Translations under genes and position numbers: made by a program
Origin: Methanobrevibacter sp.
Lineage (GTDB): Archaea; Methanobacteriota; Methanobacteria; Methanobacteriales; Methanobacteriaceae
Length of the DNA stretch: 64,000 bases
Assembly (NCBI RefSeq): GCF_017406825.1
Contig: NZ_JAFQXT010000011.1
Span: 1 to 64,000, forward strand
Reading direction: 5' to 3'
Shown here: positions 1-64,000 of the stretch, piece by piece
How the letters are laid out: each line of letters begins with the position of its first letter
Position numbering within the stretch: position 1 is the first letter of the stretch
Notes under the pieces: generated by a model
Told to the model about the DNA's origin: nothing
Databases searched by the model: none
What the model saw: the letters and a program-made list of their open reading frames with translations, nothing else

Positions 1-143
1 CCATTGTTGAAAGCATCAATATGTATAACAGCACTTTTGGATTATGGTTCATGTAGATTCCTCATTTAATAACAATAGTTATGTAAAAAATAGCATATAA
101 ATTTTGAGAAATTCTGAATTTAAAAAAAAAGAAAAAAAAGAAA

Positions 144-161
144 TAGAGAAATTAATCTCTA
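144..161 (-). terminator. hdrA terminator hairpin
   Basis: TAGAGA at 144-149 and TCTCTA at 156-161 form a 6-bp stem with a 6-nt loop just past the hdrA stop codon. On the minus strand it is followed by a long T-rich run (plus-strand A-rich tract at 121-140). This is the layout of a U-tract terminator. The left edge of the window (1-120) shows no coding signal. Confidence 0.5.
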
Positions 162-164
162 AAT

Positions 165-2150
165 CTATTTACCTAAGTCTTCAAGAGCAGCACTGATTTG
201 TGCCATAATTTGCTCGGTTTTGAAGTGTTGTTGGTTCATTGCACCAGATGGACATGCACCTACACAGGTTCCACATCCTTTACATAATGCGGAGTTGATT
301 TGTGCAAATTCTTTTCCGCCTACACCGGTTGCGATTGAAATAGCGTCGAATGGACATAATTCAACACATACTTGACAAGCACCACAAACGGTTTCGTCGT
401 TGGATGCAATAATAGGTTCGATTTCTACTTCTCCTTTTGCCATTGGGATAGCTGCTCTGGATGCAGCAGCTGAACCTTGTGCTACGGAGTCAGGAATATC
501 CTTAGGACCTTGTGCTACACCAGCAATGTAAACACCGTCAGTTAAGGTGTCAACAGGTCTGAGTTTTGGGTGAGCTTCCATGTAGAATCCGTCTGCAGAT
601 CTGGAAAGACCGAGAGTTTGTCTGAGTTCGTCAGATCCTGCAGAGTGTTCGAGACCAACGCTTAATACGACTAAGTCGTAAGTGTATTCGGTTACTTTGC
701 CGAGTAAAGTGTCTTCTGCTCTGATAGTTAAGGTTAAATCATCGTTTTCGAAGATTTGTGCAGGTTTACCTCTGATAAATTCAATACCGTATTTTTCTTG
801 AGATGTTTTGTAGAACTCTTCGTATCCTTTACCGAATGAACGGATATCCATGTAGTAACAGGTTACTTCGGTATCAGGTTCGTGGTCAATACATAATTGA
901 GCGTTTTTCATGGAGTACATACAACATACTCTGGAACAGTATGGTTTACCGATTTGTTCATCTCTTGAACCTACACAGTGGATGAATGCTACACGTTTAG
1001 GTTCGATACCGTCGGAAGGTTTTACAACGTGTCCTCCGGTAGGACCGGATGCGTTAATCATCCTTTCAATTTCCATAGCAGTGATTACGTTTGAGAAACG
1101 GCCGTATCCGTATTGGTAAATTCCGGATGGGTCGAATGGGTCGTAACCGATAGCAGCAACGATAGTACCAACTTCTAATTCGATGATTTCAGGTTGTTGG
1201 TTGTGGTCGATTGCTTCAGGTCCGCATGCCTGTACACATAAGTTACATTCGATACAGTAGTCTTTGTCGATTGTAGCGCATAATGGTACAGCTTGAGGGA
1301 ATGGGATGTATGCAGCTTTTACCATACCGACACCTTCGTCGTAGTAGTTAGGTATTTCGATAGGACAAGCTTCTTGACAGGATCCACATCCAGTACATAA
1401 TGCTTCGTCTACGTATCTAGGTTTTTTCTCAACTTTTACAGTGAAGTTTCCGATGAATCCGTCAACTTCTTTAACTTCTGCATAGGAAATCAATTCTATG
1501 TTTTCGTGTTTTGCACAGTCTACCATCTTAGGTGCTAAGATACACATTGAACAGTCAAGAGTAGGGAATGTTTTATCTAATTGTCCCATCCTTCCACCGA
1601 TGGTTGGGTTTCTTTCTACAACGTAGGTTTTGAAGCCCATGTCAGCTAAGTCTAAGGAAGTTTGGATACCAGCGACTCCACCACCGATAACTAATGCTTT
1701 GTTATCTACTGCTACTTTGGTAGCTTCTAATGGTTCGAGTAATCTTGCTTTTGCAACAGCCATACGTGTTAAGTCTTTAGCTTTTGCGGTAGCTTCTTCA
1801 GGTAAATCCATGTGTACCCAGGAGTCTTGTTCCCTTAAGTTTGCAAATTCAAATAAGAACTTGTTTAATCCAGCTTCTTCTACACATCTACGGAATGTAG
1901 GTTCGTGAAGACGAGGGGAACATGCTGCTACAACAATTCTGTTTAAGTTTTTCTCTTTAATGTCCTCTTGGATCATAGCTTGACCAGGGTCGGAACACAT
2001 GTATTTGTAGTCAGTTGCGTATACAACGTTTGGAAGTGACTTTGCGTATTCAGCAACGTCAGGACAGTCGACTACTCCACCAATGTTCACACCACAGTGA
2101 CAAACATAGACACCTATCCTAATTTCTTCATTATTTATTTCTTCTGCCAT
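165..2150 (-). CDS. hdrA: CoB-CoM heterodisulfide reductase subunit A
   Basis: HdrA is the flavin and iron-sulfur subunit of the cytoplasmic HdrABC-Mvh complex. By flavin-based electron bifurcation the complex reduces CoM-S-S-CoB and ferredoxin with H2 electrons in the last step of methanogenesis. The 661-residue length is normal. Visible are an N-terminal Cys-rich region (CHCG near residue 17), the FAD dinucleotide-binding motif GGGVAG (156-161), a Cys pair just after it (near 200), two central ferredoxin motifs ([12 protein letters not shown] and [12 protein letters not shown]) and two C-terminal [4Fe-4S] motifs ([12 protein letters not shown] and [12 protein letters not shown]). The start has a good Shine-Dalgarno (AAGGTGA). 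hdrB and hdrC are not adjacent, as is usual in Methanobacteriales where hdrA is separate from hdrBC. It is transcribed alone, with an AT-rich promoter at 2151-2448. Confidence 0.97.
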
Positions 2151-2187
2151 ATTAATTCACCTTGTACAAGTCGTGAAAAATATCTAA

Positions 2188-2200
2188 TATATATAAAAAA
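2188..2200 (-). promoter_or_regulatory. Probable hdrA TATA box
   Basis: On the minus strand this reads TTTTTATATATA, about 40 nt upstream of the hdrA ATG, leaving room for a short leader that contains the AAGGTGA ribosome binding site. The remaining 2201-2448 is AT-rich with further TATA-like words and shows no gene or obvious RNA fold. Confidence 0.4.
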
Positions 2201-2448
2201 TTGCAATTTTAAAAATAGATATAAATTTTTACATAGTATTAGATATACTAATGTAGTAAATACACATATATAAACTTATTTATAAATCTCTTGGAGTAAA
2301 GTTTATATATGAGAAGAGAAAATCTCTTTAAAAATAGCTTTAAATTTCTAACTAAGGCTAAATCTTCATTATTGACTCAAATAAAGTTTAATTTTACTTT
2401 TTTTAATAAACGATAAATTTAGGTTAATTTAAATTATTACTTTTTTGG

Positions 2449-3354
2449 CTAAATTAACATAATTATCACGGGGAGTGTAATCAAAGAGATTACAGTGTTG
2501 ATCAATATGCAGTCCGAAGTCAGTTCATAGTCAAGCTTGTATGTAATCGAAAGTAACAAGGACATCATCCCGGATGGCATAGCGGCCTCGACAACGCAAA
2601 CAGTGTGTTGAAGGTCAACCAAACCGATTTTTGAAGCGATGATGAATGCGACGGCCGGGAAAAATGCCAATTTCATGACTGAAGTGAACGCAATCATGAA
2701 CCTGCTTCTCTTTATTGCCGAAAAGTCAATCGACAAACCCAATGCTATCATGATTAGGGGAATGGCCCCCTGACCCAGATAATTAACTGTATTGTCAACC
2801 ACAGGCCCTATTGGAATGTTGAAGAAATTAAACCCCAATCCAAGGATAACCGCCCAAAGAGGAGGAAAAAACGAAATTCTTTTAACGGCTGCCTTTGCGG
2901 TTCCGCCAAACTTCATTATCAACAGGAATGACAAAATCAAAAAGATGCATAAAGTAGCCATGTCACAAAAGATTGCCCTTAAAAATCCATCCTGTCCAAA
3001 AATGCCTAAAGTTACCGGATAACCCATGAAAGCCGTATTGGCAATCATGACAGTAACCAAAACACTCCATAATGTCCTATCATCCAATCCCAATTGTCTT
3101 AAAATGAAATATGAAACAATTCCTGTAATGAATGATGAGGCCAAAATAACGAAGGGAAGAATACTTAATTTCGAAAGCAATGACAGGTCCGCCGAGTAGA
3201 TTGCATGAAAAATCATGCAGGGCATTAGAATGTACATTACTATCTTATTGAAGGGATCAATGTCTTTTTCGCTTAAAAAATCTATTCTTTTAAGGAAATA
3301 TCCGATTCCAATCATTATGATGATTGACAAAATAGTAATCTCAATAGCATTCAT
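2449..3354 (-). CDS. AEC family transporter (auxin efflux carrier type)
   Basis: A 301-residue integral membrane protein with about ten hydrophobic segments spread over the whole length. The typical split of the AEC/PIN-like family is visible: five helices, a short central loop (about residues 155-170) and five more helices. Mid-protein features include a cluster around NTAFMGYPVTLGIFG (about 105-120) and, in the second half, GQGAIPLIMIALGLSI (about 194-209), both characteristic of AEC carriers. Family members export or import organic anions (malate, malonate, amino acids) in bacteria and archaea. The substrate here cannot be read from sequence. The gene is monocistronic between hdrA and radA, with no functional neighbour. 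Confidence 0.85.
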   Translation of the reverse strand: MNAIEITILSIIIMIGIGYFLKRIDFLSEKDIDPFNKIVMYILMPCMIFHAIYSADLSLLSKLSILPFVILASSFITGIVSYFILRQLGLDDRTLWSVLVTVMIANTAFMGYPVTLGIFGQDGFLRAIFCDMATLCIFLILSFLLIMKFGGTAKAAVKRISFFPPLWAVILGLGFNFFNIPIGPVVDNTVNYLGQGAIPLIMIALGLSIDFSAIKRSRFMIAFTSVMKLAFFPAVAFIIASKIGLVDLQHTVCVVEAAMPSGMMSLLLSITYKLDYELTSDCILINTVISLITLPVIIMLI

Positions 3355-3411
3355 TAAATGTTAATTTAGTAAAAAAAGTATAAAAAAGTTAAGAAAAAAA
3401 AGAAAATAAAA

Positions 3412-4347
3412 TTAACTAACGATACCTTCGCTAGTAATTTTAAATACGCATTCGCCTTCAGGCAAATGAGGAGAATCCACTAAACGTGCAATCCTTTTTC
3501 CGGCCAAACCTTTTTTAAGCCAAATCCTGTAAGTGGATGCGTGACCTAAAACGTGACCGCCGATAGCCTTTGTAGGGCTTCCGAAGAATGAATCAGGTTT
3601 AGCTTGAACCTGGTTAGTTAAAAATATTGCAACATTGTAGGTGTTTGCAATTTGTTGAAGTGAATGCAAATGTTGGTTTAATTTTTGTTGCCTTACGGCA
3701 AGAGATTCCCTTCCGACATATTCCGCTCTGAAGTGAGCCATTAATGAATCAACAATGACCAATTTAACATTGACTCCGCTTTGAATGAGTTCATTGATCT
3801 TATCGACCATCAGGATTTGATGGGCTGAATTGAATGCGCGTGCCACATGAATTCTGCTTAAAACCTGCTCGGTGTCAAGTTCAAATCCTTCTGCAATTTG
3901 TCTAACCCTTTCAGGACGGAAAGTGTTTTCAGTGTCGACGAATACGCATTCGCCTTCAAGACCGCCAAGTTCTTTTGGTAATTGAACAGTAACAGCTAAT
4001 TCGTGGGAAATTTGACTTTTACCTGATCCGAATTCACCGAATACTTCAGTGATTGACTGGGTTTCGATTCCTCCACCGATCAAGTCGTTGAATTCCTGAC
4101 TTCCGACAGTGATGTGTCCTACGTCTTTTCTTCTTTCATCTACTTCCAATGCTGTTTCGAAAGTAATGTTTTCAGCTCTACGTGCAGCTTCAATAACTTT
4201 TTCCGCAACACCTTCGCCTATTTCCGCTTTGACTGATAATTCCTTTGGAGTAGCAGTGGCTAATCTCATCATATCAGCAAAACCTGCGTCTTTCAATTTT
4301 TCTGCTGTTTTTTCACCAACACCTGGTAAATCTGCTAATTCTACCAT
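3412..4347 (-). CDS. radA: DNA repair and recombination protein RadA
   Basis: Archaeal RecA/Rad51 recombinase that forms ATP-dependent filaments on ssDNA and catalyses strand exchange. The N-terminus has the helix-hairpin-helix domain ([14 protein letters not shown], residues 4-17). The ATPase core has Walker [10 protein letters not shown] (near 105) and Walker [13 protein letters not shown]. The DNA-binding loop region follows ([13 protein letters not shown]), then the C-terminal [14 protein letters not shown] segment typical of RadA. The start was set at 4347 ([10 protein letters not shown], 311 residues): a GAGG ribosome site lies 10 nt upstream, and this matches other RadA N-termini, whereas the ATG at 4356 would sit right on the ribosome site. 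It lies just downstream of rpa with a 20-nt gap, so the two ssDNA-handling proteins are probably co-transcribed. Confidence 0.97.
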
Positions 4348-4367
4348 AATAATCATTCCTCACTTGT

Positions 4368-6962
4368 TTAATAGTATTTTTTTAATAGTTTTTTAGGATT
4401 TAACCTGCTAGTTTCATAATATTGATCAAAGCTAACATTAGCAATAAATTCAATAGTTTGATTTACTAAATCTTCAATTTTATCTTCAATTCCATAACCG
4501 TCGGCAATTGCATTGACAATTTCATCAGTCTTCATGCCTATGAGTTCTTCAGCCAAATTGCCGAAGAATGTAGCTTGAATTTCGGTTCCATCTGAAACGG
4601 TTGTAGGAATCATGAGTGTGTACCTCGGTTCATCAAAGACATGTCCGCAGTTGTCGCAAATGTATTCATCTTCTCCTTCCTCAACACCCGCACCGCAATT
4701 AGGACATTTTGCGAGTAGGTTCCTGTTAGTTGACACCTCTATAATCTCAGCAGTGATGTGTACATTGGTATCATCCTCTGACAATGATTCTATGGATTTG
4801 GATACGAAAATCATCTCCATCAGTTCATCCGGAGAAGGTAATTTTTCCAATTCTGTTTCGCTAGGATCCAATAATGTAGTGGCGCTTGATACACTGGCTT
4901 CAATACGGTTATCCATATCTAAAGTTAAACGAGGGTTCTTGATTTTGAGCGCTTGACCTAATTCATATTCTTTTTTGGCGTCGTCATTCCATAAAACAAC
5001 CCTGAGTGAACCTGTGTCATCGGCTATCTCAATATTTCTAACATGACCTTCATCGCCGTTGTCTCTGTCAAATTTGCGCACCTCATTCAAATCGATGATT
5101 CTTCCAATGATGATTGTGTCCTGCTCATCCTCATCCAAATCGGAAATCTTTTTGTAGTCATAAAGGGCTTTTTCCAATGTTTCTAATTTAGGGATAAACA
5201 TGGCAGATGCTTCTTCTTCTGACAATCTGATAATTCTTGAACCACCGCCAACATTTAAATCAACACTGTACATTCCTAGTCTTGATCTTGCATTTTCAAT
5301 TCTGTAAGCTTCGCCTACACCATAATCCCCTTGAGCTTTTTCATTCCAGAATGATAATCTGACTTTGCCTGATTCATCAGCAATCATTGCAGAACGGACC
5401 ATTCCAACTTCACCTGTGTCGCGTTGGAATTCTCTAGGGTCTTCAACAGATAAGATTCTGCCGATTATGTCTATTTCTATGCCGTCATCATCCATTAACT
5501 CTACTTCACCGATAGGGGTTGGGTGTAACTCTTCTCTTAATGAATTCAATTCATCCAATTCTTCAACAGACAAGTTTTGTGGATTAATTGTAATTTGAGT
5601 ATTAAAATTAGTATTCATGGAGTATTGACTTTGAGTATATTCATCATAGCGAACGTCTCCTCCTATGATTTTGATTATGTCACCTTTATTGATTGGCAGT
5701 CCGGTGTCATCTCCCCAAACTGTCACTCTAATTTCGCCGGTTGTGTCTCTGACGTCAAAGTTTCTTAGCTTTCCTTCGGTGTTGTCGGTTTTTCTTGTGA
5801 ATAATTTAATGTCCTGAAGTCTTGAAACAATACCTATGATGGAAACATCCCTTTGCTCACTTAAATCTCCGATTGGTGTGAATTCCTGGACGATTTCGGG
5901 AACGTCATAATCTCCTTTGATGATTCTTCCATCCCAGTGTGTCAGTGTTATTTCATTTTCTCCGTCACGATTTGGTCTTTCCCTTGCTTGTGCCTGAAGG
6001 ATTTTAACTGTATCGCCGTCTTCAAGTCCCAATTCATCGATCAGTTCGACGTTTTTATTCCATAATGTATAAGAGATTTGTCCTGAACCGTCCTGCAATT
6101 CAAGTGATGCAACTTTTCCTTCTTTTCCATTTTTCTCATAACTTCTTATAGTTGGGATTCTGAGAATTCTGGCGATTATATTGACTTTAGTTTCAGGCTC
6201 GATGTCTGAAATATTTGTTATTTCCTCTTCGTAAGCAGGGTATTTGGAAGGGTCTTCCTCCAGTTTGATTACAACGGACCTTGGTCTTAGATTGGCTTCG
6301 AGTCCTGAGTATCCCTCTTTAATATCAACTTCTTTAATTTGTATGATGTCCCCTTCTTCGACATGTCTCAGCAATTTAATGTTCTGAGTCCAGAAAACCG
6401 CTCTAATTTGGCCGGTATTGTCCTTTAACTCGACATTGCAGACTTCGCCGCTTGTACCTTTACGGGTTTTGAAGGACCTTTTATTTGAAATTGAAACTAC
6501 TCTTCCTGAAATGGTAACGTCCCTGCTGCCTTTTTCCAGCTTATCTATGGTGTCGATATTGTATTCTGGTTTTTCGGAAACGACTTCAACTTCATCGGTG
6601 ACCAATTCGCCTACAACCATATCGGCTAAACTGACATCGGTCATGAACGGGTTTTCAATTTCCTTTTGTCTGAACTGTTCCATTCTTGTGAAAAATTCTT
6701 CTTCTGAAATTTGATTTTTGACTTTATCATATCTTTCCTGAAGGTCCTCAGTCATTGTAAATGACCCTTCTTCAATTTTATTGTCGAAGATGTCTGTATC
6801 CATGCCTTTATAATTTTGAACTACCATTTGAGCAGCTCCAAAATCATCGATGAAGTCTATTTCATCGTTATCGGACTTTATTTTCTCCAATTCTGCTAAG
6901 AACTCTTCTTGTGAAAGTATATCTTTAACTTTTTCGTATTCTTCTAAAATTTTTTCTTGCAT
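4368..6962 (-). CDS. rpa: Replication factor A, single-stranded DNA-binding protein
   Basis: A large 864-residue euryarchaeal RPA. Residues about 5-50 and 76-122 are two related helical segments (EKVKDILSQEEF and DKVKNQISEEEF). Then come five OB folds, each recognisable by a pattern ending in G-x-[IV]-R-x-x-[FLV]-W: about 140-237, 250-350, 365-465, 480-585 and 605-700. A final OB-like domain (about 725-830) contains a zinc finger (CPNCGAG and CDNCGHV). It coats ssDNA during replication and repair and feeds RadA, whose gene follows at once. Its length exceeds the roughly 620-650 residues recalled for RPA of Methanothermobacter and Methanocaldococcus. The start ATG at 6962 follows GAGGGG at a short distance. 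Confidence 0.93.
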   Translation of the reverse strand: MQEKILEEYEKVKDILSQEEFLAELEKIKSDNDEIDFIDDFGAAQMVVQNYKGMDTDIFDNKIEEGSFTMTEDLQERYDKVKNQISEEEFFTRMEQFRQKEIENPFMTDVSLADMVVGELVTDEVEVVSEKPEYNIDTIDKLEKGSRDVTISGRVVSISNKRSFKTRKGTSGEVCNVELKDNTGQIRAVFWTQNIKLLRHVEEGDIIQIKEVDIKEGYSGLEANLRPRSVVIKLEEDPSKYPAYEEEITNISDIEPETKVNIIARILRIPTIRSYEKNGKEGKVASLELQDGSGQISYTLWNKNVELIDELGLEDGDTVKILQAQARERPNRDGENEITLTHWDGRIIKGDYDVPEIVQEFTPIGDLSEQRDVSIIGIVSRLQDIKLFTRKTDNTEGKLRNFDVRDTTGEIRVTVWGDDTGLPINKGDIIKIIGGDVRYDEYTQSQYSMNTNFNTQITINPQNLSVEELDELNSLREELHPTPIGEVELMDDDGIEIDIIGRILSVEDPREFQRDTGEVGMVRSAMIADESGKVRLSFWNEKAQGDYGVGEAYRIENARSRLGMYSVDLNVGGGSRIIRLSEEEASAMFIPKLETLEKALYDYKKISDLDEDEQDTIIIGRIIDLNEVRKFDRDNGDEGHVRNIEIADDTGSLRVVLWNDDAKKEYELGQALKIKNPRLTLDMDNRIEASVSSATTLLDPSETELEKLPSPDELMEMIFVSKSIESLSEDDTNVHITAEIIEVSTNRNLLAKCPNCGAGVEEGEDEYICDNCGHVFDEPRYTLMIPTTVSDGTEIQATFFGNLAEELIGMKTDEIVNAIADGYGIEDKIEDLVNQTIEFIANVSFDQYYETSRLNPKKLLKKYY

Positions 6963-7113
6963 ACCAAACCCCTCATAGAAAAGTTAATTATAATTTTATA
7001 ATCATAGTGTATATAAAGTATTAGAGAGAGCATTTGAAAAGTATTCCCAACTGATATTATCAAAAAAATTTAATATAAATATTGGCAAAGTGCACAAATG
7101 TGAAAATGCACAG

Positions 7114-8517
7114 TTAATATGCATTCGGATTTTTCTTTAAAGTGGTTTTAATCATGATCCCCAAATCCAAACCCATGTGCCAGTTTTCCACATACTCTAT
7201 ATCATATTCTATACGTTTTCTTATTGAAGTATCGCCACGGCATCCATGAATCTGGGCCCATCCTGTCAAGCCGGGTTTCACCTGATGCTTAACCATATAT
7301 TTGGGAATTGTTTCCCTGAACTGCTCCACGAAAAATGGCCTTTCAGGTCTTGGACCGACAACGCTCATATCGCCTTTTAAAACGTTGAAAAATTGCGGCA
7401 ATTCATCAATGCTTGTTCTTCTGATTAAATCTCCCACTCTGGTTTTTCTTGGATCGTCACGTGTAGTCCATTCTGATTTTTCCTCATTAGGGTCCTGTAC
7501 TTTCATACTGCGGAACTTATACATCATGAATGTCTTACCATGATAGCCCATTCTTTCCTGTTTGAAGATTATAGGGCCTGGAGATGTTAATTTAATAGCA
7601 ATAGCTGTAATAATCATGATTGGTGAGGTTATAATGATTGCTATTATTGATATAATGTAATCAGAAGCGTATTTGATGAATTTATTGAAATTATCATCCA
7701 AAGGAACATAACGGATATTAATGATCGGAATGTCTTCAATCATGTCCACTGACGGCTGTGCCGGGAAGTATCTGATATAGTCCGGAATGATTTCCGCCTT
7801 GATTCCTACTCTTTCACAACTCTCCACTAGTTCATTGATTTTATAATAATATTTCAAAGGAATGGCTAAAACAACCCTATCATAATCGTTATTTTCCAGA
7901 ACCTTATCTATGTCTTTAAATGGAGCTATGATTTTGCTTCCTTCGATTTCTCTTCCCACATGGTCTGCCCTTCCCAAAAATCCGCTGACAACAAAACCCA
8001 GGTATGGGTTGGCGCGGATCTTACGGGCGAATGTGAATGCCAAATCGTTGTCCCCGACAATCAGGATATGCTTTAGGTTTTTGTTGTTGACTCTTAAATT
8101 CTTTAGAATGCTTCTAACTATGAACCTCTCAATTATTCCGAAGAATGTGGCTATGACTGCAAGCAGGAACAGCATGATTCTTGAGAAGTTAGGCTGATTT
8201 ATGATGAACAGTATTGAAACCAGAACAAAGAATGCGAGAATGTTAACCTTTATTATTTGTGTAGCTTCCGAAAACAGATTTTTATAAGTTCTGCGTGGTT
8301 TATATAGACCAAACCCGAAGTATAATATCAGATAAACAGGAATGACAGCCAAAACTAAAAATAGAAGGTAACTGAAAAAGCCCAAATGTCCTCCGATAGG
8401 TCCGAATAAAGTGGTTTTAAACCTTAACCAGAAAGAGCATACGAGTGATAGAATAATGACTAGAACGTCAATTAATACCAATAAAATATTCAATGCCCTT
8501 TGATTTTCCTTTATCAT
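7114..8517 (-). CDS. Exopolysaccharide-type sugar transferase (polyprenyl glycosylphosphotransferase)
   Basis: Initiating phosphoglycosyltransferase of the WbaP/CpsE/EpsL class, which moves a sugar-1-phosphate from a nucleotide sugar to a polyprenyl phosphate carrier in the membrane. Layout: 467 residues, four to five N-terminal membrane helices (about 10-165), a Rossmann-like CoA-binding domain (about 150-260), one more hydrophobic segment (285-310) and the C-terminal bacterial sugar transferase domain. The latter shows SPGPIIFKQERMGYHG, YKFRSM, RRTSIDELPQFFNVLKGDMS and GPRPERP, all signature motifs. It is the first enzyme for the surface polymer whose glycosyltransferases follow downstream on the same strand. 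The dehydrated sugar precursor is unknown. Confidence 0.9.
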   Translation of the reverse strand: MIKENQRALNILLVLIDVLVIILSLVCSFWLRFKTTLFGPIGGHLGFFSYLLFLVLAVIPVYLILYFGFGLYKPRRTYKNLFSEATQIIKVNILAFFVLVSILFIINQPNFSRIMLFLLAVIATFFGIIERFIVRSILKNLRVNNKNLKHILIVGDNDLAFTFARKIRANPYLGFVVSGFLGRADHVGREIEGSKIIAPFKDIDKVLENNDYDRVVLAIPLKYYYKINELVESCERVGIKAEIIPDYIRYFPAQPSVDMIEDIPIINIRYVPLDDNFNKFIKYASDYIISIIAIIITSPIMIITAIAIKLTSPGPIIFKQERMGYHGKTFMMYKFRSMKVQDPNEEKSEWTTRDDPRKTRVGDLIRRTSIDELPQFFNVLKGDMSVVGPRPERPFFVEQFRETIPKYMVKHQVKPGLTGWAQIHGCRGDTSIRKRIEYDIEYVENWHMGLDLGIMIKTTLKKNPNAY

Positions 8518-8564
8518 AATAACTACCTAAACTAGTTTATTATATATATTAAGTTAATTTATTA

Positions 8565-9422
8565 TTAACTTTTCTTTTTAAACAAATTTAAAAACAGTTT
8601 TAAAACACATAAAAGGGCAATTCCCAAATATACTATCCAGTTAACAAGGAAAAACGATTCTTTTGAATGGTGTTTTTTATAATAAACATACATTGCACGG
8701 TAAAATTCATATATCAACTTGGATTTTTGTTTTTTGCTGCTTGCACCTTTCAGGTGGGTGATTTTTGATTTTCCGTAATAGATTATTTTCCAGCCGGATT
8801 TTTTGATGCGGTAACACAAATCGATGTCCTCGCCGTACATGAAAAATGTCTCATCCAAAAAGCCTGCCATGTCAAGAGCTTCCTTTCTCATGAACATGAA
8901 AGCGCCCGTTAGGCAATCGATTTCATAGACCTCATCGTCCGGCAAATCCGTTAAATTATAATTGTCGTCCTTGCTTTTTGTTGGAATATGGAACAATCTG
9001 AAAAATGAGTTTTTGACGTTGGGAAAAGATCTCTTGCATGCCTTGTCAAGCTCGCCGTTTTCCAGAAGAACCCTGCAGCCGCACGCGCCAACATCAGGAT
9101 TGCTTTCCATGTAGTTATAGATGTCTTCCAAGGTTTTTTCCCAAACAATAGTGTCTGAATTTAAAAGAAGCTGATATTTACCTGTGGCTAGTCTTAAAGC
9201 CTGATTGTTTCCGGCTGCAAAACCGTTGTTCTGTTTGGATGCAATGAATTTGACTTTGTCACCGAAATAATCCCTTAATCTGGCCAAACTATCGTCTGCA
9301 GATGCGTTGTCCACTACAAATATCTCAAAACTGAATGGATAATCATAATCCAGAATGGAGTTGACCGTGTTTTTAGTTAACTCGAAGGTCTGATAGTTTA
9401 CAATAACAACTGAAAGGTCCAT
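8565..9422 (-). CDS. Glycosyltransferase family 2 (rhamnosyltransferase-like)
   Basis: GT2 (GT-A fold) enzyme. The N-terminal core shows LSVVIVNYQTFELTKNTV, then VDNASADDS, then LLLNSDTIV with a DxD-type metal site. ACGCRVLLENGELDKACKRSFP and FFMYGEDIDLCYRIKKSGW are typical of WcaE/RfbF-like rhamnosyltransferases. One hydrophobic segment near the C-terminus (about 255-280) could anchor it to the membrane. The start at 9422 (MDLSVV, 285 residues) is preferred because the GTG at 9431 lies in the AGTGAG ribosome site. It is spaced 12 nt from the next upstream GT2 gene, so operonic. dTDP-rhamnose made by the rml genes in this island is a plausible donor, by inference. Confidence 0.87.
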   Translation of the reverse strand: MDLSVVIVNYQTFELTKNTVNSILDYDYPFSFEIFVVDNASADDSLARLRDYFGDKVKFIASKQNNGFAAGNNQALRLATGKYQLLLNSDTIVWEKTLEDIYNYMESNPDVGACGCRVLLENGELDKACKRSFPNVKNSFFRLFHIPTKSKDDNYNLTDLPDDEVYEIDCLTGAFMFMRKEALDMAGFLDETFFMYGEDIDLCYRIKKSGWKIIYYGKSKITHLKGASSKKQKSKLIYEFYRAMYVYYKKHHSKESFFLVNWIVYLGIALLCVLKLFLNLFKKKS

Positions 9423-9434
9423 GAAACTCACTGA

Positions 9435-10394
9435 TTATTTTTTTAGAAATTTAAGGGTGTTAATAATTAATCTGTATTCGATTTTAAAATAATTTTTTGT
9501 ATTTTTGGATTCGAACTTTACCTTTTCGATTTTGCTCCTTGAGGAGAGGCCTTCGCGAATGCCTGACAGGTAAACCGGACCAAATCCTTTCTTTAAAAAG
9601 AATAAATATTTGATTAAAAAACCTAAAAACAGGAATATGAAGTTAACAATCTTCATTGGAATGGGAATATTCTTATAAACAACCCAAACATTGTTTCTGG
9701 CCGCTAAACGAACTTTAAAATCATTGTGGCGGCTTCCGCTTGTTGCACTTCCAATATGATATACGACAGCTTGGGGACATAAGAGATTCATATAGCCGTT
9801 GATTTTTGACCTTACTGCCAAATCCACATCCTCCATATAGGCAAAGAAGTTGTCGTCGAACATCCCTATCTCTTCGAGGAGCGATTTTTTATACATTGCG
9901 GCTCCGGCACAGGCAGAAAATATTTCGCGGACTTCAATATATTCATCGGAATTGTGATTTTCGCCTGTCTTTTTAGTCCAGGCCAGCAAATTGTATTCGT
10001 CTCCAACGTCATCGATTAATTCCTTGTTGTCGTATTGAAGCATCTTTGCCTGAAGTGAAAATATCCTGTCATCGCTAGAGATCAAATCAACCAATGCCTT
10101 AATGGAGCCCTTTTTAACTTCAGTGTCATTATTTAAAGAAAAGATGTATTCATATTGCGCTTCATTAATCCCCTGATTGACCGCCGGGGAAAAACCTACA
10201 TTCTCCTTGTTTTCGATTAGCCTGACGGGAAAGTCAAAGGATCTGCTTTTAATGTATTCCTTGCTGTTGTCGGTTGATCCATTATCGACTATGATAACCT
10301 CGCCTATGCATTCCGAATCTCTGTTAAGTGACTCGAAATATGTTTTCAGGAATCTTTCTCCGTTATAATTGGGTGTTACGACTGAAACTTTCAT
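9435..10394 (-). CDS. Glycosyltransferase family 2
   Basis: A 319-residue GT2 enzyme starting at 10394 (MKVSVVTPNYNGERF). Motifs: VDNGSTDNSKEYI, FSLNNDTEV (metal site), ACAGAAMYKKSLLEEIG and FFAYMEDVDLAVR, the acceptor-side ED motif of rhamnosyltransferase-like GT2s. A C-terminal hydrophobic stretch (about 245-270, FIFLFLGFLIKYLFFL) suggests membrane attachment. The ribosome site is weak (GATTAAC); translation is probably coupled to the upstream gene, whose stop overlaps. It is paralogous in layout to the gene at 8565-9422, so the pair may add successive sugars to one repeat unit. Confidence 0.86.
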   Translation of the reverse strand: MKVSVVTPNYNGERFLKTYFESLNRDSECIGEVIIVDNGSTDNSKEYIKSRSFDFPVRLIENKENVGFSPAVNQGINEAQYEYIFSLNNDTEVKKGSIKALVDLISSDDRIFSLQAKMLQYDNKELIDDVGDEYNLLAWTKKTGENHNSDEYIEVREIFSACAGAAMYKKSLLEEIGMFDDNFFAYMEDVDLAVRSKINGYMNLLCPQAVVYHIGSATSGSRHNDFKVRLAARNNVWVVYKNIPIPMKIVNFIFLFLGFLIKYLFFLKKGFGPVYLSGIREGLSSRSKIEKVKFESKNTKNYFKIEYRLIINTLKFLKK

Positions 10395-10395
10395 G

Positions 10396-11355
10396 TTAAT
10401 CAATTGAATTTTTAAGTTTTCTCCATATCTTATAGTATAACTTTGGATTTAATAAGAATAACCTTATCTTTAATTTGAATTTGGCATCTCCCCTGAATCT
10501 GGACATCTTTTCAAGCAGGTCCAACTCCTTCATCTTACCCAGCACCTCGTCGAAGTCATAGCCGCTGTAAAAAAAGAAGTTCATGTTTGCGAATATCGCC
10601 TTTGGAATTCTGGAAGTGATTATCAAATCTGCAAACTCGGGCTTGTTGTTTTTCCTGTAAAATTCTGCCAAGCCTTCAAATATCCTGACAATGTCAAAAC
10701 GCCTGTATTCAGTCATTTTGATTGCGGAATCTTCGTGTTGGACATAATAATAGGTCACTTCATTGTTGATGGCTATTTCATCACCATGATTCAATGCCTT
10801 GTGGGCGAATTCCGTATCTTCGCCGTAGACCGTGCCTGGGGTGAATCTGATGTTGTTGTCCTTGATTATGTCGGATCTATACATTAACTGGAAGAAATTG
10901 AATGTTATCTGCATCTTCAATTCCATTTCAATAAAATCATGAGCGGAAATCACATCCTGCGGATAGGTATCCAAACTGACTAATTTATCGCCTTCCTTTT
11001 TGGCGTATAATGTTAGGCTGAAATCGGTTTTGCCGTTATAAAGGCTGGACAAATGCCTTTTTGATATGTAGTCGTCCGCATCCACAAAAGCAAGGTATTG
11101 CCCTTCGGCCGCATCGATTCCTGCATTTCTTGCTACGCTGACTCCGGCATTTTCCTGGTGGATTATCTTATGGGGTATGTTGCAGCCGGCCAAACAGCGG
11201 TTTATTATTTCAAGGCTGTCGTCGGTTGAGCCGTCATCGACAACTATTATTTCAAAACCATCAAAATCCTGACTGATTATTGAATCTAAGGTTTTACTTA
11301 TATACTGTGAAGCGTTGTAGACGGGAACGATTACGCTCACTTTAAAATTATCCAT
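10396..11355 (-). CDS. Glycosyltransferase family 2
   Basis: A 319-residue GT2 enzyme with the classical N-terminal catalytic domain: VSVIVPVYNASQYISKTLDS, VVDDGSTDDSLEII, ENAGVSVARNAG and AFVDADDYI, the last holding the DxD metal site. The C-terminal half contains YGEDTEFAHKAL and a helical, basic tail. The start at 11355 (MDNFKVSV) is chosen for the strong GGAGGAAGG ribosome site directly upstream. It begins 1 nt after the upstream gene ends, so it is in the same operon. Unlike the two GT2 genes downstream it has no clear membrane anchor. The sugar is unknown. Confidence 0.87.
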   Translation of the reverse strand: MDNFKVSVIVPVYNASQYISKTLDSIISQDFDGFEIIVVDDGSTDDSLEIINRCLAGCNIPHKIIHQENAGVSVARNAGIDAAEGQYLAFVDADDYISKRHLSSLYNGKTDFSLTLYAKKEGDKLVSLDTYPQDVISAHDFIEMELKMQITFNFFQLMYRSDIIKDNNIRFTPGTVYGEDTEFAHKALNHGDEIAINNEVTYYYVQHEDSAIKMTEYRRFDIVRIFEGLAEFYRKNNKPEFADLIITSRIPKAIFANMNFFFYSGYDFDEVLGKMKELDLLEKMSRFRGDAKFKLKIRLFLLNPKLYYKIWRKLKNSID

Positions 11356-11356
11356 T

Positions 11357-12445
11357 TTACCTTCCTCCATTCAACAGGTAATCAACGATTCTTTGAGATG
11401 AATGGCCGTCTATTTCATCAAATTGCGTCTTGACAAATTCCGAAATCCTGCTTTTATCAAAGCCGTCATTTTTTATCACGTCAATCAGCCCATCGGATGA
11501 GTGGACGATGGGTCCAGGAACTGTAGTTTTAAAATCATAATAAAATCCGCGTTCATTAGCCAGATAATAATCCAGATCATATGTGAAAAATACGGTAGGC
11601 TTATTCAAAGCGGAAAATTCAATCATTATTGATGAATAATCGGTTATTAGAATATCGCTTATAAGCATCAGCTCCTGTTCGCTTTCAAAATCACTGACAT
11701 CAATATATTGGCCATCTGATGAAATGTCGCGTTTATAGAAGTCCTTGATTTTCGGATGAAGCCTCAGGGCCAGAACATATTCGGACCCCAATTCCCGATT
11801 GAACTTATCCAAATCAAGATAATCGAATACATTGTTATATCTTTCCTCATCCCTGAAAGTCGGAGCATAAAGAATTATTTTCTTATCCGAAGAAACACCG
11901 TATTTTTTGAAAAAATCCTGTCTTAGCCTATCCGTGTCATGGTCCTCAAAGTAATAATCCATCCTTGGAAGGCCTAAAGGCTTGATCTTATCTTCGGGCA
12001 TTTGGAATGCTTCGCTATAATATCCGATAATGTTTTTGGAAGTGACGATCAGATAATCTGTCTTTTGAGAGATTTTGCCTAAAATTTCCCTGCTTTCAAA
12101 ATCAACAGACCCGCCGAATTTTTTTGAAGCTCCCGGAGCATGCCATAACTGCACTATGCAATTTTCAGGTTTGAATTCCATGAATGCAAGGGGAAAAAAG
12201 TTGTCATTCAGGAAAATGTATCTGGAGCTTGATAATTTTTTAAAGCTGTCGGGGGACAGCTTGTCTTTGTAAAAAAAGTGGAACTCGAAATCTCCTCTTT
12301 TCTCAAATTCCTTTTTGATATAATCCAAATTTCCTTTAAATGACTCTCCAGAATCAATTATAAAAGAAACTCTTTTCTCTTCAATGTTGTTGCGTTTAAA
12401 CAGTTTAAAAATTAAACCATAAACCTTATGCTTTAAATATGACAT
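11357..12445 (-). CDS. CDP-glycerol glycerophosphotransferase family protein (TagB/TagF-like)
   Basis: A 362-residue member of the glycerophosphotransferase family that transfers polyol phosphates in teichoic-acid synthesis of bacteria. Seen are the N-terminal CIVQLWHAPGASKKFGG (family QxWHG-type motif), ILYAPTFRD, RLHPKIKDF and ILITDYSSIMIEFSALNKP, which together give the GT-B active-site cleft and donor phosphate site. It fits at the head of the island's GT block and would add a polyol-phosphate or related group to the surface polymer. The actual donor in an archaeon is not known, and CDP-glycerol is inference from the family name. Overlap with the next gene is minimal, indicating co-transcription. 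Confidence 0.83.
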   Translation of the reverse strand: MSYLKHKVYGLIFKLFKRNNIEEKRVSFIIDSGESFKGNLDYIKKEFEKRGDFEFHFFYKDKLSPDSFKKLSSSRYIFLNDNFFPLAFMEFKPENCIVQLWHAPGASKKFGGSVDFESREILGKISQKTDYLIVTSKNIIGYYSEAFQMPEDKIKPLGLPRMDYYFEDHDTDRLRQDFFKKYGVSSDKKIILYAPTFRDEERYNNVFDYLDLDKFNRELGSEYVLALRLHPKIKDFYKRDISSDGQYIDVSDFESEQELMLISDILITDYSSIMIEFSALNKPTVFFTYDLDYYLANERGFYYDFKTTVPGPIVHSSDGLIDVIKNDGFDKSRISEFVKTQFDEIDGHSSQRIVDYLLNGGR

Positions 12446-12451
12446 GGTAAT

Positions 12452-12733
12452 CTAATGGAAAAATGCTAAAATTCCAGGAAGTGACTCGAGCATTGCTTGG
12501 AGACCCAAAATGAAAATGGCCAAACCGCCGATGAAATTAATGTATCTTGCATATTTCATTGCAAATCTTGTACCAAAGGTTCCAATCAGCAACCAGCAGA
12601 GTACAGCAATAAAACTCAAAATCGCCAGAGTTACTGGATCAACTGCGGCTGCAACACCCTGAGCTGCTAAAATTAGGTTTTCGATGTTTCCAAAAATCAA
12701 TAATGGTAAAAAATGCCTAATTTCAGGATCCAT
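12452..12733 (-). CDS. Small three-helix membrane protein, paralogue of its neighbour
   Basis: 93 residues from the ATG at 12733, which has a GAGGTG ribosome site 6 nt upstream; an upstream in-frame start would overlap the previous gene. Three hydrophobic segments (about 8-30, 35-55, 66-86). It is clearly homologous to the gene just upstream: both share FGNIENL, SQGV or AQGV, a W-L-L-I-G-T stretch and FIGGLAIFILG near the C-terminus. The layout resembles one half of MntP/TMEM165-type carriers, which are built from two inverted three-helix halves. No specific function can be assigned. A role in the surface-polymer island or in cation export are both possible. Confidence 0.7.
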   Translation of the reverse strand: MDPEIRHFLPLLIFGNIENLILAAQGVAAAVDPVTLAILSFIAVLCWLLIGTFGTRFAMKYARYINFIGGLAIFILGLQAMLESLPGILAFFH

Positions 12734-12734
12734 A

Positions 12735-13001
12735 CTATTCACCTCTGATAGAAGCAATCATTGCCTGGGCTCCTAAAATGAAAATGGCCAATCCTCCAAT
12801 GAAATCAATGAAATCAACATATTCTATAAAAGTTTGTGTTCCTAAAGTTCCGATAAGCAACCAAAAAGCCACACAAAAAAAACTTGCAATACCTAATTTA
12901 AGTGGATTGACACCAGCTACAACACCTTGGGAAGATAAAACCAAGTTTTCAATATTTCCGAATATAATAAGTCCCACAAAAGGCAAATATTGCTCCAACA
13001 T
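12735..13001 (-). CDS. Small three-helix membrane protein, paralogue of its neighbour
   Basis: 88 residues, ATG at 13001 with a GGTGATT ribosome site. Three predicted membrane segments. It shares with the next gene downstream the sequence IIFGNIENLVLSSQGV near the N-terminus, FWLLIGTLGTQ in the middle and FIDFIGGLAIFILGAQAM at the C-terminus. The stop codon is 1 nt before the start of the paralogue, so the two are translated together and probably form a heterodimer. It is unrecognised as a named family. The G-T and GGLAIFILG pattern recalls half-size MntP/CadD/TMEM165-like transporters, which is inference only. Confidence 0.7.
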   Translation of the reverse strand: MLEQYLPFVGLIIFGNIENLVLSSQGVVAGVNPLKLGIASFFCVAFWLLIGTLGTQTFIEYVDFIDFIGGLAIFILGAQAMIASIRGE

Positions 13002-13207
13002 CCAATCACCATTTTCCCAAAATTAATTTAAATTTATCTACATTTAAGATTAAATAATAATAATATATAAAATTATCCTTATTCGAATGAAATTTTAAAA
13101 AAATTATTCTGAAAAACTGTCATTAAAATAAAGCAAAATATAAAAATAATTTAATAAAATTTTTAAAAATAATGAATAAATTGAACATTATACAACAAAG
13201 AGGTATG

Positions 13208-13220
13208 TTTCAAGTGTAAA
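13208..13220 (+). repeat. Outlying ORB-like 13-mer
   Basis: TTTCAAGTGTAAA, identical to the copy at 45028-45040 in the origin region and preceded by the same GAGGTATG-type flank (AGAGGTATG here, AGAGATATG there). It lies in the 220-bp spacer downstream of rmlB, about 32 kb from the origin. It could be a distant Orc1/Cdc6 binding site. Confidence 0.5.
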
Positions 13221-13223
13221 ATA

Positions 13224-14231
13224 TTATCTGTTGGAATACATTTTTTCATAGTACTGCTGATATTGTCCGCTTTTTACATTACTAATCCAATCCTGATTGT
13301 CAAGATACCACTGGATTGTTTCGCTGATGCCTGTTTCAAAACTATATTCAGGCATCCATCCCAATTCTTCCTTAATCTTTGTTGAATCAATAGCATAACG
13401 CCTATCATGACCTAAACGGTCAGTTACAAATTCTATTAATGATTCGTCCTTATTCAACGTTTCAAGAATTAATTTAACAATGTTGATGTTTTCCTTTTCA
13501 TTGTTTCCGCCAATGTTATAAACTTCGCCCGGTTTTCCATCATGCAAAACCATGTCAATTGCGGTGCAGTGGTCATGCACATGCAGCCAATCGCGAATAT
13601 TTTTTCCATCGCCGTAAACCGGCAATTTTTTATCTTCCAATGCATTGGAAATCATCAGAGGCATCAATTTTTCAGGGAATTGGTACGGACCATAATTGTT
13701 TGAACATCGGGTAATATTTACAGGCAAGTCAAAAGTTTCAAAGTAGGCTCTTGTGATTAAATCCCCACCTGCTTTGGAAGCTGAATATGGACTGTTAGGC
13801 TGTAAAGGAGTTGTTTCCTTGAAATATCCTGTTTTGCCAAGAGTTCCATAAACCTCATCGGTTGAAATCTGGATGTACTTGTCAACGCCGTGTTCCTTTG
13901 CCGCGTTCAAAAGCACCTGTGTTCCGAGGACATTTGACTTGATGAATATTTCCGGATCCTCAATGCTTCTGTCAACATGGCTTTCGGCGGCAAAGTTGAT
14001 TACATAATCGGATTTTTTAACAAGCTCATCAACAACGCTTTTATCCCTAATATTGCCTTTGACAAAAGTGTAATTATCTTTATCCTCAATGTCTCTTAAG
14101 TTTTCAAGATTTCCGCAGTATGTAAGTGCGTCCAGATTGATGATATGGTAATCTGAGTATTTGTTTACCATGTACCTTACAAAATTGCTTCCAATAAAGC
14201 CTGCTCCGCCTGTAACTAAAATGTTTGTCAT
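13224..14231 (-). CDS. rmlB: dTDP-glucose 4,6-dehydratase
   Basis: Second step of dTDP-L-rhamnose synthesis: NAD-dependent oxidation, dehydration and reduction of dTDP-glucose to the 4-keto-6-deoxy sugar. Extended SDR fold with the NAD site ILVTGGAGFIGSNFVR (residues 4-19), FAAESHVDRSI, the catalytic YGTLGKTG and YSASKAGGD (Tyr-x-x-x-Lys) and TRCSNNYGPYQFPEKL. Length 335 residues is standard. The start at 14231 is chosen from the GGTGAG ribosome site and the canonical MTNILVTGG opening. It is the last gene of the rmlD-barnase-barstar-rmlA-rmlC-rmlB operon. Confidence 0.97.
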   Translation of the reverse strand: MTNILVTGGAGFIGSNFVRYMVNKYSDYHIINLDALTYCGNLENLRDIEDKDNYTFVKGNIRDKSVVDELVKKSDYVINFAAESHVDRSIEDPEIFIKSNVLGTQVLLNAAKEHGVDKYIQISTDEVYGTLGKTGYFKETTPLQPNSPYSASKAGGDLITRAYFETFDLPVNITRCSNNYGPYQFPEKLMPLMISNALEDKKLPVYGDGKNIRDWLHVHDHCTAIDMVLHDGKPGEVYNIGGNNEKENINIVKLILETLNKDESLIEFVTDRLGHDRRYAIDSTKIKEELGWMPEYSFETGISETIQWYLDNQDWISNVKSGQYQQYYEKMYSNR

Positions 14232-14236
14232 GACAC

Positions 14237-14797
14237 TCACCAATATTTAATTTGAGATTCCTTAAGGGGCTTCAATTCCCTGTCCTTATCCGATAAGATT
14301 ATCTCGTCTATTTCATCCAACGGCCAGTCAATGGCTATGTCCTTATCGTTCCATATTATTCCGCTTTCATCTTCCCCATGATAGAATTCCGTACACTTAT
14401 ATAGGAATTCGGCTTCATCAGACAATACCAGAAAGCCGTGGGCAAATTTCGGAGGAATGTATAGTTGCCTTTTATTGTCTTCGGACAATATTTCGCCATG
14501 CCATTTGCCGTAGGTCGGGGAATCCCCTCTCAAATCAACGCCAACATCGAAAACCTTTCCTTTAATGACGCGTACGAGTTTCCCCTGAGGATAATTCAGC
14601 TGTAAATGCAGGCCTCTCAATACGCCTTTTGTAGATTTTGATTGGTTATCCTGAACAAAATTTAAATCGTGGCCGGCCTGTTTAAATTCATTTTCCTGGT
14701 AGGTTTCCATGAAGTATCCCCTGTTATCTTCAAAAACTGTGGGTTCAACTACGAACATGTCCTTGATTCCGGTTTCAATGAATTTAAATTTGCCCAT
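14237..14797 (-). CDS. rmlC: dTDP-4-dehydrorhamnose 3,5-epimerase
   Basis: Third step of dTDP-L-rhamnose synthesis, epimerising C3 and C5. A 186-residue cupin with DNRGYFMETYQENEF, VQDNQSKSTKGVLRGLHLQ (containing the catalytic His of the GLH motif), KGKVFDVGVDLR and PPKFAHGFLVLSDEAEFLYK. The start at 14797 is fixed by AAGGTGATT just upstream. It sits between rmlA and rmlB in the operon with a gap of only a few bases on each side. Confidence 0.96.
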   Translation of the reverse strand: MGKFKFIETGIKDMFVVEPTVFEDNRGYFMETYQENEFKQAGHDLNFVQDNQSKSTKGVLRGLHLQLNYPQGKLVRVIKGKVFDVGVDLRGDSPTYGKWHGEILSEDNKRQLYIPPKFAHGFLVLSDEAEFLYKCTEFYHGEDESGIIWNDKDIAIDWPLDEIDEIILSDKDRELKPLKESQIKYW

Positions 14798-14802
14798 CAA
14801 AA

Positions 14803-15669
14803 TCACCTTTCAGCTAAGTTAAATAAGTATTCTCCATAGTCTGTCTTTTCAAGTTCTTTGGCTGTTTTCAATAGCTGTTCCTTGCCTATGTATCCTTTAA
14901 GATATGCAATCTCTTCAAGACATGCGATGTATAGGCTTTGCCTTTTTTGAACTGTTTCGATGAAGTTTGCAGCCTCAAGAAGTCCTTCATGTGTTCCGGT
15001 GTCCAACCATGCCATTCCACGGCCCAACAACTCTACCTTAAGGTTTCCGCGTTTTAAATACTCTTCATTTATTGAGGTGATTTCAACTTCGCCTCTTTGT
15101 GAAGGTTTAACTTTTTTGGCTATTTCGATTACGTCGTTATCATAGAAATAAAGTCCCGGCACAACATAGTTTGATTTCGGTTTTTCGGGTTTTTCCTCAA
15201 TTGACAACACGTTCCATTCCTCATCAAATTCAACGACCCCAAAGGCCTCAGGATTGTTTGTATAATAGCCAAATACGATAGCTCCTTTGTCAAGTTCAGT
15301 TGCCCTTTCAAGGATTTCGGTGAATCTGTGTCCATGGAAAATGTTGTCGCCCAAAATGAGCGCCACATTATCGTCGCCGATGAAATCCTCACCTACGATA
15401 AAGGCTTCGGCAAGCCCATTCGGATTTTCCTGAACCGCATATTCAAACTTAATGCCCAACTTTGAACCGTCTCCCAGCAAGTCCCTGAACATCGGCAAGT
15501 CTCTAGGAGTTGAAATAATTAAAATCTCTTTGATTCCAGCTAGCATTAAAACTGAAATAGGATAATAAATCATCGGTTTGTCATAAAGCGGCAGCAATTG
15601 TTTTGAAATAACCTTGGTGATAGGATACAAACGAGTCCCGGATCCGCCAGCCAACACTATACCTTTCAT
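14803..15669 (-). CDS. rmlA: Glucose-1-phosphate thymidylyltransferase
   Basis: First step: glucose-1-phosphate + dTTP to dTDP-glucose + PPi. The nucleotidyltransferase signature [20 protein letters not shown] opens the protein; [33 protein letters not shown] and [13 protein letters not shown] follow. The canonical start is 15669 (288 residues). An in-frame ATG at 15690 overlaps the barstar stop codon as ATGA and would add seven residues, so translational coupling to barstar is possible in either case. This is the short rhamnose-type RmlA, not a bifunctional GlmU. Confidence 0.96.
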
Positions 15670-15686
15670 GATATCACTTTTATTTC

Positions 15687-15914
15687 TCATATTATTTTAA
15701 ATTTTAATAAATCGTTTTCATCTGATGCATCCCTGAAAGTTTCAAGAATATCCTCATCAACTTCACCGGCATTGATCAGTTCAATTTCAAATTCCCTTTC
15801 GGTGAGGCAATCATATAATGCGTCCAGATTTTTGCCGTAATAATCCGGCAAATCCAGGGCTTCCATCAAATAATCATGCCCCCTTTGTTTGATTAATTTA
15901 CCGTCTAAGAGCAT
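15687..15914 (-). CDS. Barstar-family ribonuclease inhibitor
   Basis: A 75-residue cytosolic protein matching barstar nearly end to end. The inhibitory helix reads [15 protein letters not shown]. Asp31 and Asp35 stand at the positions of barstar Asp35 and Asp39, the residue that plugs the barnase active site, and Tyr34 replaces Trp38. The C-terminal segment ([14 protein letters not shown]) fits the last strand. It begins 2 nt after the stop of the adjacent ribonuclease gene and ends overlapping the next reading frame. Its job by family knowledge is to neutralise the ribonuclease inside the producing cell. Confidence 0.92.
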
Positions 15915-15916
15915 TT

Positions 15917-16378
15917 TTACACCTCTGTGAATGTAGTGTAATGGTCACTTGTGTAATACACTTTATAATTGCCTGTATTGTAAACGATTCTTTCTGCTCC
16001 GCGGACGGTGCCGTTGGCATTGATGTCGCATTCGATGTATTTTGAATCGCTGTCCGGAAGGATGTGCTGACGATTTGTGAATGTGTCTCCGCCTATGCTT
16101 TTTCCGGGTGCGTATTTCTTAAGCGGTCCGCCCTGCCAGCCTAATTTTCTGGCTTCATCTTTTGTAATGTAATTGCTTGGAAGCTTATGAAACTCCTTTA
16201 TATATGCCGCCACCTCATCAACGGTGCAGTATTCGCCGTCTTCGACTACATTAACATCGGCCGGGCCAACTTCGTCATCATCGCCGAAGTGGAGAAAATC
16301 GAAAAATCCTGCACTTACGGCAGAAAGAGTGAAGGCCGCAATGACTAATGCAATGATTAATATTAACTTTTTATTCAT
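15917..16378 (-). CDS. Secreted barnase-type guanyl-specific ribonuclease
   Basis: 153 residues. A signal peptide (KK then about 17 hydrophobic residues, ending SAVSA near residue 23) precedes an acidic linker and a full barnase domain from about residue 50. Compared with Bacillus barnase, KLPSNYITKDEARKLGW, APGKSIGGDTFTNR and SDHYTTF are nearly the same. The catalytic set is intact: Lys73, Glu116 (Glu73 in barnase), Arg126 (Arg83), Arg130 (Arg87) and His146 (His102). It should therefore be an active extracellular RNase. Its ATG overlaps the rmlD stop as ATGA, and barstar follows 2 nt downstream. Barnase is mainly bacterial, so acquisition from bacteria is likely; the role (nutrition, or toxin against competitors) is inference. 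Confidence 0.93.
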   Translation of the reverse strand: MNKKLILIIALVIAAFTLSAVSAGFFDFLHFGDDDEVGPADVNVVEDGEYCTVDEVAAYIKEFHKLPSNYITKDEARKLGWQGGPLKKYAPGKSIGGDTFTNRQHILPDSDSKYIECDINANGTVRGAERIVYNTGNYKVYYTSDHYTTFTEV

Positions 16379-17214
16379 AAAATCAACTCAATATATTCAT
16401 TTATTGCTTGCCTATAATTTCTAAGTGGTTTGAACCCCTTTTCAATCCAGTTTCTATTTTCCAGAACTGAATAGGACGGTCTTGGTGCAGGTCTTGCAAA
16501 CTCGGATGCGGTAACCGGAATCACTTCAACGTCTTTTTTTGATATTTCAAAGATGTATCGCGCAAACTCACACCATGAACAGTGCCCTGAATTGGTCAGA
16601 TGATATATTCCATAATAATCCGTTTCGATTAGCTGTGAAATTCCCTCAGCCAGGTCCAAAGTATATGTGGGGCTTCCAACCTCATCATATACGACTTTAA
16701 TCTCTTTGTGGTTTTCGGCTAGTTCAAGCATTGTTTTTGGGAAATTGCGGCCGTTGATACCGTATAGCCATGCTGTACGGACAATAAAATACTTATCGAG
16801 AATTTCCTGTATTGCCTCCTCTCCTTCGAGTTTGCTTTTGCCGTAAACGCTAATCGGGCCTATTTGGCCATCTTCCCGTATCGGCTCTGTTGCAGTGCCG
16901 TCAAATACATAATCCGTACTGATATGAAGCAAAGCACAGTCAATCTCCCGACAGGCCAAAGCCAAATTTCGAACTCCCTGCGCATTGACGCTGTAGGCCA
17001 AATCCTGGTTTTCTTCACAGCCGTCAACATCAGTGTATGCTGCCGAATTAATAACAATGTCAGGTTTTTTATCACAGATATATTCAATTGTTTGTTTTTT
17101 ATCTGTTATATCCAATGTTTTTGAGGTTGTAGGAACTAAATCATGCTTTTTGCCTAAAACATTGATTAAATCATGGCCTAACATTCCATTGGAACCGGTT
17201 ATTAAAATCTTCAT
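16375..17214 (-). CDS. rmlD: dTDP-4-dehydrorhamnose reductase
   Basis: Last step of dTDP-L-rhamnose synthesis, NAD(P)H reduction of the 4-keto group. Motifs: MKILITGSNGMLGHDLI (nucleotide-binding), INSAAYTDVDGCEENQDLAY, HISTDYVFDG, the catalytic YGKSKLEGE and RTAWLYGINGRNFPKTML. 279 residues from the ATG at 17214 with an AAGTGATT ribosome site. It is the first gene of the minus-strand operon that continues into barnase, barstar, rmlA, rmlC and rmlB. It diverges from the wecC-like gene, so 17215-17287 holds both promoters. Confidence 0.95.
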   Translation of the reverse strand: MKILITGSNGMLGHDLINVLGKKHDLVPTTSKTLDITDKKQTIEYICDKKPDIVINSAAYTDVDGCEENQDLAYSVNAQGVRNLALACREIDCALLHISTDYVFDGTATEPIREDGQIGPISVYGKSKLEGEEAIQEILDKYFIVRTAWLYGINGRNFPKTMLELAENHKEIKVVYDEVGSPTYTLDLAEGISQLIETDYYGIYHLTNSGHCSWCEFARYIFEISKKDVEVIPVTASEFARPAPRPSYSVLENRNWIEKGFKPLRNYRQAINEYIELIL

Positions 17215-17287
17215 GTCAATCACTTAAAACTTTAATAATCAGTACTTATAAATATTATTATAATATTTAAACAAAGGGGTTAGAATT

Positions 17288-18526
17288 ATGAAAGTGTGTA
17301 TTATAGGGCAAGGATATATAGGACTCCCAACGGCGGCTCTTTTCTGTCGCAACCACTGCGAGGTGGTTGGAGTGGATATATCAGAAGAAATGATTAACAA
17401 CTTAAATAATGGAATAATTCACATAGAGGAGCCGGGAATATCCGACATCATCAAAAAGGCAGTAGAACTAGAAGTATACAAGGCCAGCCTAACTCCAGAA
17501 AAAGCAGACGCTTTCATAATTACCGTTCCGACTCCATATATCGTTGAAAATTACAGCTGCGATTTGAGTTATGTCATAACCGCATGTGAATCAATCCTGC
17601 CTTACCTTGAAAAGGGAAACACTGTAATCATTGAATCTACAATAGCTCCAATGTCTACCGACGAGACCATCAAACCGATTTTTGAAAATGCAGGTTTTAC
17701 AATAGGCAAAGATTTATATCTTGCCCACTGCCCTGAAAGGGTTCTTCCGGGAAGAATCATTGAAGAGCTGATCCATAATGACCGCATAATCGGAGGGGTG
17801 ACTCCCGAATGTGCAGTTAAGGCCAGCGAAGTTTATGGCCAGTTCGTCAAAGGGGACCTGATGCTGACTGAAGCGAAAACCGCTGAATTATCAAAATGTA
17901 TGGAAAATACATTCAGAGACGTCAACATAGCTCTTGCAAATGAACTCGCAAAAATATGTTCTGAAATTGGTGTGAACGCACTTGACGTTATTGAAATGGC
18001 AAACAAACACCCAAGAGTTAACCTGCACTCCCCGGGACCTGGTGTAGGAGGACACTGCCTTGCAATTGACCCTTACTTCATCTATGCCAAAGCCCCTGAA
18101 ACTGCAAAAATCATCAAGTTGGCACGTGACACAAACAATTCAATGCCGGACTTCGTGTGCGATTACGTTAAAAAGATAATCCCTAAGGGTAAAATCGCCC
18201 TGTTGGGTGTTTCATATAAGGGAAATACCGGTGACGACAGGGAAAGTCCCGCTTATGACATCATCTCCAAATTAAGTGGCGATTATGAAATAGCTGTTCA
18301 TGACCCACACATCGACAATCCCGATTTTTTAAGTTTCGATGATGCTACAAAAGACGCCGATTTGATTTTGATTTTATGTGATCATGACGAGTTTAAAGAA
18401 CTGGATTTCAGCTTGATTTGTGAAAACATGTCCAATCCCGTTATTTTTGATACTAAAAATATAATAAAAGAAGTTCCAAGTGAAATTAAATTGTTTAATT
18501 ACGGGAACTTATACGAATTGAGTTAA
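17288..18526 (+). CDS. wecC: UDP-N-acetyl-D-mannosamine dehydrogenase
   Basis: UDP-sugar dehydrogenase oxidising C6 of UDP-ManNAc to the uronate in two NAD-dependent steps. N-terminal Rossmann motif VCIIGQGYIGLPTAALF, PTPY, ESTIAPM, AHCPERVLPGRIIEELIHND (WecC signature), TAELSKCMENTFRDVNIALA, and the active-site Cys in GPGVGGHCLAIDPYFI (about residue 257). The C-terminal UDP-binding domain has LLGVSYKGNTGDDRESPA. At 412 residues it has normal length. It probably supplies a uronic acid for surface glycans (N-glycan or the polymer of this island). A GGGGTTAG ribosome site precedes the ATG. It converges with the DUF2264 gene, overlapping by 4 nt. Confidence 0.9.
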   Translation: MKVCIIGQGYIGLPTAALFCRNHCEVVGVDISEEMINNLNNGIIHIEEPGISDIIKKAVELEVYKASLTPEKADAFIITVPTPYIVENYSCDLSYVITACESILPYLEKGNTVIIESTIAPMSTDETIKPIFENAGFTIGKDLYLAHCPERVLPGRIIEELIHNDRIIGGVTPECAVKASEVYGQFVKGDLMLTEAKTAELSKCMENTFRDVNIALANELAKICSEIGVNALDVIEMANKHPRVNLHSPGPGVGGHCLAIDPYFIYAKAPETAKIIKLARDTNNSMPDFVCDYVKKIIPKGKIALLGVSYKGNTGDDRESPAYDIISKLSGDYEIAVHDPHIDNPDFLSFDDATKDADLILILCDHDEFKELDFSLICENMSNPVIFDTKNIIKEVPSEIKLFNYGNLYELS

Positions 18527-19734
18527 AAATTGATTGGTTGGTCTGGTTGTATTTGATTGCCGTTCCATGCTTTTAAACTGCTCCATTCCTGGAAAGGAGC
18601 GGTCCAGAATACATCGTCAGCTTTTAAACCTAAAGCTAAAAATACAGCACAACATGCATAAAGGCTGCCGGTATTTATATCGTCTTCACACAGTTCAAGT
18701 TGTGAAGCATTTAATCCACAAATCAACCATCCTTCTGTGTTGAAATTTTGATTGCCTGTGAATTGTCTTTGAATAACTTTTGTAAGTGCGCTTCTGACTT
18801 GTGCCGGTGAAATGTTTCTTGGCAATATTTTCAGTAAAGCCGCTTGGGAAAGCAAATGGAAAACACCACAGCGATAAGCAAGGGATTTGCCTAAAACCGG
18901 ATAAGTTCCTTCCGGAGAAATAACTCTTTCGAGTTGAGAAGACAATCTGGAAGATCTCATCAACTGCACATCCAAAAATTCCCCATCGCGAAGACCGTAT
19001 TTCCTCATCACGGCCAAAATGTCATTAAGCATCGGATGAATAACAAAGCTGTTATAATAATTTGATTCGAAGTCCTCGCCATCGGAGTAAATTGAATCGC
19101 CAATGTAGAACTCATCTCTGAATTTGGATATGGCATAGGTTAATCTTTCCTTATCACATTCGCCTGTGAACTCCAAAAGAGCGGCTTCAATCATTGATGT
19201 AAAAAGCAGCCAGTGATTTTCATAAGGCGCTATAATCCTGGTATTTTTCAGTTCACGAATGATTCTTGCCTGGATATCCATTGGTAAATTAAGCCAAATT
19301 TCATTTTTAGCTCTGAGTAATCCTTGAGCAAACAAAGCAACCTCAACTAAAGATTGTTTAGGTTCTACAATAAAAATATAATCATTATTATGTGTATTAA
19401 CTGCATTGGCTATGGATTTCAATGTCAAGTTAATGTATTTTTCACGGACCCTGCCTTCTTCAGAAGAGTCTGCACCTAATTCCAGCCAAGGTGCAATTCC
19501 ATTGAAAACGCGAGCAAAGGCTTCCAAATATGAAAATTTCTGTCCTTCAGAACTATTTGATTCAAAAGGCATATTTTTTTTAAGTGAACCTTTAGCCAAA
19601 TTATTTAAGACAGGAAATGCTATTTTTTGTAATGTTGAAACCCAAAAAATCCTATCTTCCCAGACAGGAGCTTCTTCCTCGATTTCAGGAGGTTTTTCTT
19701 CTTTTTTGAATCTTTTAAAAAATGAGTTGCTCAT
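18523..19734 (-). CDS. DUF2264 domain-containing protein
   Basis: 403 residues. It matches the DUF2264 family, an alpha/alpha-toroid-like helical fold known mainly from bacteria. Typical stretches are FARVFNGIAPWLELG (about 70-90), ENHWLLFTSMIEAAL, YSDGEDFESNYYNSFVIHPM and GTYPVLGKSLAYRCGVFHLLSQAAL. The N-terminus (1-45) is charged and lacks a signal peptide, so it is probably cytoplasmic. By fold analogy it could act on polysaccharide, but no activity is established. It is placed at the edge of the surface-polymer island; a bacterial origin is possible. Its promoter lies back to back with that of leuC. Confidence 0.75.
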   Translation of the reverse strand: MSNSFFKRFKKEEKPPEIEEEAPVWEDRIFWVSTLQKIAFPVLNNLAKGSLKKNMPFESNSSEGQKFSYLEAFARVFNGIAPWLELGADSSEEGRVREKYINLTLKSIANAVNTHNNDYIFIVEPKQSLVEVALFAQGLLRAKNEIWLNLPMDIQARIIRELKNTRIIAPYENHWLLFTSMIEAALLEFTGECDKERLTYAISKFRDEFYIGDSIYSDGEDFESNYYNSFVIHPMLNDILAVMRKYGLRDGEFLDVQLMRSSRLSSQLERVISPEGTYPVLGKSLAYRCGVFHLLSQAALLKILPRNISPAQVRSALTKVIQRQFTGNQNFNTEGWLICGLNASQLELCEDDINTGSLYACCAVFLALGLKADDVFWTAPFQEWSSLKAWNGNQIQPDQPINF

Positions 19735-19777
19735 GAATTATAATTTTGTTAAACATTATATATAAATATTAAAAAGA

Positions 19778-19788
19778 GTTTATATAAC
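19778..19788 (+). promoter_or_regulatory. Probable leuC TATA box
   Basis: GTTTATATAAC lies about 45 nt before the leuC ATG at 19831, followed by an AGAGGTTAG ribosome site, giving a leadered transcript. A second TATA-like word (ATTATATATAAATATT, 19755-19770) on the same short spacer probably serves the divergent DUF2264 gene. Confidence 0.45.
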
Positions 19789-19830
19789 TTGATAAATATA
19801 AATAATTATCATTATTAAGAGGTTAGAAAT

Positions 19831-21075
19831 ATGCCAACAATGTCTGAAAAAATACTCGCAAAAGCTTCCGGAAACGATGAAGTTGAAGCTGGGGACATTA
19901 TCATTGCAAACATTGATGTTGCAATGACCCATGATTTGACTGGACCTCTTTCAGTTCAATCTTTTGAAAAAATTGGTGCAGAAAAAGTATGGGATTCTAC
20001 AAAAATTGTTATTCCCTTTGACCATCAGGTCCCGGCCGATTCAATTGATTCCGCCAACAACCATATCTTAATGAGAGAATTTGTAAAAAAACAGAATATC
20101 AAGCATTTTTATGATGTCAACGCTGGAGTCTGTCATCAAATCCTGCCCGAACTCGGTCATGTCGTGCCGGGTGAGGTTATTGTAGGTGCTGATTCACATA
20201 CCTGTACTCACGGTGCGCTGGGCGCTTTTGCAACAGGTATCGGTTCAACAGATATGGCGATGGTGTTTGCAGAAGGAAACCTATGGTTTAAAGTGCCTGA
20301 AACCAATCGGTTCAACATTACAGGCGAATTGAACAGGAACGTTTATGCTAAAGATGTTATTTTGCATATCATCGGTGAAATGGGAGCTGACGGTTCAACT
20401 TATAAGGCATGCGAATTTGCCGGAGATGCTGTTTCGGACATGAGCGTTTCAGACAGAATGGTCTTATGTAATATGGCAATTGAAATGGGTGGAAAAACCG
20501 GTTTGGTGGAACCGGACAAAAAGACAATCGAATATGTTGAAAAACGATCAAATAAGCCATATGAAGTATTTAAAAGTGATTTGGATTCACCTTCTCTTAA
20601 TATAATTGATATTGATGTTGATGATTTGGAACCTCAAATTGCCTGTCCTCACAATGTCGATAATGTCAAACCGGTTAGTGAGGTTGATGTGGAAATCGAC
20701 CAGGTATTTTTAGGTTCATGTACTAACGGCAGACTTAGTGACTTAAGGGATGCCGCAAAAATATTGAAAGGCAATAGAATTGCTAACGGAACAAGAATGT
20801 TGGTTATTCCAGCATCAAAAGAAATATATCTAAAAGCGTTGGATGAAGGACTGATAAAAATATTTGTTGAAGCCGGGGCGCTTGTGTCCGCTCCTTGCTG
20901 CGGCCCATGCCTTGGAGGACATATCGGAATTATAGGGCCCGGCGAAGTAAGCCTTTCAACATCCAACAGGAATTTCAAAGGAAGACAAGGCTCATCTGAC
21001 GGTGAAGTTTACTTATCTTCAGCTGCTGTTGCTGCCGCTTCAGCAATTGAAGGAAGAATTGCAGCGCCGGAGTGA
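19831..21075 (+). CDS. leuC: 3-isopropylmalate (or homoaconitate) dehydratase, large subunit
   Basis: Large subunit of a two-subunit aconitase-family hydro-lyase of the archaeal 414-residue type. The three cysteine ligands of the [4Fe-4S] cluster are visible in FLGSCTNGR and in [33 protein letters not shown] fragments and TVGADS-type substrate motifs are also present. Methanogens carry two such enzymes, isopropylmalate isomerase (leucine) and homoaconitase (coenzyme B). The large subunit does not discriminate, but the partner small subunit downstream carries the isopropylmalate-type loop, and leuB follows, so leuC is preferred over hacA. Operon leuC-leuD-leuB. Confidence 0.85.
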
Positions 21076-21079
21076 TTTT

Positions 21080-21556
21080 ATGAAAGGTCAAGCATGGAAA
21101 TTTGGAGACGATATTGACACGGATATAATAATTCCCGGAAGATACTTAATTTATACAGATGAAGAAAGATTATCCCAACATTGTATGGAGGGTTTAGACC
21201 CGGATTTCAGCAATAAATGCAATGAGGGGGATTTTATCATCGCAGGTAAAAATTTCGGATGCGGATCTTCCCGTGAACATGCGCCGATTGCTCTTAAAGG
21301 CGTTGGAGTATCTGCAGTTATTGCCGAGTCCTTCGCAAGGATATTCTACAGAAACGCTACAAATGTAGGGGTTCCCCTTCTTGAAGCCCCTGGAATTAGT
21401 GAACTAATTGAAGATGGAGAAATCATTGAAGTGGATATGGAAAACGCTACAATAAAATCCCAGAATGGAGAAGAAATCAAATTTAAAAAATTGCCTCCGT
21501 TCATGATGGAAATTCTTAATCAGGGTGGTTTAATTGAATACCTCAAAAACAAATAG
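21080..21556 (+). CDS. leuD: 3-isopropylmalate dehydratase, small subunit
   Basis: 158 residues from the ATG at 21080 ([20 protein letters not shown]); the GGAGTGA ribosome site overlaps the leuC stop. The swivelling domain carries [14 protein letters not shown] with the substrate-binding SSRE. The loop that decides specificity reads [10 protein letters not shown]. In M. jannaschii, the homoaconitase subunit MJ1271 has YLRT here while the isopropylmalate subunit MJ1277 has YLVY (published mutagenesis of Arg26 and Thr27). YLIY therefore points to isopropylmalate isomerase in leucine synthesis. An in-frame upstream start at 21002 would lie inside leuC and is rejected. Confidence 0.87.
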
Positions 21557-22538
21557 CTATAAAATTGCAGTTGTTCCCGGAGATGGGATTGGTCGTGAGG
21601 TCATGCAAGCAACATTGGATGTTTTAGAACATCTAAACATTGATTTCGAGTATGTTTATGGTGATGCGGGAGATGAATGCCTTGAAAAGACCGGAACCGC
21701 ACTGCCCGGTGAAACGTTAGACATCATCAGGGATGCTGATGCGTGCCTGTTTGGTGCCGCCGGTGAAACCGCCGCGGATGTTATCGTTAAAATCAGACAG
21801 GAAATGAAAATGTTCGCTAATTTAAGACCCGTTAAAGCTTATCCGAATACAAATTCATTATTTGATAACATTGACTTTATGATAGTGCGTGAAAATACGG
21901 AAGGAATGTATATTGCCGATGAGGAATCATACACCGATGACGGAGCAATCGCCAGACGCATTATCACAAAAGAAGCAGAAAAACGCATTATTGATTATGC
22001 ATTCAAATATGCGGTAGAAAACAATAAGACAAAAGTGACAGCAGTTCATAAGGCTAACGTGCTCAAAAAAACCGACGGCCTGTTTCGTGAAATCTTCTAT
22101 GAAGTTGCAAAGGATTATCCTGATATTGCAACAGAGGACTTTTATGTTGATGCAACAGCAATGTATCTTATTACACAACCGGAAAACTTTGAAGTCATTG
22201 TAACAACCAATCTTTTCGGGGATATTTTATCTGATGAAGGAGCGGGCCTAGTTGGAGGGCTTGGATTGATTCCATCAGCAAATATCGGAGAGGATGGAGC
22301 GTTATTTGAACCTGTCCATGGTTCGGCGCCTGACATTGCTGGGCAGAATAAAGCCAATCCTATAGCTATGATGCTTTCTGCAATAATGATGCTCAGGTAT
22401 TTGGGCGAAAATAAGGAAGCGGATAGATTTGAAGCTTCCATATTGAAAGTATTGAATGATGCTAATACTTTAACCGGTGATTTGGGAGGTTCGGCTACAA
22501 CTACCGAACTGGCCGGTGAAGTCATAAATAATTTATAA
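21534..22538 (+). CDS. leuB: 3-isopropylmalate dehydrogenase family protein
   Basis: Beta-decarboxylating dehydrogenase of the LeuB/AksF/Icd family, 334 residues. It probably oxidises 3-isopropylmalate to 2-oxoisocaproate with NAD. Motifs: VVPGDGIGREVM, FANLRPVKAYP, IVRENTEGMY, VTAVHKANVLK, the metal site TNLFGDILSDEGAGLVGGLG and EPVHGSAPDIAGQ. The start is a TTG at 21534, 23 nt before the end of leuD, with GGTGG just upstream. The overlap indicates coupled translation. Operon context with leuC and leuD favours leucine synthesis, though AksF (coenzyme B) cannot be fully excluded from sequence alone. Confidence 0.88.
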   Translation: MNTSKTNSYKIAVVPGDGIGREVMQATLDVLEHLNIDFEYVYGDAGDECLEKTGTALPGETLDIIRDADACLFGAAGETAADVIVKIRQEMKMFANLRPVKAYPNTNSLFDNIDFMIVRENTEGMYIADEESYTDDGAIARRIITKEAEKRIIDYAFKYAVENNKTKVTAVHKANVLKKTDGLFREIFYEVAKDYPDIATEDFYVDATAMYLITQPENFEVIVTTNLFGDILSDEGAGLVGGLGLIPSANIGEDGALFEPVHGSAPDIAGQNKANPIAMMLSAIMMLRYLGENKEADRFEASILKVLNDANTLTGDLGGSATTTELAGEVINNL

Positions 22539-22559
22539 AATAAATGGAGATATAAAAAT

Positions 22560-22673
22560 ATGAATTTCAAAAAATTGACAAAAATGCAATTTGCGGCACT
22601 TTTTATCATATTCATTATGGTAGTAAGTGGGGTAGCAGGATTTTTACTCATTATATTTAGTGGTGGAGCATAA
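22560..22673 (+). CDS. 37-residue single-span membrane peptide
   Basis: Short ORF with a good GGAGA ribosome site 9 nt upstream. It starts MNFKKLTKMQ and has one hydrophobic helix (about residues 11-33, rich in F, I, V and L), ending SGGA. Basic residues at the N-terminus predict N-in orientation. It lies tightly between leuB (21-nt gap) and ribH (24-nt gap), so it is part of the transcript. It is unrecognised. Coding support comes from the ribosome site, the clean frame and the strong hydrophobic-helix pattern. Confidence 0.6.
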   Translation: MNFKKLTKMQFAALFIIFIMVVSGVAGFLLIIFSGGA

Positions 22674-22697
22674 ACAAAAAAGAGAGGATTGATAAAA

Positions 22698-23114
22698 ATG
22701 GCAAGATATGAAATAGCAGCAGTTGTTGCTGAATTTAATTATGACATAACACAGATGATGTTAGAACTCGCTCAAGCAGAAGCAAAAAACAGAGGCTGTG
22801 AAATTACAAAAGTGGTTGCAGTTCCTGGTGTATTCGATATGCCGCTTGTAATTAAAAAATTATTGCAGAAAGGGGAATACGATGCAATCATCACCCTCGG
22901 TGCTGTAATTGAAGGAGCAACCGACCATGATCAAATCGTGGCACAACACGCTTCCCGTAAAATAGCTGATTTAGCACTTGAATACGACACACCAGTAGCC
23001 CTCGGTATTACCGGTCCGGGCATGACAAGAATGGATGCTCACAGACGTGTTAAAAACGCTAAAAGTGCTGTTGAAGCAGCTATCAAGATGTGTGACAGAT
23101 TAAAAGAAATCTAG
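22698..23114 (+). CDS. ribH: 6,7-dimethyl-8-ribityllumazine synthase
   Basis: Condenses 5-amino-6-ribitylamino-uracil with 3,4-dihydroxy-2-butanone 4-phosphate to lumazine, the penultimate riboflavin step. 138 residues from the ATG at 22698 (MARYEIAAVVAEFNYDI). Seen are AEFNYDIT (pyrimidine site), VPGVFDMPLVIKKL, LGAVIEGATDHDQIV with the catalytic His, and GITGPGM. It forms icosahedral or pentameric assemblies in other organisms. It sits with the leu genes and methanogenesis marker 11, far from ribK/ribB, and no FMN riboswitch precedes it. Confidence 0.96.
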   Translation: MARYEIAAVVAEFNYDITQMMLELAQAEAKNRGCEITKVVAVPGVFDMPLVIKKLLQKGEYDAIITLGAVIEGATDHDQIVAQHASRKIADLALEYDTPVALGITGPGMTRMDAHRRVKNAKSAVEAAIKMCDRLKEI

Positions 23115-23121
23115 TGATTAA

Positions 23122-24063
23122 ATGGAAATTCTAAAACCTAACGAATTAAAGGAAAAATTCAATGACCCGTGGATTGCACCATATGAAAAGGTATTGACCA
23201 TGGTCGATGGTGAGAAGGTGGAAATCGTTGAATACCATCCCTGCATTTCAGGGTCCCACTGGTTATTGCATCAATATAGAAACAATTCAGAACTAATTGA
23301 TTCCGCTTACAGGGACGGGAACAAACATGTTTACAAATGCCATGTAGGCAGCGCCCCTTTGGACTTGAAGGCAAGTTTCAATGCCGCCGGAATCGATGAG
23401 ATTGTTGTTGATGGCGATGAAGTGAAAGTTACACATGCAGGTCTTGCAGGAGCAGGAGTCGGAGCAGGAATGTGTAGAGGAATGGGTGAAGGCGTGAAAT
23501 ATGTTGAGCTTATTCAAGTTGGAGGAGGCTCAAAAGCAGGTAAGGCCACCGTCGTAACACCAAAACTTGAAAAAGTGGTAATTGGTGTTGATGATACAGA
23601 TACCAAAGATGCGGGAGCTACCTGGACAATGGCACACAACCTCGGCGTTGAGCTTGCAGGTGAAGGGTTTGAATACCTGGACCATATCATCGTTCAGCTG
23701 TATCCGCATAATCCGCACAAGACCCAAAACTGCGTTTCAATCGCTTTAACTTTCGCAGTTGAGGAATCCAAAAAGCAGGATTTGATAGATAGAGTTATTG
23801 AAATTCTTAAAAGGGACACCTTATCAGACAAAACAGCAATCGCAATATTGGAAGGTTTAGATATTCCTGAAAAATTAAGGCAATATTCGATTGCCACCAA
23901 ATCCGGAATGATGGATGTTGAAACAGCCGAATCTGTTGCAGAAGAATTGAACATTCCATTGATTGCAGTTACAGGCGAACAGGGAAAAGTTGGTGCCCTC
24001 GCTGCGCTTGGACTTTATGACGATGTTGAAGAGGCCGTTAAGGCATATGAAAAAGAAATCTAG
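23122..24063 (+). CDS. Methanogenesis marker protein 11
   Basis: 313 residues, matching the methanogen-specific marker 11 family, of unknown biochemical role and found in essentially all methanogens. The first half contains SGSHWLLHQYRN, GAGVGAGMCRGMGEG and LIQVGGGSKAGKATVV. The second half contains VVIGVDDTDTKDAGATW, a DDTD motif shared with tRNA(Ile2) agmatinylcytidine synthetase (TiaS)-type domains, and PHNPHKTQNCVSIAL. Family knowledge supports the name, but the reaction is unknown. The DDTD motif suggests a nucleotide-dependent enzyme. The ATG lies 7 nt after the ribH stop. Confidence 0.85.
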   Translation: MEILKPNELKEKFNDPWIAPYEKVLTMVDGEKVEIVEYHPCISGSHWLLHQYRNNSELIDSAYRDGNKHVYKCHVGSAPLDLKASFNAAGIDEIVVDGDEVKVTHAGLAGAGVGAGMCRGMGEGVKYVELIQVGGGSKAGKATVVTPKLEKVVIGVDDTDTKDAGATWTMAHNLGVELAGEGFEYLDHIIVQLYPHNPHKTQNCVSIALTFAVEESKKQDLIDRVIEILKRDTLSDKTAIAILEGLDIPEKLRQYSIATKSGMMDVETAESVAEELNIPLIAVTGEQGKVGALAALGLYDDVEEAVKAYEKEI

Positions 24064-24088
24064 AAGCATTTTCTAGATTTTTAACTTA
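24056..24088. terminator. Bidirectional terminator
   Basis: AAATCTAGAA (24056-24065) and TTCTAGATTT (24071-24080) form a perfect 10-bp stem with a 5-nt loop. It overlaps the marker-11 stop codon and is followed by a T-rich tract. It lies between convergent genes and can serve both. Confidence 0.7.
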
Positions 24089-24093
24089 TTTTT

Positions 24094-25794
24094 TTAAATT
24101 TCAAAATCAAAGAAATAACCCTGATTGTCACGTACGGCCTGTTTTATGGATGTTGTATTTAAATCCTTGAAGTATATGTCAACCGTATGATTCGAATAAT
24201 CAAAACTGACATTGCTGTTCTTTTTGAAGTTGAATGAAGTATAATATTCGCCGTTTACGGAAATATCATAAGTGGAATTCTTTTTAAATATTCCTGCGGA
24301 ATATACTATGGAATGGTTATCCAAAAATATCTCATAGGTTGATGCATGAACATCCCTTGAGGATACAATATATTTCTCATTAACGGTGGCGTTGTCATTA
24401 TCATATGAATGAGTTATTACAGATGATTCAAATACTTCTTTTAAGCGGCTGTTTTGAATTACATTACCCTCTTCTACGTTGAAAAAGTTTTTAACTTTAG
24501 TTGGCAACCTTAAAACGTTAGGCTCTCCGCTTAATGTTTCGTTTATAAGATAGTCTGTATCGTCGACCACAATAGTGTCATTAATTTTAACACCTAACGT
24601 CATCATCGCTTCGGCGGGCATGCGTATTTGGTCGGATTCGTTTTCAATGGCTGTGGCAACAGTATATGGTCCTCTTACGGAAATGGAATTATCCCTTGGA
24701 GAATCGTCAGCATAAACAATCAGGTTTCTTGAGTTTGGCTCAATGGATAAAACGCCGTTTTCAAAGTGTGCCGCTCCAATGAATGTGGAAATCATCAAAA
24801 GCAATAGGATAATTGAAATGATCATCGGGAAATGGATCTTCACAAACGACTTGATTAAATTTCCCCTTGGAGTTTTCCTGAACATTATGATGGACTTTAC
24901 GATGACTTTAATAATGTAGTAGACAGCTATTATAAGGCCTATTACGCTAATCATTATTCCTATAGTCAACGGAACAAAGTTTACGAAAAATATTGTAAAT
25001 AAACCTAAAATCATCAAAGACAGTCCGACAATTGACATTCGGATAAAATAACCTATGTCATCAATCATGATAACGCGACCGTATTTGTTTGCCCGATTTA
25101 TAATTGTTCTTACTACCTCATTAGCCATCAGATTCAAATCTGATAGTGGAGACATGTCATGTTCTATTGCGCCGATGTCAACTTCGGTTATTGAGATTCC
25201 CAATACGTCGGCATCAATAACAATACCTACATCAACACCATAATCCTGTTCAAAATCTATTCTCTTCAATACTTCTTTACGTGCTGCAAACTGACCGCTT
25301 AAAGGCTGTTCAAATGAAATTTCAGGGAAGAAAAAGTTTAACAGAGGCTTTGCAGTTAGCTCCGTTACACGTCCACTAGCACGTGCAAACTTGGTTTTAG
25401 TAATGTCGGTTTTACCATCGAGAATCGGTTTAATCATTGCTTCGACTTTCTTTGAACTTAAGTTATAAATATCAGCGTCAATAAAAGCAATGATGTCGCA
25501 TTCGGCCTCATTATAACCTGTAAACAATGCCTGCCCCTTACCTTTATTGGTATCATGATTAATCACGCGGGCGCCAGCGTTGACTGCCTCCTGCTCCGTA
25601 TTGTCAGATGAACCGTCATTGACAACGATGATTTCATCGACAAACGACACCTTCTTAACTACTTCAACAACGGTAGCTACGGTGTCCTCTTCATTGTAAG
25701 CCGGGATAATTACAGAAACCTTTTGGTATTTTTTAGGCTTTTTAGTTCTTATACCGGCCAGTAAAAATGCAATAATTACTAAAAACCAATACAA
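24094..25794 (-). CDS. Membrane-bound GT2 glycosyltransferase with C-terminal extracytoplasmic domain
   Basis: 566 residues, TTG start at 25794 with GGTGA 8 nt upstream. Order: N-terminal hydrophobic segment (1-15), a dolichyl-phosphate-mannose-synthase-like GT2 domain (about 22-240: VIIPAYNEEDTVATVV, VVNDGSSDNT, AFIDADI metal site, PLSGQFAARKEVL), two membrane helices (about 253-300), one more (320-342), then about 220 residues predicted outside the membrane. That last part holds two similar strands-plus-helix units, RMPAEAMMTLGVKINDTI (391-408) and LRLPTKVKNFFNVEEGNVI (428-446). Both fit the pattern of double-psi-barrel domains (AbrB/Cdc48-N type). The sugar and acceptor are unknown. It lies alone on the minus strand. 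Confidence 0.75.
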   Translation of the reverse strand: MYWFLVIIAFLLAGIRTKKPKKYQKVSVIIPAYNEEDTVATVVEVVKKVSFVDEIIVVNDGSSDNTEQEAVNAGARVINHDTNKGKGQALFTGYNEAECDIIAFIDADIYNLSSKKVEAMIKPILDGKTDITKTKFARASGRVTELTAKPLLNFFFPEISFEQPLSGQFAARKEVLKRIDFEQDYGVDVGIVIDADVLGISITEVDIGAIEHDMSPLSDLNLMANEVVRTIINRANKYGRVIMIDDIGYFIRMSIVGLSLMILGLFTIFFVNFVPLTIGIMISVIGLIIAVYYIIKVIVKSIIMFRKTPRGNLIKSFVKIHFPMIISIILLLLMISTFIGAAHFENGVLSIEPNSRNLIVYADDSPRDNSISVRGPYTVATAIENESDQIRMPAEAMMTLGVKINDTIVVDDTDYLINETLSGEPNVLRLPTKVKNFFNVEEGNVIQNSRLKEVFESSVITHSYDNDNATVNEKYIVSSRDVHASTYEIFLDNHSIVYSAGIFKKNSTYDISVNGEYYTSFNFKKNSNVSFDYSNHTVDIYFKDLNTTSIKQAVRDNQGYFFDFEI

Positions 25795-25958
25795 TTTAAA
25801 TTCACCATTTATTAATTACTACATTAATAGTTTTTAAATTGAATAGTTATAAACCTTTTTGAAAAAAATCGCTGATAAAATGATTTTTTAATGAAAGTTT
25901 AATATATTTAAAAATCAATATCTTAAAGTGAAATATAAATTTTTAGAAGGGATTTTTA

Positions 25959-26981
25959 ATGACACCGAAGATAATGATTATTCTTGGAAGTGGATCAGAT
26001 ATTGCTATTGCAGAAAAAGCTATGGACATACTGGATAAATTAGAAATACCATACAGTTTAAAAATTGCATCAGCCCACAGAACACCTAACCTTGTTCGTG
26101 AAATTGTAACTCAAGGCACTGATGCTGGAATTGAAGTGTTTATAGGAATTGCAGGATTGGCTGCACACCTTCCAGGTACAATTGCCGCATTTACCCCAAG
26201 ACCGGTCATCGGAGTTCCAGTAGACGTGAAGACCGGAGGCATGGACTCACTGCAGTCAATTGTTCAGATGCCTTACCCGTCCCCTATTGCTACTGTTGGA
26301 ATTGACAGGGGAGACAATGCCGCAATATTGGCCGCTCAGTTTATTGGTCTGCATGACGATGAAGTGCATCAAAAAGTAATCGAATTAAGAAAGGAATATG
26401 CTAAAAAAGTAATTGACAGTAACGAAAGCATCGTTCAGGCAATCGACAGACCCTACATTCATAATGACTTTATCAGAATAAAAGATATTGAAATAAACAA
26501 AGCCAAATTCGACGAAGAAAACAGCGGATGTAAAAACAAGGACGCTAAAGTGGCGATTATTGTGGGAAGACAGGCTGATGTCGGAATCGCCAAAAAGATA
26601 ACCAACTTGCTTGAAAGACTTAAGATTTCATATGACATGAAGGTAGTGTGCCCAATAAGGTCAAACAAGAAATTCATAAACTACGTAAAGTCAATGAAAA
26701 ACGCGAAGATTTTCATTGGAGTCAGTTCCAATTCCTCACAGGTTACAGGTGGACTTGTAGGCCTTACCGCAAGACCTGTCATTGGAGTTCCATGCACCAA
26801 TGAAAACGGTGACGATTATTTGCTTACAACCGTCAGTATGCCGCCTGGAGTGCCTGTTGCAACTGTCGGCATAAACAATGGTAAAAATGCCGCTGTACTG
26901 GCCGGTGAAATATTTTCAATCGATAATCCGGAACTTGTGCAGCTTCTTGAAAAATTAAAAGACAAAAAAATCAACTTATAG
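25959..26981 (+). CDS. purE: Two-domain PurE, 5-(carboxyamino)imidazole ribonucleotide mutase
   Basis: Purine synthesis step moving the N-carboxy group of N5-CAIR to C4. At 340 residues it is twice the usual PurE. The first domain (1-155) is canonical: [15 protein letters not shown], the catalytic [24 protein letters not shown] and [13 protein letters not shown]. The second (about 190-335) keeps the fold ([38 protein letters not shown]) but has GRQADVG for the GSGSD loop and CPIRSNK for SAHRT, so the catalytic His is missing. Tandem PurE is known in Methanobacteriales. The second half is probably structural or regulatory. It is followed 7 nt later by the UbiD-type gene. Confidence 0.94.
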
Positions 26982-26988
26982 TGATACA

Positions 26989-28245
26989 ATGAACCTTACA
27001 GATGAAAACATTATAGAAATTACAGATGAATTGTCATCCGAATATGAAATATCCAAAGTCCTAAGGCAATACCCTAAAGACACTGTAATTGTTAAAAACG
27101 TGAAAGGCTATGACATGCCTGTTGTTACTGGAATATGCAATACACGTGACAAAATTGCAAAGTCAATCAACTGTGAAGTTTCTGAAATTACAGAAAAGAT
27201 AATTGCCGCAATGGAAAATCCTGTAAAAGTTACCAACTACACTGACTTTTCAGCTTATGACACTTTAGATATTGATTTAGACAAAATCCCTATTTTAACT
27301 CATTACAAACGTGACGGTGGAGCATACATTACCGCAGGTGTTGTGTTTGCACGCGACCCTGTCACCGGCATTCAAAACGCTTCAATCCACCGTATGATGG
27401 TATTGGATAACAAAAGGCTCGTTATCCGTATCGTTCCAAGAAACCTTTACACCTACTTCCAAAATGCTCAAAAAGAAGGCAAAGACTTGGATATTGCAAT
27501 AGCCATTGGAATGGACCCTGCAATACTTCTTGCAAGTACAACTTCAATACCTATCGATTACAATGAAATGGAAGTTGCCAATGCATTTAAGGATGGAGAA
27601 CTTGAATTGATAAAATGCGGAGATTTGGAAGTTCCCCAGGCAGACATCATCCTGGAAGGTAAAATTTCAGTGACTGAAACTGTTGCTGAAGGCCCGTTTG
27701 TTGACTTAACAGACACTTATGACATAATCCGTGACCAGCCGGTGATTAACCTAAGTAAAATGCATATCAAAAAGGACAATCCTTGCTATCATGCAATAGT
27801 TCCGGCCGGATTTGAACATAAATTGTTGCAAGGTCTTCCACAGGAACCTAGAATATTCAAAGCAGTTAAAAATGCTGTTCCAACAGTTGAAAATGTTGTA
27901 TTGACTGAAGGAGGCTGCTGCTGGTTGCATGCAGTTGTATCAATCAACAAACAGACCGAAGGTGACGGTAAAAACGCTATCATGGCCGCATTGTCCGCAC
28001 ACCCCTCACTTAAACACTGCGTTGCGGTTGACACTGATGTTAACATATTTGATGCTGAAGATGTCGAATATGCAATATCCACCCGTGTCAAAGGCGACCG
28101 CGACATAATGATTGTTCCTAATGTTCGTGGATCTTCACTTGACCCTGTAGCTGAAAGTGATGGAACAACCACTAAAGTTGGTGTTGATGCAACCAAATCA
28201 CTTAAAACATTGGAAAAATTCGAAAGAGTTAGTTTTGGCGAATGA
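26989..28245 (+). CDS. UbiD-family decarboxylase, possibly anhydromevalonate phosphate decarboxylase
   Basis: 418-residue archaeal UbiD homologue. It would use prenylated FMN and a metal to decarboxylate an unsaturated acid. Seen are the substrate/cofactor segment [19 protein letters not shown] with conserved Arg, [32 protein letters not shown] carrying the acidic catalytic pair, and [11 protein letters not shown] near the end. In archaea, enzymes of this length decarboxylate trans-anhydromevalonate 5-phosphate in the modified mevalonate pathway for lipid precursors; that assignment is inference from the family. It is co-transcribed with purE, although no metabolic link is evident. Confidence 0.82.
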
Positions 28246-28274
28246 ACTAACTCAATGAAATATGAGGATACATC

Positions 28275-28568
28275 ATGATTAGCGATGAGGAAAAAGAAAA
28301 AATCAAAGAGGAAATAGTCACCGAAATCAACTCCATTTTAGAGAAAAACAACGAATCATACAGAATGGATAGAGTGAATATCCTGAAAACAAATGAAACC
28401 GTTAAATTCATGGGAAATTACAGGGTCTATGACCGGAAAAATTACAACTCTGTTTCAGGAGAGATTAATTCTTTCTTGAAGAAATACGGTGAAGTTAACA
28501 TCAAATCCAAAAAAATCAGGGACAGCGGCATGAAATTTACCACTGTTAGCTTTAATTTTGAACTATAG
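28275..28568 (+). CDS. Conserved-looking hypothetical protein
   Basis: 97 residues, ATG with a GAGG ribosome site. It is highly charged, with an N-terminal amphipathic helix rich in Glu and Lys (1-27), then a probable alternating beta region (KFMGNYRVYD, GEVNIKSKKIRDSGMKF) ending TTVSFNFEL. It has no signal peptide or membrane segment. It lies 29 nt after the UbiD gene and is probably the last gene of the purE operon. I do not recognise the family. Confidence 0.6.
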   Translation: MISDEEKEKIKEEIVTEINSILEKNNESYRMDRVNILKTNETVKFMGNYRVYDRKNYNSVSGEINSFLKKYGEVNIKSKKIRDSGMKFTTVSFNFEL

Positions 28569-28679
28569 ATGTTTCTTGTAGGAAAATCGTATTTTAAAAA
28601 CAAATACTATGATTTTTTCAATGAAATGTAATATATTTATTTCAACATGATCCTTACTAAAAAAAGCAGAAAAAAATTT

Positions 28680-28712
28680 GAACTACCTCGAGCTGTGAAT
28701 CTCGAGTAGTTC
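28680..28712. terminator. Hairpin between convergent genes
   Basis: GAACTAC-C-TCGAG (28680-28692) pairs with CTCGAGTAGTTC (28701-28712): a 12-bp stem with one bulged C and an 8-nt loop. It starts a few bases downstream of the orphan ATPase stop (minus strand) and could end that transcript and the plus-strand one. The remainder of 28569-28679 is AT-rich without a clear gene. Confidence 0.55.
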
Positions 28713-28714
28713 AT

Positions 28715-30175
28715 TTACATTAATGAAAATGTTTTTATTGGTACAAATATTACATTGTCAACTTTTTCAATTGTTTTTGTCGTATCCGATATAATAATTC
28801 CATGTGAAGCTTTATAACGCCTTATTGCATCCTTAATCTGATTAGTATCCTTATCACCATGTCCAACTTCTATTGGAATCACTTCATCAAATTCTTTTTT
28901 TATTATGAAGTCAACACGTTGTTTTTTTACTTTATATGTGTCGTTGAATATGCTGAATTCAAAGAATTGTTCACTATTCTTTAGATTGACGAGGTTTGAC
29001 CCGACTAATGTTTCAAGCAATATTCCTTCATATTCAGTTAAGTTTATTGATGAAAATCCGAATTTGGTATTTATTGCATGCATTATACTTGGTGTTGCAA
29101 AATAATACTGCCATGACCTTTTTACCCTTGCATTTGCACCGGAATATGGTTCTGTGTGAAATATTAAATGGGTCTTTTCAAGCAAGTCCATTATTGTATT
29201 TACTGATCCAGCAGAGGTTTTGATTTTGTTTGCAAGTGCATTCTGTGATATGTCACCAGGATATTTTTCCGCTAAAAATTTCATTAACCTCAATGCATTT
29301 GTTTGCGAATTGGCTGTTAGATTATTCATTGTTCCCAAATCTTTTGTTACTACACTCTCAACTGAGTAATATAATTTTTTGGATGCATTTCTGTGATTTG
29401 TATCATGCATTACTGATGGAAATCCACCAAATTTAAAATAATTATTCCAATCCATTGAATTATAATTTTTTAGGTTTAATAAATCACGATTCAGTTGTTT
29501 TTCTTTTATTATTGCATTTTCAACATTACCATTAAATACTAAATCTATTAAATCATTGGAAATATCTGTATGATAATTATATTTTAATTTTAAGTGTTGT
29601 GAATAATTTAGGGGTGTTATTGGGTATCTTATCATTCTTCTAGCTGCTTCTGCATTGTATTTCAGATTTATTGATGATGAACCTGTGAAAATCGCAAATA
29701 TATTTTTGGATTTATCGGTGATTAGTTTACCTGAAATTGACCAGTCTTTGTCAAAATGGGATTCATCAATTAACAAAAATATTTTTTCATCAAGTGTTAG
29801 CAGTGATGAGTTATGGAATGTTTTTAGGTAATATTTGATTGTATCGTAGATATCACAATCTTCTATTTTATTTAATTCTTCACAGGAGAAATACAGTATC
29901 TGATTGGGATTGATATTTTTTTGATTCATTAAATAGTCATATACCTGAAATAGAATTGTTGTTTTTCCAACACCTCTAATACCTGGTAAGACAATATAGC
30001 GATTAACATTATTTCCTTCTATAAATTCATCAATAAATGTTGTTATTTCTTCAAAATCATCCCGATGATTAAATTTAACACCCATATTTGATAGTTCATT
30101 GTTTAATGACAAGGGAATGTCTGTAATTTGACTTTGCAAAAAATCATGAATTGAATTTTCATTATCAAAATTCAT
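28715..30175 (-). CDS. AAA ATPase with C-terminal DUF4143/nuclease-like domain
   Basis: 486-residue archaeal-type STAND/AAA ATPase. Walker A is PGIRGVGKTTILFQ (about 82-95); Walker B is KIFLLIDESHFDKDW (about 150); the sensor is IFAIFTGSSS. A winged-helix follows (NALANKIKTSAGSVNTIMDLL, about 310-340). The C-terminal part has the VDFIIK...PIEVG...RYKASHGIII pattern of DUF4143/PD-(D/E)xK-like domains. Such genes are patchy and often lie in strain-variable regions; their role is unclear (DNA transaction or defence-like). The ATG has an AGGTG site. It is a single gene with an unusual palindrome-rich promoter (30200-30266) and a 3' hairpin, and has more AT-rich codons than its neighbours, hinting at acquisition. 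Confidence 0.8.
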   Translation of the reverse strand: MNFDNENSIHDFLQSQITDIPLSLNNELSNMGVKFNHRDDFEEITTFIDEFIEGNNVNRYIVLPGIRGVGKTTILFQVYDYLMNQKNINPNQILYFSCEELNKIEDCDIYDTIKYYLKTFHNSSLLTLDEKIFLLIDESHFDKDWSISGKLITDKSKNIFAIFTGSSSINLKYNAEAARRMIRYPITPLNYSQHLKLKYNYHTDISNDLIDLVFNGNVENAIIKEKQLNRDLLNLKNYNSMDWNNYFKFGGFPSVMHDTNHRNASKKLYYSVESVVTKDLGTMNNLTANSQTNALRLMKFLAEKYPGDISQNALANKIKTSAGSVNTIMDLLEKTHLIFHTEPYSGANARVKRSWQYYFATPSIMHAINTKFGFSSINLTEYEGILLETLVGSNLVNLKNSEQFFEFSIFNDTYKVKKQRVDFIIKKEFDEVIPIEVGHGDKDTNQIKDAIRRYKASHGIIISDTTKTIEKVDNVIFVPIKTFSLM

Positions 30176-30199
30176 AATAAAAACACCTCTTAGATAATA

Positions 30200-30266
30200 T
30201 ATTGAATACTATAATATAAATATTATTCAATATATTGAATGATAGTATATAAAAGAACATTCAATA
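30200..30266. promoter_or_regulatory. Palindromic operator-like cluster upstream of the orphan ATPase
   Basis: A perfect 16-bp palindrome ATTCAATATATTGAAT (30225-30240) is flanked by further half-sites TATTGAAT (30200-30207) and ATTCAATA (30259-30266). The half-sites are nearly evenly spaced (17 and 18 nt). It lies in the promoter spacer 25-91 nt before the ATPase ATG. The pattern is that of a cooperative repressor site; the regulator is unknown. Confidence 0.5.
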
Positions 30267-30329
30267 AAATATGAATCAAAATTATAGATAAACTATAATT
30301 CAAAACAAATTGGAAACACCCTATCAAAA

Positions 30330-31202
30330 TTAAATATTTCCAAGATAAACGTTTTTGATACCCTTATCCAAAGCTATTTCCTTTGCCTTAAACAGAATTT
30401 CGGGCCTTGTCGGTGAAATGTCATCCATCTTATAATATGGAAATGCCCTTGAAAAATGAAGCGGAACATCCGGGTCCAGTTCATCAACGATAAAATCACA
30501 CAACTCAGTTATTTCATCAACAGAATCATTGTAATCATTAATGATTAGATTTGTGATTTCCAAATGCTTTCCTTCATCATGAACGCGTTTTATGTTATCC
30601 AAAACAATGTCAAGATCTGCACCGCAGACCTTCCTGTAGAAATCCTTGGAAATTGATTTAAGGTCTATGTTGAATGCATCCACAAAACTTAAGACTTCAG
30701 CCAGTGATTTGTCTGAGAAGTATCCGTTTGTAACATAGATTACTTTCAGGTTTTTGGCTTTTGCCAAAAGGGAAGTTTTCTTGCTGAAAGGTAAGTGTAT
30801 CGTAGGTTCATTATAGGTCCAAGCAATTGACTTGCAATTGTAATTAAGTGCATTTTCCACAATCGCTTCTGGCGTTATTTTAATACCATTGTAATTCTTA
30901 TCATATTCATGTGATATCATATAGTTCTGGCAATGCAAACAGGTCATATTGCACCCAAAACCTCCGATTGAATATGTGAATGTCCCCGGAAGAAAATGAT
31001 TAAACGGCTTTTTTTCAACGGGATCAGGACTTAAAGATGAAACAATCCCGTATGACTCATCAAACAGCTCGCCGTTTACGTTTTTATGCTGTCGGCAAAC
31101 ACCTACATTGCCGTCGGCGATTTTGCAGTAATTGGCGCATATCTCACATCGAATCTTTTGAGTCTTGGAACTTTTCTTATACAAATCCCTACTCACTAAC
31201 AT
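30330..31202 (-). CDS. amrS: AmmeMemoRadiSam system radical SAM enzyme
   Basis: Radical SAM protein of the PflA-like AmrS family, about 290 residues. An N-terminal cysteine set CEICANYCKIADGNVGVC precedes the radical SAM cluster motif CNMTCLHCQNY (CxxxCxxC). YSIGGFGCN, IAWTYNEPTIH, YVTNGYFSD and FNIDLKSISKDFYRKVCG follow. It is usually linked with AmmeMemo partners (AMMECR1 and Memo-like proteins); these are not in the window. Activity is unknown in general. Start: ATG at 31202 (MLVSRDLYKK) has AGGGG 10 nt upstream; ATGs at 31211 and further upstream are in frame. It overlaps the end of thiL, so it is coupled to it. Confidence 0.86.
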   Translation of the reverse strand: MLVSRDLYKKSSKTQKIRCEICANYCKIADGNVGVCRQHKNVNGELFDESYGIVSSLSPDPVEKKPFNHFLPGTFTYSIGGFGCNMTCLHCQNYMISHEYDKNYNGIKITPEAIVENALNYNCKSIAWTYNEPTIHLPFSKKTSLLAKAKNLKVIYVTNGYFSDKSLAEVLSFVDAFNIDLKSISKDFYRKVCGADLDIVLDNIKRVHDEGKHLEITNLIINDYNDSVDEITELCDFIVDELDPDVPLHFSRAFPYYKMDDISPTRPEILFKAKEIALDKGIKNVYLGNI

Positions 31203-32112
31203 AATGCTCATAACCCCTGTTTTCCATTCTTTCAACAAAACCGTTTTCCAATGTCAGTTCAATGACATCGGAATCTGTGACCTCGCCAATCACGATGCAG
31301 TCGATCGGCAGCTTTTCCAGATTCTCCTTTGTTATTGTAAACAATAACTCAAAATCCTCTCCGACGTTCAATATCAAATCCAAATAATCCAAACCAAAAT
31401 CTTCAGCTAATTGTTTATATTCATCTGAGATGTTTAACATCTCTTCATGAATCATGAAGCCACAGCCATCCTTTTTAATAGTATATAGCTCACTTGCAAG
31501 CCCATCAGTGATGTCCGTTGCTGATGTGGCAAAATCCCTTAAAACCAAGCCCTCCTTAATGCGTGCTTCCGGCTTTAAGGCCTTTTTGGTGTAGATGTTA
31601 TCAAAAGTATCAATTTCAAAACCCAATGCCGCATGACCTATTTCGCCTGTAATGGCTATTAAATCCCCTTTAGAATAAGTATCCATCATCAATGGCTTGT
31701 CTGTCAGGCCAAGTGCAGTTCCTGTGATTATAATCTCTGATGCTTCATTAGTGTCACCGCCGATTAAAGGAATGCCGTAATAATCACATGCTTTCAAAAC
31801 ACCGTCAAGAATCTGTTTAAAAAAATCCAATTCCAAATCTTTAGGAAGTGCGATTGCAAGCAAAAATCCAAAAGGTTCAGCTCCCATGGCGGCCAAATCG
31901 CTTACATTAACGGTGACCGCTTTGAAACCCATGTTGAAATAGGACATGTTTTCGGGAAAATGTCTTGACTGAATCAGCATGTCGGTTGTGGAAATCAAAT
32001 TATTATCCTGAAATGGAGTAATGGCCGTGTCATCTGGTGTGATGCTTTTAAAATTAGAAATAATATATCTAATCAATTCCTTTTCACCAATATCAGAGAT
32101 TTTGAGAGTCAT
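31189..32112 (-). CDS. thiL: Thiamine-monophosphate kinase
   Basis: ATP-dependent phosphorylation of thiamine phosphate to the diphosphate cofactor. A 307-residue PurM-like fold: IGEKELIRYI, DDTAITPF, VNVSDLAAMGAEPFGFLLA, IPLIGGDTNEASEIIITGTALG, ATDITDGLASEL and LNVGEDFELLFT are the standard metal and nucleotide motifs. No Shine-Dalgarno precedes the ATG, and a TATA-like TTATAA (plus 32137-32142) lies about 27 nt upstream, so the mRNA is probably leaderless. Its 3' end overlaps amrS by about 14 nt. Confidence 0.93.
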   Translation of the reverse strand: MTLKISDIGEKELIRYIISNFKSITPDDTAITPFQDNNLISTTDMLIQSRHFPENMSYFNMGFKAVTVNVSDLAAMGAEPFGFLLAIALPKDLELDFFKQILDGVLKACDYYGIPLIGGDTNEASEIIITGTALGLTDKPLMMDTYSKGDLIAITGEIGHAALGFEIDTFDNIYTKKALKPEARIKEGLVLRDFATSATDITDGLASELYTIKKDGCGFMIHEEMLNISDEYKQLAEDFGLDYLDLILNVGEDFELLFTITKENLEKLPIDCIVIGEVTDSDVIELTLENGFVERMENRGYEHYVSE

Positions 32113-32176
32113 GAATATTAGTATAATCTTTAGAATTTATAAGTTTTAATAAAAAAAAGTAAAAAATATTTCAGAA

Positions 32177-32665
32177 CTACAAGTGTTCTGAAACCCTGTC
32201 TTTTATAATTTCGTACATCCTCCTATCAATTCCAAGAGGATCTGTCAAGATGATTTCACCATCAAATTCAAATTCCTCATCGTCATGGTCATGATGGTGG
32301 TGATGATGATGCCCGTGATGGTGGTCATGCTCATCATGGTCGTGATGGTGGTGATGATGACCATGTGCCTCTTCAGCGTCAAAATCACTTTCAATGCCAA
32401 GCAATCCCGGAATATCCCTTTTTGTGTGAAGTCCGTGTGCGACAAATACCGGCACTACAATGATTTTATCCAAATCGTTTTCACTGGTTAACTTATTGAT
32501 AGTTTCAGGTATGCCCGGCTTTCTGATTTCCATGAATCCATATTCAACAGGGATGTCCGGAAATTCTTCTTCATACATTTCTTTATAAGCTTTAATAACT
32601 TCTTCCCCATCGTCCAGTCTGGAACCGTGGGACAACAATAAAATTCCTGTTTTTTTATCTGACAT
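32177..32665 (-). CDS. cfbA: Sirohydrochlorin nickel/cobalt chelatase CfbA, His-rich
   Basis: Small CbiX-type chelatase, which inserts Ni(II) into sirohydrochlorin (first step of coenzyme F430) and Co(II) for B12. 162 residues from the ATG at 32665. Active-site histidines are His13 in LSHGSRL and His80 in HGLHTKRDIPGLLG. An inserted segment, residues 101-127, contains 20 histidines among 27 residues with interspersed Asp and Glu. It is absent from minimal CbiX(S) enzymes and probably holds or buffers nickel. AGGATGA ribosome site. A related double-domain gene lies 84 nt upstream on the same strand, so the two are probably co-transcribed. Confidence 0.92.
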   Translation of the reverse strand: MSDKKTGILLLSHGSRLDDGEEVIKAYKEMYEEEFPDIPVEYGFMEIRKPGIPETINKLTSENDLDKIIVVPVFVAHGLHTKRDIPGLLGIESDFDAEEAHGHHHHHHDHDEHDHHHGHHHHHHHDHDDEEFEFDGEIILTDPLGIDRRMYEIIKDRVSEHL

Positions 32666-32749
32666 GCTTATCATCCTTAATTAAGTTTTAAGTTAAATTC
32701 TTTTAAGTTATCTTGATTAAAAAATTTTTCAAAAAAATATATGGAAAAA

Positions 32750-33658
32750 CTATAATTTTTCCTCAATCATCTTAACTAAAATATCAATTAAAATGTCATC
32801 GGCTTTAATAGGCTCAGGATACAAGATTTCCCCATCGAATTCAACTGGAGTCAGGTCATGACTGTGGTCATGGCCGTGGCCATGGGAATGTGAGTGTGAA
32901 TGTTCGTGCTCTTCCAAAAATCCTAATATGTGTGGGATGTCATGGGTTGTGTGCATTCCAGGAGCAATGAAGACAGGTACGACAACCAATCTTTCCAAAT
33001 CATTTTCCTCTACCAATTTATTGATGGATTCTGGGATGCTTGGGCCGCACAATTCCATAAATCCGAAACTGGAAGGCAATTCACAGGTTTTTTCGAATTT
33101 ATTGTATAAGGCTGTTGCGAATTCCTTATTGTAATTAAGTCTTGAACCGTGTGTTACAAGTAAAATGCCTGTTTTTGCATCATCATCCAATTCAGACTCG
33201 GATAATGCCTCATTAATCCTTTTATCGATGATATCCAATAGCTCATCCCTTGGTCCAATAGAGCCTAAAAGTTCAATTTCACCGTCGAATTCAACATCCG
33301 GAGCTATTGACAAGTAGTGCTCGGCCGGATAATTTCCATCAGGACATCTTGGATCTTCCTCTAAAGGATCCAAACCCAACAATTGCGGAATATCAATGTT
33401 TGTGTGAATTCCGGGTGCCAAGAATACAGGTAAAGCTATGATTCTATTCAAATCATCAACTTCATCTTTCAATATTTCGACGGCACCGGCAATTGTAGGC
33501 TCTGAAACCTTCATATATCCTATTTCGGCTGAAAGGCCAGTTTTTTTGATAAATTTCTCTTTGATTTCAATGAATACCTCTTCTGCGTAAGGCAGGGTAC
33601 TGCCGTGGCTTACGAGAATTACGCCGGTATCATTTGATAACTTTGAATTTGTATCCAT
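32750..33658 (-). CDS. Tandem double CbiX-type chelatase
   Basis: 302 residues made of two CbiX(S)-like domains. Domain 1 (about 10-150) has VILVSHGSTLPYAEE with His18 and APGIHTNIDIPQLLG with His85. Domain 2 (about 160-302) has ILLVTHGSRLNYNKE with His170 and APGMHTTHDIPHILG with His236, then a His-rich stretch (251-267) at the same place as in CfbA. Both active-site His pairs are intact. It resembles the fused bacterial CbiX(L)/SirB layout, but the His-rich run lies only in the second half. Likely a sirohydrochlorin metal chelatase for cobalt or nickel. The ATG lies inside the end of the DUF35 gene (29-nt overlap) with a GGAG site. Confidence 0.85.
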   Translation of the reverse strand: MDTNSKLSNDTGVILVSHGSTLPYAEEVFIEIKEKFIKKTGLSAEIGYMKVSEPTIAGAVEILKDEVDDLNRIIALPVFLAPGIHTNIDIPQLLGLDPLEEDPRCPDGNYPAEHYLSIAPDVEFDGEIELLGSIGPRDELLDIIDKRINEALSESELDDDAKTGILLVTHGSRLNYNKEFATALYNKFEKTCELPSSFGFMELCGPSIPESINKLVEENDLERLVVVPVFIAPGMHTTHDIPHILGFLEEHEHSHSHSHGHGHDHSHDLTPVEFDGEILYPEPIKADDILIDILVKMIEEKL

Positions 33659-34028
33659 ATGAGATTACTCCGTCTTCACCATCTTCTCTAACTCTTCTGA
33701 ATACCATTTCAACATCGTCGCCTATTTCAAGTGAATCCACATCACAATCGACGAGTTGAGTGGTTAATTTTGCGCCTTCCTCGAGTTCGATGACCGCTAC
33801 AGCATATGGTGCTGATTTTTTAAAGTCGTCAGGTGCTGATCTAATTACTGAGTAAGTATATATTTTTCCTTTTCCTGAAAATTGGAAAGGTTCAAGGTCT
33901 CCTTTTCTCCTACAGTTAGGACAGACTACACGTGCTGGGAAGAATACTTCACCGCAGGTGTTGCATTTGGAACCTATAAGATTGTATCTCTGTTGTATAT
34001 GACGCCATGTTCTTACAGTATCGGACAT
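33630..34028 (-). CDS. Zn-ribbon OB-fold protein (DUF35)
   Basis: 132 residues from the ATG at 34028 with a perfect GGAGGA site; an upstream in-frame start at 34133 is rejected because it adds 35 unmatched residues. The N-terminal helix SDTVRTWRHIQQRYNLIG and rubredoxin-like CNTCGEVFFPARVVCPNC are followed by an OB fold (GKGKIYTYSVIR to the C-terminus). In archaea DUF35 bridges acetoacetyl-CoA thiolase and HMG-CoA synthase, channelling acyl-CoA in the mevalonate pathway. Those two enzymes are not adjacent here. It overlaps the double CbiX gene, but a functional tie is not evident. Confidence 0.85.
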   Translation of the reverse strand: MSDTVRTWRHIQQRYNLIGSKCNTCGEVFFPARVVCPNCRRKGDLEPFQFSGKGKIYTYSVIRSAPDDFKKSAPYAVAVIELEEGAKLTTQLVDCDVDSLEIGDDVEMVFRRVREDGEDGVISYGYKFKVIK

Positions 34029-34151
34029 GTAAATCCTCCTATAATTTTCAATAAGTATAATTTGTCTTAAATAATATAAATAGGTATTTTTTTTATTACT
34101 AAATTTCATAATATCATAAAATCGTATTAACATGTATGTGAAAAATCATAC

Positions 34152-34180
34152 TGTCGCACTTCGACAACTGATTTATAAAT
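34152..34180 (+). promoter_or_regulatory. Inverted repeat and TATA box of the pilin-like operon
   Basis: TGTCG (34152-34156) and CGACA (34162-34166) with a 5-nt spacer lie directly before a TATA-like ATTTATAAAT (34171-34180). The TATA box is about 26 nt before the ATG at 34201, which lacks a ribosome site, indicating a leaderless mRNA. The repeat is placed where an activator or TFB-modulating factor would bind. Confidence 0.4.
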
Positions 34181-34200
34181 TACCGGCCAAATTTTAAAAA

Positions 34201-35154
34201 ATGAAAAGAAAAAGACTGGACTCACAAGGAAATATACTAGTAGGAACAACGGCAATTCTAATTGTGTCACTATTGCTGATGGCAGTTTTTGTTATAACCG
34301 CGATAAATTTTATTCACAATTCAAATATTGATTCTGAAGCAAACGATAATTTCAAATATATTATAGACGACTATTCAAATAATCTGGAAATTTTAGGAAG
34401 GGATTCGATAGCTGAAGCAACACAGAAAGTATACAATGGCCTACCGGTCTTCAATAGTGAAGACCAAATCAAAAAGAATTTGAATAACCTTCTTGAAGAT
34501 GAAAACAATGAATTTAAGGAGAAATATGACATTGACTTGTCCTCTGAGGTAATATCCGTCGAGCCAACGGACTCCCCCTGGAAAGTATTGTTCAAAGTTA
34601 AACTGAATGGTAAAAAAGGCAATGAGGAATTTTCACAGATTGTAGAAAGAAACGCTTCGATAGAAGGCTTAAGAGACCCTCTTCCTATTGCAAAGCTAAC
34701 CATTGCATCCGGCGTTATGGCATATGATGATGAAATCCATTACAAGACCGCGCTGTCAGCTTATATGATTCTGCATAATTTGGATTCTCCGGAATCATAC
34801 ATTGAAGCTACAGCACCGTTATACATGAAAAAATGTCCTTATGACCCTTATATCCATCACGGCGATCCGGGCGTTTTGAAAGACTGTCTGGATAATGGAT
34901 ATTTCCACGAAAGCGCTGATGGAAGCTGTTACTTATGCAGACTGGAAGGAAAGGGAAAATGCCCCCATTATGGAATGGAAGTCTTCATTCAAACCCACAC
35001 ACCAATTAAAAACGAGTCATTGTCATGTTCCGACCATGTGGTGTTTGCAGACCACTACAACGGTGAAAAGATAAACCCTGACGATTGGGACAGTTTGATT
35101 TTGGATAATTCACACAGGAAAAAGTATGGGTTGAGCGCAAATGAAAGCTATTGA
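34201..35154 (+). CDS. Pilin-like membrane-anchored extracellular protein
   Basis: 317 residues. A basic N-terminus (KRKRLDSQG) leads into a long hydrophobic helix (about 12-40), the layout of archaeal type IV prepilins and pseudopilins (QG before the helix). The exterior part is Asp/Glu/Asn-rich and includes a Cys-containing loop (KKCPYDPYIHHGDPG, then C-L and C-Y-L-C and C-P-H residues, about 218-265) that may bind metal or form disulfides. No closer family is recognised. It overlaps the next gene, a second helix-anchored protein, by 14 nt, suggesting they work as a pair, for example minor pilins or an adhesin tip. Confidence 0.65.
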   Translation: MKRKRLDSQGNILVGTTAILIVSLLLMAVFVITAINFIHNSNIDSEANDNFKYIIDDYSNNLEILGRDSIAEATQKVYNGLPVFNSEDQIKKNLNNLLEDENNEFKEKYDIDLSSEVISVEPTDSPWKVLFKVKLNGKKGNEEFSQIVERNASIEGLRDPLPIAKLTIASGVMAYDDEIHYKTALSAYMILHNLDSPESYIEATAPLYMKKCPYDPYIHHGDPGVLKDCLDNGYFHESADGSCYLCRLEGKGKCPHYGMEVFIQTHTPIKNESLSCSDHVVFADHYNGEKINPDDWDSLILDNSHRKKYGLSANESY

Positions 35155-35995
35155 AATAAGTATAATTCTAATATTCATTCTGCTGATATTCGGTGCCGTT
35201 CTCACATCGATGGAAAAGTCAGCTGAAAAGGTTGTTGAAGCGGCAGAAACCGACAATATGGAAAAATTGACATCAGAAGCCCTTGACAATCTAATCAACA
35301 ATCCTGGCATTCCGGACAATTGGAATGAAAATGGAAAAGGCACGCCAGGCCTTGCAATCGTTAATGATGATGGCCAGATTGTTCCAAACAGCGTTTCATA
35401 TTCAAAATTAATAGCTCTCGGTAACGATTATGACAAGCTGATATATGAAAATTCATTTGATTCCAAAATTCACTCATCCATGGAACTAAAACCAAAGGAC
35501 AGTATTGTTTCAAGTGTAAAAATTGGTGAGAACAATGAAGGCGAAAACATATTCTCGCTGACAAGACTTGTAAAATGTGACTTTTACAAAAGCTATTCAC
35601 TTAAAGACTTTGAAAGTGAAGGGAAATGCAATAAACATCACAATCAAGATGAATACGGCTGCAATTACTTTAAAGTATTTGAAGCCAATCTAAAAAAGTC
35701 TGATTACTATCTATTGATAGATGACAGTGAAAAATACGACTTGTCATACATTGTCGATGAGACAAGTTTCGACAGTGCCGACTCTTGGAAAACCGCAATT
35801 TCGAATAGGATATATTTAAACGATGAAATTGAATTTTATGAGGATGATACCAGTGCAATAGTCTTTGTTCATCTTGATAAGCCAAATCCAAAAGCGTTGC
35901 TGGTATCCGTTCCGAATGATTTCGATAGGAATCTTTTAGAATATGATTACTTTCGCACAAACGATTGTGAATTCATATTGAAGGCATGGCATTAA
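35141..35995 (+). CDS. Second pilin-like membrane-anchored protein
   Basis: 284 residues. The N-terminal hydrophobic helix starts almost at once (KAIEISIILIFILLIFGAV, residues 2-20). The exterior region has NPGIPDNWNENGKGTPGLAI and SVSYSKLIALGNDYDKL, a motif style seen in archaeal minor pilins whose stalk ends in a shared G-x-P-x-x-W and K-L-x-A-L region. Four cysteines lie in a central loop (CDFYKSYS, CNKHHNQDEYGCNYF, then one near the C-terminus). It overlaps the previous gene by 14 nt and ends 4 nt into the convergent transporter. Family recognition is by pattern only. Confidence 0.65.
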   Translation: MKAIEISIILIFILLIFGAVLTSMEKSAEKVVEAAETDNMEKLTSEALDNLINNPGIPDNWNENGKGTPGLAIVNDDGQIVPNSVSYSKLIALGNDYDKLIYENSFDSKIHSSMELKPKDSIVSSVKIGENNEGENIFSLTRLVKCDFYKSYSLKDFESEGKCNKHHNQDEYGCNYFKVFEANLKKSDYYLLIDDSEKYDLSYIVDETSFDSADSWKTAISNRIYLNDEIEFYEDDTSAIVFVHLDKPNPKALLVSVPNDFDRNLLEYDYFRTNDCEFILKAWH

Positions 35996-37266
35996 ATCAA
36001 CGCGCCTAACAAAAGTAAAGAAACTGAAATCAATACCAAACTTGAAATTGAATCTGTAATGCTGGTTGAAATCGGAATTACAATGTTGTCAGGGTCAAGA
36101 TTATTATTATATGAGGTTATTGAAACGTAATAAACAACAATCACCATGATTGCTACCAAAATCAGACCGGATAATGTAGATATCTCAATAATCTTATCAA
36201 ATCCGACGCCGACCACTCCTAAAGCATAAGAGGATCCTTCAGCTAAAAATCCAATAATCGGGAAGATTATGATTGCCAGAATAAAACTTATCATGAAATT
36301 ATGAACAGCTTCACCTTCGGGTTTTTTGAATGGTTCAACAAGACCTGAGTGAAGTCCTGATGATAATCTTGCTCCCAAAATACTGATTAGGCTTCCGCTT
36401 TCTCCTGAAAACAGTGGCAATAGGGTCAATAAACTTGGATTTGTAAGCAATGTTTCAACTGCAGAATTTAATATGCTTCCGGCTGCCCCTCCTAAAAAGG
36501 AACATAAAAGCAGTACTGGAGTTGACTGTTTTAAAATGGTGTTTGTTTCATAAGACAATCTATAACAGTATATGAAGCTTACAGCGACGACAATCAATAT
36601 TATAAAAAGAATAGCGTCCTTAAAAATAAAATTAAAGTTTATTAATTGTAAGATAATTATTGATATGATAATTGCCGGCAATGTAAATAAATCTCCAAAT
36701 GCGGCTATAATTGGACTGGTTATGTTATCCGGATCCCATCCATGTTCAAAACTTTTGAAGGAAACGAACATTGTGATAGGAAGCATGATTAGGTTTGAAA
36801 TCAAACCTGCAATCACACAAATCAGCATGAAATCGATTAAGCTCATTGAAGGTTGATTTAGCAAAACACATAATATCTTAGCGATGACGGCTAAAAACAA
36901 TGATAAAACCAGTGTTAGGACAAATGAAGAGAATATATTATGGTTTAGCTCTTCTGAAAATTCGAATTTCGCAGATATTATACCGATGTGCAAGTTGGTT
37001 GACAATCTTGAAGCAAAAGAACCGAAAATGTTTCCTCTCATTCCGATTGCTCCAGGAATAATCACCAATAGCCCTGGGAATGTTTCAAGGAAAAATGTCA
37101 TCTTGCCCAGAATAATTCCTGCGCATAAATCTCCGACTGCACATATCAAAAGTGCAATTAGGCTTTCTCTTATGATGGAGCGGTGTTCTTCAACAAAATC
37201 AGGAAATGTTGAAATTACAGATAGTGGACTGCGAATCTTCTTCTGTTTGTCTTTCACACATATCAC
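35992..37266 (-). CDS. MgtE/SLC41-type magnesium transporter
   Basis: About 424 residues with two homologous MgtE membrane domains, each about five helices. The repeated signature is visible as IPGAIGMRGNIFGSFASRLS (about 90-110) and FSGESGSLISILGARLSSGL (about 290-309), plus DPDNITSPI and DPDNIVIPI which contribute to the ion path. No N-terminal CBS or N-domain is present, as in archaeal SLC41-like forms. It carries Mg2+ or another divalent cation. The start is uncertain: GTG at 37266 or GTG at 37257 (the latter better spaced from GGGTAG). It lies 23 nt from the PhoU/TrkA-C gene, its likely regulatory partner. Confidence 0.85.
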   Translation of the reverse strand: MICVKDKQKKIRSPLSVISTFPDFVEEHRSIIRESLIALLICAVGDLCAGIILGKMTFFLETFPGLLVIIPGAIGMRGNIFGSFASRLSTNLHIGIISAKFEFSEELNHNIFSSFVLTLVLSLFLAVIAKILCVLLNQPSMSLIDFMLICVIAGLISNLIMLPITMFVSFKSFEHGWDPDNITSPIIAAFGDLFTLPAIIISIIILQLINFNFIFKDAILFIILIVVAVSFIYCYRLSYETNTILKQSTPVLLLCSFLGGAAGSILNSAVETLLTNPSLLTLLPLFSGESGSLISILGARLSSGLHSGLVEPFKKPEGEAVHNFMISFILAIIIFPIIGFLAEGSSYALGVVGVGFDKIIEISTLSGLILVAIMVIVVYYVSITSYNNNLDPDNIVIPISTSITDSISSLVLISVSLLLLGALI

Positions 37267-37289
37267 TACCCATAATCATTTTATCACGC

Positions 37290-37889
37290 TCAGTCTTCGT
37301 CTTCTAATTCTTCTGGAATATCTTCAAGTGAACAGGTTCCTGCGGCCAATTTTTCAAGTAAATCGGCTCCTTCATCTGTTCCTTTTAAAATTAAAGTATC
37401 TGCCGGTAAAAGCATTGTGCGTTTATCCGGTCCATATATCCATGATGTACCTCTTCTGATAGCAATTACTCTCATACCGGTACGATTTACTAATAATAAA
37501 TCACCTAAAGTATTGTTTGCTAAATCTGAATTATCATTGATTGTAACTCTTACAATACTTTTATCAGATTCTTCCATAACCATTTTAAATACAGGGTGTG
37601 GTTTAAACCCGGTGATTACTAAATCAGCTAAATCTTTAGCTGCATTTGCTATACTTTCAGCGGCTTCAGCAATTTCAAGCAATGCTGTTAGTTTTTCAGC
37701 ATCCTCATATGATCTTGCCGCTACCAGCGATTCTTTTTTGATTTCATAATTCATGGAGTTAACTTCATTTTCCAATGCGATAACTTCTTCAGCTGCTGCT
37801 TTACTATTGAATAAAATAGCTGAATAAGCCAAATCAACCATTAACTCCGACATATTTTTCATTTCTATTAAAAGGTTTTTAATTGACAA
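37290..37889 (-). CDS. PhoU-like and TrkA-C (RCK_C) domain protein
   Basis: 199 residues. The N-terminal half (about 1-105) is a PhoU-type three-helix bundle ([46 protein letters not shown]). The C-terminal half is a TrkA-C ligand-binding domain (about 110-180: [35 protein letters not shown]). The acidic tail ends ELEDED. This domain pair is common in archaea beside MgtE/SLC41-type carriers, where it is thought to gate transport in response to a nucleotide or other ligand; that role here is inference from the immediate neighbour. Cytoplasmic. Confidence 0.85.
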
Positions 37890-37900
37890 TTCAAATTCCC

Positions 37901-38974
37901 CTAAAGATCATTTGGATTAGTTTTTAATAAACATGCTTTTCTAAGTTTCAATAAGGTTTTCTTTTTAGTTTTTAAATCTTCAACATCTTCGAGAATATTT
38001 TCCAAAGGCTCTCTTAAACATTCGACTGCTTCTTTTGTATGCAACCAATGACAGTTTGTACAGTTCCATACGCCTTTGCCTTTGATCCATTCTCCTCCAG
38101 TTGCTGAATCGCCGCATGGGTAAAATGGGCAATAGCAGAAATCGCAGTATTGGCCATCCCAGTGGCAGGGATAGAATTCACATTCCCTATTCGGTCCATG
38201 TGAAACTTCGCCATTCAAGAATTTTTCATAATGATTTTGTGATAACGGATGGATTTTAGACCTTATAACGTATCCTCTTGGTGTTATTAGCTTATCATCC
38301 TGAACGTAGGTTATATCATTTCCAACAATTAAGGTGCAGGACATGTTAACAAGGTCTTCTGTTAAATCCTTGATTTTAACTATTGTGGTTTTGGGAGGTT
38401 CATAGGTACTGTCAATAATGCCGATTAATGCGTTTTCACCTTTAATATCCAAAACACATTGCTTAAACCTTCGAAACGGTTCTTTACGTGTTTTACTTAT
38501 AGGATTGTAGATTGCAACAATCAAATTAGCTTCAAGTGCGTGTTTTAACTTCTTCTCTATTTCGGATAATGGAGTTAAGATGTTACTTAAACTTATTGCT
38601 GCAAAATCATGTAAAGGAGCGCCTAAATGACTGGCAGCATAATTTAGTGCTGATACTCCCGGATAAACCTTGATTTCAACATCCTCATATTTGCTTACAA
38701 TCTGATATAAAACGTTTGCCATTCCAAAGACCCCAGGGTCTCCGGAACTGATTAATGCAACAGTGCATCCTTCCTGGCTTTTCTCAATAGCGAATTCGGC
38801 TCTGGCTATCTCATCTCCCATGCCCTTTTTAACTATTTGCTTACCTTCAATTAAATCTTCAATTTGGTTAATGTATTTTTTATAACCAATGATGACATCG
38901 GACTCTTCAATAGCTCTTAGAGCTCCTAAAGTCATGTTATCTCTATTTTGACCTATTCCTATTACATTAATCAT
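37901..38974 (-). CDS. cobJ: Cobalt-precorrin-3B C17-methyltransferase with Cys-rich C-terminal domain
   Basis: SAM-dependent ring-contraction methyltransferase of cobalamin synthesis (CbiH/CobJ). Residues 1-240 hold the tetrapyrrole methylase fold: [59 protein letters not shown] and TTIVKIKD. Residues about 265-325 form a separate cysteine-rich domain with [20 protein letters not shown] and CTNCHWLH, which corresponds to the small Cys-rich domain known from archaeal CobJ fusions and probably binds Fe-S or zinc. The tail is a basic helix. It belongs with cbiG and cbiB further on. Confidence 0.93.
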
Positions 38975-38982
38975 TTATATCA

Positions 38983-39483
38983 CTAGTACAATTTTAAAAT
39001 AGATGTGATTGCTAATGTATTTTCATCTACCCTCAAACCATTTTCCTTGAAAGATGCCTGCGCTGTAGCTATTACTTTATATGACGGATCCTGGCTGATA
39101 ACAATCTGACCGGAAGTTGATTTAGGTGAAGCGTAACCCAGCGCTTCAATATTTACGGTTATATTTTCATTGTCATCAGTGTCATCAAATGTTGTAATGT
39201 TCATTGAATTGATATTTACGCCATCTACCTGCGATAGCGATTCCATCTTAAGCGCCACATCCTTTTTATTTGAAATATTGACAGGAGTAGGGTCTTTTAT
39301 TAAAACATCATTTACTTTTTCAGGATTGAAGAAATCTTGAATTTTAGAAATTTGCATATCTATCAATCCCTGAACGTTAGGAGCTTCAGCTGTAACGATA
39401 GTATATGAACTAAAAAGACCTAATTCGAAAAATACAATGAATAACACTACTATTAATACGATTCTAAGTATTTTACTTGCCAT
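38983..39483 (-). CDS. Membrane-anchored hypothetical protein
   Basis: 166 residues. An N-terminal hydrophobic helix (about 6-28, ILRIVLIVVLFIVFFELGLFS) is followed by an extracytoplasmic region with predicted alternating strands (EALGYASPKSTSGQIVIS, YKVIATAQASF, LAITSILKLY at the end). No enzyme motif or Cys residues. It lies 8 nt upstream of cobJ in the same direction, so is co-transcribed. I do not recognise the family; similar short anchored proteins occur in Methanobacteriales. Confidence 0.65.
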   Translation of the reverse strand: MASKILRIVLIVVLFIVFFELGLFSSYTIVTAEAPNVQGLIDMQISKIQDFFNPEKVNDVLIKDPTPVNISNKKDVALKMESLSQVDGVNINSMNITTFDDTDDNENITVNIEALGYASPKSTSGQIVISQDPSYKVIATAQASFKENGLRVDENTLAITSILKLY

Positions 39484-39641
39484 TTTATCACTATCATTAA
39501 TCTCTTAAATACAGATTATATAATATGTTAAAATATATGTCTAATATATAATAAATATAACCCAAATTACGTTTTGAAATTAATATTGTTTTTCCAAATT
39601 CTCAAAGTTTATTAATATAAAAAAATAAAATTTTTATCAAT

Positions 39642-41282
39642 ATGTCAACTAATAAAATTCTATTAAAATTTGCAAAAAAAGGAATAAACCTATCACCTGA
39701 AGCTTATGATAAAGTCATTAATGCAGAAAATCCTATAAACTTTGCATCTTCTTTAATAGTTAAATTAAAAAGTGATAAATTTACTTCAAAAGACTTAGTA
39801 TCAGTTAGTGGTGAAACCATCGATGAAATACTGGGCAATAAAACAAGTGAAAATAAAAGCACTTTAACTGAAAATGAAACTCCTAAAACAGTTGATAAAA
39901 CACCACAAAATGAAAAAAGTTCTCAAAAGCCTTCTTCAATAGATACGCTTAAAAAAGAAAGTGATAAACCTGAAAAATATGTTAATGAAGTAATTCAAGA
40001 AGCTTCTGAAACTATTAAAGACACTAAAATCAAATTTAAACGAAACGAGCAAAAAACTAATGTCAAATATGATTTTAAAGTTATACAGGACACAAGTAAA
40101 AAATCATACACAAGTGGAGAGCTCGAAAACCTGATTGCCTATTTCAGAAGCAGATACGAAAAACTGGCAAAAATCCTGTCAAGAAGACCCGAACTTAGAA
40201 ACTACACTAAAATCGCTGATATCGATGACGGAATGGAAAGTTTAAGTTTGATATTGATGGTTCGTGAAATCAGATCAAGTAAAAACGGTCATAAAATCGT
40301 GGAATTCGAGGACGACACCGGAAACATGTCCATCCTATTTTCAAACAAAAACGAACAGTTATTTGCCGAAGCCGAAAAACTTGTCAAAGATGAGGTTGTA
40401 GGAGTTATCGCAAATAAAAGTGAAGATTCAAGATTTGCATTCGGCCAGGAAATCATAAACCCGGGTGTTATGAGCGTTCCGGAAAAGAAAATGGATTTCG
40501 GTATTGTATTCCTATCAGATGTCCACATAGGCAGCTTGACATTTCTTGAAGACGCATTCCAAAGATTTATCGACTGGATTAACTGTGAACAGGGTACTGA
40601 AGAGCAAAGAAAAGTTGCTGAAGATGTCAAATATCTGATAATAGGCGGAGATATTGTGGACGGTATTGGAGTGTATCCGAATCAGGATAAGGAACTTGTA
40701 ATTAAAGACATTACCGAACAATATAACGAGGCAGCCAGATTTTTAGGAAACATAAGAAGTGATATTAAAATCATAATCGCTCCCGGAAACCACGATGCAT
40801 CAAGAGTGGCAGAACCTCAGCCAGCCGTGCCGGAAGAATATGCAAAAGCCTTATACGAACTTGATAATGTGGAATTCATTTCAAATCCTGGTGTGGTTTC
40901 ACTTGACGGAATCAATGTTTTGATTTACCACGGACGCAGCTTTGACGATATGGTAATGGCAGTGAAACAGTTCACCTATGAAAAGAATGATGAAATAATG
41001 CAGGAATTACTAGAAAAAAGACTTTTAGCACCGCTTTATGGTGAAAGAACTCCGCTTGCATCAGAACTTGAAGATTATCTTGTTATTGATGAGGTTCCTG
41101 ATGTCCTACACACAGGCCACGTTCACGTTAACAGCTACAGAAAATACAAGGGAGTGCATCTAATTAACTCAGGTACTTTCCAGACTCAAACCGAGTTCCA
41201 AAAAATTTATAATATTGAACCTACTCCTGCTGAAGTTCCTATACTTCATAAAGGAAAATATAAACACTTCAAATTCATATAA
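39642..41282 (+). CDS. polB: DNA polymerase D small subunit DP1
   Basis: Proofreading 3'-5' exonuclease and organising subunit of the archaeal replicative polymerase PolD. 546 residues: a poorly conserved N-terminal part with a Lys/Thr/Glu-rich linker (about 70-150), an OB fold (about 190-270, [20 protein letters not shown]), then a calcineurin-like phosphoesterase domain. Metal motifs are intact: [29 protein letters not shown] and [10 protein letters not shown]. The mRNA is probably leaderless: a TATA-like TTAATATAAA lies about 25 nt before the ATG and there is no ribosome site. It lies about 4 kb from the probable origin. DP2 is not in the window. Confidence 0.96.
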
Positions 41283-41294
41283 GAGGTTAATTTA

Positions 41295-41867
41295 ATGAAA
41301 AAAAATGTTGCTGAAATAATCAGCGTTTGTAATGAAATTTATGACAAGGGCCTTGTTTCAGGCAAGGCCGGAAATGTAAGCGCAAGATTTGGAAATGTGG
41401 TTGCAATCACACCCACTTTAAAATCATTATCAAACCTTGACGAGGAAGATATCGTGTTGGTCAATATGGATGCAGAGGAGTTGACCAAAGGCAAACCCTC
41501 TTCCGAAGTCAACATGCACTTGGAGATATATAAAAAGAGATCAGATGTCAAAGCAATTGTCCATACCCATTCCCCTTATGCAACAGGCTTTGCTTTTTCA
41601 GATAAAAAACTCAAAAGACTGGAAGGTTTTGGAGAAATAAAAAATCCTTATTTGCCTTTCATTGAATATGAAAAGCCAGGAAGCAATGAGCTTGCAAAAA
41701 GCGCTGTTGAAGGACTTGGCGATGAAGACGTGTTAATATTGAAAAATCATGGTGTGGTTTGCGTCAGTGACGAGTTAAAAGAAGCTATGCTTCTTGCAGT
41801 TTTTGTTGAAGAAACTGCAAAAACTCAATTCATTTCATTAATGCTGAATTCAACTGAAGATGATTAG
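41295..41867 (+). CDS. fucA: Class II aldolase, L-fuculose-1-phosphate aldolase type
   Basis: 190-residue Zn-dependent class II aldolase/adducin family enzyme. Seen are GLVSGKAGNVSARFG (phosphate loop), ITPTLKSLS, GKPSSEVNMHLEIYKKR (catalytic Glu), VHTHSPYATGFA (two Zn ligands of the HTH motif) and LKNHGVVCVS (third His). In methanogens the M. jannaschii homologue MJ1418 makes L-lactaldehyde from fuculose 1-phosphate for the F420 side chain, a plausible role here. The GAGG site lies 13 nt after the DP1 stop, so it is co-transcribed with DP1. Confidence 0.88.
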   Translation: MKKNVAEIISVCNEIYDKGLVSGKAGNVSARFGNVVAITPTLKSLSNLDEEDIVLVNMDAEELTKGKPSSEVNMHLEIYKKRSDVKAIVHTHSPYATGFAFSDKKLKRLEGFGEIKNPYLPFIEYEKPGSNELAKSAVEGLGDEDVLILKNHGVVCVSDELKEAMLLAVFVEETAKTQFISLMLNSTEDD

Positions 41868-42028
41868 TCTTCTTCAATTAAATCTCTTTTATTTCTGTTG
41901 ACTAATCCTTCTTCAATCATTTTAATTATTAATCCTGATAGAGAAGTATCTTCATCAATTGCTAATTTTTTTAACTCTTTTTTTAAATCTACAGGTAAGT
42001 TTATTGTTGTTTTGCTTTTATCAGACAT
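41864..42028 (-). CDS. Ribbon-helix-helix (CopG-like) DNA-binding protein
   Basis: A 54-residue ORF on the minus strand. The N-terminal strand KTTINLPVDLKKELKKLA followed by DEDTSLSGLIIKMIEEGL gives the strand-helix-helix pattern of CopG/MetJ-type regulators, then the tail NRNKRDLIEED. Its stop overlaps the aldolase gene end by 4 nt (convergent). No clear ribosome site, so it is possibly leaderless from an AT-rich promoter at 42040-42065. Such small proteins act as dimeric repressors or as antitoxins. No toxin gene is adjacent, so an autonomous regulator is more likely. Confidence 0.7.
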   Translation of the reverse strand: MSDKSKTTINLPVDLKKELKKLAIDEDTSLSGLIIKMIEEGLVNRNKRDLIEED

Positions 42029-42161
42029 GTATAATAATTCAATTTAATTAAATATAAATTTTTCTACATAATACCAAAAAGTATTTAAATTGATTGGTAA
42101 CAAATATTTATCTAATAGTTATCTTACTTTTTTTAATCAATTTTATTATGGAGGGAATCTA

Positions 42162-42410
42162 ATGAGTAATCAAGCAATTGAAGAAGTATGTGAAATACTT
42201 AACTATATTTCAGATAACAATACTGTTCCTCGTAATATTAGAGAAGCAGCAAGTCAATCTTCAGATTTACTAAAAGATGAAGAACAAGATCAATCAGTGA
42301 GGATAAGTACAGTCCTTGGAAAATTAGATGAAATCAGTAATGATCCTAATATTCCTGTTCACGCAAGAACTTTAATTTGGGAAGTTCTTTCAAAATTAGA
42401 AGCTATTTAA
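42162..42410 (+). CDS. UPF0147 family protein
   Basis: 82 residues from the ATG at 42162, which has a strong GGAGGG site; an in-frame ATG at 42090 is rejected. An all-alpha small protein: EVCEILNYISDNNTVPRNIREAA, then RISTVLGKLDEISNDPNIPVHARTLI, matching the archaea-wide UPF0147 family. The function is unknown. No membrane or secretion signal. It is followed by a perfect palindrome terminator. It appears to be a single transcription unit between the ribbon-helix-helix gene and cbiG. Confidence 0.85.
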   Translation: MSNQAIEEVCEILNYISDNNTVPRNIREAASQSSDLLKDEEQDQSVRISTVLGKLDEISNDPNIPVHARTLIWEVLSKLEAI

Positions 42411-42418
42411 ATAGCTTT
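42401..42418. terminator. UPF0147/cbiG palindromic terminator
   Basis: AAGCTATTTAAATAGCTT is an 18-bp perfect palindrome spanning the UPF0147 stop codon, followed by T-rich sequence. It lies between convergent genes and can serve both strands. Confidence 0.6.
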
Positions 42419-42428
42419 TACTCTTTTT

Positions 42429-43442
42429 TCATTTTGAAATCGCTACGGCTATTGTAACACCATCGTATGATGTCTTTTTATAAATCAGCTTTGAATCATA
42501 TCCTGCCATAATCAGCGCTGAAGGTTCACAAACTCCATAAATACCGAATTTTGAATATACAAAATCTGATTTTGCAACATCGCTTGATTCAAACATTTTC
42601 AGCTTATCGAGCTCGACAAATTTAACAGGTATATCAAGATTTTCGGATAATTCCAAAATACCATTTTCATCCTTTTTTATTTCAGCCGAAGCTAAAAGAT
42701 TCACTCTTGAAGATGATATTTTTAATTCTTCTAAAGATTTGGCAAATCCATCATATATTTTTTCATACTCCTTATCACGTCTGCAGCCGATTCCGACAAC
42801 TATTTTTTTCTCCTTAAGAATCAGTTCATGTTCATCCAGGCTGACAATTACTTCATCGGGATCTGCTTTTGATGAATAAATAATGGATATGTTGATTTCA
42901 CGGTCGTTGTTGCTCAAATATTCAATCAGATAGTCAAAATTTTTATTCGGATTTACCGTCAGCAAAATCTCTCGACCTTCTAAAATTGATTTGTTGAAAT
43001 GTAAAATCTCTTCAGGATTCTTAATAGACAAATATAAGTCCCGAGCTAAAACATCAATTCCTAACTTGTTATTCACATCCGTTGATGTTGTGATAACCGG
43101 TGTTGCATTAATCAACTCGGCGATTTTATTTGTAAGTTCATTGGCACCGCCAAGATGGCCTGAAAGTGATGAAATCACAAATTTTCCATTGTCATCTATA
43201 TTAACAACGGCAGGATCTGTTGTTTTACTTTCGACTAATGGGGCGATGGATCTTATTAGAATTCCAGAAGCCATAATAGCTATTATTGCATCATATTCAT
43301 AAAACAAAATTGGAAAATACTTTTTAACATTTTTATGGTATAAATCACATTTTATTATTGTTGAATCCGAATCCAATTTTTCCTTCAAGTCAAAAGCAAG
43401 TTTTTGACCTTTATCTGACACAGAAATTATAGCAATTCTCAT
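42429..43442 (-). CDS. cbiG: Cobalt-precorrin 5A hydrolase
   Basis: Opens the delta-lactone of cobalt-precorrin-5A, releasing acetaldehyde, in anaerobic B12 synthesis. 337 residues: an N-terminal domain with IIAIMASGILIRSIAPL and ISSLSGHLGGANELTNKIAELI (CbiG_N), a middle region, and a C-terminal CbiG_C domain with VVGIGCRRDKEYEKI and GVCEPSALIMAG. All are standard. Its ATG overlaps the cbiB stop as ATGA, so cbiB-cbiG form an operon. Confidence 0.94.
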   Translation of the reverse strand: MRIAIISVSDKGQKLAFDLKEKLDSDSTIIKCDLYHKNVKKYFPILFYEYDAIIAIMASGILIRSIAPLVESKTTDPAVVNIDDNGKFVISSLSGHLGGANELTNKIAELINATPVITTSTDVNNKLGIDVLARDLYLSIKNPEEILHFNKSILEGREILLTVNPNKNFDYLIEYLSNNDREINISIIYSSKADPDEVIVSLDEHELILKEKKIVVGIGCRRDKEYEKIYDGFAKSLEELKISSSRVNLLASAEIKKDENGILELSENLDIPVKFVELDKLKMFESSDVAKSDFVYSKFGIYGVCEPSALIMAGYDSKLIYKKTSYDGVTIAVAISK

Positions 43443-44467
43443 AATATCCCAAATAATAAAGCGAATAATAAAATTATTGTTATTGTATATAATATGATTG
43501 TTGTTTTTGATAGTTTGACGGCCTTTGAAATGTCATCCGCTGTTATATCTTTATTGTCATCACCTAAAATATAAGTTTCTTTTTTGATTAATTGGATGTT
43601 TAGAGCTCCTGCAGTAGTTGCCATTGTGTATCCTGAATTTGGGGAAGGACATTTTCTGGCATCTCTCATCATGATTTTATATGCATTTTTCCCGTCAAGA
43701 CCAAGCAGATATGCTGAAAATACTACAAAAATGCCTGAAATCCTGGCCGGTATATAATTCAATACGTCATCTATTTTTGCAGGAAAATAACCGATATAGG
43801 ATAATTCCTCGCTTTTATAACCAAGCATTGCATCCATGGTATTTGAAATTCTATAAAACATAGGTATCAGCAATAAATAAAAGAGACTGTTATCAATCGG
43901 ATAATGTAATATTATCAATCCGAAAATGAAATAATAAAAGACAGGTGCGACATATGAATCTGTTATATTTTCAGTGAGACTTTCAATTGTTGCAGATACA
44001 ATGAATGATTCTGTCAGCTCTTCAGTATCACGACTCACCAGATAGGACACCAGTTTCCTGGCTTTTTCTATACTGTCATCCAATGCCTTTTTCACGTCGA
44101 TTGCTGTTTGAATTAACATTTTGACAGAAAACGTTGAAGACAGAAGTATTGAGAATATGATGAACAATATGATTCCATTCAATGAAGAAAACAAATAAAT
44201 TATATATAAAATAACGCTTGAAACCGCACAAACGCCGATTACAACCAATAGTCCTGAGAGCCTGTTTTTCATTTCAATAAAGAGTTTTTTGAAAAAATCA
44301 ATCAATGATCCTATAATCACCACAGGATGAATTCTTGTTGGCAGCTCTCCGAATATAACGTCTATTGCCAATGACAACACTAATGCTGAAACAATGAAAA
44401 TAAACAATTCCATTGATGTCAATTTTAATCCTATGATATCATTTACAATGCCATTATATTCAATCAT
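43439..44467 (-). CDS. cbiB: Adenosylcobinamide-phosphate synthase
   Basis: Membrane enzyme attaching aminopropanol phosphate to adenosylcobyric acid. About 342 residues with several hydrophobic helices. Motifs: LAIDVIFGELPTRIHPVVIIG (family GDPxxxxHPV-like), LVSYLVSRDTEELTESFI, FYYFIFG, DAMLGYKSEELSYIGYFPAKIDDVLNYIPARI and SPNSGYTMATTAGALNIQL. All CbiB/CobD signatures are present. Start either 44467, without a ribosome site, or Met19 (44413); the former may be leaderless. It diverges from the DUF2299 gene across a 62-bp AT-rich promoter spacer. Confidence 0.92.
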   Translation of the reverse strand: MIEYNGIVNDIIGLKLTSMELFIFIVSALVLSLAIDVIFGELPTRIHPVVIIGSLIDFFKKLFIEMKNRLSGLLVVIGVCAVSSVILYIIYLFSSLNGIILFIIFSILLSSTFSVKMLIQTAIDVKKALDDSIEKARKLVSYLVSRDTEELTESFIVSATIESLTENITDSYVAPVFYYFIFGLIILHYPIDNSLFYLLLIPMFYRISNTMDAMLGYKSEELSYIGYFPAKIDDVLNYIPARISGIFVVFSAYLLGLDGKNAYKIMMRDARKCPSPNSGYTMATTAGALNIQLIKKETYILGDDNKDITADDISKAVKLSKTTIILYTITIILLFALLFGIL

Positions 44468-44529
44468 AGTTTAATATATATAATAAAAAAATAAATAATT
44501 TATTATAAATTTTTTTAAAAGATGATACT

Positions 44530-45012
44530 ATGGGCATTGAAGAAAATGTAAAGCAATGGTTATCCGATGAGGATTTGTTAAGAGAAGTCAAATATGACGA
44601 AAATGCTGATTTCCATTTTATCGTAGAATTTCCAAAAGATAACATTATGGATGTTGTCAAACCTGAAGGAAAAGACTGCATTGTGATTGCATGCGCTACT
44701 CAGGTTGCTCCCGAACACATGAATTTGATGAGACAAGCCGACAGCATGACCCAGAAGGATTTCATAATGGCATTGAACTTCGGTTTAAACAGTTTCATGG
44801 TAGATTTCGAGCTGAAAGTTTCAAATGATATTTTGCAGCAGTTTGTTGTTACAGATCAAATCTTTGAAGATGGTTTGACTAAAAATGAATTGATAAAAAC
44901 CATTAAAAAAGTTTTCAAATCAAAATTACACTGTATCTGGTTAATCGACCAGAAATTTGGCAGACCCATCGTTAATGTTAATCCCTCCAATGAAAACGAC
45001 ATGTTCATTTAG
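44530..45012 (+). CDS. DUF2299-like hypothetical protein
   Basis: 160 residues, soluble, mixed alpha/beta with VEFPKDNIMDVVKPEGKD and CATQVAPEHMNLMRQADS, resembling the archaeal DUF2299 family known mainly from methanogens. The fold looks like a T3SS-chaperone/YbjN-type sandwich: strands, then a helix pair in the C-terminal half (NELIKTIKKVFKSKLHCIWLI). Function unknown. It is the last gene before the origin region and reads toward it. Confidence 0.7.
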   Translation: MGIEENVKQWLSDEDLLREVKYDENADFHFIVEFPKDNIMDVVKPEGKDCIVIACATQVAPEHMNLMRQADSMTQKDFIMALNFGLNSFMVDFELKVSNDILQQFVVTDQIFEDGLTKNELIKTIKKVFKSKLHCIWLIDQKFGRPIVNVNPSNENDMFI

Positions 45013-45668
45013 AGAGGGAGAGATATGTTTCAAGTGTAAACATTTCACGGATACTTTAGGAATGAAGGGGTGTATTTCCACTGTAAACAGTTGAAATTAA
45101 TCTCCCTCATTATCGACCATTTCCTGATTTGGGAAATATTTTTTATTTTTAATTTTTTTGATGAATCTCGTTTTTCATCCATTTAAGTTACACTTGAAAT
45201 TGACCCCTCGATTTTGGTTTTTTTCAAAATTACATTACACTTGAAATGGACCTCTCTGTCTTTAGTATTACTCATGAAAATTTTTTTTGAAATTTTCCTT
45301 TTTAGGCCTTTTCAGCACTTCAAAATTTATATTTTTTCCAAATATTTACACTTGAAATTGTTATCTTATATTTGAAATTGTACTATTTCATATTTATTTT
45401 TAAATTAGATTACATTATCCTAAAATCAAAATGGATTTATAAATACTGTTTTTTATTTCATTATCGATTTTATATTCATCAATTTTAATTTTCAATGCTT
45501 TTTATTAAAATAAATTTTTACCAAAAAAGCAATTTTCATACTTTTACATCAATTTGTAATAAAAACCTTTATTAAATACCTATTTTATATTATTAACACT
45601 GGAAATTATACTTATTGTAAATTTATAATTTTATGTCAATTGGTAATAATTATTTTTAAGGTGAGATT
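45013..45668. other. Probable chromosomal replication origin (oriC)
   Basis: A 656-bp gene-free stretch between the DUF2299 gene and orc1/cdc6. The left half (45028-45380) holds at least six ORB-like 13-mers in both orientations, several with G- or C-rich flanks (GGGGTGTA, CCCCTC, CCTCTC). The right half (about 45380-45660) is very AT-rich and suits a DNA-unwinding element, and ends in another degenerate motif (TTAACACTGGAAA, 45593-45605). Placement directly upstream of orc1/cdc6, with PolD DP1 about 4 kb away, matches archaeal origin architecture, including the M. thermautotrophicus Cdc6-1 neighbourhood as I recall it. No gene or tRNA is seen in it. Confidence 0.82.
45028..45377. repeat. ORB-like repeat cluster
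   Basis: Copies of TTTCAAGTGTAAA or its complement TTTACACTTGAAA: 45028-45040 (forward), 45075-45087 (TTTCCACTGTAAA), 45083-45095 (TAAACAGTTGAAA, inverted and sharing TAAA with the previous), 45187-45199 (GTTACACTTGAAA), 45234-45246 (ATTACACTTGAAA), 45345-45357 (TTTACACTTGAAA) and the degenerate 45365-45377. The first two read left to right, the others in the opposite sense, giving two arms facing one another. G/C-rich tracts lie a fixed few bases beyond most motifs, as in ORB elements bound by Orc1/Cdc6. Confidence 0.8.
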
Positions 45669-46835
45669 ATGGCAAACATTTTTGAAGATGAAAGTCTGTT
45701 CGGAGGTCGTCGTCAGAATAATATTTTCAAAGACAAGAAACCTCTCGATCATAGATTTTTGCCTGACAAGTTAGTACACAGAGATGAACAAATACGTGAA
45801 ATTGCAAAAAATTGGGTTGATGCTTTAGATGGTGTGACACCTTCTAACATGACTCTCTACGGTAAGACAGGAACAGGAAAAACCGCTGCATCAAAATTTG
45901 CACGGGAACAACTTATTGAAGCTGCAAGCAATGAAAACGCCTTCGTTAAAGTTGAACATATCAGATGTACAGATTTCACAACCGAATATCAGGTTATTGC
46001 AGAATTATGTAACAGGCTTGGACGTGACGTACCTAGCCGTGGATGGACCAAAGGAGAAATTGTAAACGCATTCAGAGACCTGTTTCGAACAAACGCATTC
46101 GGTAAGAAATTGCTTCTGATTGTTATTTTAGACGAAATCGATATTCTGCTTGACAAGGACGGTGACGGAATACTGTATACACTAACCAGAACAAACAATG
46201 TTGCAGTATTGTCAATCAGTAACTATCTTGATTTTAAAAATTTAATCAAATCAAGAGTGACAAGCAGTTTAAATGATAAGGAAATAGTCTTTCCACCTTA
46301 TGGTGCAGATCAGCTGGCTGATATATTATCTGAAAGGGCAGCATTATCATTCAATGAAGGTGTTTTGGATGATGATGTGATTCCGTTATGCTCTGCAATG
46401 GCCGCTAAGGAAGAAGGTGATGCAAGATACGCTTTGGATTTGCTTAAAAACGCTGGTGAATTGGCTTATGATGACGCATCAGAAAAAGTCACAAGCGAAT
46501 ATGTAAAAAGGGCTAAGGACAGAATTGAACACAATAAAGTCAGTGAAATTTTATCCACATTACCTCTTCAGCAACAAAGGCTTCTTGAAGCTATTTTAAC
46601 ATTAACCAAGCAAAAAGAGGAAATAACTTCAGGAAAACTTTACGAATCATACACAGATATTTCCAAAGGCGATGCCGTGACATATAGAAGAATCTTTGAT
46701 TTTATCAATGAACTTGAATTGTTAGGTATTATCTCAACCAATACCATTTCACGCGGCCGTGGAAAAGGAAGAACTAATATAATCAAACTCCAATGCGATG
46801 AAACTTTACTTGAAACAGCCCTCTATACTATTTAG
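45669..46835 (+). CDS. cdc6: Orc1/Cdc6 replication initiator
   Basis: Origin-binding AAA+ protein that recognises ORB elements and loads the MCM helicase. 388 residues: an N-terminal basic segment ([13 protein letters not shown]), Walker [10 protein letters not shown] (64-72), Walker [15 protein letters not shown], sensor 1 [10 protein letters not shown], sensor 2 [14 protein letters not shown] (arginine-containing), then the winged-helix DNA-binding domain (about 300-388, [16 protein letters not shown] and [26 protein letters not shown]). GGTGAG site. It lies directly beside the ORB cluster, so it is the cognate Orc1-1 type initiator and may be autoregulated by binding there. Confidence 0.96.
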
Positions 46836-47763
46836 GGTTGTTTTTTATTAATGTTTTTAAAATTGCCATTCTCACTGGAACCGCATTGGCTGCCTGAACG
46901 AAATACTTATTGTATTTGGTATCATCAACATCCGTGTCTATTTCATCGATTCTAGGCAATGGATGCATCACGATTAAATCTTTTCCTTCCAACATTTTTT
47001 TGTTTATTATATATGCACCCTTGATTTTCAAATAATCTTCAATGTCAATGAAACGCTCTTTTTGGATTCTGGTAACGTATAAAACGTTTACATCATCAAT
47101 GACTTCACTGATATTATCCGCCACGACATATTCCACATTAGTTTTGTTTAGATCATGGAGAATTTCCTGAGGCATTCTAAGTTCCGGTGGGGATACCAGG
47201 TATATTTTAATGTTTTTGAAAAGGCCCAATGCATTTGACAATGAATGCACGGTACGACCGTATTTCAAATCTCCAATCAAGGCGATTTTTAAATCATCGA
47301 TTTTTCCTATTTCTTTTTTGATTGTGTATAGGTCCAGCAATGTTTGTGTTGGATGTTGACCTGCACCGTCACCGGCATTGATAACAGGAACATCAACGAT
47401 GTCTGATATGAATTTTGATACTCCTTCAAGCTCATGCCTTATTACTAACGCATCGCAATAGCCTTCAAACATTTTTGCGGTATCGGCAATGCTTTCACCT
47501 TTAGAAACGGAACTGGATCCGCTGTTTTCAAAACCTATTCCATCTCCACCCAGTCTTTTAATCGCTGTTTCGAATGACATTTTTGTCCTTGTTGATGGTT
47601 CAAAAAACATTAGACCGAGGAGTTTACCTTTCAATTCTTCAGAAACTTCTTTAGATTGAGCAATATCTTCTAATTTTGCCGCTTCATCAAGAATATATTC
47701 GACATCTTCCCTTTCAAAGTCCTTTATTGAAATTATGTTTTTTAATTTGAAAATTTTAATCAC
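46828..47763 (-). CDS. pyrB: Aspartate carbamoyltransferase catalytic subunit
   Basis: Pyrimidine synthesis: carbamoyl phosphate + aspartate to carbamoylaspartate. About 305-311 residues. Motifs: [21 protein letters not shown] (carbamoyl-phosphate site), [15 protein letters not shown] (family SxxKGEt), [42 protein letters not shown] and [10 protein letters not shown]. Start is uncertain: GTG at 47763, abutting the hisG stop, or a TTG at 47745 further from the AGGTGA site. The regulatory subunit PyrI is not adjacent. It converges on cdc6 with an 8-nt overlap. Confidence 0.94.
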
Positions 47764-48627
47764 CTATATGATTCTTTCAATTGGAACAACTAGAATATCG
47801 CGTGCACCTGCAGTTCTCAGGTCATTGACAAGTTCAAAAACTTGTTTTTCATCAATTACTGCTTGTACAGCAACTGTTTTTTGGTCGGATAACACTTCTG
47901 ATATTGTTAAACCACCCATTGAAGGCATCACCTGTTTAACATTATCCAAATCATTTTCATAGACGTTCATCATGATTAATTTTTTCCTATCCGCATCAAG
48001 CACACCTTTTATACTTGTACTGACGGATTCAATCAATTCCTTTTTCTCATTAAAACTGTCATGATTTGCAATGAGCTTTATTGTACTGTTTAGGATTATA
48101 TCGATTATTTCCAAATGGTTCATTTTAAGTGTTGTGCCTGTACTGGTCAAATCTGTAATCAAATCGGCAATACCAATGAAAGGAGCCGCTTCAGTGGACC
48201 CGCTTAATTTAACGATTTTAAGGTTTAAACCCTTTTCCTCTAAATATTTTTGTGTTAAGACAGGAAATTCAGTTGCCACTTTCATGTCATCCTTAATGTC
48301 ATCTACACTGTTAATATTTGATTCTTCTGGAGCTGCTAAAACAAGTTTTGTTTGTCCGAATTTTAAATCAAGCAATTCCAGTACTTCTGCTTCGCTTTCT
48401 TTAATTAAATCCACACCTGTTATTCCCATATCAGCAACACCATCATTGACAAATTCAGGAATATCGGATGCTCTGGCAAACATTACTTCTATATTTTCAT
48501 TAAATGTTTTAGAAATTAATTTACGATTATTTTTATCTATTAATCCTAATCCTGCTTTTTCTAAGATGTTTATTGAAGGCTCACTTATTCTTCCTTTGGA
48601 AGGAACAGCAATTTTTATTTTCATCAT
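47764..48627 (-). CDS. hisG: ATP phosphoribosyltransferase, long form
   Basis: First step of histidine synthesis: ATP + PRPP to phosphoribosyl-ATP. 287 residues including the C-terminal ACT-like HisG_C domain (about 215-287, [25 protein letters not shown]), so it is the hexameric, histidine-feedback form that does not need HisZ. The catalytic part has [43 protein letters not shown] and the PRPP loop [16 protein letters not shown]. Start 48627 or 48624 (two consecutive Met codons). pyrB follows without a gap. Confidence 0.95.
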
Positions 48628-48864
48628 TATCTTCTCAAATTTATTTTCTTATATTAATATTTAAATTATATTATTAATATTTTTCATTGATGAATATTAA
48701 AATTATTACTTTTAATTCTAAATTTTAGAATTATAACATAACTAATCTTGAAATATGGCATAATTTAGCACAATATTTAAATATTAAGATATCTTATATC
48801 TTATTTAACTTATTATTAATTCATATTAATCATAAGTTAAAATTGAATTTTGTGAGGTGAAAAT

Positions 48865-49071
48865 ATGTCTGAAATACCAAAAGCTCCTATCGCAAGAATC
48901 ATTAAAGAAGCTGGCGCAGAAAGAGTTAGTGATGATGCAAAAGCAGCATTAGCAGATTACTTAGAAGAAGTAGCTCGTGACGTTGCTAAAGAAGCAAACA
49001 GTGTTGCTAAAATCGCTAAACGTAAAACTGTTAAAGCTGACGATATTAAATTAGCTATCAAAAACTTATAA
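48865..49071 (+). CDS. Archaeal histone (HMf type)
   Basis: 68 residues, a bare histone fold: [42 protein letters not shown] and [16 protein letters not shown]. It wraps DNA as dimers that stack into hypernucleosomes. Key DNA-contacting Arg20 and the K-T-V-K-A-D-D-I segment are retained. Very strong GAGGTG site and a 236-bp AT-rich upstream region suggest high expression. It is followed by a short hairpin terminator. It lies 3 kb from the origin. Confidence 0.97.
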
Positions 49072-49097
49072 ATAGTTATAGCTATTTCTTTTTTTTA
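49070..49097 (+). terminator. Histone gene terminator
   Basis: AAATAG (49070-49075) and CTATTT (49082-49087) pair with a 6-nt loop, followed by eight T residues within two bases. It starts inside the stop codon. Confidence 0.6.
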
Positions 49098-49115
49098 TTT
49101 TTTAAAGGTGTTATT

Positions 49116-50417
49116 ATGGATAATACTATTTTGATTAAAAACGCATTAATTTTAAATCCGAACAATTTTGAAAACAAGAAACAATCTTTATTAATTAAGG
49201 ATGATTTGATCGCTGAAATTTCCGATGAGATTGACGATGGCAACGTCGATAAAATCATCGATGCGGAAGGCAAAATTTTACTTCCCGGATTAGTAAATAC
49301 TCATACTCATTTATCAATGACATTATTTAGAGGTCTTGCCGACGATTTAAGTTTGGACAGCTGGTTAAATGATCATATTTGGCCTATGGAAGCCAATCTA
49401 AATGGTGATTATTGTTATATAGGTGCTCTTTTAGGGGCAGTCGAATTAATTAAATCAGGAACAACAACATTTTCAGACATGTATTTTTACATGGAAGATG
49501 TGGCACGTGCAGTTGATGATGCAGGCATTAGGGCAGTATTATCATATGGAATGATTGATTTTGGCGATGCTGAGAAAAGAGAAGCCGAAATCAAGGAGAA
49601 CTTGGCATTGTACAATGCCTGCAATGGCATGGCAGATGGAAGGATCAAGGTATTTTTCGGTCCCCATTCTCCGTATACAGCATCCGAAGAACTGCTTATT
49701 AAGGTACGTGAATTGGCCGACGAATACAATATGGGAATCCATATACATGTTTCCGAAACTCAAAAGGAAATCAATGACAGTTTAGATGAAAAAGGCTTAA
49801 GGCCATTTGAATATTTGGAAAAAATCGGCTTTTTAGGGCCTGATGTTGTTGCAGCACACTGCGTATGGCTAAGCGATGATGAAATTGAAATAATTAAAAA
49901 GCACGGCGTTAAAGTTTCCCACAACCCATGCAGTAACATGAAATTGGCTTCAGGAATTTCACCTGTTTCCAAATTGATGGAAAATGACATCTGTGTTTCA
50001 ATAGGTACTGATGGTGCTTCTTCAAACAATAATCTGGATTTGATTGAAGAATTAAAAACCGCCAGTCTGCTTCAAAAGGTTTCCACACTCGACCCTAAGG
50101 TTTTAAATTCAGACGAAGCCATTGAAATGGCTACCATAAAAGGTGCTGAAGCTTTAGGTTTAAGTGATGAAATCGGCTCTATAGAAGTAGGTAAAAAGGC
50201 CGATATTATTTTAATCGATACCAATTGCGCCAACATGGTTCCGGACAGTTCATCTTTAAGTTCCAATGTTATTTACTCTGCAAACGGTTCAAATGTTGAT
50301 ACCACCATCTGCAATGGTAAAATATTAATGGAAAATAAGAAATTAACCACTTTAGACGAAGATGAAATCTATGCGAGAGCCAAACAAGCTATTAAAGAAT
50401 TGAAAGAAGCTATCTAG
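49116..50417 (+). CDS. dadD: 5'-deoxyadenosine deaminase (MTA/SAH deaminase family)
   Basis: 433-residue amidohydrolase with an intact metal centre: NTHTHLSMTLFRGLADD (two His), HIHVSETQKE, AAHCVWLSDDEI and the SIGTDGASSNNNLDL aspartate. In methanogens the M. jannaschii homologue MJ1541 deaminates 5'-deoxyadenosine, methylthioadenosine and SAH, recycling the by-products of radical SAM enzymes. The substrate set fits the number of radical SAM enzymes expected here. GGTGTT ribosome site. It converges with tfrA, overlapping by 8 nt. Confidence 0.92.
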   Translation: MDNTILIKNALILNPNNFENKKQSLLIKDDLIAEISDEIDDGNVDKIIDAEGKILLPGLVNTHTHLSMTLFRGLADDLSLDSWLNDHIWPMEANLNGDYCYIGALLGAVELIKSGTTTFSDMYFYMEDVARAVDDAGIRAVLSYGMIDFGDAEKREAEIKENLALYNACNGMADGRIKVFFGPHSPYTASEELLIKVRELADEYNMGIHIHVSETQKEINDSLDEKGLRPFEYLEKIGFLGPDVVAAHCVWLSDDEIEIIKKHGVKVSHNPCSNMKLASGISPVSKLMENDICVSIGTDGASSNNNLDLIEELKTASLLQKVSTLDPKVLNSDEAIEMATIKGAEALGLSDEIGSIEVGKKADIILIDTNCANMVPDSSSLSSNVIYSANGSNVDTTICNGKILMENKKLTTLDEDEIYARAKQAIKELKEAI

Positions 50418-52053
50418 CTTCAAATTCAATTTTATTTTTATTTATTATTATACTCTTTTTCCATTCGTCCTTGGTTTCGGGGAAATCAGATCTGAAGTGT
50501 GCGCCACGGCTTTCCCTACGCAATATTGCTGATTTCACGGTCAAAATGCAGATTTCAACCATATTTATTACTTCCAAGGCGGTTAACAAATCATCATTAT
50601 ATTGAATTTTATCGCTGACGTCTAAGTTATTGAGTTCCTTTTGCATTTCCTGAAGTTCTTTTAGGGCTTCGTTCAATGTTTTCTCTTCACGTACAATAGC
50701 TACCTTTTCCCACATCAGTGTTTTTATTCTGTTTTTGAATTCCTGTGGCTTGATTGTACCTTTTTTGATTAGACCTTCAATTCTTGATGCTTCCTCGTTA
50801 ACTTGCTCTTCGTTTGTTTTTAGGTCGGTGGTTTTGCAGGCTTCAGCGGCGCTGACACCGGCGATTTTACCGAACACTTGTGTATCGGCCAATGCGTTAC
50901 CGCCCAAACGGTTTGCTCCGTGAACTCCACCACAGACTTCTCCGGCTCCAAACAGGTTTTTAAGTGAACTTGATGCATCAGCGTTTATTTTCAAACCGCC
51001 CATGAAGTGATGTGCGGTCGGTGCCACTTCTATCGGGCCATGCTTGATGTCTACGCCGACATTTTCAAACTGCAAAACCATTGTTTCAAGCTTTTCATCA
51101 ATGTAATCGTCATCAAGGTGTGAAATGTCAAGGTATACTCCGCCGTTTTCAGTTCCTCTTCCTTCAATTATTTCCTGATAGATTGACCTGGCAACAACGT
51201 CACGTGTAGCCAGTTCCATTTTTTCAGGGGCGTATTTGCTCATGAATCTTTCGCCTTCGCTGTTAATGAGCTTTCCACCTTCAGCCCTCACCGCTTCAGT
51301 TACAAGCACACCTTTTTTGGATTCGGGCGCCACCATTCCTGTCGGGTGGAACTGAATCTGTTCCATATCAACCAGATTTGCTCCGGCACGGTATGCCATT
51401 GCATATCCGTCTCCGTTCTTTTGGAAGGTGTTGGATGTTACAGGGTATAATTGTCCGGCTCCTCCACTTGCAAGGATTACGGATTTTGCCTTAAAGTAAA
51501 TCAGGCTGGAATCCTTTAGGTCAAGACCGGTTGCACCGATTACCTGGTCTTCAACAGTTACCAGTGAGGTAATCATTACCTCTTCAATGCATTCGATATC
51601 TCTTTTGATGATTTCCTCTTTAAGAGCGTTCAAGAGTTCCGCACCGGTTCTGTCTCCCTGATAACAGGTTCGTCTGTAGGTTTGTCCTCCAAATGGCCTT
51701 TGATCTATCTGGCCTGATTCCTGCCTGTCGAAGAGTGCACCGTAGTTTTCAAGGTCAATCAGTCTTTTTGGAGATTCATTAACAAGTATTTCAACCAGTT
51801 CTTTGTCGTTCAGATAGCTTCCGCCCTTCAAAGTGTCGAAGATATGGGCGTCTATGGAATCGTCCTTGTCAACGGTTTTGAATACTGCATTGTATCCTCC
51901 TTCTGCCATTCCGGTACAGCCGGACCTGAATGATAGACCTTTTGACACGATTATTGCTTTTAAGCCAGCATCATCAACTTCAATGGCTGCTCTTGAACCC
52001 GCTCCACCAGATCCAATAATCAATACATCTGTTGAGATAGTTTTAATTTTCAT
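50410..52053 (-). CDS. tfrA: Thiol:fumarate reductase flavoprotein subunit A
   Basis: 547-residue FAD protein of the succinate dehydrogenase/fumarate reductase family. In Methanobacteriales it reduces fumarate with CoM-SH and CoB-SH, giving succinate plus CoM-S-S-CoB (cytosolic, with the Fe-S subunit TfrB). Visible are DVLIIGSGGAGSRAAIEVDD (FAD), GMAEGGYNAV, QTYRRTCYQGDRTGAEL (flavin His region), QFHPTGMVAPESKK, TRDVVARSIY, VAPTAHHFMGGL, GANRLGGNALADTQVFG and a helical C-terminus. tfrB is not adjacent, consistent with the split tfrA/tfrB of the order. AGGGTAATT site. It supplies succinate for biosynthesis. Confidence 0.93.
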   Translation of the reverse strand: MKIKTISTDVLIIGSGGAGSRAAIEVDDAGLKAIIVSKGLSFRSGCTGMAEGGYNAVFKTVDKDDSIDAHIFDTLKGGSYLNDKELVEILVNESPKRLIDLENYGALFDRQESGQIDQRPFGGQTYRRTCYQGDRTGAELLNALKEEIIKRDIECIEEVMITSLVTVEDQVIGATGLDLKDSSLIYFKAKSVILASGGAGQLYPVTSNTFQKNGDGYAMAYRAGANLVDMEQIQFHPTGMVAPESKKGVLVTEAVRAEGGKLINSEGERFMSKYAPEKMELATRDVVARSIYQEIIEGRGTENGGVYLDISHLDDDYIDEKLETMVLQFENVGVDIKHGPIEVAPTAHHFMGGLKINADASSSLKNLFGAGEVCGGVHGANRLGGNALADTQVFGKIAGVSAAEACKTTDLKTNEEQVNEEASRIEGLIKKGTIKPQEFKNRIKTLMWEKVAIVREEKTLNEALKELQEMQKELNNLDVSDKIQYNDDLLTALEVINMVEICILTVKSAILRRESRGAHFRSDFPETKDEWKKSIIINKNKIEFEAR

Positions 52054-52276
52054 TTCAATTACCCTGTATAAATTTGTTATCAGTATTACTTTGTGATTTA
52101 ATAATTAAATAAATTTCTTAAAAATATTTATTAACTAAAATCTAGTAATCATAGTAATGTATCTATATTTCTTAATCCAAATCTAGATATTATATTTTAT
52201 AATTTTATTAAATTGAAATCACGGTTAAATTTTAATATTATTTTTAATCATGTGTAATTTAATTAGAGGTTATTCA

Positions 52277-52651
52277 ATGAAAATTGAGGGTGAAGTTACT
52301 ACCGGTTTGGGCAAAGCCGCATTTTTCCTTTCACAGGAATTTTACACAAAAGAGTTCATGAAGAATTTGGGGTTCATCCCGTACCCGGGAACATTGAATG
52401 TTGTCGTCGACGATAAATATTTGGATGAAATCAACGGGATTAAAAATTCCTGTCAAAATTTAATCAAACCGGATGAAGGATTTGGCGCTGTAAAATATAT
52501 CGAAGCTACTTTGAATGATGAAATTAGCGGAGCAATTGTATTTCCGGCCAAAACCACTCATGAAGAAAATTATCTTGAATTCATAGCCGAAAGCAAATTG
52601 CGGGATGAATTGGATCTTGAAGATGGTGACATCGTATTTTTGGAATTTTGA
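52277..52651 (+). CDS. ribK: CTP-dependent riboflavin kinase
   Basis: Archaeal RibK makes FMN from riboflavin using CTP rather than ATP. 124 residues from the ATG at 52277, which has a GAGGTTATT site; an in-frame ATG at 52250 is rejected. The beta-barrel motifs are GEVTTGLGKAAFFLS, YPGTLNVVVD, GFGAVKYIEATLN and GAIVFPAKTTHEE. Upstream 52054-52276 is AT-rich promoter DNA. 48 nt downstream of the stop the FMN riboswitch of ribB begins, so FMN production and FMN sensing are next to each other. Confidence 0.94.
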   Translation: MKIEGEVTTGLGKAAFFLSQEFYTKEFMKNLGFIPYPGTLNVVVDDKYLDEINGIKNSCQNLIKPDEGFGAVKYIEATLNDEISGAIVFPAKTTHEENYLEFIAESKLRDELDLEDGDIVFLEF

Positions 52652-52698
52652 TTTCTACCCAAAAGTATTTTATACATAATGAATATATTTTTTAATAC

Positions 52699-52826
52699 GT
52701 TCTCAGGGCGGGGTGGAATTCCCCACCGGTGGTGATTTTTAATAAAAATAAGTCCACGAGCACGATTGAAGTGTTGATTTGGTGAGATTCCAAAACCGAC
52801 GGTGACAGTCCGGATGGAAGAGAAGT
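52699..52826 (+). promoter_or_regulatory. FMN riboswitch (RFN element) upstream of ribB
   Basis: The conserved core is present in order: AGGGCGGGGTGGAATTCCCC-type P2, ACCGGTGGTGA (P3), AGTCCACGAGC, a short variable arm, TTGGTGAGATTCCAAAACCGAC-type P5/P6 region, GGTGACAGTCCGGATGG, closing with GAGAA. TTCTC (52700-52704) and GAGAA (52820-52824) form P1. This agrees with the bacterial RFN consensus at all the expected places. The expression platform (52827-52880) includes GCCCTG (52849-52854), complementary to CAGGGC (52704-52709), offering an alternative pair. The ribB ribosome site GGAG follows. Control at the level of transcription or translation cannot be told. Confidence 0.93.
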
Positions 52827-52880
52827 AATAGTATTTTAGTTATTTTTAGCCCTGGTTCTAGTAAATAAGGAGACATTACT

Positions 52881-53564
52881 ATGAATCAAGAAACAAACTT
52901 AGATAAAGCTTTAGAAGCTATTAGAAACGGCGAATTCGTTCTAGTTTTCGATGATGATGATAGGGAAGGAGAAGTCGACATGATTATCGCTTCAGAATTC
53001 GTAACCCCCAAATCAATCGCAACAATGAGAAACGATGCTGGCGGTTTAATATGCAATTGTCTACATGCCGATTTTTGCGAAGCCATTCATTTGCCTTTCA
53101 TGGTTGATATCATGAAAGCGGCTACAGAAAAATACCCTGAATTGGCAGAACTCGCTCCAAATGACATTCCATACGACGAAAGGTCATCATTTTCAGTATG
53201 GACAAACCATAGAAAATCCTTCACTGGAGTAACAGACCATGACAGAGCAATGACAATAAGTGAAATGGCCATAATGATGAAGGAAGAAAGATTTGATGAG
53301 TTCGGTGCAACATTCAGGTCACCTGGTCACGTATGTCTTTTAAGAGGAGCAGACGGCCTTGTTAAAAATAGACAGGGACACACAGAAATAGGTCTTGCCT
53401 TATGTGAAATGGCAGGTGTCACTCCTGTTTGTGTAGTTTGTGAAATGATGGATGGTGAAACCGGACAGGCCACATCAGTTGCCGACGCCAGAAAATATGC
53501 TGAAGAGAATGGCTTGATATTGCTTAAAGGCGAAGACATTATCAACGCATATTTGAAAGAATAG
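52881..53564 (+). CDS. ribB: 3,4-dihydroxy-2-butanone 4-phosphate synthase
   Basis: Makes the four-carbon riboflavin precursor from ribulose 5-phosphate. 227 residues: FDDDDREGEVDMIIASEF (metal and substrate site), MRNDAGGLICNCL, SFSVWTNHRKSFTGVTDHDRAMT, FRSPGHVCLLRGADGLVKNRQGHTE (His and Glu ligands) and CEMMDGETGQATSVADARKYA. A single-domain archaeal enzyme without the GTP cyclohydrolase II part. A GGAG site 10 nt upstream. It is expressed under the FMN riboswitch, giving end-product feedback. Confidence 0.96.
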   Translation: MNQETNLDKALEAIRNGEFVLVFDDDDREGEVDMIIASEFVTPKSIATMRNDAGGLICNCLHADFCEAIHLPFMVDIMKAATEKYPELAELAPNDIPYDERSSFSVWTNHRKSFTGVTDHDRAMTISEMAIMMKEERFDEFGATFRSPGHVCLLRGADGLVKNRQGHTEIGLALCEMAGVTPVCVVCEMMDGETGQATSVADARKYAEENGLILLKGEDIINAYLKE

Positions 53565-53969
53565 TTATTTTGTTTTATTGGCAATGTAATTTGCCATAAA
53601 ATCCATTATTTGTTGATATTTATAGGAATTATAAATGCTGAAAGTGACGTATTTTCCGTCATGCATTTTAATTTCCAAACCATTTTTCACTTCTTTTGAT
53701 TTGCTTATTGCAGTAATCCTATTCCATTGAATCCTTAAGGTTTTGGTTTTCAGGGCCTTTTCAATGTGAATTCCGTCATCCAGGATTTTCACGATTTTAA
53801 CGACGCGGCGATTCATGTCTGAGTTTATTTGAATGTCCCCATTTTCGTCAAAAACATAATCAGGAATCAGACAGGTTGCCTTCCAGCCCTGTTTCATTTT
53901 TTTCAAAACATGCGCCCTGTCCTTTTTTGTCAGTTTAACGCCTGTTTCAGGACTAAGGTTAAGTGCCAT
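53565..53969 (-). CDS. Hypothetical protein, possibly PH-like
   Basis: 134 residues, soluble, with a basic N-terminus (VKLTKKDRAHVLKKMKQGWKA, about 12-32), then a run of short strands (RVVKIVKILDDGIHIEK, LRIQWNRITAISKSK, GLEIKMHDGKYVTFSIYN) and a C-terminal helix (YQQIMDFMANYIANKTK). This strand-then-helix order is like bacterial PH/GRAM-type domains. I do not recognise the family. Its ATG overlaps the end of the upstream GATase/ATPase gene, so they are co-transcribed. No catalytic motif. Confidence 0.65.
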   Translation of the reverse strand: MALNLSPETGVKLTKKDRAHVLKKMKQGWKATCLIPDYVFDENGDIQINSDMNRRVVKIVKILDDGIHIEKALKTKTLRIQWNRITAISKSKEVKNGLEIKMHDGKYVTFSIYNSYKYQQIMDFMANYIANKTK

Positions 53970-55462
53970 TAAATCACCCTGCTTTTTATCTCGTCAAAGG
54001 AATAGATCTTGTTGAATTCAACCTCACGAGCCATGCTGATTATCGCCTCAATATCCAAATTCTTTTCTATCAGATCCATTGCATATGAGGTGAACAGTTC
54101 ATATCTTATTTCCACTTCAGGAATAAATCCGCGCATATCTGCGGATTTTAATTTCGGAAGCTTTAGGACATTTTCGACATTAGTATTGTTTTTGATGTAT
54201 GGAACCACCTGGTCGAATATATCGTCATTGTAGACCTTGTTCAAAAGAATGGCTTCAACAGGAACTCCGAATTTTTCAAGCATGTTCGCATGGCTTACCA
54301 AATCAATTGCTGCAGATTCGATTCCGCCCTTGTTGACGCCTGAAGCCAGTATCATAGGTATATTTGATGACATTGCAATTTCAGCAGCAGAAAATGGGAC
54401 CTTTTCATTTAAAAGACCGGTGAACACGCTCATGACTCCTTCAATCAGTACAATATCATAGTCAGAATTGTTGAGTCTGTCTATTGTAGATTCGATGTCG
54501 GCCCAACCAAGGTGTCCGATTTTTACTGATGCGAAATCCTCCATTTTTCCCTTTGTCAAATATAATCCAGGTATGATGTCACGAACGTCAGGACCTACTT
54601 TGAGAAGCGCCACCTTATATCCTCTTTTTCTTAAAGCCCCTGCAAGGCCTGTCAGTATGAATGTTTTACCGGAATCGGATCCGTTACTTCCAATCATAAG
54701 ATATTTAGGTCTTTCATTGGCTTGGATTTCAGGAACTTTAATGTTGGTGTTGATTCCGACTTCACTATGCAGGAACTTTTTGACTTCAGCGTTTCTATTG
54801 TAAATTTCACTGATATCCGTTGCGTCTATTTGTTCCAGCAGGTTGTTTACAATAATCGGATTTTCATCCAAAATCCCATGAATCATTGTACCGATAACAT
54901 TGCCGTCATCATTGCAGGCACCTGAAAAGATGTTGTAATCGCCCTTTTCATTTGTATCCCCATAATTCATTCTTTGAACTTTTGAATAAAACAGTGGTTT
55001 CGCATCACCTTCCACCTTTCCGTAAGTGTGGGTGTGGAAGCCGTCAACATCCATGTCCTGATTATTGACTAAAAATGAGTTCTTAAACACTTTCGCCTTA
55101 ACCCGGTCGCTTGTAATCAAAGGTGAGAAATTGACATCTATTAATCCAAGGCCCGGCTTGACAATTGGCACTGGAGATTTTCTTCCAATGTCTATCTGAT
55201 TTGATAAGAGCTGAAAACCCGCACATATTCCAATAATTGGCTTTCCGTCACGGGCCATTTTTTTGATTTCAGTATTCAAATCCATGTTGATGTCATTTGA
55301 TTCAATCAGGGTTCCGCCAGGTATGATTAAGGCATCCAACTCTTCGCTTGCCTTATTACCATTGACCAATCCGTTTTCCTTAACGATATCGGTTGGCAAA
55401 TTTCCAAAGTCTTCAAATCCTGGCACTGCTCCACTAACATAAGCAAGTCCGATTTTTGTCAT
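53969..55462 (-). CDS. Cobyrinate-synthase-like protein with inverted domain order (GATase then ATPase)
   Basis: 497 residues from the ATG at 55462 (GAGGTT site 6 nt upstream). Domain 1 (about 1-235) is a class I glutamine amidotransferase of the CobB/CobQ type: PIIGICAGFQLLS with nucleophile Cys80 and TMIHGILDEN with His195. Domain 2 (about 248-497) is a dethiobiotin-synthetase-like ATPase: SNGSDSGKTFILTGL P-loop (Lys266), LLKVGPDVRDI, IVLIEGVMSVF and ILASGVNKGG. Normal CobB, CobQ and CfbB have the ATPase first. Both active sites look intact, so it should amidate a carboxylate using Gln and ATP. The substrate is unknown; tetrapyrrole or another cofactor is possible. Confidence 0.85.
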   Translation of the reverse strand: MTKIGLAYVSGAVPGFEDFGNLPTDIVKENGLVNGNKASEELDALIIPGGTLIESNDINMDLNTEIKKMARDGKPIIGICAGFQLLSNQIDIGRKSPVPIVKPGLGLIDVNFSPLITSDRVKAKVFKNSFLVNNQDMDVDGFHTHTYGKVEGDAKPLFYSKVQRMNYGDTNEKGDYNIFSGACNDDGNVIGTMIHGILDENPIIVNNLLEQIDATDISEIYNRNAEVKKFLHSEVGINTNIKVPEIQANERPKYLMIGSNGSDSGKTFILTGLAGALRKRGYKVALLKVGPDVRDIIPGLYLTKGKMEDFASVKIGHLGWADIESTIDRLNNSDYDIVLIEGVMSVFTGLLNEKVPFSAAEIAMSSNIPMILASGVNKGGIESAAIDLVSHANMLEKFGVPVEAILLNKVYNDDIFDQVVPYIKNNTNVENVLKLPKLKSADMRGFIPEVEIRYELFTSYAMDLIEKNLDIEAIISMAREVEFNKIYSFDEIKSRVI

Positions 55463-55512
55463 AAACATAACCTCTTGATAATCTATTAGGATTTGATATG
55501 TTATTAAATTAA

Positions 55513-55533
55513 GGGGTGTATTTCAAGTGTAAA
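55513..55533 (+). repeat. Outlying ORB-like element
   Basis: GGGGTGTATTTCAAGTGTAAA. The 8-base GGGGTGTA flank plus the 13-mer equals, apart from two bases, the strongest copy in the origin (45067-45087). It lies in the 94-bp spacer between gatA and the GATase/ATPase gene, about 10 kb right of the origin. Confidence 0.6.
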
Positions 55534-55556
55534 ATAAGTTACAAAAAAAAAGAAAT

Positions 55557-56927
55557 TTATTGAGTGTTTTCGAAAACACTCATAGCTTTAATGATTTTTT
55601 CATCATCCAAAGGTTTTGCCTGAATCTGCAAACCGACAGGAATGCCGTCCACTTCGCCTGCTGGAATGCTTGCAGCCGGAATACCAGCCAAATTGGCAAT
55701 AACTGTTAGGACATCGTAGGCATACATTTCCATAGGTTCCAGTTCAGCTCCAATTTCGTGAGGGAGTTTAGGAACGGTAGGCCCAACAATCAGGTCAACG
55801 TTTTCAAGCATTGAAGTGATTTCACCTCTAATTACAGACCTTGCTTTTAGTGCTTGCTTGTAATATTTTCCACTGAATTCGGCTTCTGCAATATGTGAAC
55901 CTATTTTAATTCTTCTCAGCACTTCGTCACCACATACCTCTTCAATTCTGTAACCGTAATCCCTTCCGTCGTATTTTCTTGTTGCAGAGAAGAATTCCAC
56001 ATAGTTGATCAGGTAATAGGTCGGTAAACATAAGTCAATGTAATCGAAGCTTACTTCAACGAGTTCGGCGCCTGCATCAACTAGCTTTTGTATGGCCTTA
56101 TTGACGGTCTTGTTGATTTCCTCATCTGTAACGTCAATGAATTCCTGACATACCGCGATTTTCATGCCTTCTAATGAAGTGTCTTTCAATACTTCTGTAA
56201 AATCAGGCTTGTTCCAGTCTAGAGTGGTACATTCGGTTTCATCGTAATTAGCAATTGTGTTTAAAGCCAGTGCTATTCCGCTAACATCATTTGCTAATGG
56301 TCCGATTTGGTCCAGGCTCATGGATAAGTCAAGCAAACCTTGTCTTGACACTGCACCGTATGTCGGTTTGAATCCAACAACTCCACAGTGTGAAGCAGGG
56401 TTTCTGATGGACCCGCCGGTGTCTGATCCTATTGATATGTCACACATCTCAGCGGCAATTGCAGCTGCACATCCTCCGCTTGACCCTCCCGGAATCCTGC
56501 CCATTGCTGCAGGGTTTTGTGTAGGTCCGTAGTAGGATGTTTCTGTTGAACTTCCTGCTGCGAATTCATCCATATTCAATATGCCGATTATTATTCCATC
56601 TTCTTTTAGAATTTCTTCCACAACGGTTGCATTATAACTTCCAAGATAGTTTTCCAATGTTTTGGAAGCTGCTGAAATAGTTAAGTCTTCAACATTAATG
56701 TTTGCTTTTATACCGAACACCAATCCGGCAAGAGCACCAACATCTTCACCGTTGGCTATTTTTTCATCAATAGTTTCAGCTTGTTTTAATGCATTTTCAT
56801 AGTTTAATTCAATAAATGCATTAATTTTTTCGTTATTTTCATCTATAACTTTAATGAAGCTTTCTACATTTTCTTTAGCTGTCATTTCTCCATTTTTTAT
56901 GGAGTTCAATTTTTCAATAACGCTCAT
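55557..56927 (-). CDS. gatA: Glutamyl-tRNA(Gln)/aspartyl-tRNA(Asn) amidotransferase subunit A
   Basis: Amidase subunit of GatCAB, which turns misacylated Asp-tRNA(Asn) (in archaea mainly) into Asn-tRNA(Asn). 456 residues from the ATG at 56927 (AGGTGTTTTA site). An in-frame start at 57134 would cross the promoter and is rejected. Amidase signature: the Lys of VFGIKANINVEDL, then GSSTETSYYGPTQNPAAMGRIPGGSSGGCAAAIA fragments with the cis-Ser and Ser nucleophile, SIGSDTGGSIRNPASHCGVVGFKPTYG, and VGPTVPKLPHEIG near the end. All catalytic residues are present. gatB and gatC are not adjacent. It is divergent from the HAD gene. Confidence 0.93.
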   Translation of the reverse strand: MSVIEKLNSIKNGEMTAKENVESFIKVIDENNEKINAFIELNYENALKQAETIDEKIANGEDVGALAGLVFGIKANINVEDLTISAASKTLENYLGSYNATVVEEILKEDGIIIGILNMDEFAAGSSTETSYYGPTQNPAAMGRIPGGSSGGCAAAIAAEMCDISIGSDTGGSIRNPASHCGVVGFKPTYGAVSRQGLLDLSMSLDQIGPLANDVSGIALALNTIANYDETECTTLDWNKPDFTEVLKDTSLEGMKIAVCQEFIDVTDEEINKTVNKAIQKLVDAGAELVEVSFDYIDLCLPTYYLINYVEFFSATRKYDGRDYGYRIEEVCGDEVLRRIKIGSHIAEAEFSGKYYKQALKARSVIRGEITSMLENVDLIVGPTVPKLPHEIGAELEPMEMYAYDVLTVIANLAGIPAASIPAGEVDGIPVGLQIQAKPLDDEKIIKAMSVFENTQ

Positions 56928-57036
56928 TAAAACACCTAAATAATCATAAATTATAATACTATTATTTTTATTTTCAATGTTTATAAACTTGTTTTTTTTA
57001 ATTAATTTTAAATATTTTTTTTGACTATTATTAATC

Positions 57037-57831
57037 ATGAAAAAGGCAGTCGTATTCGATAACTCCGGAACACTGATTGAAAGGTATAGGGTTATCAAGG
57101 ATGTTTTGAATGGTAATATATTTACCAATATCAACTCTCTGGACTTGATAGATGCGGCCGACTCCTTAGCTTTGGTTGTTCTTCAGTTCAATACAAACAA
57201 GCTTTTGAAGTTGGATGAAGACAAATTGATTTCCGATGTCATCAGGGAATATGACATTGACTTTGACGTCAGCTTTTCCACAAGGCAGGTTTCAAAGGCC
57301 GAGGTTAAAGAGATCCTATTCAATGAAAAGACATCCACGGTTTCAGACATCACTGACGGATTTGACATTTTGCGTGAAAAAATCTCCCATATGGAACTGT
57401 GCAACGGATCCGCATTGATTGTCGATATGGATTTGGGTCAGGTTGCCTATACCATAACATCTGCCGGCAGGTTTTTCCCAAAGGTTTTTGAAACAATCGA
57501 AACCTTAAAGGCCCGTGGCATAGAGATCTTCATTGCATCAGGGGACAGAAAGGGCGCAATCAACAGATTGGCCAACATGCTTGATGTTCCTGAAGACAAC
57601 GCTTACGGCACTGTTTCCACAAGGGGAAAATGTGAAGTGGTTTCCATTTTAAAGGAAGGTGGATATAAGGTCATGATGGTTGGAGACGGCCTCAACGACA
57701 TATTGGCCTTTAAAAAAGCCGATGTCAGTGTTCTGACTATTGAACAGCAGGAGGAAGTCTCTCCAAAGATGATGGATAAGACGGATTATGTTATTGAGGA
57801 CATTTTCGAAGTTACTATGATTGATTTTTAG
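57037..57831 (+). CDS. Soluble P-type-ATPase-like HAD phosphatase
   Basis: 264 residues, cytosolic. HAD motif I is VVFDNSGTLIERY: the second Asp of the usual DxD is replaced by Ser, as in P-type ATPases (DKTGT). Motif II/III are IFIASGDRKGAINRLA, and motif IV is MMVGDGLNDILAFKKADVSVLT. A unique middle part (about 55-130) may be a cap. It resembles the stand-alone M. jannaschii protein MJ0968, a soluble P-type-ATPase-like phosphatase. The biological substrate is unknown. It is monocistronic and starts without a clear ribosome site. Confidence 0.83.
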   Translation: MKKAVVFDNSGTLIERYRVIKDVLNGNIFTNINSLDLIDAADSLALVVLQFNTNKLLKLDEDKLISDVIREYDIDFDVSFSTRQVSKAEVKEILFNEKTSTVSDITDGFDILREKISHMELCNGSALIVDMDLGQVAYTITSAGRFFPKVFETIETLKARGIEIFIASGDRKGAINRLANMLDVPEDNAYGTVSTRGKCEVVSILKEGGYKVMMVGDGLNDILAFKKADVSVLTIEQQEEVSPKMMDKTDYVIEDIFEVTMIDF

Positions 57832-57851
57832 AATCGCTTTTTTTTGATTTT

Positions 57852-57884
57852 ATAACTTATAACTTATCATTTATAACTTATACA
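57852..57884. repeat. TTATAACTTATAACTTAT-type short repeat
   Basis: Three to four copies of the 7-mer TTATAAC in the 60-bp spacer after the HAD gene. The same units occur at 63851-63990 beyond trpB2. It is AT-rich and intergenic, and of uncertain meaning. Confidence 0.5.
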
Positions 57885-57894
57885 AAAAAAATAT

Positions 57895-58608
57895 TCATAG
57901 GTTTTCAATGACTTCTTTGCTTTTAAGGATATTATCAAAGTTGTTCAGCTCAATAATTCCCGTATCAATCTTTTTGAGCAAATTCAAATCAAGGGTGCCT
58001 TCACCCAGGGTAATGTGCTGGTCTTTAACTCCATCGTTATCGTTCAGGTGGCAGTAGCTGATGTTTTTCAGGGATAACATTTCCTCCAGGTTTCCACAGG
58101 TATTTCCGTGGCCGGTATCTATTGTAAGGCTGCAGCCGGTCTGTTCCTGTATCATCTCTATTTCCTCAACTTTGTTTCCTAAAAACTTACCTCTTACAGG
58201 CATGTTTTCAACAGAGACTTCAACATTCGTATTGTCTATTATTTCCGCGATGCTTTCCACGGCAAATTCCAATGCCATCTTTCTTAGGTGCGGTTCATTC
58301 CGTCCAATGATTCCTGGATGTATTGTTATTGTTTTTGCGTTGATGTTTTCTGCAACATTTCCTGCATGAATCATCTGTTTTATGCATTCCCTTCTTATTC
58401 CGCTGTTAAGGCTTGCCAGGTTGATGTCGACGGTTGCCGCATGAATCCTTATGTCAAGCCCGCAGTCCTTAAATTCGCTGTTGTTCCTGTTTATGACCAT
58501 GTCCTCTCCGAGGATTTCTATCATTTCAAATCCATGTGTTTTTGCCAGATTGATGATGTCGCTATTGGGTTGCATGAATACTGCCAGTGTTGTAAATCCA
58601 AGCTTCAT
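57895..58608 (-). CDS. Sugar phosphate isomerase/epimerase family TIM barrel
   Basis: 237-residue AP-endonuclease-2/xylose-isomerase-like TIM barrel. Metal-ligand type motifs: GFTTLAVFM at the N-terminus, RIHAATVDINLASLNSG, TIHPGIIGRNEPHL, VSVENMPVRGKFLG, LTIDTGHGNTCGN and SYCHLNDNDGVKDQHITLGEGTLDL. All the His, Glu and Asp positions of the family are present. The exact reaction is unknown: sugar isomerase or endonuclease IV-like, with the short length favouring isomerase-type. It is a single gene whose promoter is shared back to back with the LeuA-family gene. Confidence 0.8.
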   Translation of the reverse strand: MKLGFTTLAVFMQPNSDIINLAKTHGFEMIEILGEDMVINRNNSEFKDCGLDIRIHAATVDINLASLNSGIRRECIKQMIHAGNVAENINAKTITIHPGIIGRNEPHLRKMALEFAVESIAEIIDNTNVEVSVENMPVRGKFLGNKVEEIEMIQEQTGCSLTIDTGHGNTCGNLEEMLSLKNISYCHLNDNDGVKDQHITLGEGTLDLNLLKKIDTGIIELNNFDNILKSKEVIENL

Positions 58609-58721
58609 GATTATATATTACATATTCTTAGATAATAAAAGTTAAACAGGATGAAAATTTTTCATGTCAATCTTAACTTTTTTTAACTAAAAAGCATAAA
58701 CCTATATCCAATGGTGATGTA

Positions 58722-60260
58722 ATGCATGAGATTGAAACGTTTAAAAAGGAACATTTGAGATTGCCCGATAAGATTTATATTTTAGACACTACTTTAAGGG
58801 ACGGCGAACAGACACCCGGTGTTGCGCTCACGATTGATGAGAAGATACAGATTGCCACCAAATTGAATAATTTCGGCGTCGATAAGATTGAAGTCGGTTT
58901 TCCAGCATCTTCATCAGGTGAGATAGACTCTGCAAGAAAAATCAAATCCTTAGGTTTGGATTCCACAATTGTAGGTTTGGCCCGTACTTTAAAATTCGAT
59001 GTTAATGCAGTCATAGATGCGGATTTGGATTATGTTCACACTTTCATCGGAACTTCTCGATTACATCGCGATTACAAGCTTAAAATGAGTAAGGAAGACA
59101 TTGTTCAAACCGCTGTAGAGGCGGTTGAGCACGCTAAAGATCACGGATTGACTGTTGAGTTTTCCGCAGAAGATGCAACAAGGACTGAAGGACCATTTCT
59201 GTTTGAAGTTTATCGTGAGGTTATAGATGCAGGGGCTGATTTTATAGACATTCCTGACACTTTAGGTATTCTGACTCCTAGTCTGGCCGCTTTTTTAATA
59301 ACTGAATTTAAGAGGAATTTCAAAACCCCTCTCAGCGTTCATTTTCACAATGATTTTGGCTTGGCCACTGCCAATACATTAATTGCCCTTGAATGTGGAG
59401 CCAACCAGGCACATGTTACCGTAAACGGTATTGGCGAGCGAACCGGAAACTGTTCCCTTGAAGAGTTGGTCATGAGTCTTAAGGCAACTTATGGTTATGC
59501 TTTGGACGTTGATACCACCAGATTATATAGCTTATCTAACCTGGTTGGTCGTTTGACAGGTGTTAAGATGCCGGTCAACAAGCCGATTGTTGGGGAAAAT
59601 GCATTCGCCCATGAATCAGGAATTCATGTTCAGGGCGTTTTAAACAATTCTTCTACATATGAACCTATTTCCCCTGAAACTGTTGGACATTCCCGCCGCA
59701 TTATTTTAGGAAAACACAGTGGTTCAAATGCTATTAGATCTAAACTAAAAGACTATCATATTGATTTGACTGATGAGCAGTTCAATAAGGTATTTGATGA
59801 AATTAAATCCTTGGGAGATAAGGGAAAAAGTATCAATGATGATGAATTGGTGTCATTGGCTGTTAATGAATTGGTTGCAGCTCGTGAAACCCCGATTCTT
59901 TTGAAAGGTTTAGGCCTGTCCTCCGGAAATGGTGTTTCTCCCACAGCCACTGTCAGGCTAGAAATCAATGGTGTTGAAAAGGAAACCGCTTCCATTGGTG
60001 TTGGTCCAATTGATGCGGCATTAAATGCCATCAGCAGTTTGATTCAAGAAGACATTGATGTTAATCTTGAAGAATATAATTTGGAGGCAATCACTGGCGG
60101 TACAGATGCTTTGGCAGAGGTATTTGTAATCACATCCGATTCAAAAGGCAACGTATCAACAGGAAGGTCCACCAACCAGGATGTTGTCATGGCAAGTATA
60201 TTGGCGGTTTTGGATTCTATCAACAAGTTATTGTTAATTAAAAAATCCACTTTTAAATGA
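58722..60260 (+). CDS. leuA: LeuA-family synthase: 2-isopropylmalate or (R)-citramalate synthase
   Basis: Condenses acetyl-CoA with a 2-oxoacid. 512 residues: TIM barrel (about 15-290) with LDTTLRDGEQTPGVALTIDEK, GFPASSSGEIDSARK, SAEDATRTEGPFLFEVYRE, VHFHNDFGLATANTLIALE and NGIGERTGNCSLEELVM, a linker region (ENAFAHESGIHVQGVLNN) and the LeuA C-terminal regulatory domain (about 385-505) that senses leucine or isoleucine. Presence of the regulatory domain separates it from AksA-like homocitrate synthases of about 400 residues. Whether it is LeuA or CimA cannot be settled from sequence read by eye. GGTGATG site. Confidence 0.88.
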   Translation: MHEIETFKKEHLRLPDKIYILDTTLRDGEQTPGVALTIDEKIQIATKLNNFGVDKIEVGFPASSSGEIDSARKIKSLGLDSTIVGLARTLKFDVNAVIDADLDYVHTFIGTSRLHRDYKLKMSKEDIVQTAVEAVEHAKDHGLTVEFSAEDATRTEGPFLFEVYREVIDAGADFIDIPDTLGILTPSLAAFLITEFKRNFKTPLSVHFHNDFGLATANTLIALECGANQAHVTVNGIGERTGNCSLEELVMSLKATYGYALDVDTTRLYSLSNLVGRLTGVKMPVNKPIVGENAFAHESGIHVQGVLNNSSTYEPISPETVGHSRRIILGKHSGSNAIRSKLKDYHIDLTDEQFNKVFDEIKSLGDKGKSINDDELVSLAVNELVAARETPILLKGLGLSSGNGVSPTATVRLEINGVEKETASIGVGPIDAALNAISSLIQEDIDVNLEEYNLEAITGGTDALAEVFVITSDSKGNVSTGRSTNQDVVMASILAVLDSINKLLLIKKSTFK

Positions 60261-60407
60261 ATATTTGTCCATTATTTATCTTTTTTTATTTATTTTATTC
60301 AAAAAAAATAATTTTTTTATATTTTATGTTTTATAATTGTTTAATATTTTGAATTATATTAAATTTATTAAGTATTTGTTTAGATATGATAAAATTTTAT
60401 GTAAAAT

Positions 60408-60417
60408 TTTATATACA
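60408..60417 (+). promoter_or_regulatory. Alba promoter TATA box
   Basis: TTTATATACA, 34-43 nt before the alba ATG, with a GGTGA ribosome site at 60440. The wider 60261-60450 spacer is AT-rich with no gene. Confidence 0.5.
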
Positions 60418-60450
60418 TTAATGACCTAAATTTAATATGGTGAATTAAAT

Positions 60451-60726
60451 ATGGAGAATAATACAATTTTTGTAGGTAGCAAACCTGTTATGAATTATGT
60501 TTTAGCGGTTGTTACACAATTTAACGAAGGATCTGATAGCGTTCTCTTAAGAGCAAGAGGAAAAGCTATCAGTCGTGCTGTTGATGCTGCTGAAATTGTT
60601 AGAAATAGGTTTGTTCCAGAAGCGGATGTCACAGATATTCAAATTTCTACAGAAGAAATTGAAAACTTCAACAATGAAAAGACAAACGTTTCTATTATAG
60701 AAATTTTAATTGAAAAGAGTCAATAA
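60451..60726 (+). CDS. albA: DNA/RNA-binding protein Alba
   Basis: 91-residue chromatin and RNA-binding protein. [27 protein letters not shown] (with the loop Lys usually acetylated in Sac10b), [24 protein letters not shown] and the C-terminal beta hairpin are typical. It dimerises and coats DNA or RNA, complementing the histone. It is a single gene, probably highly expressed. It converges on the PHP gene. Confidence 0.95.
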
Positions 60727-60732
60727 CTCTTT

Positions 60733-61392
60733 TTAATCAAATTTCTTCAATATATTTTTTTCAAACAGATATTTTGAAAGAAGAATATTTGAAGTACCCT
60801 TTCCATGGGCTTCTACTTTACCTTTTTTTATTGCTTTTAACACGCTGTCTATATCTTTTTCACAATCTATTAAACTGAAGCAGTCACCGACAAATTTCCA
60901 GTAATGAGCGTCACTTGCACCAAGTGTTGGAAGATGTTCATTTTTTGCCAAATTTTTTGCCTTATTGTTACAATATCCGATAATGAATCTTGCATTTTTT
61001 GTTTCTATTGCATCTATTTTCAAATCCTTATAGTCTCTTTTGCATAAAAGTCCGTGCCTGTAAAAACAGTATGGATGGGGGATTATTGCAAGGCCACCCA
61101 AATCATGGATTCTGTCTATTGTATCTTCCGGTGAAAGGTCACGAGGTATGTTTTCCTCACACCCAAAACCAAGGATATGGCCCAATGCTGAAGAGATTTC
61201 AATTGAAGGGATTGCCAATATGTCTGTGTTTCTTGTTTTTGCCAAAACTTCGCTGGTTCCGTCAACGGTATTGTGATCGCTTATGGCTATTATGTCAATG
61301 TTCCTGCTTCTTGCAGTATGCAGAATGTCATCAATTCTTGAATTTGAGTCGGGCGAATATTCACTGTGAATATGGGAATCCATCTTAAGCAT
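60733..61392 (-). CDS. PHP domain metal-dependent phosphoesterase
   Basis: About 219-222 residues. PHP motifs: KMDSHIHSEYSPDS (HxH plus Asp), ISDHNTVDGT (DH), SIEISSALGHILGFG (Glu and His) and IPHPYCFYRHG, with a last metal site GASDAHYWKFVGDCFS. It is likely a phosphatase or phosphodiesterase of the TrpH/3',5'-nucleoside bisphosphate type, with the substrate unproven. Start 61392 (AGGAATGA 6 nt upstream) or 61401, which overlaps the DUF1786 stop as ATGA. It is co-transcribed after the DUF1786 gene. Confidence 0.85.
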   Translation of the reverse strand: MLKMDSHIHSEYSPDSNSRIDDILHTARSRNIDIIAISDHNTVDGTSEVLAKTRNTDILAIPSIEISSALGHILGFGCEENIPRDLSPEDTIDRIHDLGGLAIIPHPYCFYRHGLLCKRDYKDLKIDAIETKNARFIIGYCNNKAKNLAKNEHLPTLGASDAHYWKFVGDCFSLIDCEKDIDSVLKAIKKGKVEAHGKGTSNILLSKYLFEKNILKKFD

Positions 61393-61397
61393 GCTTA

Positions 61398-62426
61398 TCA
61401 TTCCTGAATTGTTTTTATCAAACCGATTGTCCCTGTCATCATCACATCCCCTCCTGGAGCGGCATGATGCCAGTCAAGGTTTGTCTTTTCTATCAGTTCC
61501 CTTTTCGGTCCGCTGACTATTACCTTTTCAATTTTTGAGATAGGATTGAGCACATGGGCACCGTGGCCATGGTCATTATAGACCTCTTCATTTGTTATTT
61601 CACCTGAAGCTAAACGTTTGATGTATATTTCAAGGGATTGACCGGTTAAACTGGATGTGTGATGTTCAAATACCCCTTGTATTTTTCCATCTTCAATCGA
61701 AGCCGCTGTCGTATGGCCATTCCCGATATCTATAACAATGAAACTGTTTAAATCTTTTGCCACTTCATCAAAACACATGCCGGCTATTGATGCAAATTTT
61801 GTATCCATCAGCAATGGGGCATCTTCTATTCCTTCATTTTCCAATGTTCTTCTAACAGCCTGCATTCTTGTATAATATTCAGGCAAATCATCTTTAAATC
61901 CAAATTCCAAAGGTGATATTGGCTTTGAAATTTTTTCCCTTATCTTTTCAAATCTGAAGTCCCTATCGCCCATATTTTCATTGTATCCATGGTCCTGAAC
62001 GGCTATTGCAATTTCATCAAAGTCAAATTCCAGGTCATAGCCCAATAGAAATTCGGATAGTTTTTTGATGTTGATGTCGCCCATATGGATTTTTGTATGT
62101 TCACTGTAGTCTTTTGCATCGTCTGCTATTTCAATTCCGATTGCCTTTACTTGTTCCAGATTGTCGCGGATTGTTCTTGCGCATACCGGTTCCATCACAA
62201 CCTCATATCCCTTTTCCATATGTTCGAGGATTGTTTTTTTTATTTTTCCTCCACCCATTATTTCTCCAGTGAAATAAATGTCGTTTTCTATTTCCCTTAT
62301 CTGTTGTGAGATATATAAGTGCGGGGATGGAAGCACAAGCTTTATTGAGTTTTCAAGCTCTTTTTCAGTATCGTATATCATTATATCTTGAGTTCCGGTT
62401 CCGACATCTATAGCTAAAATTCTCAT
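61398..62426 (-). CDS. DUF1786 ASKHA-fold protein
   Basis: 342 residues, matching DUF1786 found mostly in methanogens and a few bacteria. The opening MRILAIDVGTGTQDIMIYD is a phosphate-1 loop of the actin/sugar kinase/Hsp70 ATPase fold, and FIVIDIGNGHTTAAS (about 229-243) is phosphate-2. KVIVSGPKRELIEK and APGGDVMMTGTIGL occur near the end. It is often annotated as a pyruvate formate-lyase activating protein-like sequence without support. Biochemical role unknown; an ATP-dependent activity is inferred from the fold. It overlaps the PHP gene by 4 nt and is divergent from trpB2. Confidence 0.8.
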   Translation of the reverse strand: MRILAIDVGTGTQDIMIYDTEKELENSIKLVLPSPHLYISQQIREIENDIYFTGEIMGGGKIKKTILEHMEKGYEVVMEPVCARTIRDNLEQVKAIGIEIADDAKDYSEHTKIHMGDINIKKLSEFLLGYDLEFDFDEIAIAVQDHGYNENMGDRDFRFEKIREKISKPISPLEFGFKDDLPEYYTRMQAVRRTLENEGIEDAPLLMDTKFASIAGMCFDEVAKDLNSFIVIDIGNGHTTAASIEDGKIQGVFEHHTSSLTGQSLEIYIKRLASGEITNEEVYNDHGHGAHVLNPISKIEKVIVSGPKRELIEKTNLDWHHAAPGGDVMMTGTIGLIKTIQE

Positions 62427-62464
62427 ATTTTTAGATTGTTCTTTATGATATTTAATAATTTAAT

Positions 62465-62500
62465 TGTACATTTTTGTACTACAAAGCTTTAAATAGTACA
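62465..62500 (+). promoter_or_regulatory. TRP boxes and TATA box of trpB2
   Basis: Three TRP-box-like sites: TGTACA (62465-62470), TGTACT (62475-62480) and AGTACA (62495-62500). The last two form the inverted repeat TGTACTA/TAGTACA across the TATA-like GCTTTAAATA (62486-62495). In M. thermautotrophicus the repressor TrpY binds TGTACA sites in the trpB2 and trpEGCFBAD promoters. The TATA box is about 27 nt before the ATG, so the mRNA is leaderless. Confidence 0.75.
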
Positions 62501-62517
62501 TTGATATAATTATTATT

Positions 62518-63819
62518 ATGACTTATAAAATTGAATTATCATCAGATGAAGTGCCAAAACAATGGTACAATATGCTCGCAGATTTACCTACAGAGCTTCC
62601 GGCTCCTATCAATAGTGAAGGTAAAGATCAAATTTCAGCTTTACAACTTGCATTTACAAAAAGCGCTTTAGAACAGGAATTTGCCACCGACCGTTATATA
62701 AAAATTCCAAATGAGGTCAGGGAATTGTATATGGAGATGGGCAGGCCTACTCCATTGGTAAGGGCCAATAGGCTTGAAGAATATTTAAACACTCCTGCTA
62801 AAATCTACTTTAAAAGGGAGGACACTTCCCCTACAGGTTCCCACAAACTCAACTCTGCAATTCCTCAGGCTTATTTCGCTAAAAAAGAAGGCGTTGAAAG
62901 GTTAACAACCGAAACCGGTGCAGGCCAATGGGGTACTGCTTTATCCCTTGCTTGCAATTTGCTTGACTTGGAATGTACAGTATATATGGTTAAAGTATCT
63001 TTCAATCAAAAGCCCGACAGGAAAAATATCATGAACATTTACAACGGCAATGTCTATGCTTCACCTAGTGAAAACACTAAAGTCGGCCGTGATGTTATGC
63101 AAAACAACCCTGATCATCCCGGTTCTTTAGGTGTTGCAATTTCAGAGGCTATGGAAGAGGCTTTGGAATATGATGAAGTAAAATACTCATTGGGAAGTGT
63201 TTTAAACCATGTAATGCTTCACCAAACAATAATCGGTCAGGAGCTCAAAACCCAATTGGAAATTGCTGAAGAGACTCCGGATGTCATGATTGCATGTGCA
63301 GGAGGAGGAAGTAATTTTGCCGGATCTCTATTCCCATTCATTAAAGATAAAATTACAGGCAATTCAGAAACAGAATTCATAGCTGTCGAACCAACCGCAT
63401 GCCCAACTCTCACTCAAGGAACCTATGATTATGACTTTGGTGATTCCAATGGATTTACACCTATGCTCAAGATGTTTACATTAGGGCATGATTTTGTGGC
63501 TCCATCAGTTCATGCAGGCGGTTTGAGATACCATGGAATGTCACCTATTGTTTCCCTTCTGACTAAGGAGGGTTATATCAATCCTAAGGCGGTTCATCAA
63601 AGGGATTGTTTTGAAGCTGGAATCACATTCGCTCGTACTGAAGGTATTTTGCCAGCTCCTGAAACTACTCATGCAATTAGAGCCACTATTGATGAAGCAT
63701 TAAAATGCAAAGAGACCGGCGAAGAAAAAACCATTGTCATGAACTTCTCAGGACATGGTATGCTTGATTTGAAAGGATATACAAGTTATTTCGAAGGAAC
63801 ATTGGAAAATGCCAAATAA
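62518..63819 (+). CDS. trpB2: TrpB2-type tryptophan synthase beta chain
   Basis: PLP enzyme making tryptophan from indole and serine. 433 residues of the TrpB2 group: a longer N-terminus than TrpB1, REDTSPTGSHKLNSAI with the PLP Lys, ETGAGQWGTALSLACN, CAGGGSNFAGSLFPF, HAGGLRYHGMSPIVSL and the C-terminal FSGHGMLDLKGYTSY. TrpB2 is a stand-alone form thought to salvage indole or use phosphoserine in some archaea. No trpA or other trp gene is adjacent. Leaderless start; regulation by TRP boxes. Confidence 0.93.
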   Translation: MTYKIELSSDEVPKQWYNMLADLPTELPAPINSEGKDQISALQLAFTKSALEQEFATDRYIKIPNEVRELYMEMGRPTPLVRANRLEEYLNTPAKIYFKREDTSPTGSHKLNSAIPQAYFAKKEGVERLTTETGAGQWGTALSLACNLLDLECTVYMVKVSFNQKPDRKNIMNIYNGNVYASPSENTKVGRDVMQNNPDHPGSLGVAISEAMEEALEYDEVKYSLGSVLNHVMLHQTIIGQELKTQLEIAEETPDVMIACAGGGSNFAGSLFPFIKDKITGNSETEFIAVEPTACPTLTQGTYDYDFGDSNGFTPMLKMFTLGHDFVAPSVHAGGLRYHGMSPIVSLLTKEGYINPKAVHQRDCFEAGITFARTEGILPAPETTHAIRATIDEALKCKETGEEKTIVMNFSGHGMLDLKGYTSYFEGTLENAK

Positions 63820-63850
63820 TTTCCTTCTTTATTTTTTTTGAAATTAATCA

Positions 63851-63990
63851 CTTATAACTTATAACTTATGACATTTTTATTATTACTTATAACTTATAAC
63901 TATTAATTAATAACTAATAACTTATTTGTGAAAACAAATACTTTATAAGAGAGAAGTTATAAAATATAACTTATTTGTTAAAAGTTAGTT
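63851..63990. repeat. TTATAAC repeat region at right edge
   Basis: Repeated CTTATAACTTATAACTTAT-like units at 63851-63869 and 63885-63902, with degenerate copies (ATTAATAACTAATAACTTAT) to 63925 and again near 63965. No coding potential in 63820-64000. It is the same unit as at 57852-57884. Confidence 0.5.
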
Positions 63991-64000
63991 ATGATAAGTT

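Follow-up and report, generated by a model that had tools for sequence, protein, structure and literature searches.

The locus and its FMN aptamer

In the window (the whole stretch of 64,000 nucleotides that was analysed), a native archaeal-type ribB gene is preceded, on the same strand, by a complete FMN riboswitch aptamer and, upstream of that, by ribK, which encodes a CTP-dependent riboflavin kinase. The features of the locus are as follows.

52277..52651, + strand: ribK, CTP-dependent riboflavin kinase without a DNA-binding domain (PF01982, 116 bits); the ancestral upstream neighbour
52661..52675, + strand: putative core promoter, BRE AAAAGTA and TATA TTTTATAC (from sequence and the spacing of the TATA-like box)
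52694..52829, + strand: FMN riboswitch aptamer (RFN element), complete (RF00050, 110.8 bits, model positions 1-138)
52704..52709, + strand: CAGGGC, last base of P1 and J1/2, putative anti-sequestor partner within the aptamer (the inner pairs are conserved in almost every one of 64 distinct archaeal leaders)
52840..52847, + strand: U-tract (UUAUUUUU), just 5′ of GCCCUG (T runs in archaeal leaders)
52849..52854, + strand: GCCCUG, putative anti-sequestor, complementary to 52704-52709 (found in each of the six genera and also in ribB leaders of proteobacteria)
52853..52864, + strand: 5′ arm of the predicted sequestor hairpin (UGGUUCUAGUAA; paired fraction in archaea 0.90, and no more than 0.52 after sliding by 1-3 nt)
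52867..52872, + strand: Shine-Dalgarno-like AAGGAG in the sequestor loop (from sequence; a GGAG-like motif is kept in most leaders)
52876..52888, + strand: 3′ arm of the predicted sequestor (UUACUAUGAAUCA), which takes in codons 1-3, with the start codon at 52881-52883 (compensatory pair 52860/52880)
52881..53564, + strand: ribB, native archaeal-type DHBP synthase (PF00926, 197 bits; in the native Methanobacteriaceae clade of the RibB tree)

The cmscan match to RF00050 (52694-52829, forward strand) scored 110.8 bits (E 6e-25; gathering score 66.2), spans the complete model with zero non-standard pairs marked, and keeps all the consensus pairs of the aptamer. This is the high Infernal score that a preliminary description of this DNA had proposed as a check, and it bears out the central claim made there, that a complete bacterial-type FMN aptamer heads an archaeal ribB; the coordinates and sequence blocks given there also stand, but the blocks are not split and are simply those of the full canonical aptamer. 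RF00050 is the sole Rfam match at gathering level across the window, and an RF00050 search of the window's genome found no FMN riboswitch besides this copy; ribH (22710-23102), as had been said, has no such leader, with zero RF00050 match. The aptamer ends 51 nt before the start of ribB. The riboswitch class itself is already known, and we infer that the window RNA binds FMN.

In 54 of the 61 leaders of genera g1 and g2 (g1 being the genus of the window), as in 13/15 leaders of genus g9, a TATA-like box stands at -32 ±1 relative to the first base of P1; AAAGTATTTTATA, the exact motif, has a single occurrence in the window. With the spacing from TATA box to start that is usual in archaea, this places the RNA start at P1, and transcription of the window switch would be expected to begin at about 52697-52699, the 5′ end of P1. 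Since ribK lies 5′ of the switch's own TATA box, it is most likely outside the control of the switch.

The ribK gene runs from its ATG at 52277 to a stop at 52649-52651, leaving 42 nt to the start of the RF00050 model and 48 nt to P1, the latter being the gap originally reported. That this adjacency links the making of FMN to its sensing, as the preliminary description proposed, we reject: the tight ribK-ribB pair is the older, ancestral archaeal arrangement, present also in switch-less relatives (with native RibB starts such as MIDDAIKAL or MIKKALEAL), and the switch stays with ribB where ribK is distant. Among 60 g1 genomes, ribK lies less than 150 nt from the switch in 37, 354-3312 nt away in 20 and on another contig in 3, so that it is more than 350 nt off or on another contig in 23. 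Local replacement of the protein regulator RbkR by a riboswitch is likewise rejected, as RibK is standalone phylum-wide, with or without the switch (open frames mostly of 113-185 aa, except for G003, whose frame is fused, and G136, which has a fragment), and is not the kinase fused to a DNA-binding domain by which RbkR is recognised.

Several riboflavin genes elsewhere merit a record. The G003 frame (G003:C120:2300-3700, L129), from the switch-less genus g3, holds ribK and ribB in 356 aa with no stop between them, and is a possible natural RibK-RibB fusion or a sequencing slip. In g6 (L012 and L037; genomes G008 and G006), a bacterial-type ribB with its riboswitch adjoins ribK in divergent orientation. 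A second ribK in a g1 genome (G092:C4:6315-6683), with a score like the g12 type, is probably on a contaminant contig, and a second DMRL-synthase-family gene in the window's own genome (G000:C25:21702-22088, L285) is perhaps an archaeal riboflavin synthase.

Expression platform and alternative folds

The platform of the window reads GCCCTGGTTCTAGTAA ... TTACTATGAATCA, and its arms pair as a hairpin of 12 bp, from which a single U (52882, within the AUG) bulges out. Upstream of it, the complementarity of GCCCTG to CAGGGC, and with it the alternative fold noted earlier, is real, and GCCCUG is found in the window and, with small variants, in all 64 distinct archaeal leaders. Because this pairing hardly varies it yields little covariation evidence, which comes instead from the hairpin, where 90% of cells are paired over the 64 distinct archaeal leaders. 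All 17 distinct bacterial leaders have G-C at the pair 52860/52880, where 49 of the 52 distinct leaders of g1, g2, g6 and g9 have A-U, and the pair 52861/52879 has become U-A or A-U in 9/11 from g12, counts that do not equal independent events since the leaders compared share ancestry. Two-sided changes of this kind are what selection for a helix is expected to leave. The aptamer, the homology of the platform and the covariation of its hairpin are shown by computation. A few members (G037/G042, G101 and some Methanosphaera-like g12 genomes) have a weak hairpin, and two patterns for the 16S 3′ end gave zero matches even in closed genomes, where a masking or pattern problem is probable.

The ensemble energy for the window was -54.9 kcal/mol with P1 enforced and -56.6 kcal/mol with GCCCUG:CAGGGC enforced, and the unconstrained minimum-energy fold is the latter (anti-sequestor) state. 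Such near-equality fits the need of a ligand-driven switch, and a modest gain from binding would be enough to invert the order of the two states. Under a nearest-neighbour model, the expected pairs of the start hairpin fall from 11.8 in the P1-closed state to 8.1 in the anti-sequestor state for the window, and from 12.5 to 6.8 for E. coli; in both, the hairpin persists in the anti-sequestor state, shortened. As it is merely weakened, thermodynamics alone leaves the on/off contrast unexplained, and as it is merely shortened in the model, mutual exclusion must involve stacking, kinetics or an anti-P1 pairing that lies outside the model. The exclusion of the two folds is the weakest part of the proposed mechanism.

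The T run before GCCCTG is 5-8 T long in most archaeal leaders, against 1-2 T in 12/18 bacterial leaders, and follows P1 at a spacing of 8 to about 150 nt across the archaeal leaders. Compared with shuffled tracts, its anti-P1 pairing is above expectation in g9 and in bacteria, but only slightly above in g1. The U-tract could pair with the 3′ strand of P1, act as a pause giving FMN time to bind, or serve as an archaeal termination site.

Distribution and ancestry of leader and gene

RF00050 was found above its cut-off in 93 of the 152 genomes of the phylum, which belong to 6 of the 17 genera of a single family. Among 396 relatives from 204 genera, most of them outside those 152 genomes, the switch was present in 6 genera and no further genera with an FMN riboswitch appeared; four archaeal control genomes gave zero matches. 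The switch is therefore common in Methanobacteriaceae and was not found elsewhere in the sampled relatives, and the earlier view that it is rare in archaea holds across archaea but not within this family. It is nearly universal in g1, and a leader common to Methanobrevibacter-type relatives, another check suggested at the outset, was indeed found; g3, the closest sister genus, and other genera with native ribB are without it. The g1 genomes lacking a match are partly accounted for by leaders cut by a contig edge (G068, G072) and by a decayed leader in G096. In this last genome (L130, ~750-920), the aptamer core and GCCCTG are both degenerated and AAGGAGATATTACTATGAATCA is intact, a natural case of loss of the switch.

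PF00926 scores split RibB into two groups: behind the riboswitch, g6, g9, part of g12 and g16 encode RibB of bacterial type (266-284 bits), while g1 and g2, like every switch-less genus, have the archaeal type (~185-205 bits). In the RibB tree the window protein falls inside the native clade (SH-aLRT 100), beside switch-less g3, and the proteins of g6, g9, g12 and g16 form a clade (SH-aLRT 96) among RibB of the Enterobacterales/Orbaceae and Photobacterium types; two methanogen MAGs apart, the best named-genome matches of the bacterial-type RibB are Enterobacterales, at no more than 71% identity. The leader tree differs, uniting g1/g2, g6, g9 and g12 in one clade (100/99) apart from bacteria and from genome G137, with g12 leaders placed among those of g1 at weak support; a constraint joining all archaeal leaders, G137 included, in one clade gave p-AU 0.19. 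As the window RibB is in the native clade but its leader goes with g6, g9 and g12, the histories of leader and gene differ, and the different ancestries of the two in the window are shown by computation. The preliminary description had missed this, as it had the homology of the platform to that of E. coli ribB. In g1 the leader sits in the ribK-ribB gap and the protein starts MNQE, as do the bacterial-type genes of g6 and g9; the window RibB has the N-terminus common to the transferred gene.

The rpoB tree places g9, g6, g3 and g1 in one clade, with g9 and g6 branching next to g1+g3 (100/99), and g12 apart, and this requires more than one transfer, the trees fixing neither their number nor their order and direction among the archaeal genera. 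Three further cases lie beside this pattern. The Methanosphaera-like g12 genomes G108, G109 and G110 (L156-L158) carry two ribB genes each, a bacterial-type one with the riboswitch and a native one without. In the g2 genome (L024, G001:C201, a 3.6 kb contig), ribB and leader are of g1 type and rpoB places the genome elsewhere, and this may be a contaminant contig. Genome G137 of g16 (L002/L243, G137:C10) has a riboswitch (134 bits) and a ribB that are most like bacterial ones; as its leader groups with bacteria, its switch may represent a separate transfer.

A probable re-use of a bacterial leader, and comparison with known systems

We think it probable that the window holds an FMN riboswitch of bacterial origin, which arrived on a gamma-proteobacterial-type ribB and now represses the native archaeal ribB at high FMN. 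The switch would have entered gut Methanobacteriaceae on that gene, and in g1 the leader, from the aptamer through the platform to the start codon and first codons, would then have come before native ribB inside the old ribK-ribB pair, where it has what appears to be its own archaeal promoter. With FMN bound, P1 would close and leave GCCCUG free, and the hairpin 52853-52864/52876-52888 would shut the AUG into its stem, with the Shine-Dalgarno in the loop, turning translation off; in the FMN-free state GCCCUG would pair with CAGGGC, breaking the aptamer core and weakening the start hairpin, so that translation is on. The OFF logic, the translational level of control and the path of the leader move are what we infer. 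A more ambitious version, which we offer with considerable doubt, is that the bacterial riboswitch, platform and first codons crossed on one gene and captured a non-orthologous native gene, the archaeal promoter and U-tract adding FMN-dependent termination or pausing to the translational switch.

The archaeal version might instead be mainly transcriptional, the U-tract being an FMN-dependent termination or pause site and the start hairpin a remnant or second layer. U-tracts drive archaeal termination, and runs of 5-8 U just 5′ of GCCCUG mark most archaeal leaders and few bacterial ones. E. coli ribB, with its FMN-dependent pausing and Rho termination (PMC5234074), also lends the idea some weight. 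The compensatory change that keeps the hairpin would be needless for a pure terminator, however, no GC-rich hairpin lies 5′ of the U-tract, and the tract is also readable as an anti-P1 strand (though not clearly above shuffled tracts in g1), and we hold mainly transcriptional control to be unlikely. That the window leader is a decayed relic without function is harder still to credit, and is the reading to which we give least weight: decay does occur, as G096 testifies, but there aptamer and GCCCTG decayed together, as expected after loss of function, whereas the window aptamer has every consensus pair and its GCCCUG and hairpin are intact.

As to origin, near-universality in g1 would suit a switch that is old in archaea, inherited vertically and lost in other lineages. 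We consider this very improbable, given that g3 and other native-ribB genera, as well as the other genera of the 396 relatives, are without the switch, that in the four genera whose RibB is of bacterial type it precedes that gene, and that long stretches of the platform, codons 1-3 included, are common to proteobacteria. Rather less improbable, though still doubtful, is that the g1 leader was taken from Methanosphaera-like or other archaeal donors and not from the ancestor's own bacterial-type ribB; the weakly supported position of g12 leaders among those of g1, in spite of the distance of g12 in the rpoB tree, speaks for it. But g9 and g6, the neighbours of g1+g3 in that tree, already have leader and bacterial ribB, which makes an ancestral copy the simpler source.

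If a bacterial leader was re-used in this way, a cis-regulatory RNA with its platform appears to have moved between domains and then been re-used on another gene. Each step would still be visible: sister genera carry the bacterial gene with the switch, some Methanosphaera-like species have ribB of both types, and g1 has the switch on its native gene. The locus offers a way to test directly whether a translational platform from bacteria works with the ribosomes and polymerase of an archaeon, and it is relevant to how one common group of gut-type methanogens controls vitamin B2.

FMN riboswitches in archaea are not new in themselves: an M. ruminantium FMN match is reportedly used as an example in the Rfam/Infernal documentation on genome annotation. 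A closed genome of M. ruminantium type in our set (G019, match 193837-193975) has a leader of the same lineage as the window's; its switch heads a ribB of bacterial type and lies a long way from ribK, whereas that of the window stands before native ribB and beside ribK. A passage of PMC5780412 cites an Infernal study of Methanobrevibacter ruminantium, and a 2007 survey reported only TPP riboswitches outside bacteria (PMC2258182). Our literature search found no paper on the origin, platform or native-gene re-use of the archaeal switch, although one may exist; what seems to be new is the history, a bacterial leader re-used on native archaeal ribB.

Set against the typical RF00050/RFN element, the window is alike in its complete aptamer, consensus pairs and place upstream of a riboflavin gene, and differs in its archaeal host and promoter and in the native archaeal ribB downstream. 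Another close comparison is E. coli ribB, which its FMN riboswitch represses by a sequester loop together with early termination (PMC9885008). A blastn search of the window leader against E. coli gave zero matches, and the homology is visible solely in short conserved blocks and through the covariance model. In those blocks the E. coli leader (L162) has a platform, GCCCTGATTCTGGTAA...TTACCATGAATCAG, like that of the window; it reads GCCCTGATTCTGGTAA ... TTTACCATGAATCAG, likewise in many other gamma-proteobacteria, with a variant in Azospirillum and Telmatospirillum. Window and E. coli ribB share the GCCCTG anti-sequestor, the start-codon hairpin and the ATGAATCA start. As Rho is a bacterial factor, the termination route of E. 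coli should not apply in an archaeon, and the window differs further in an A-U for a G-C pair of the hairpin, in the U-tract before GCCCTG, in its TATA-box promoter and in a spacer from aptamer to GCCCTG of 19 nt, compared with 60 in E. coli.
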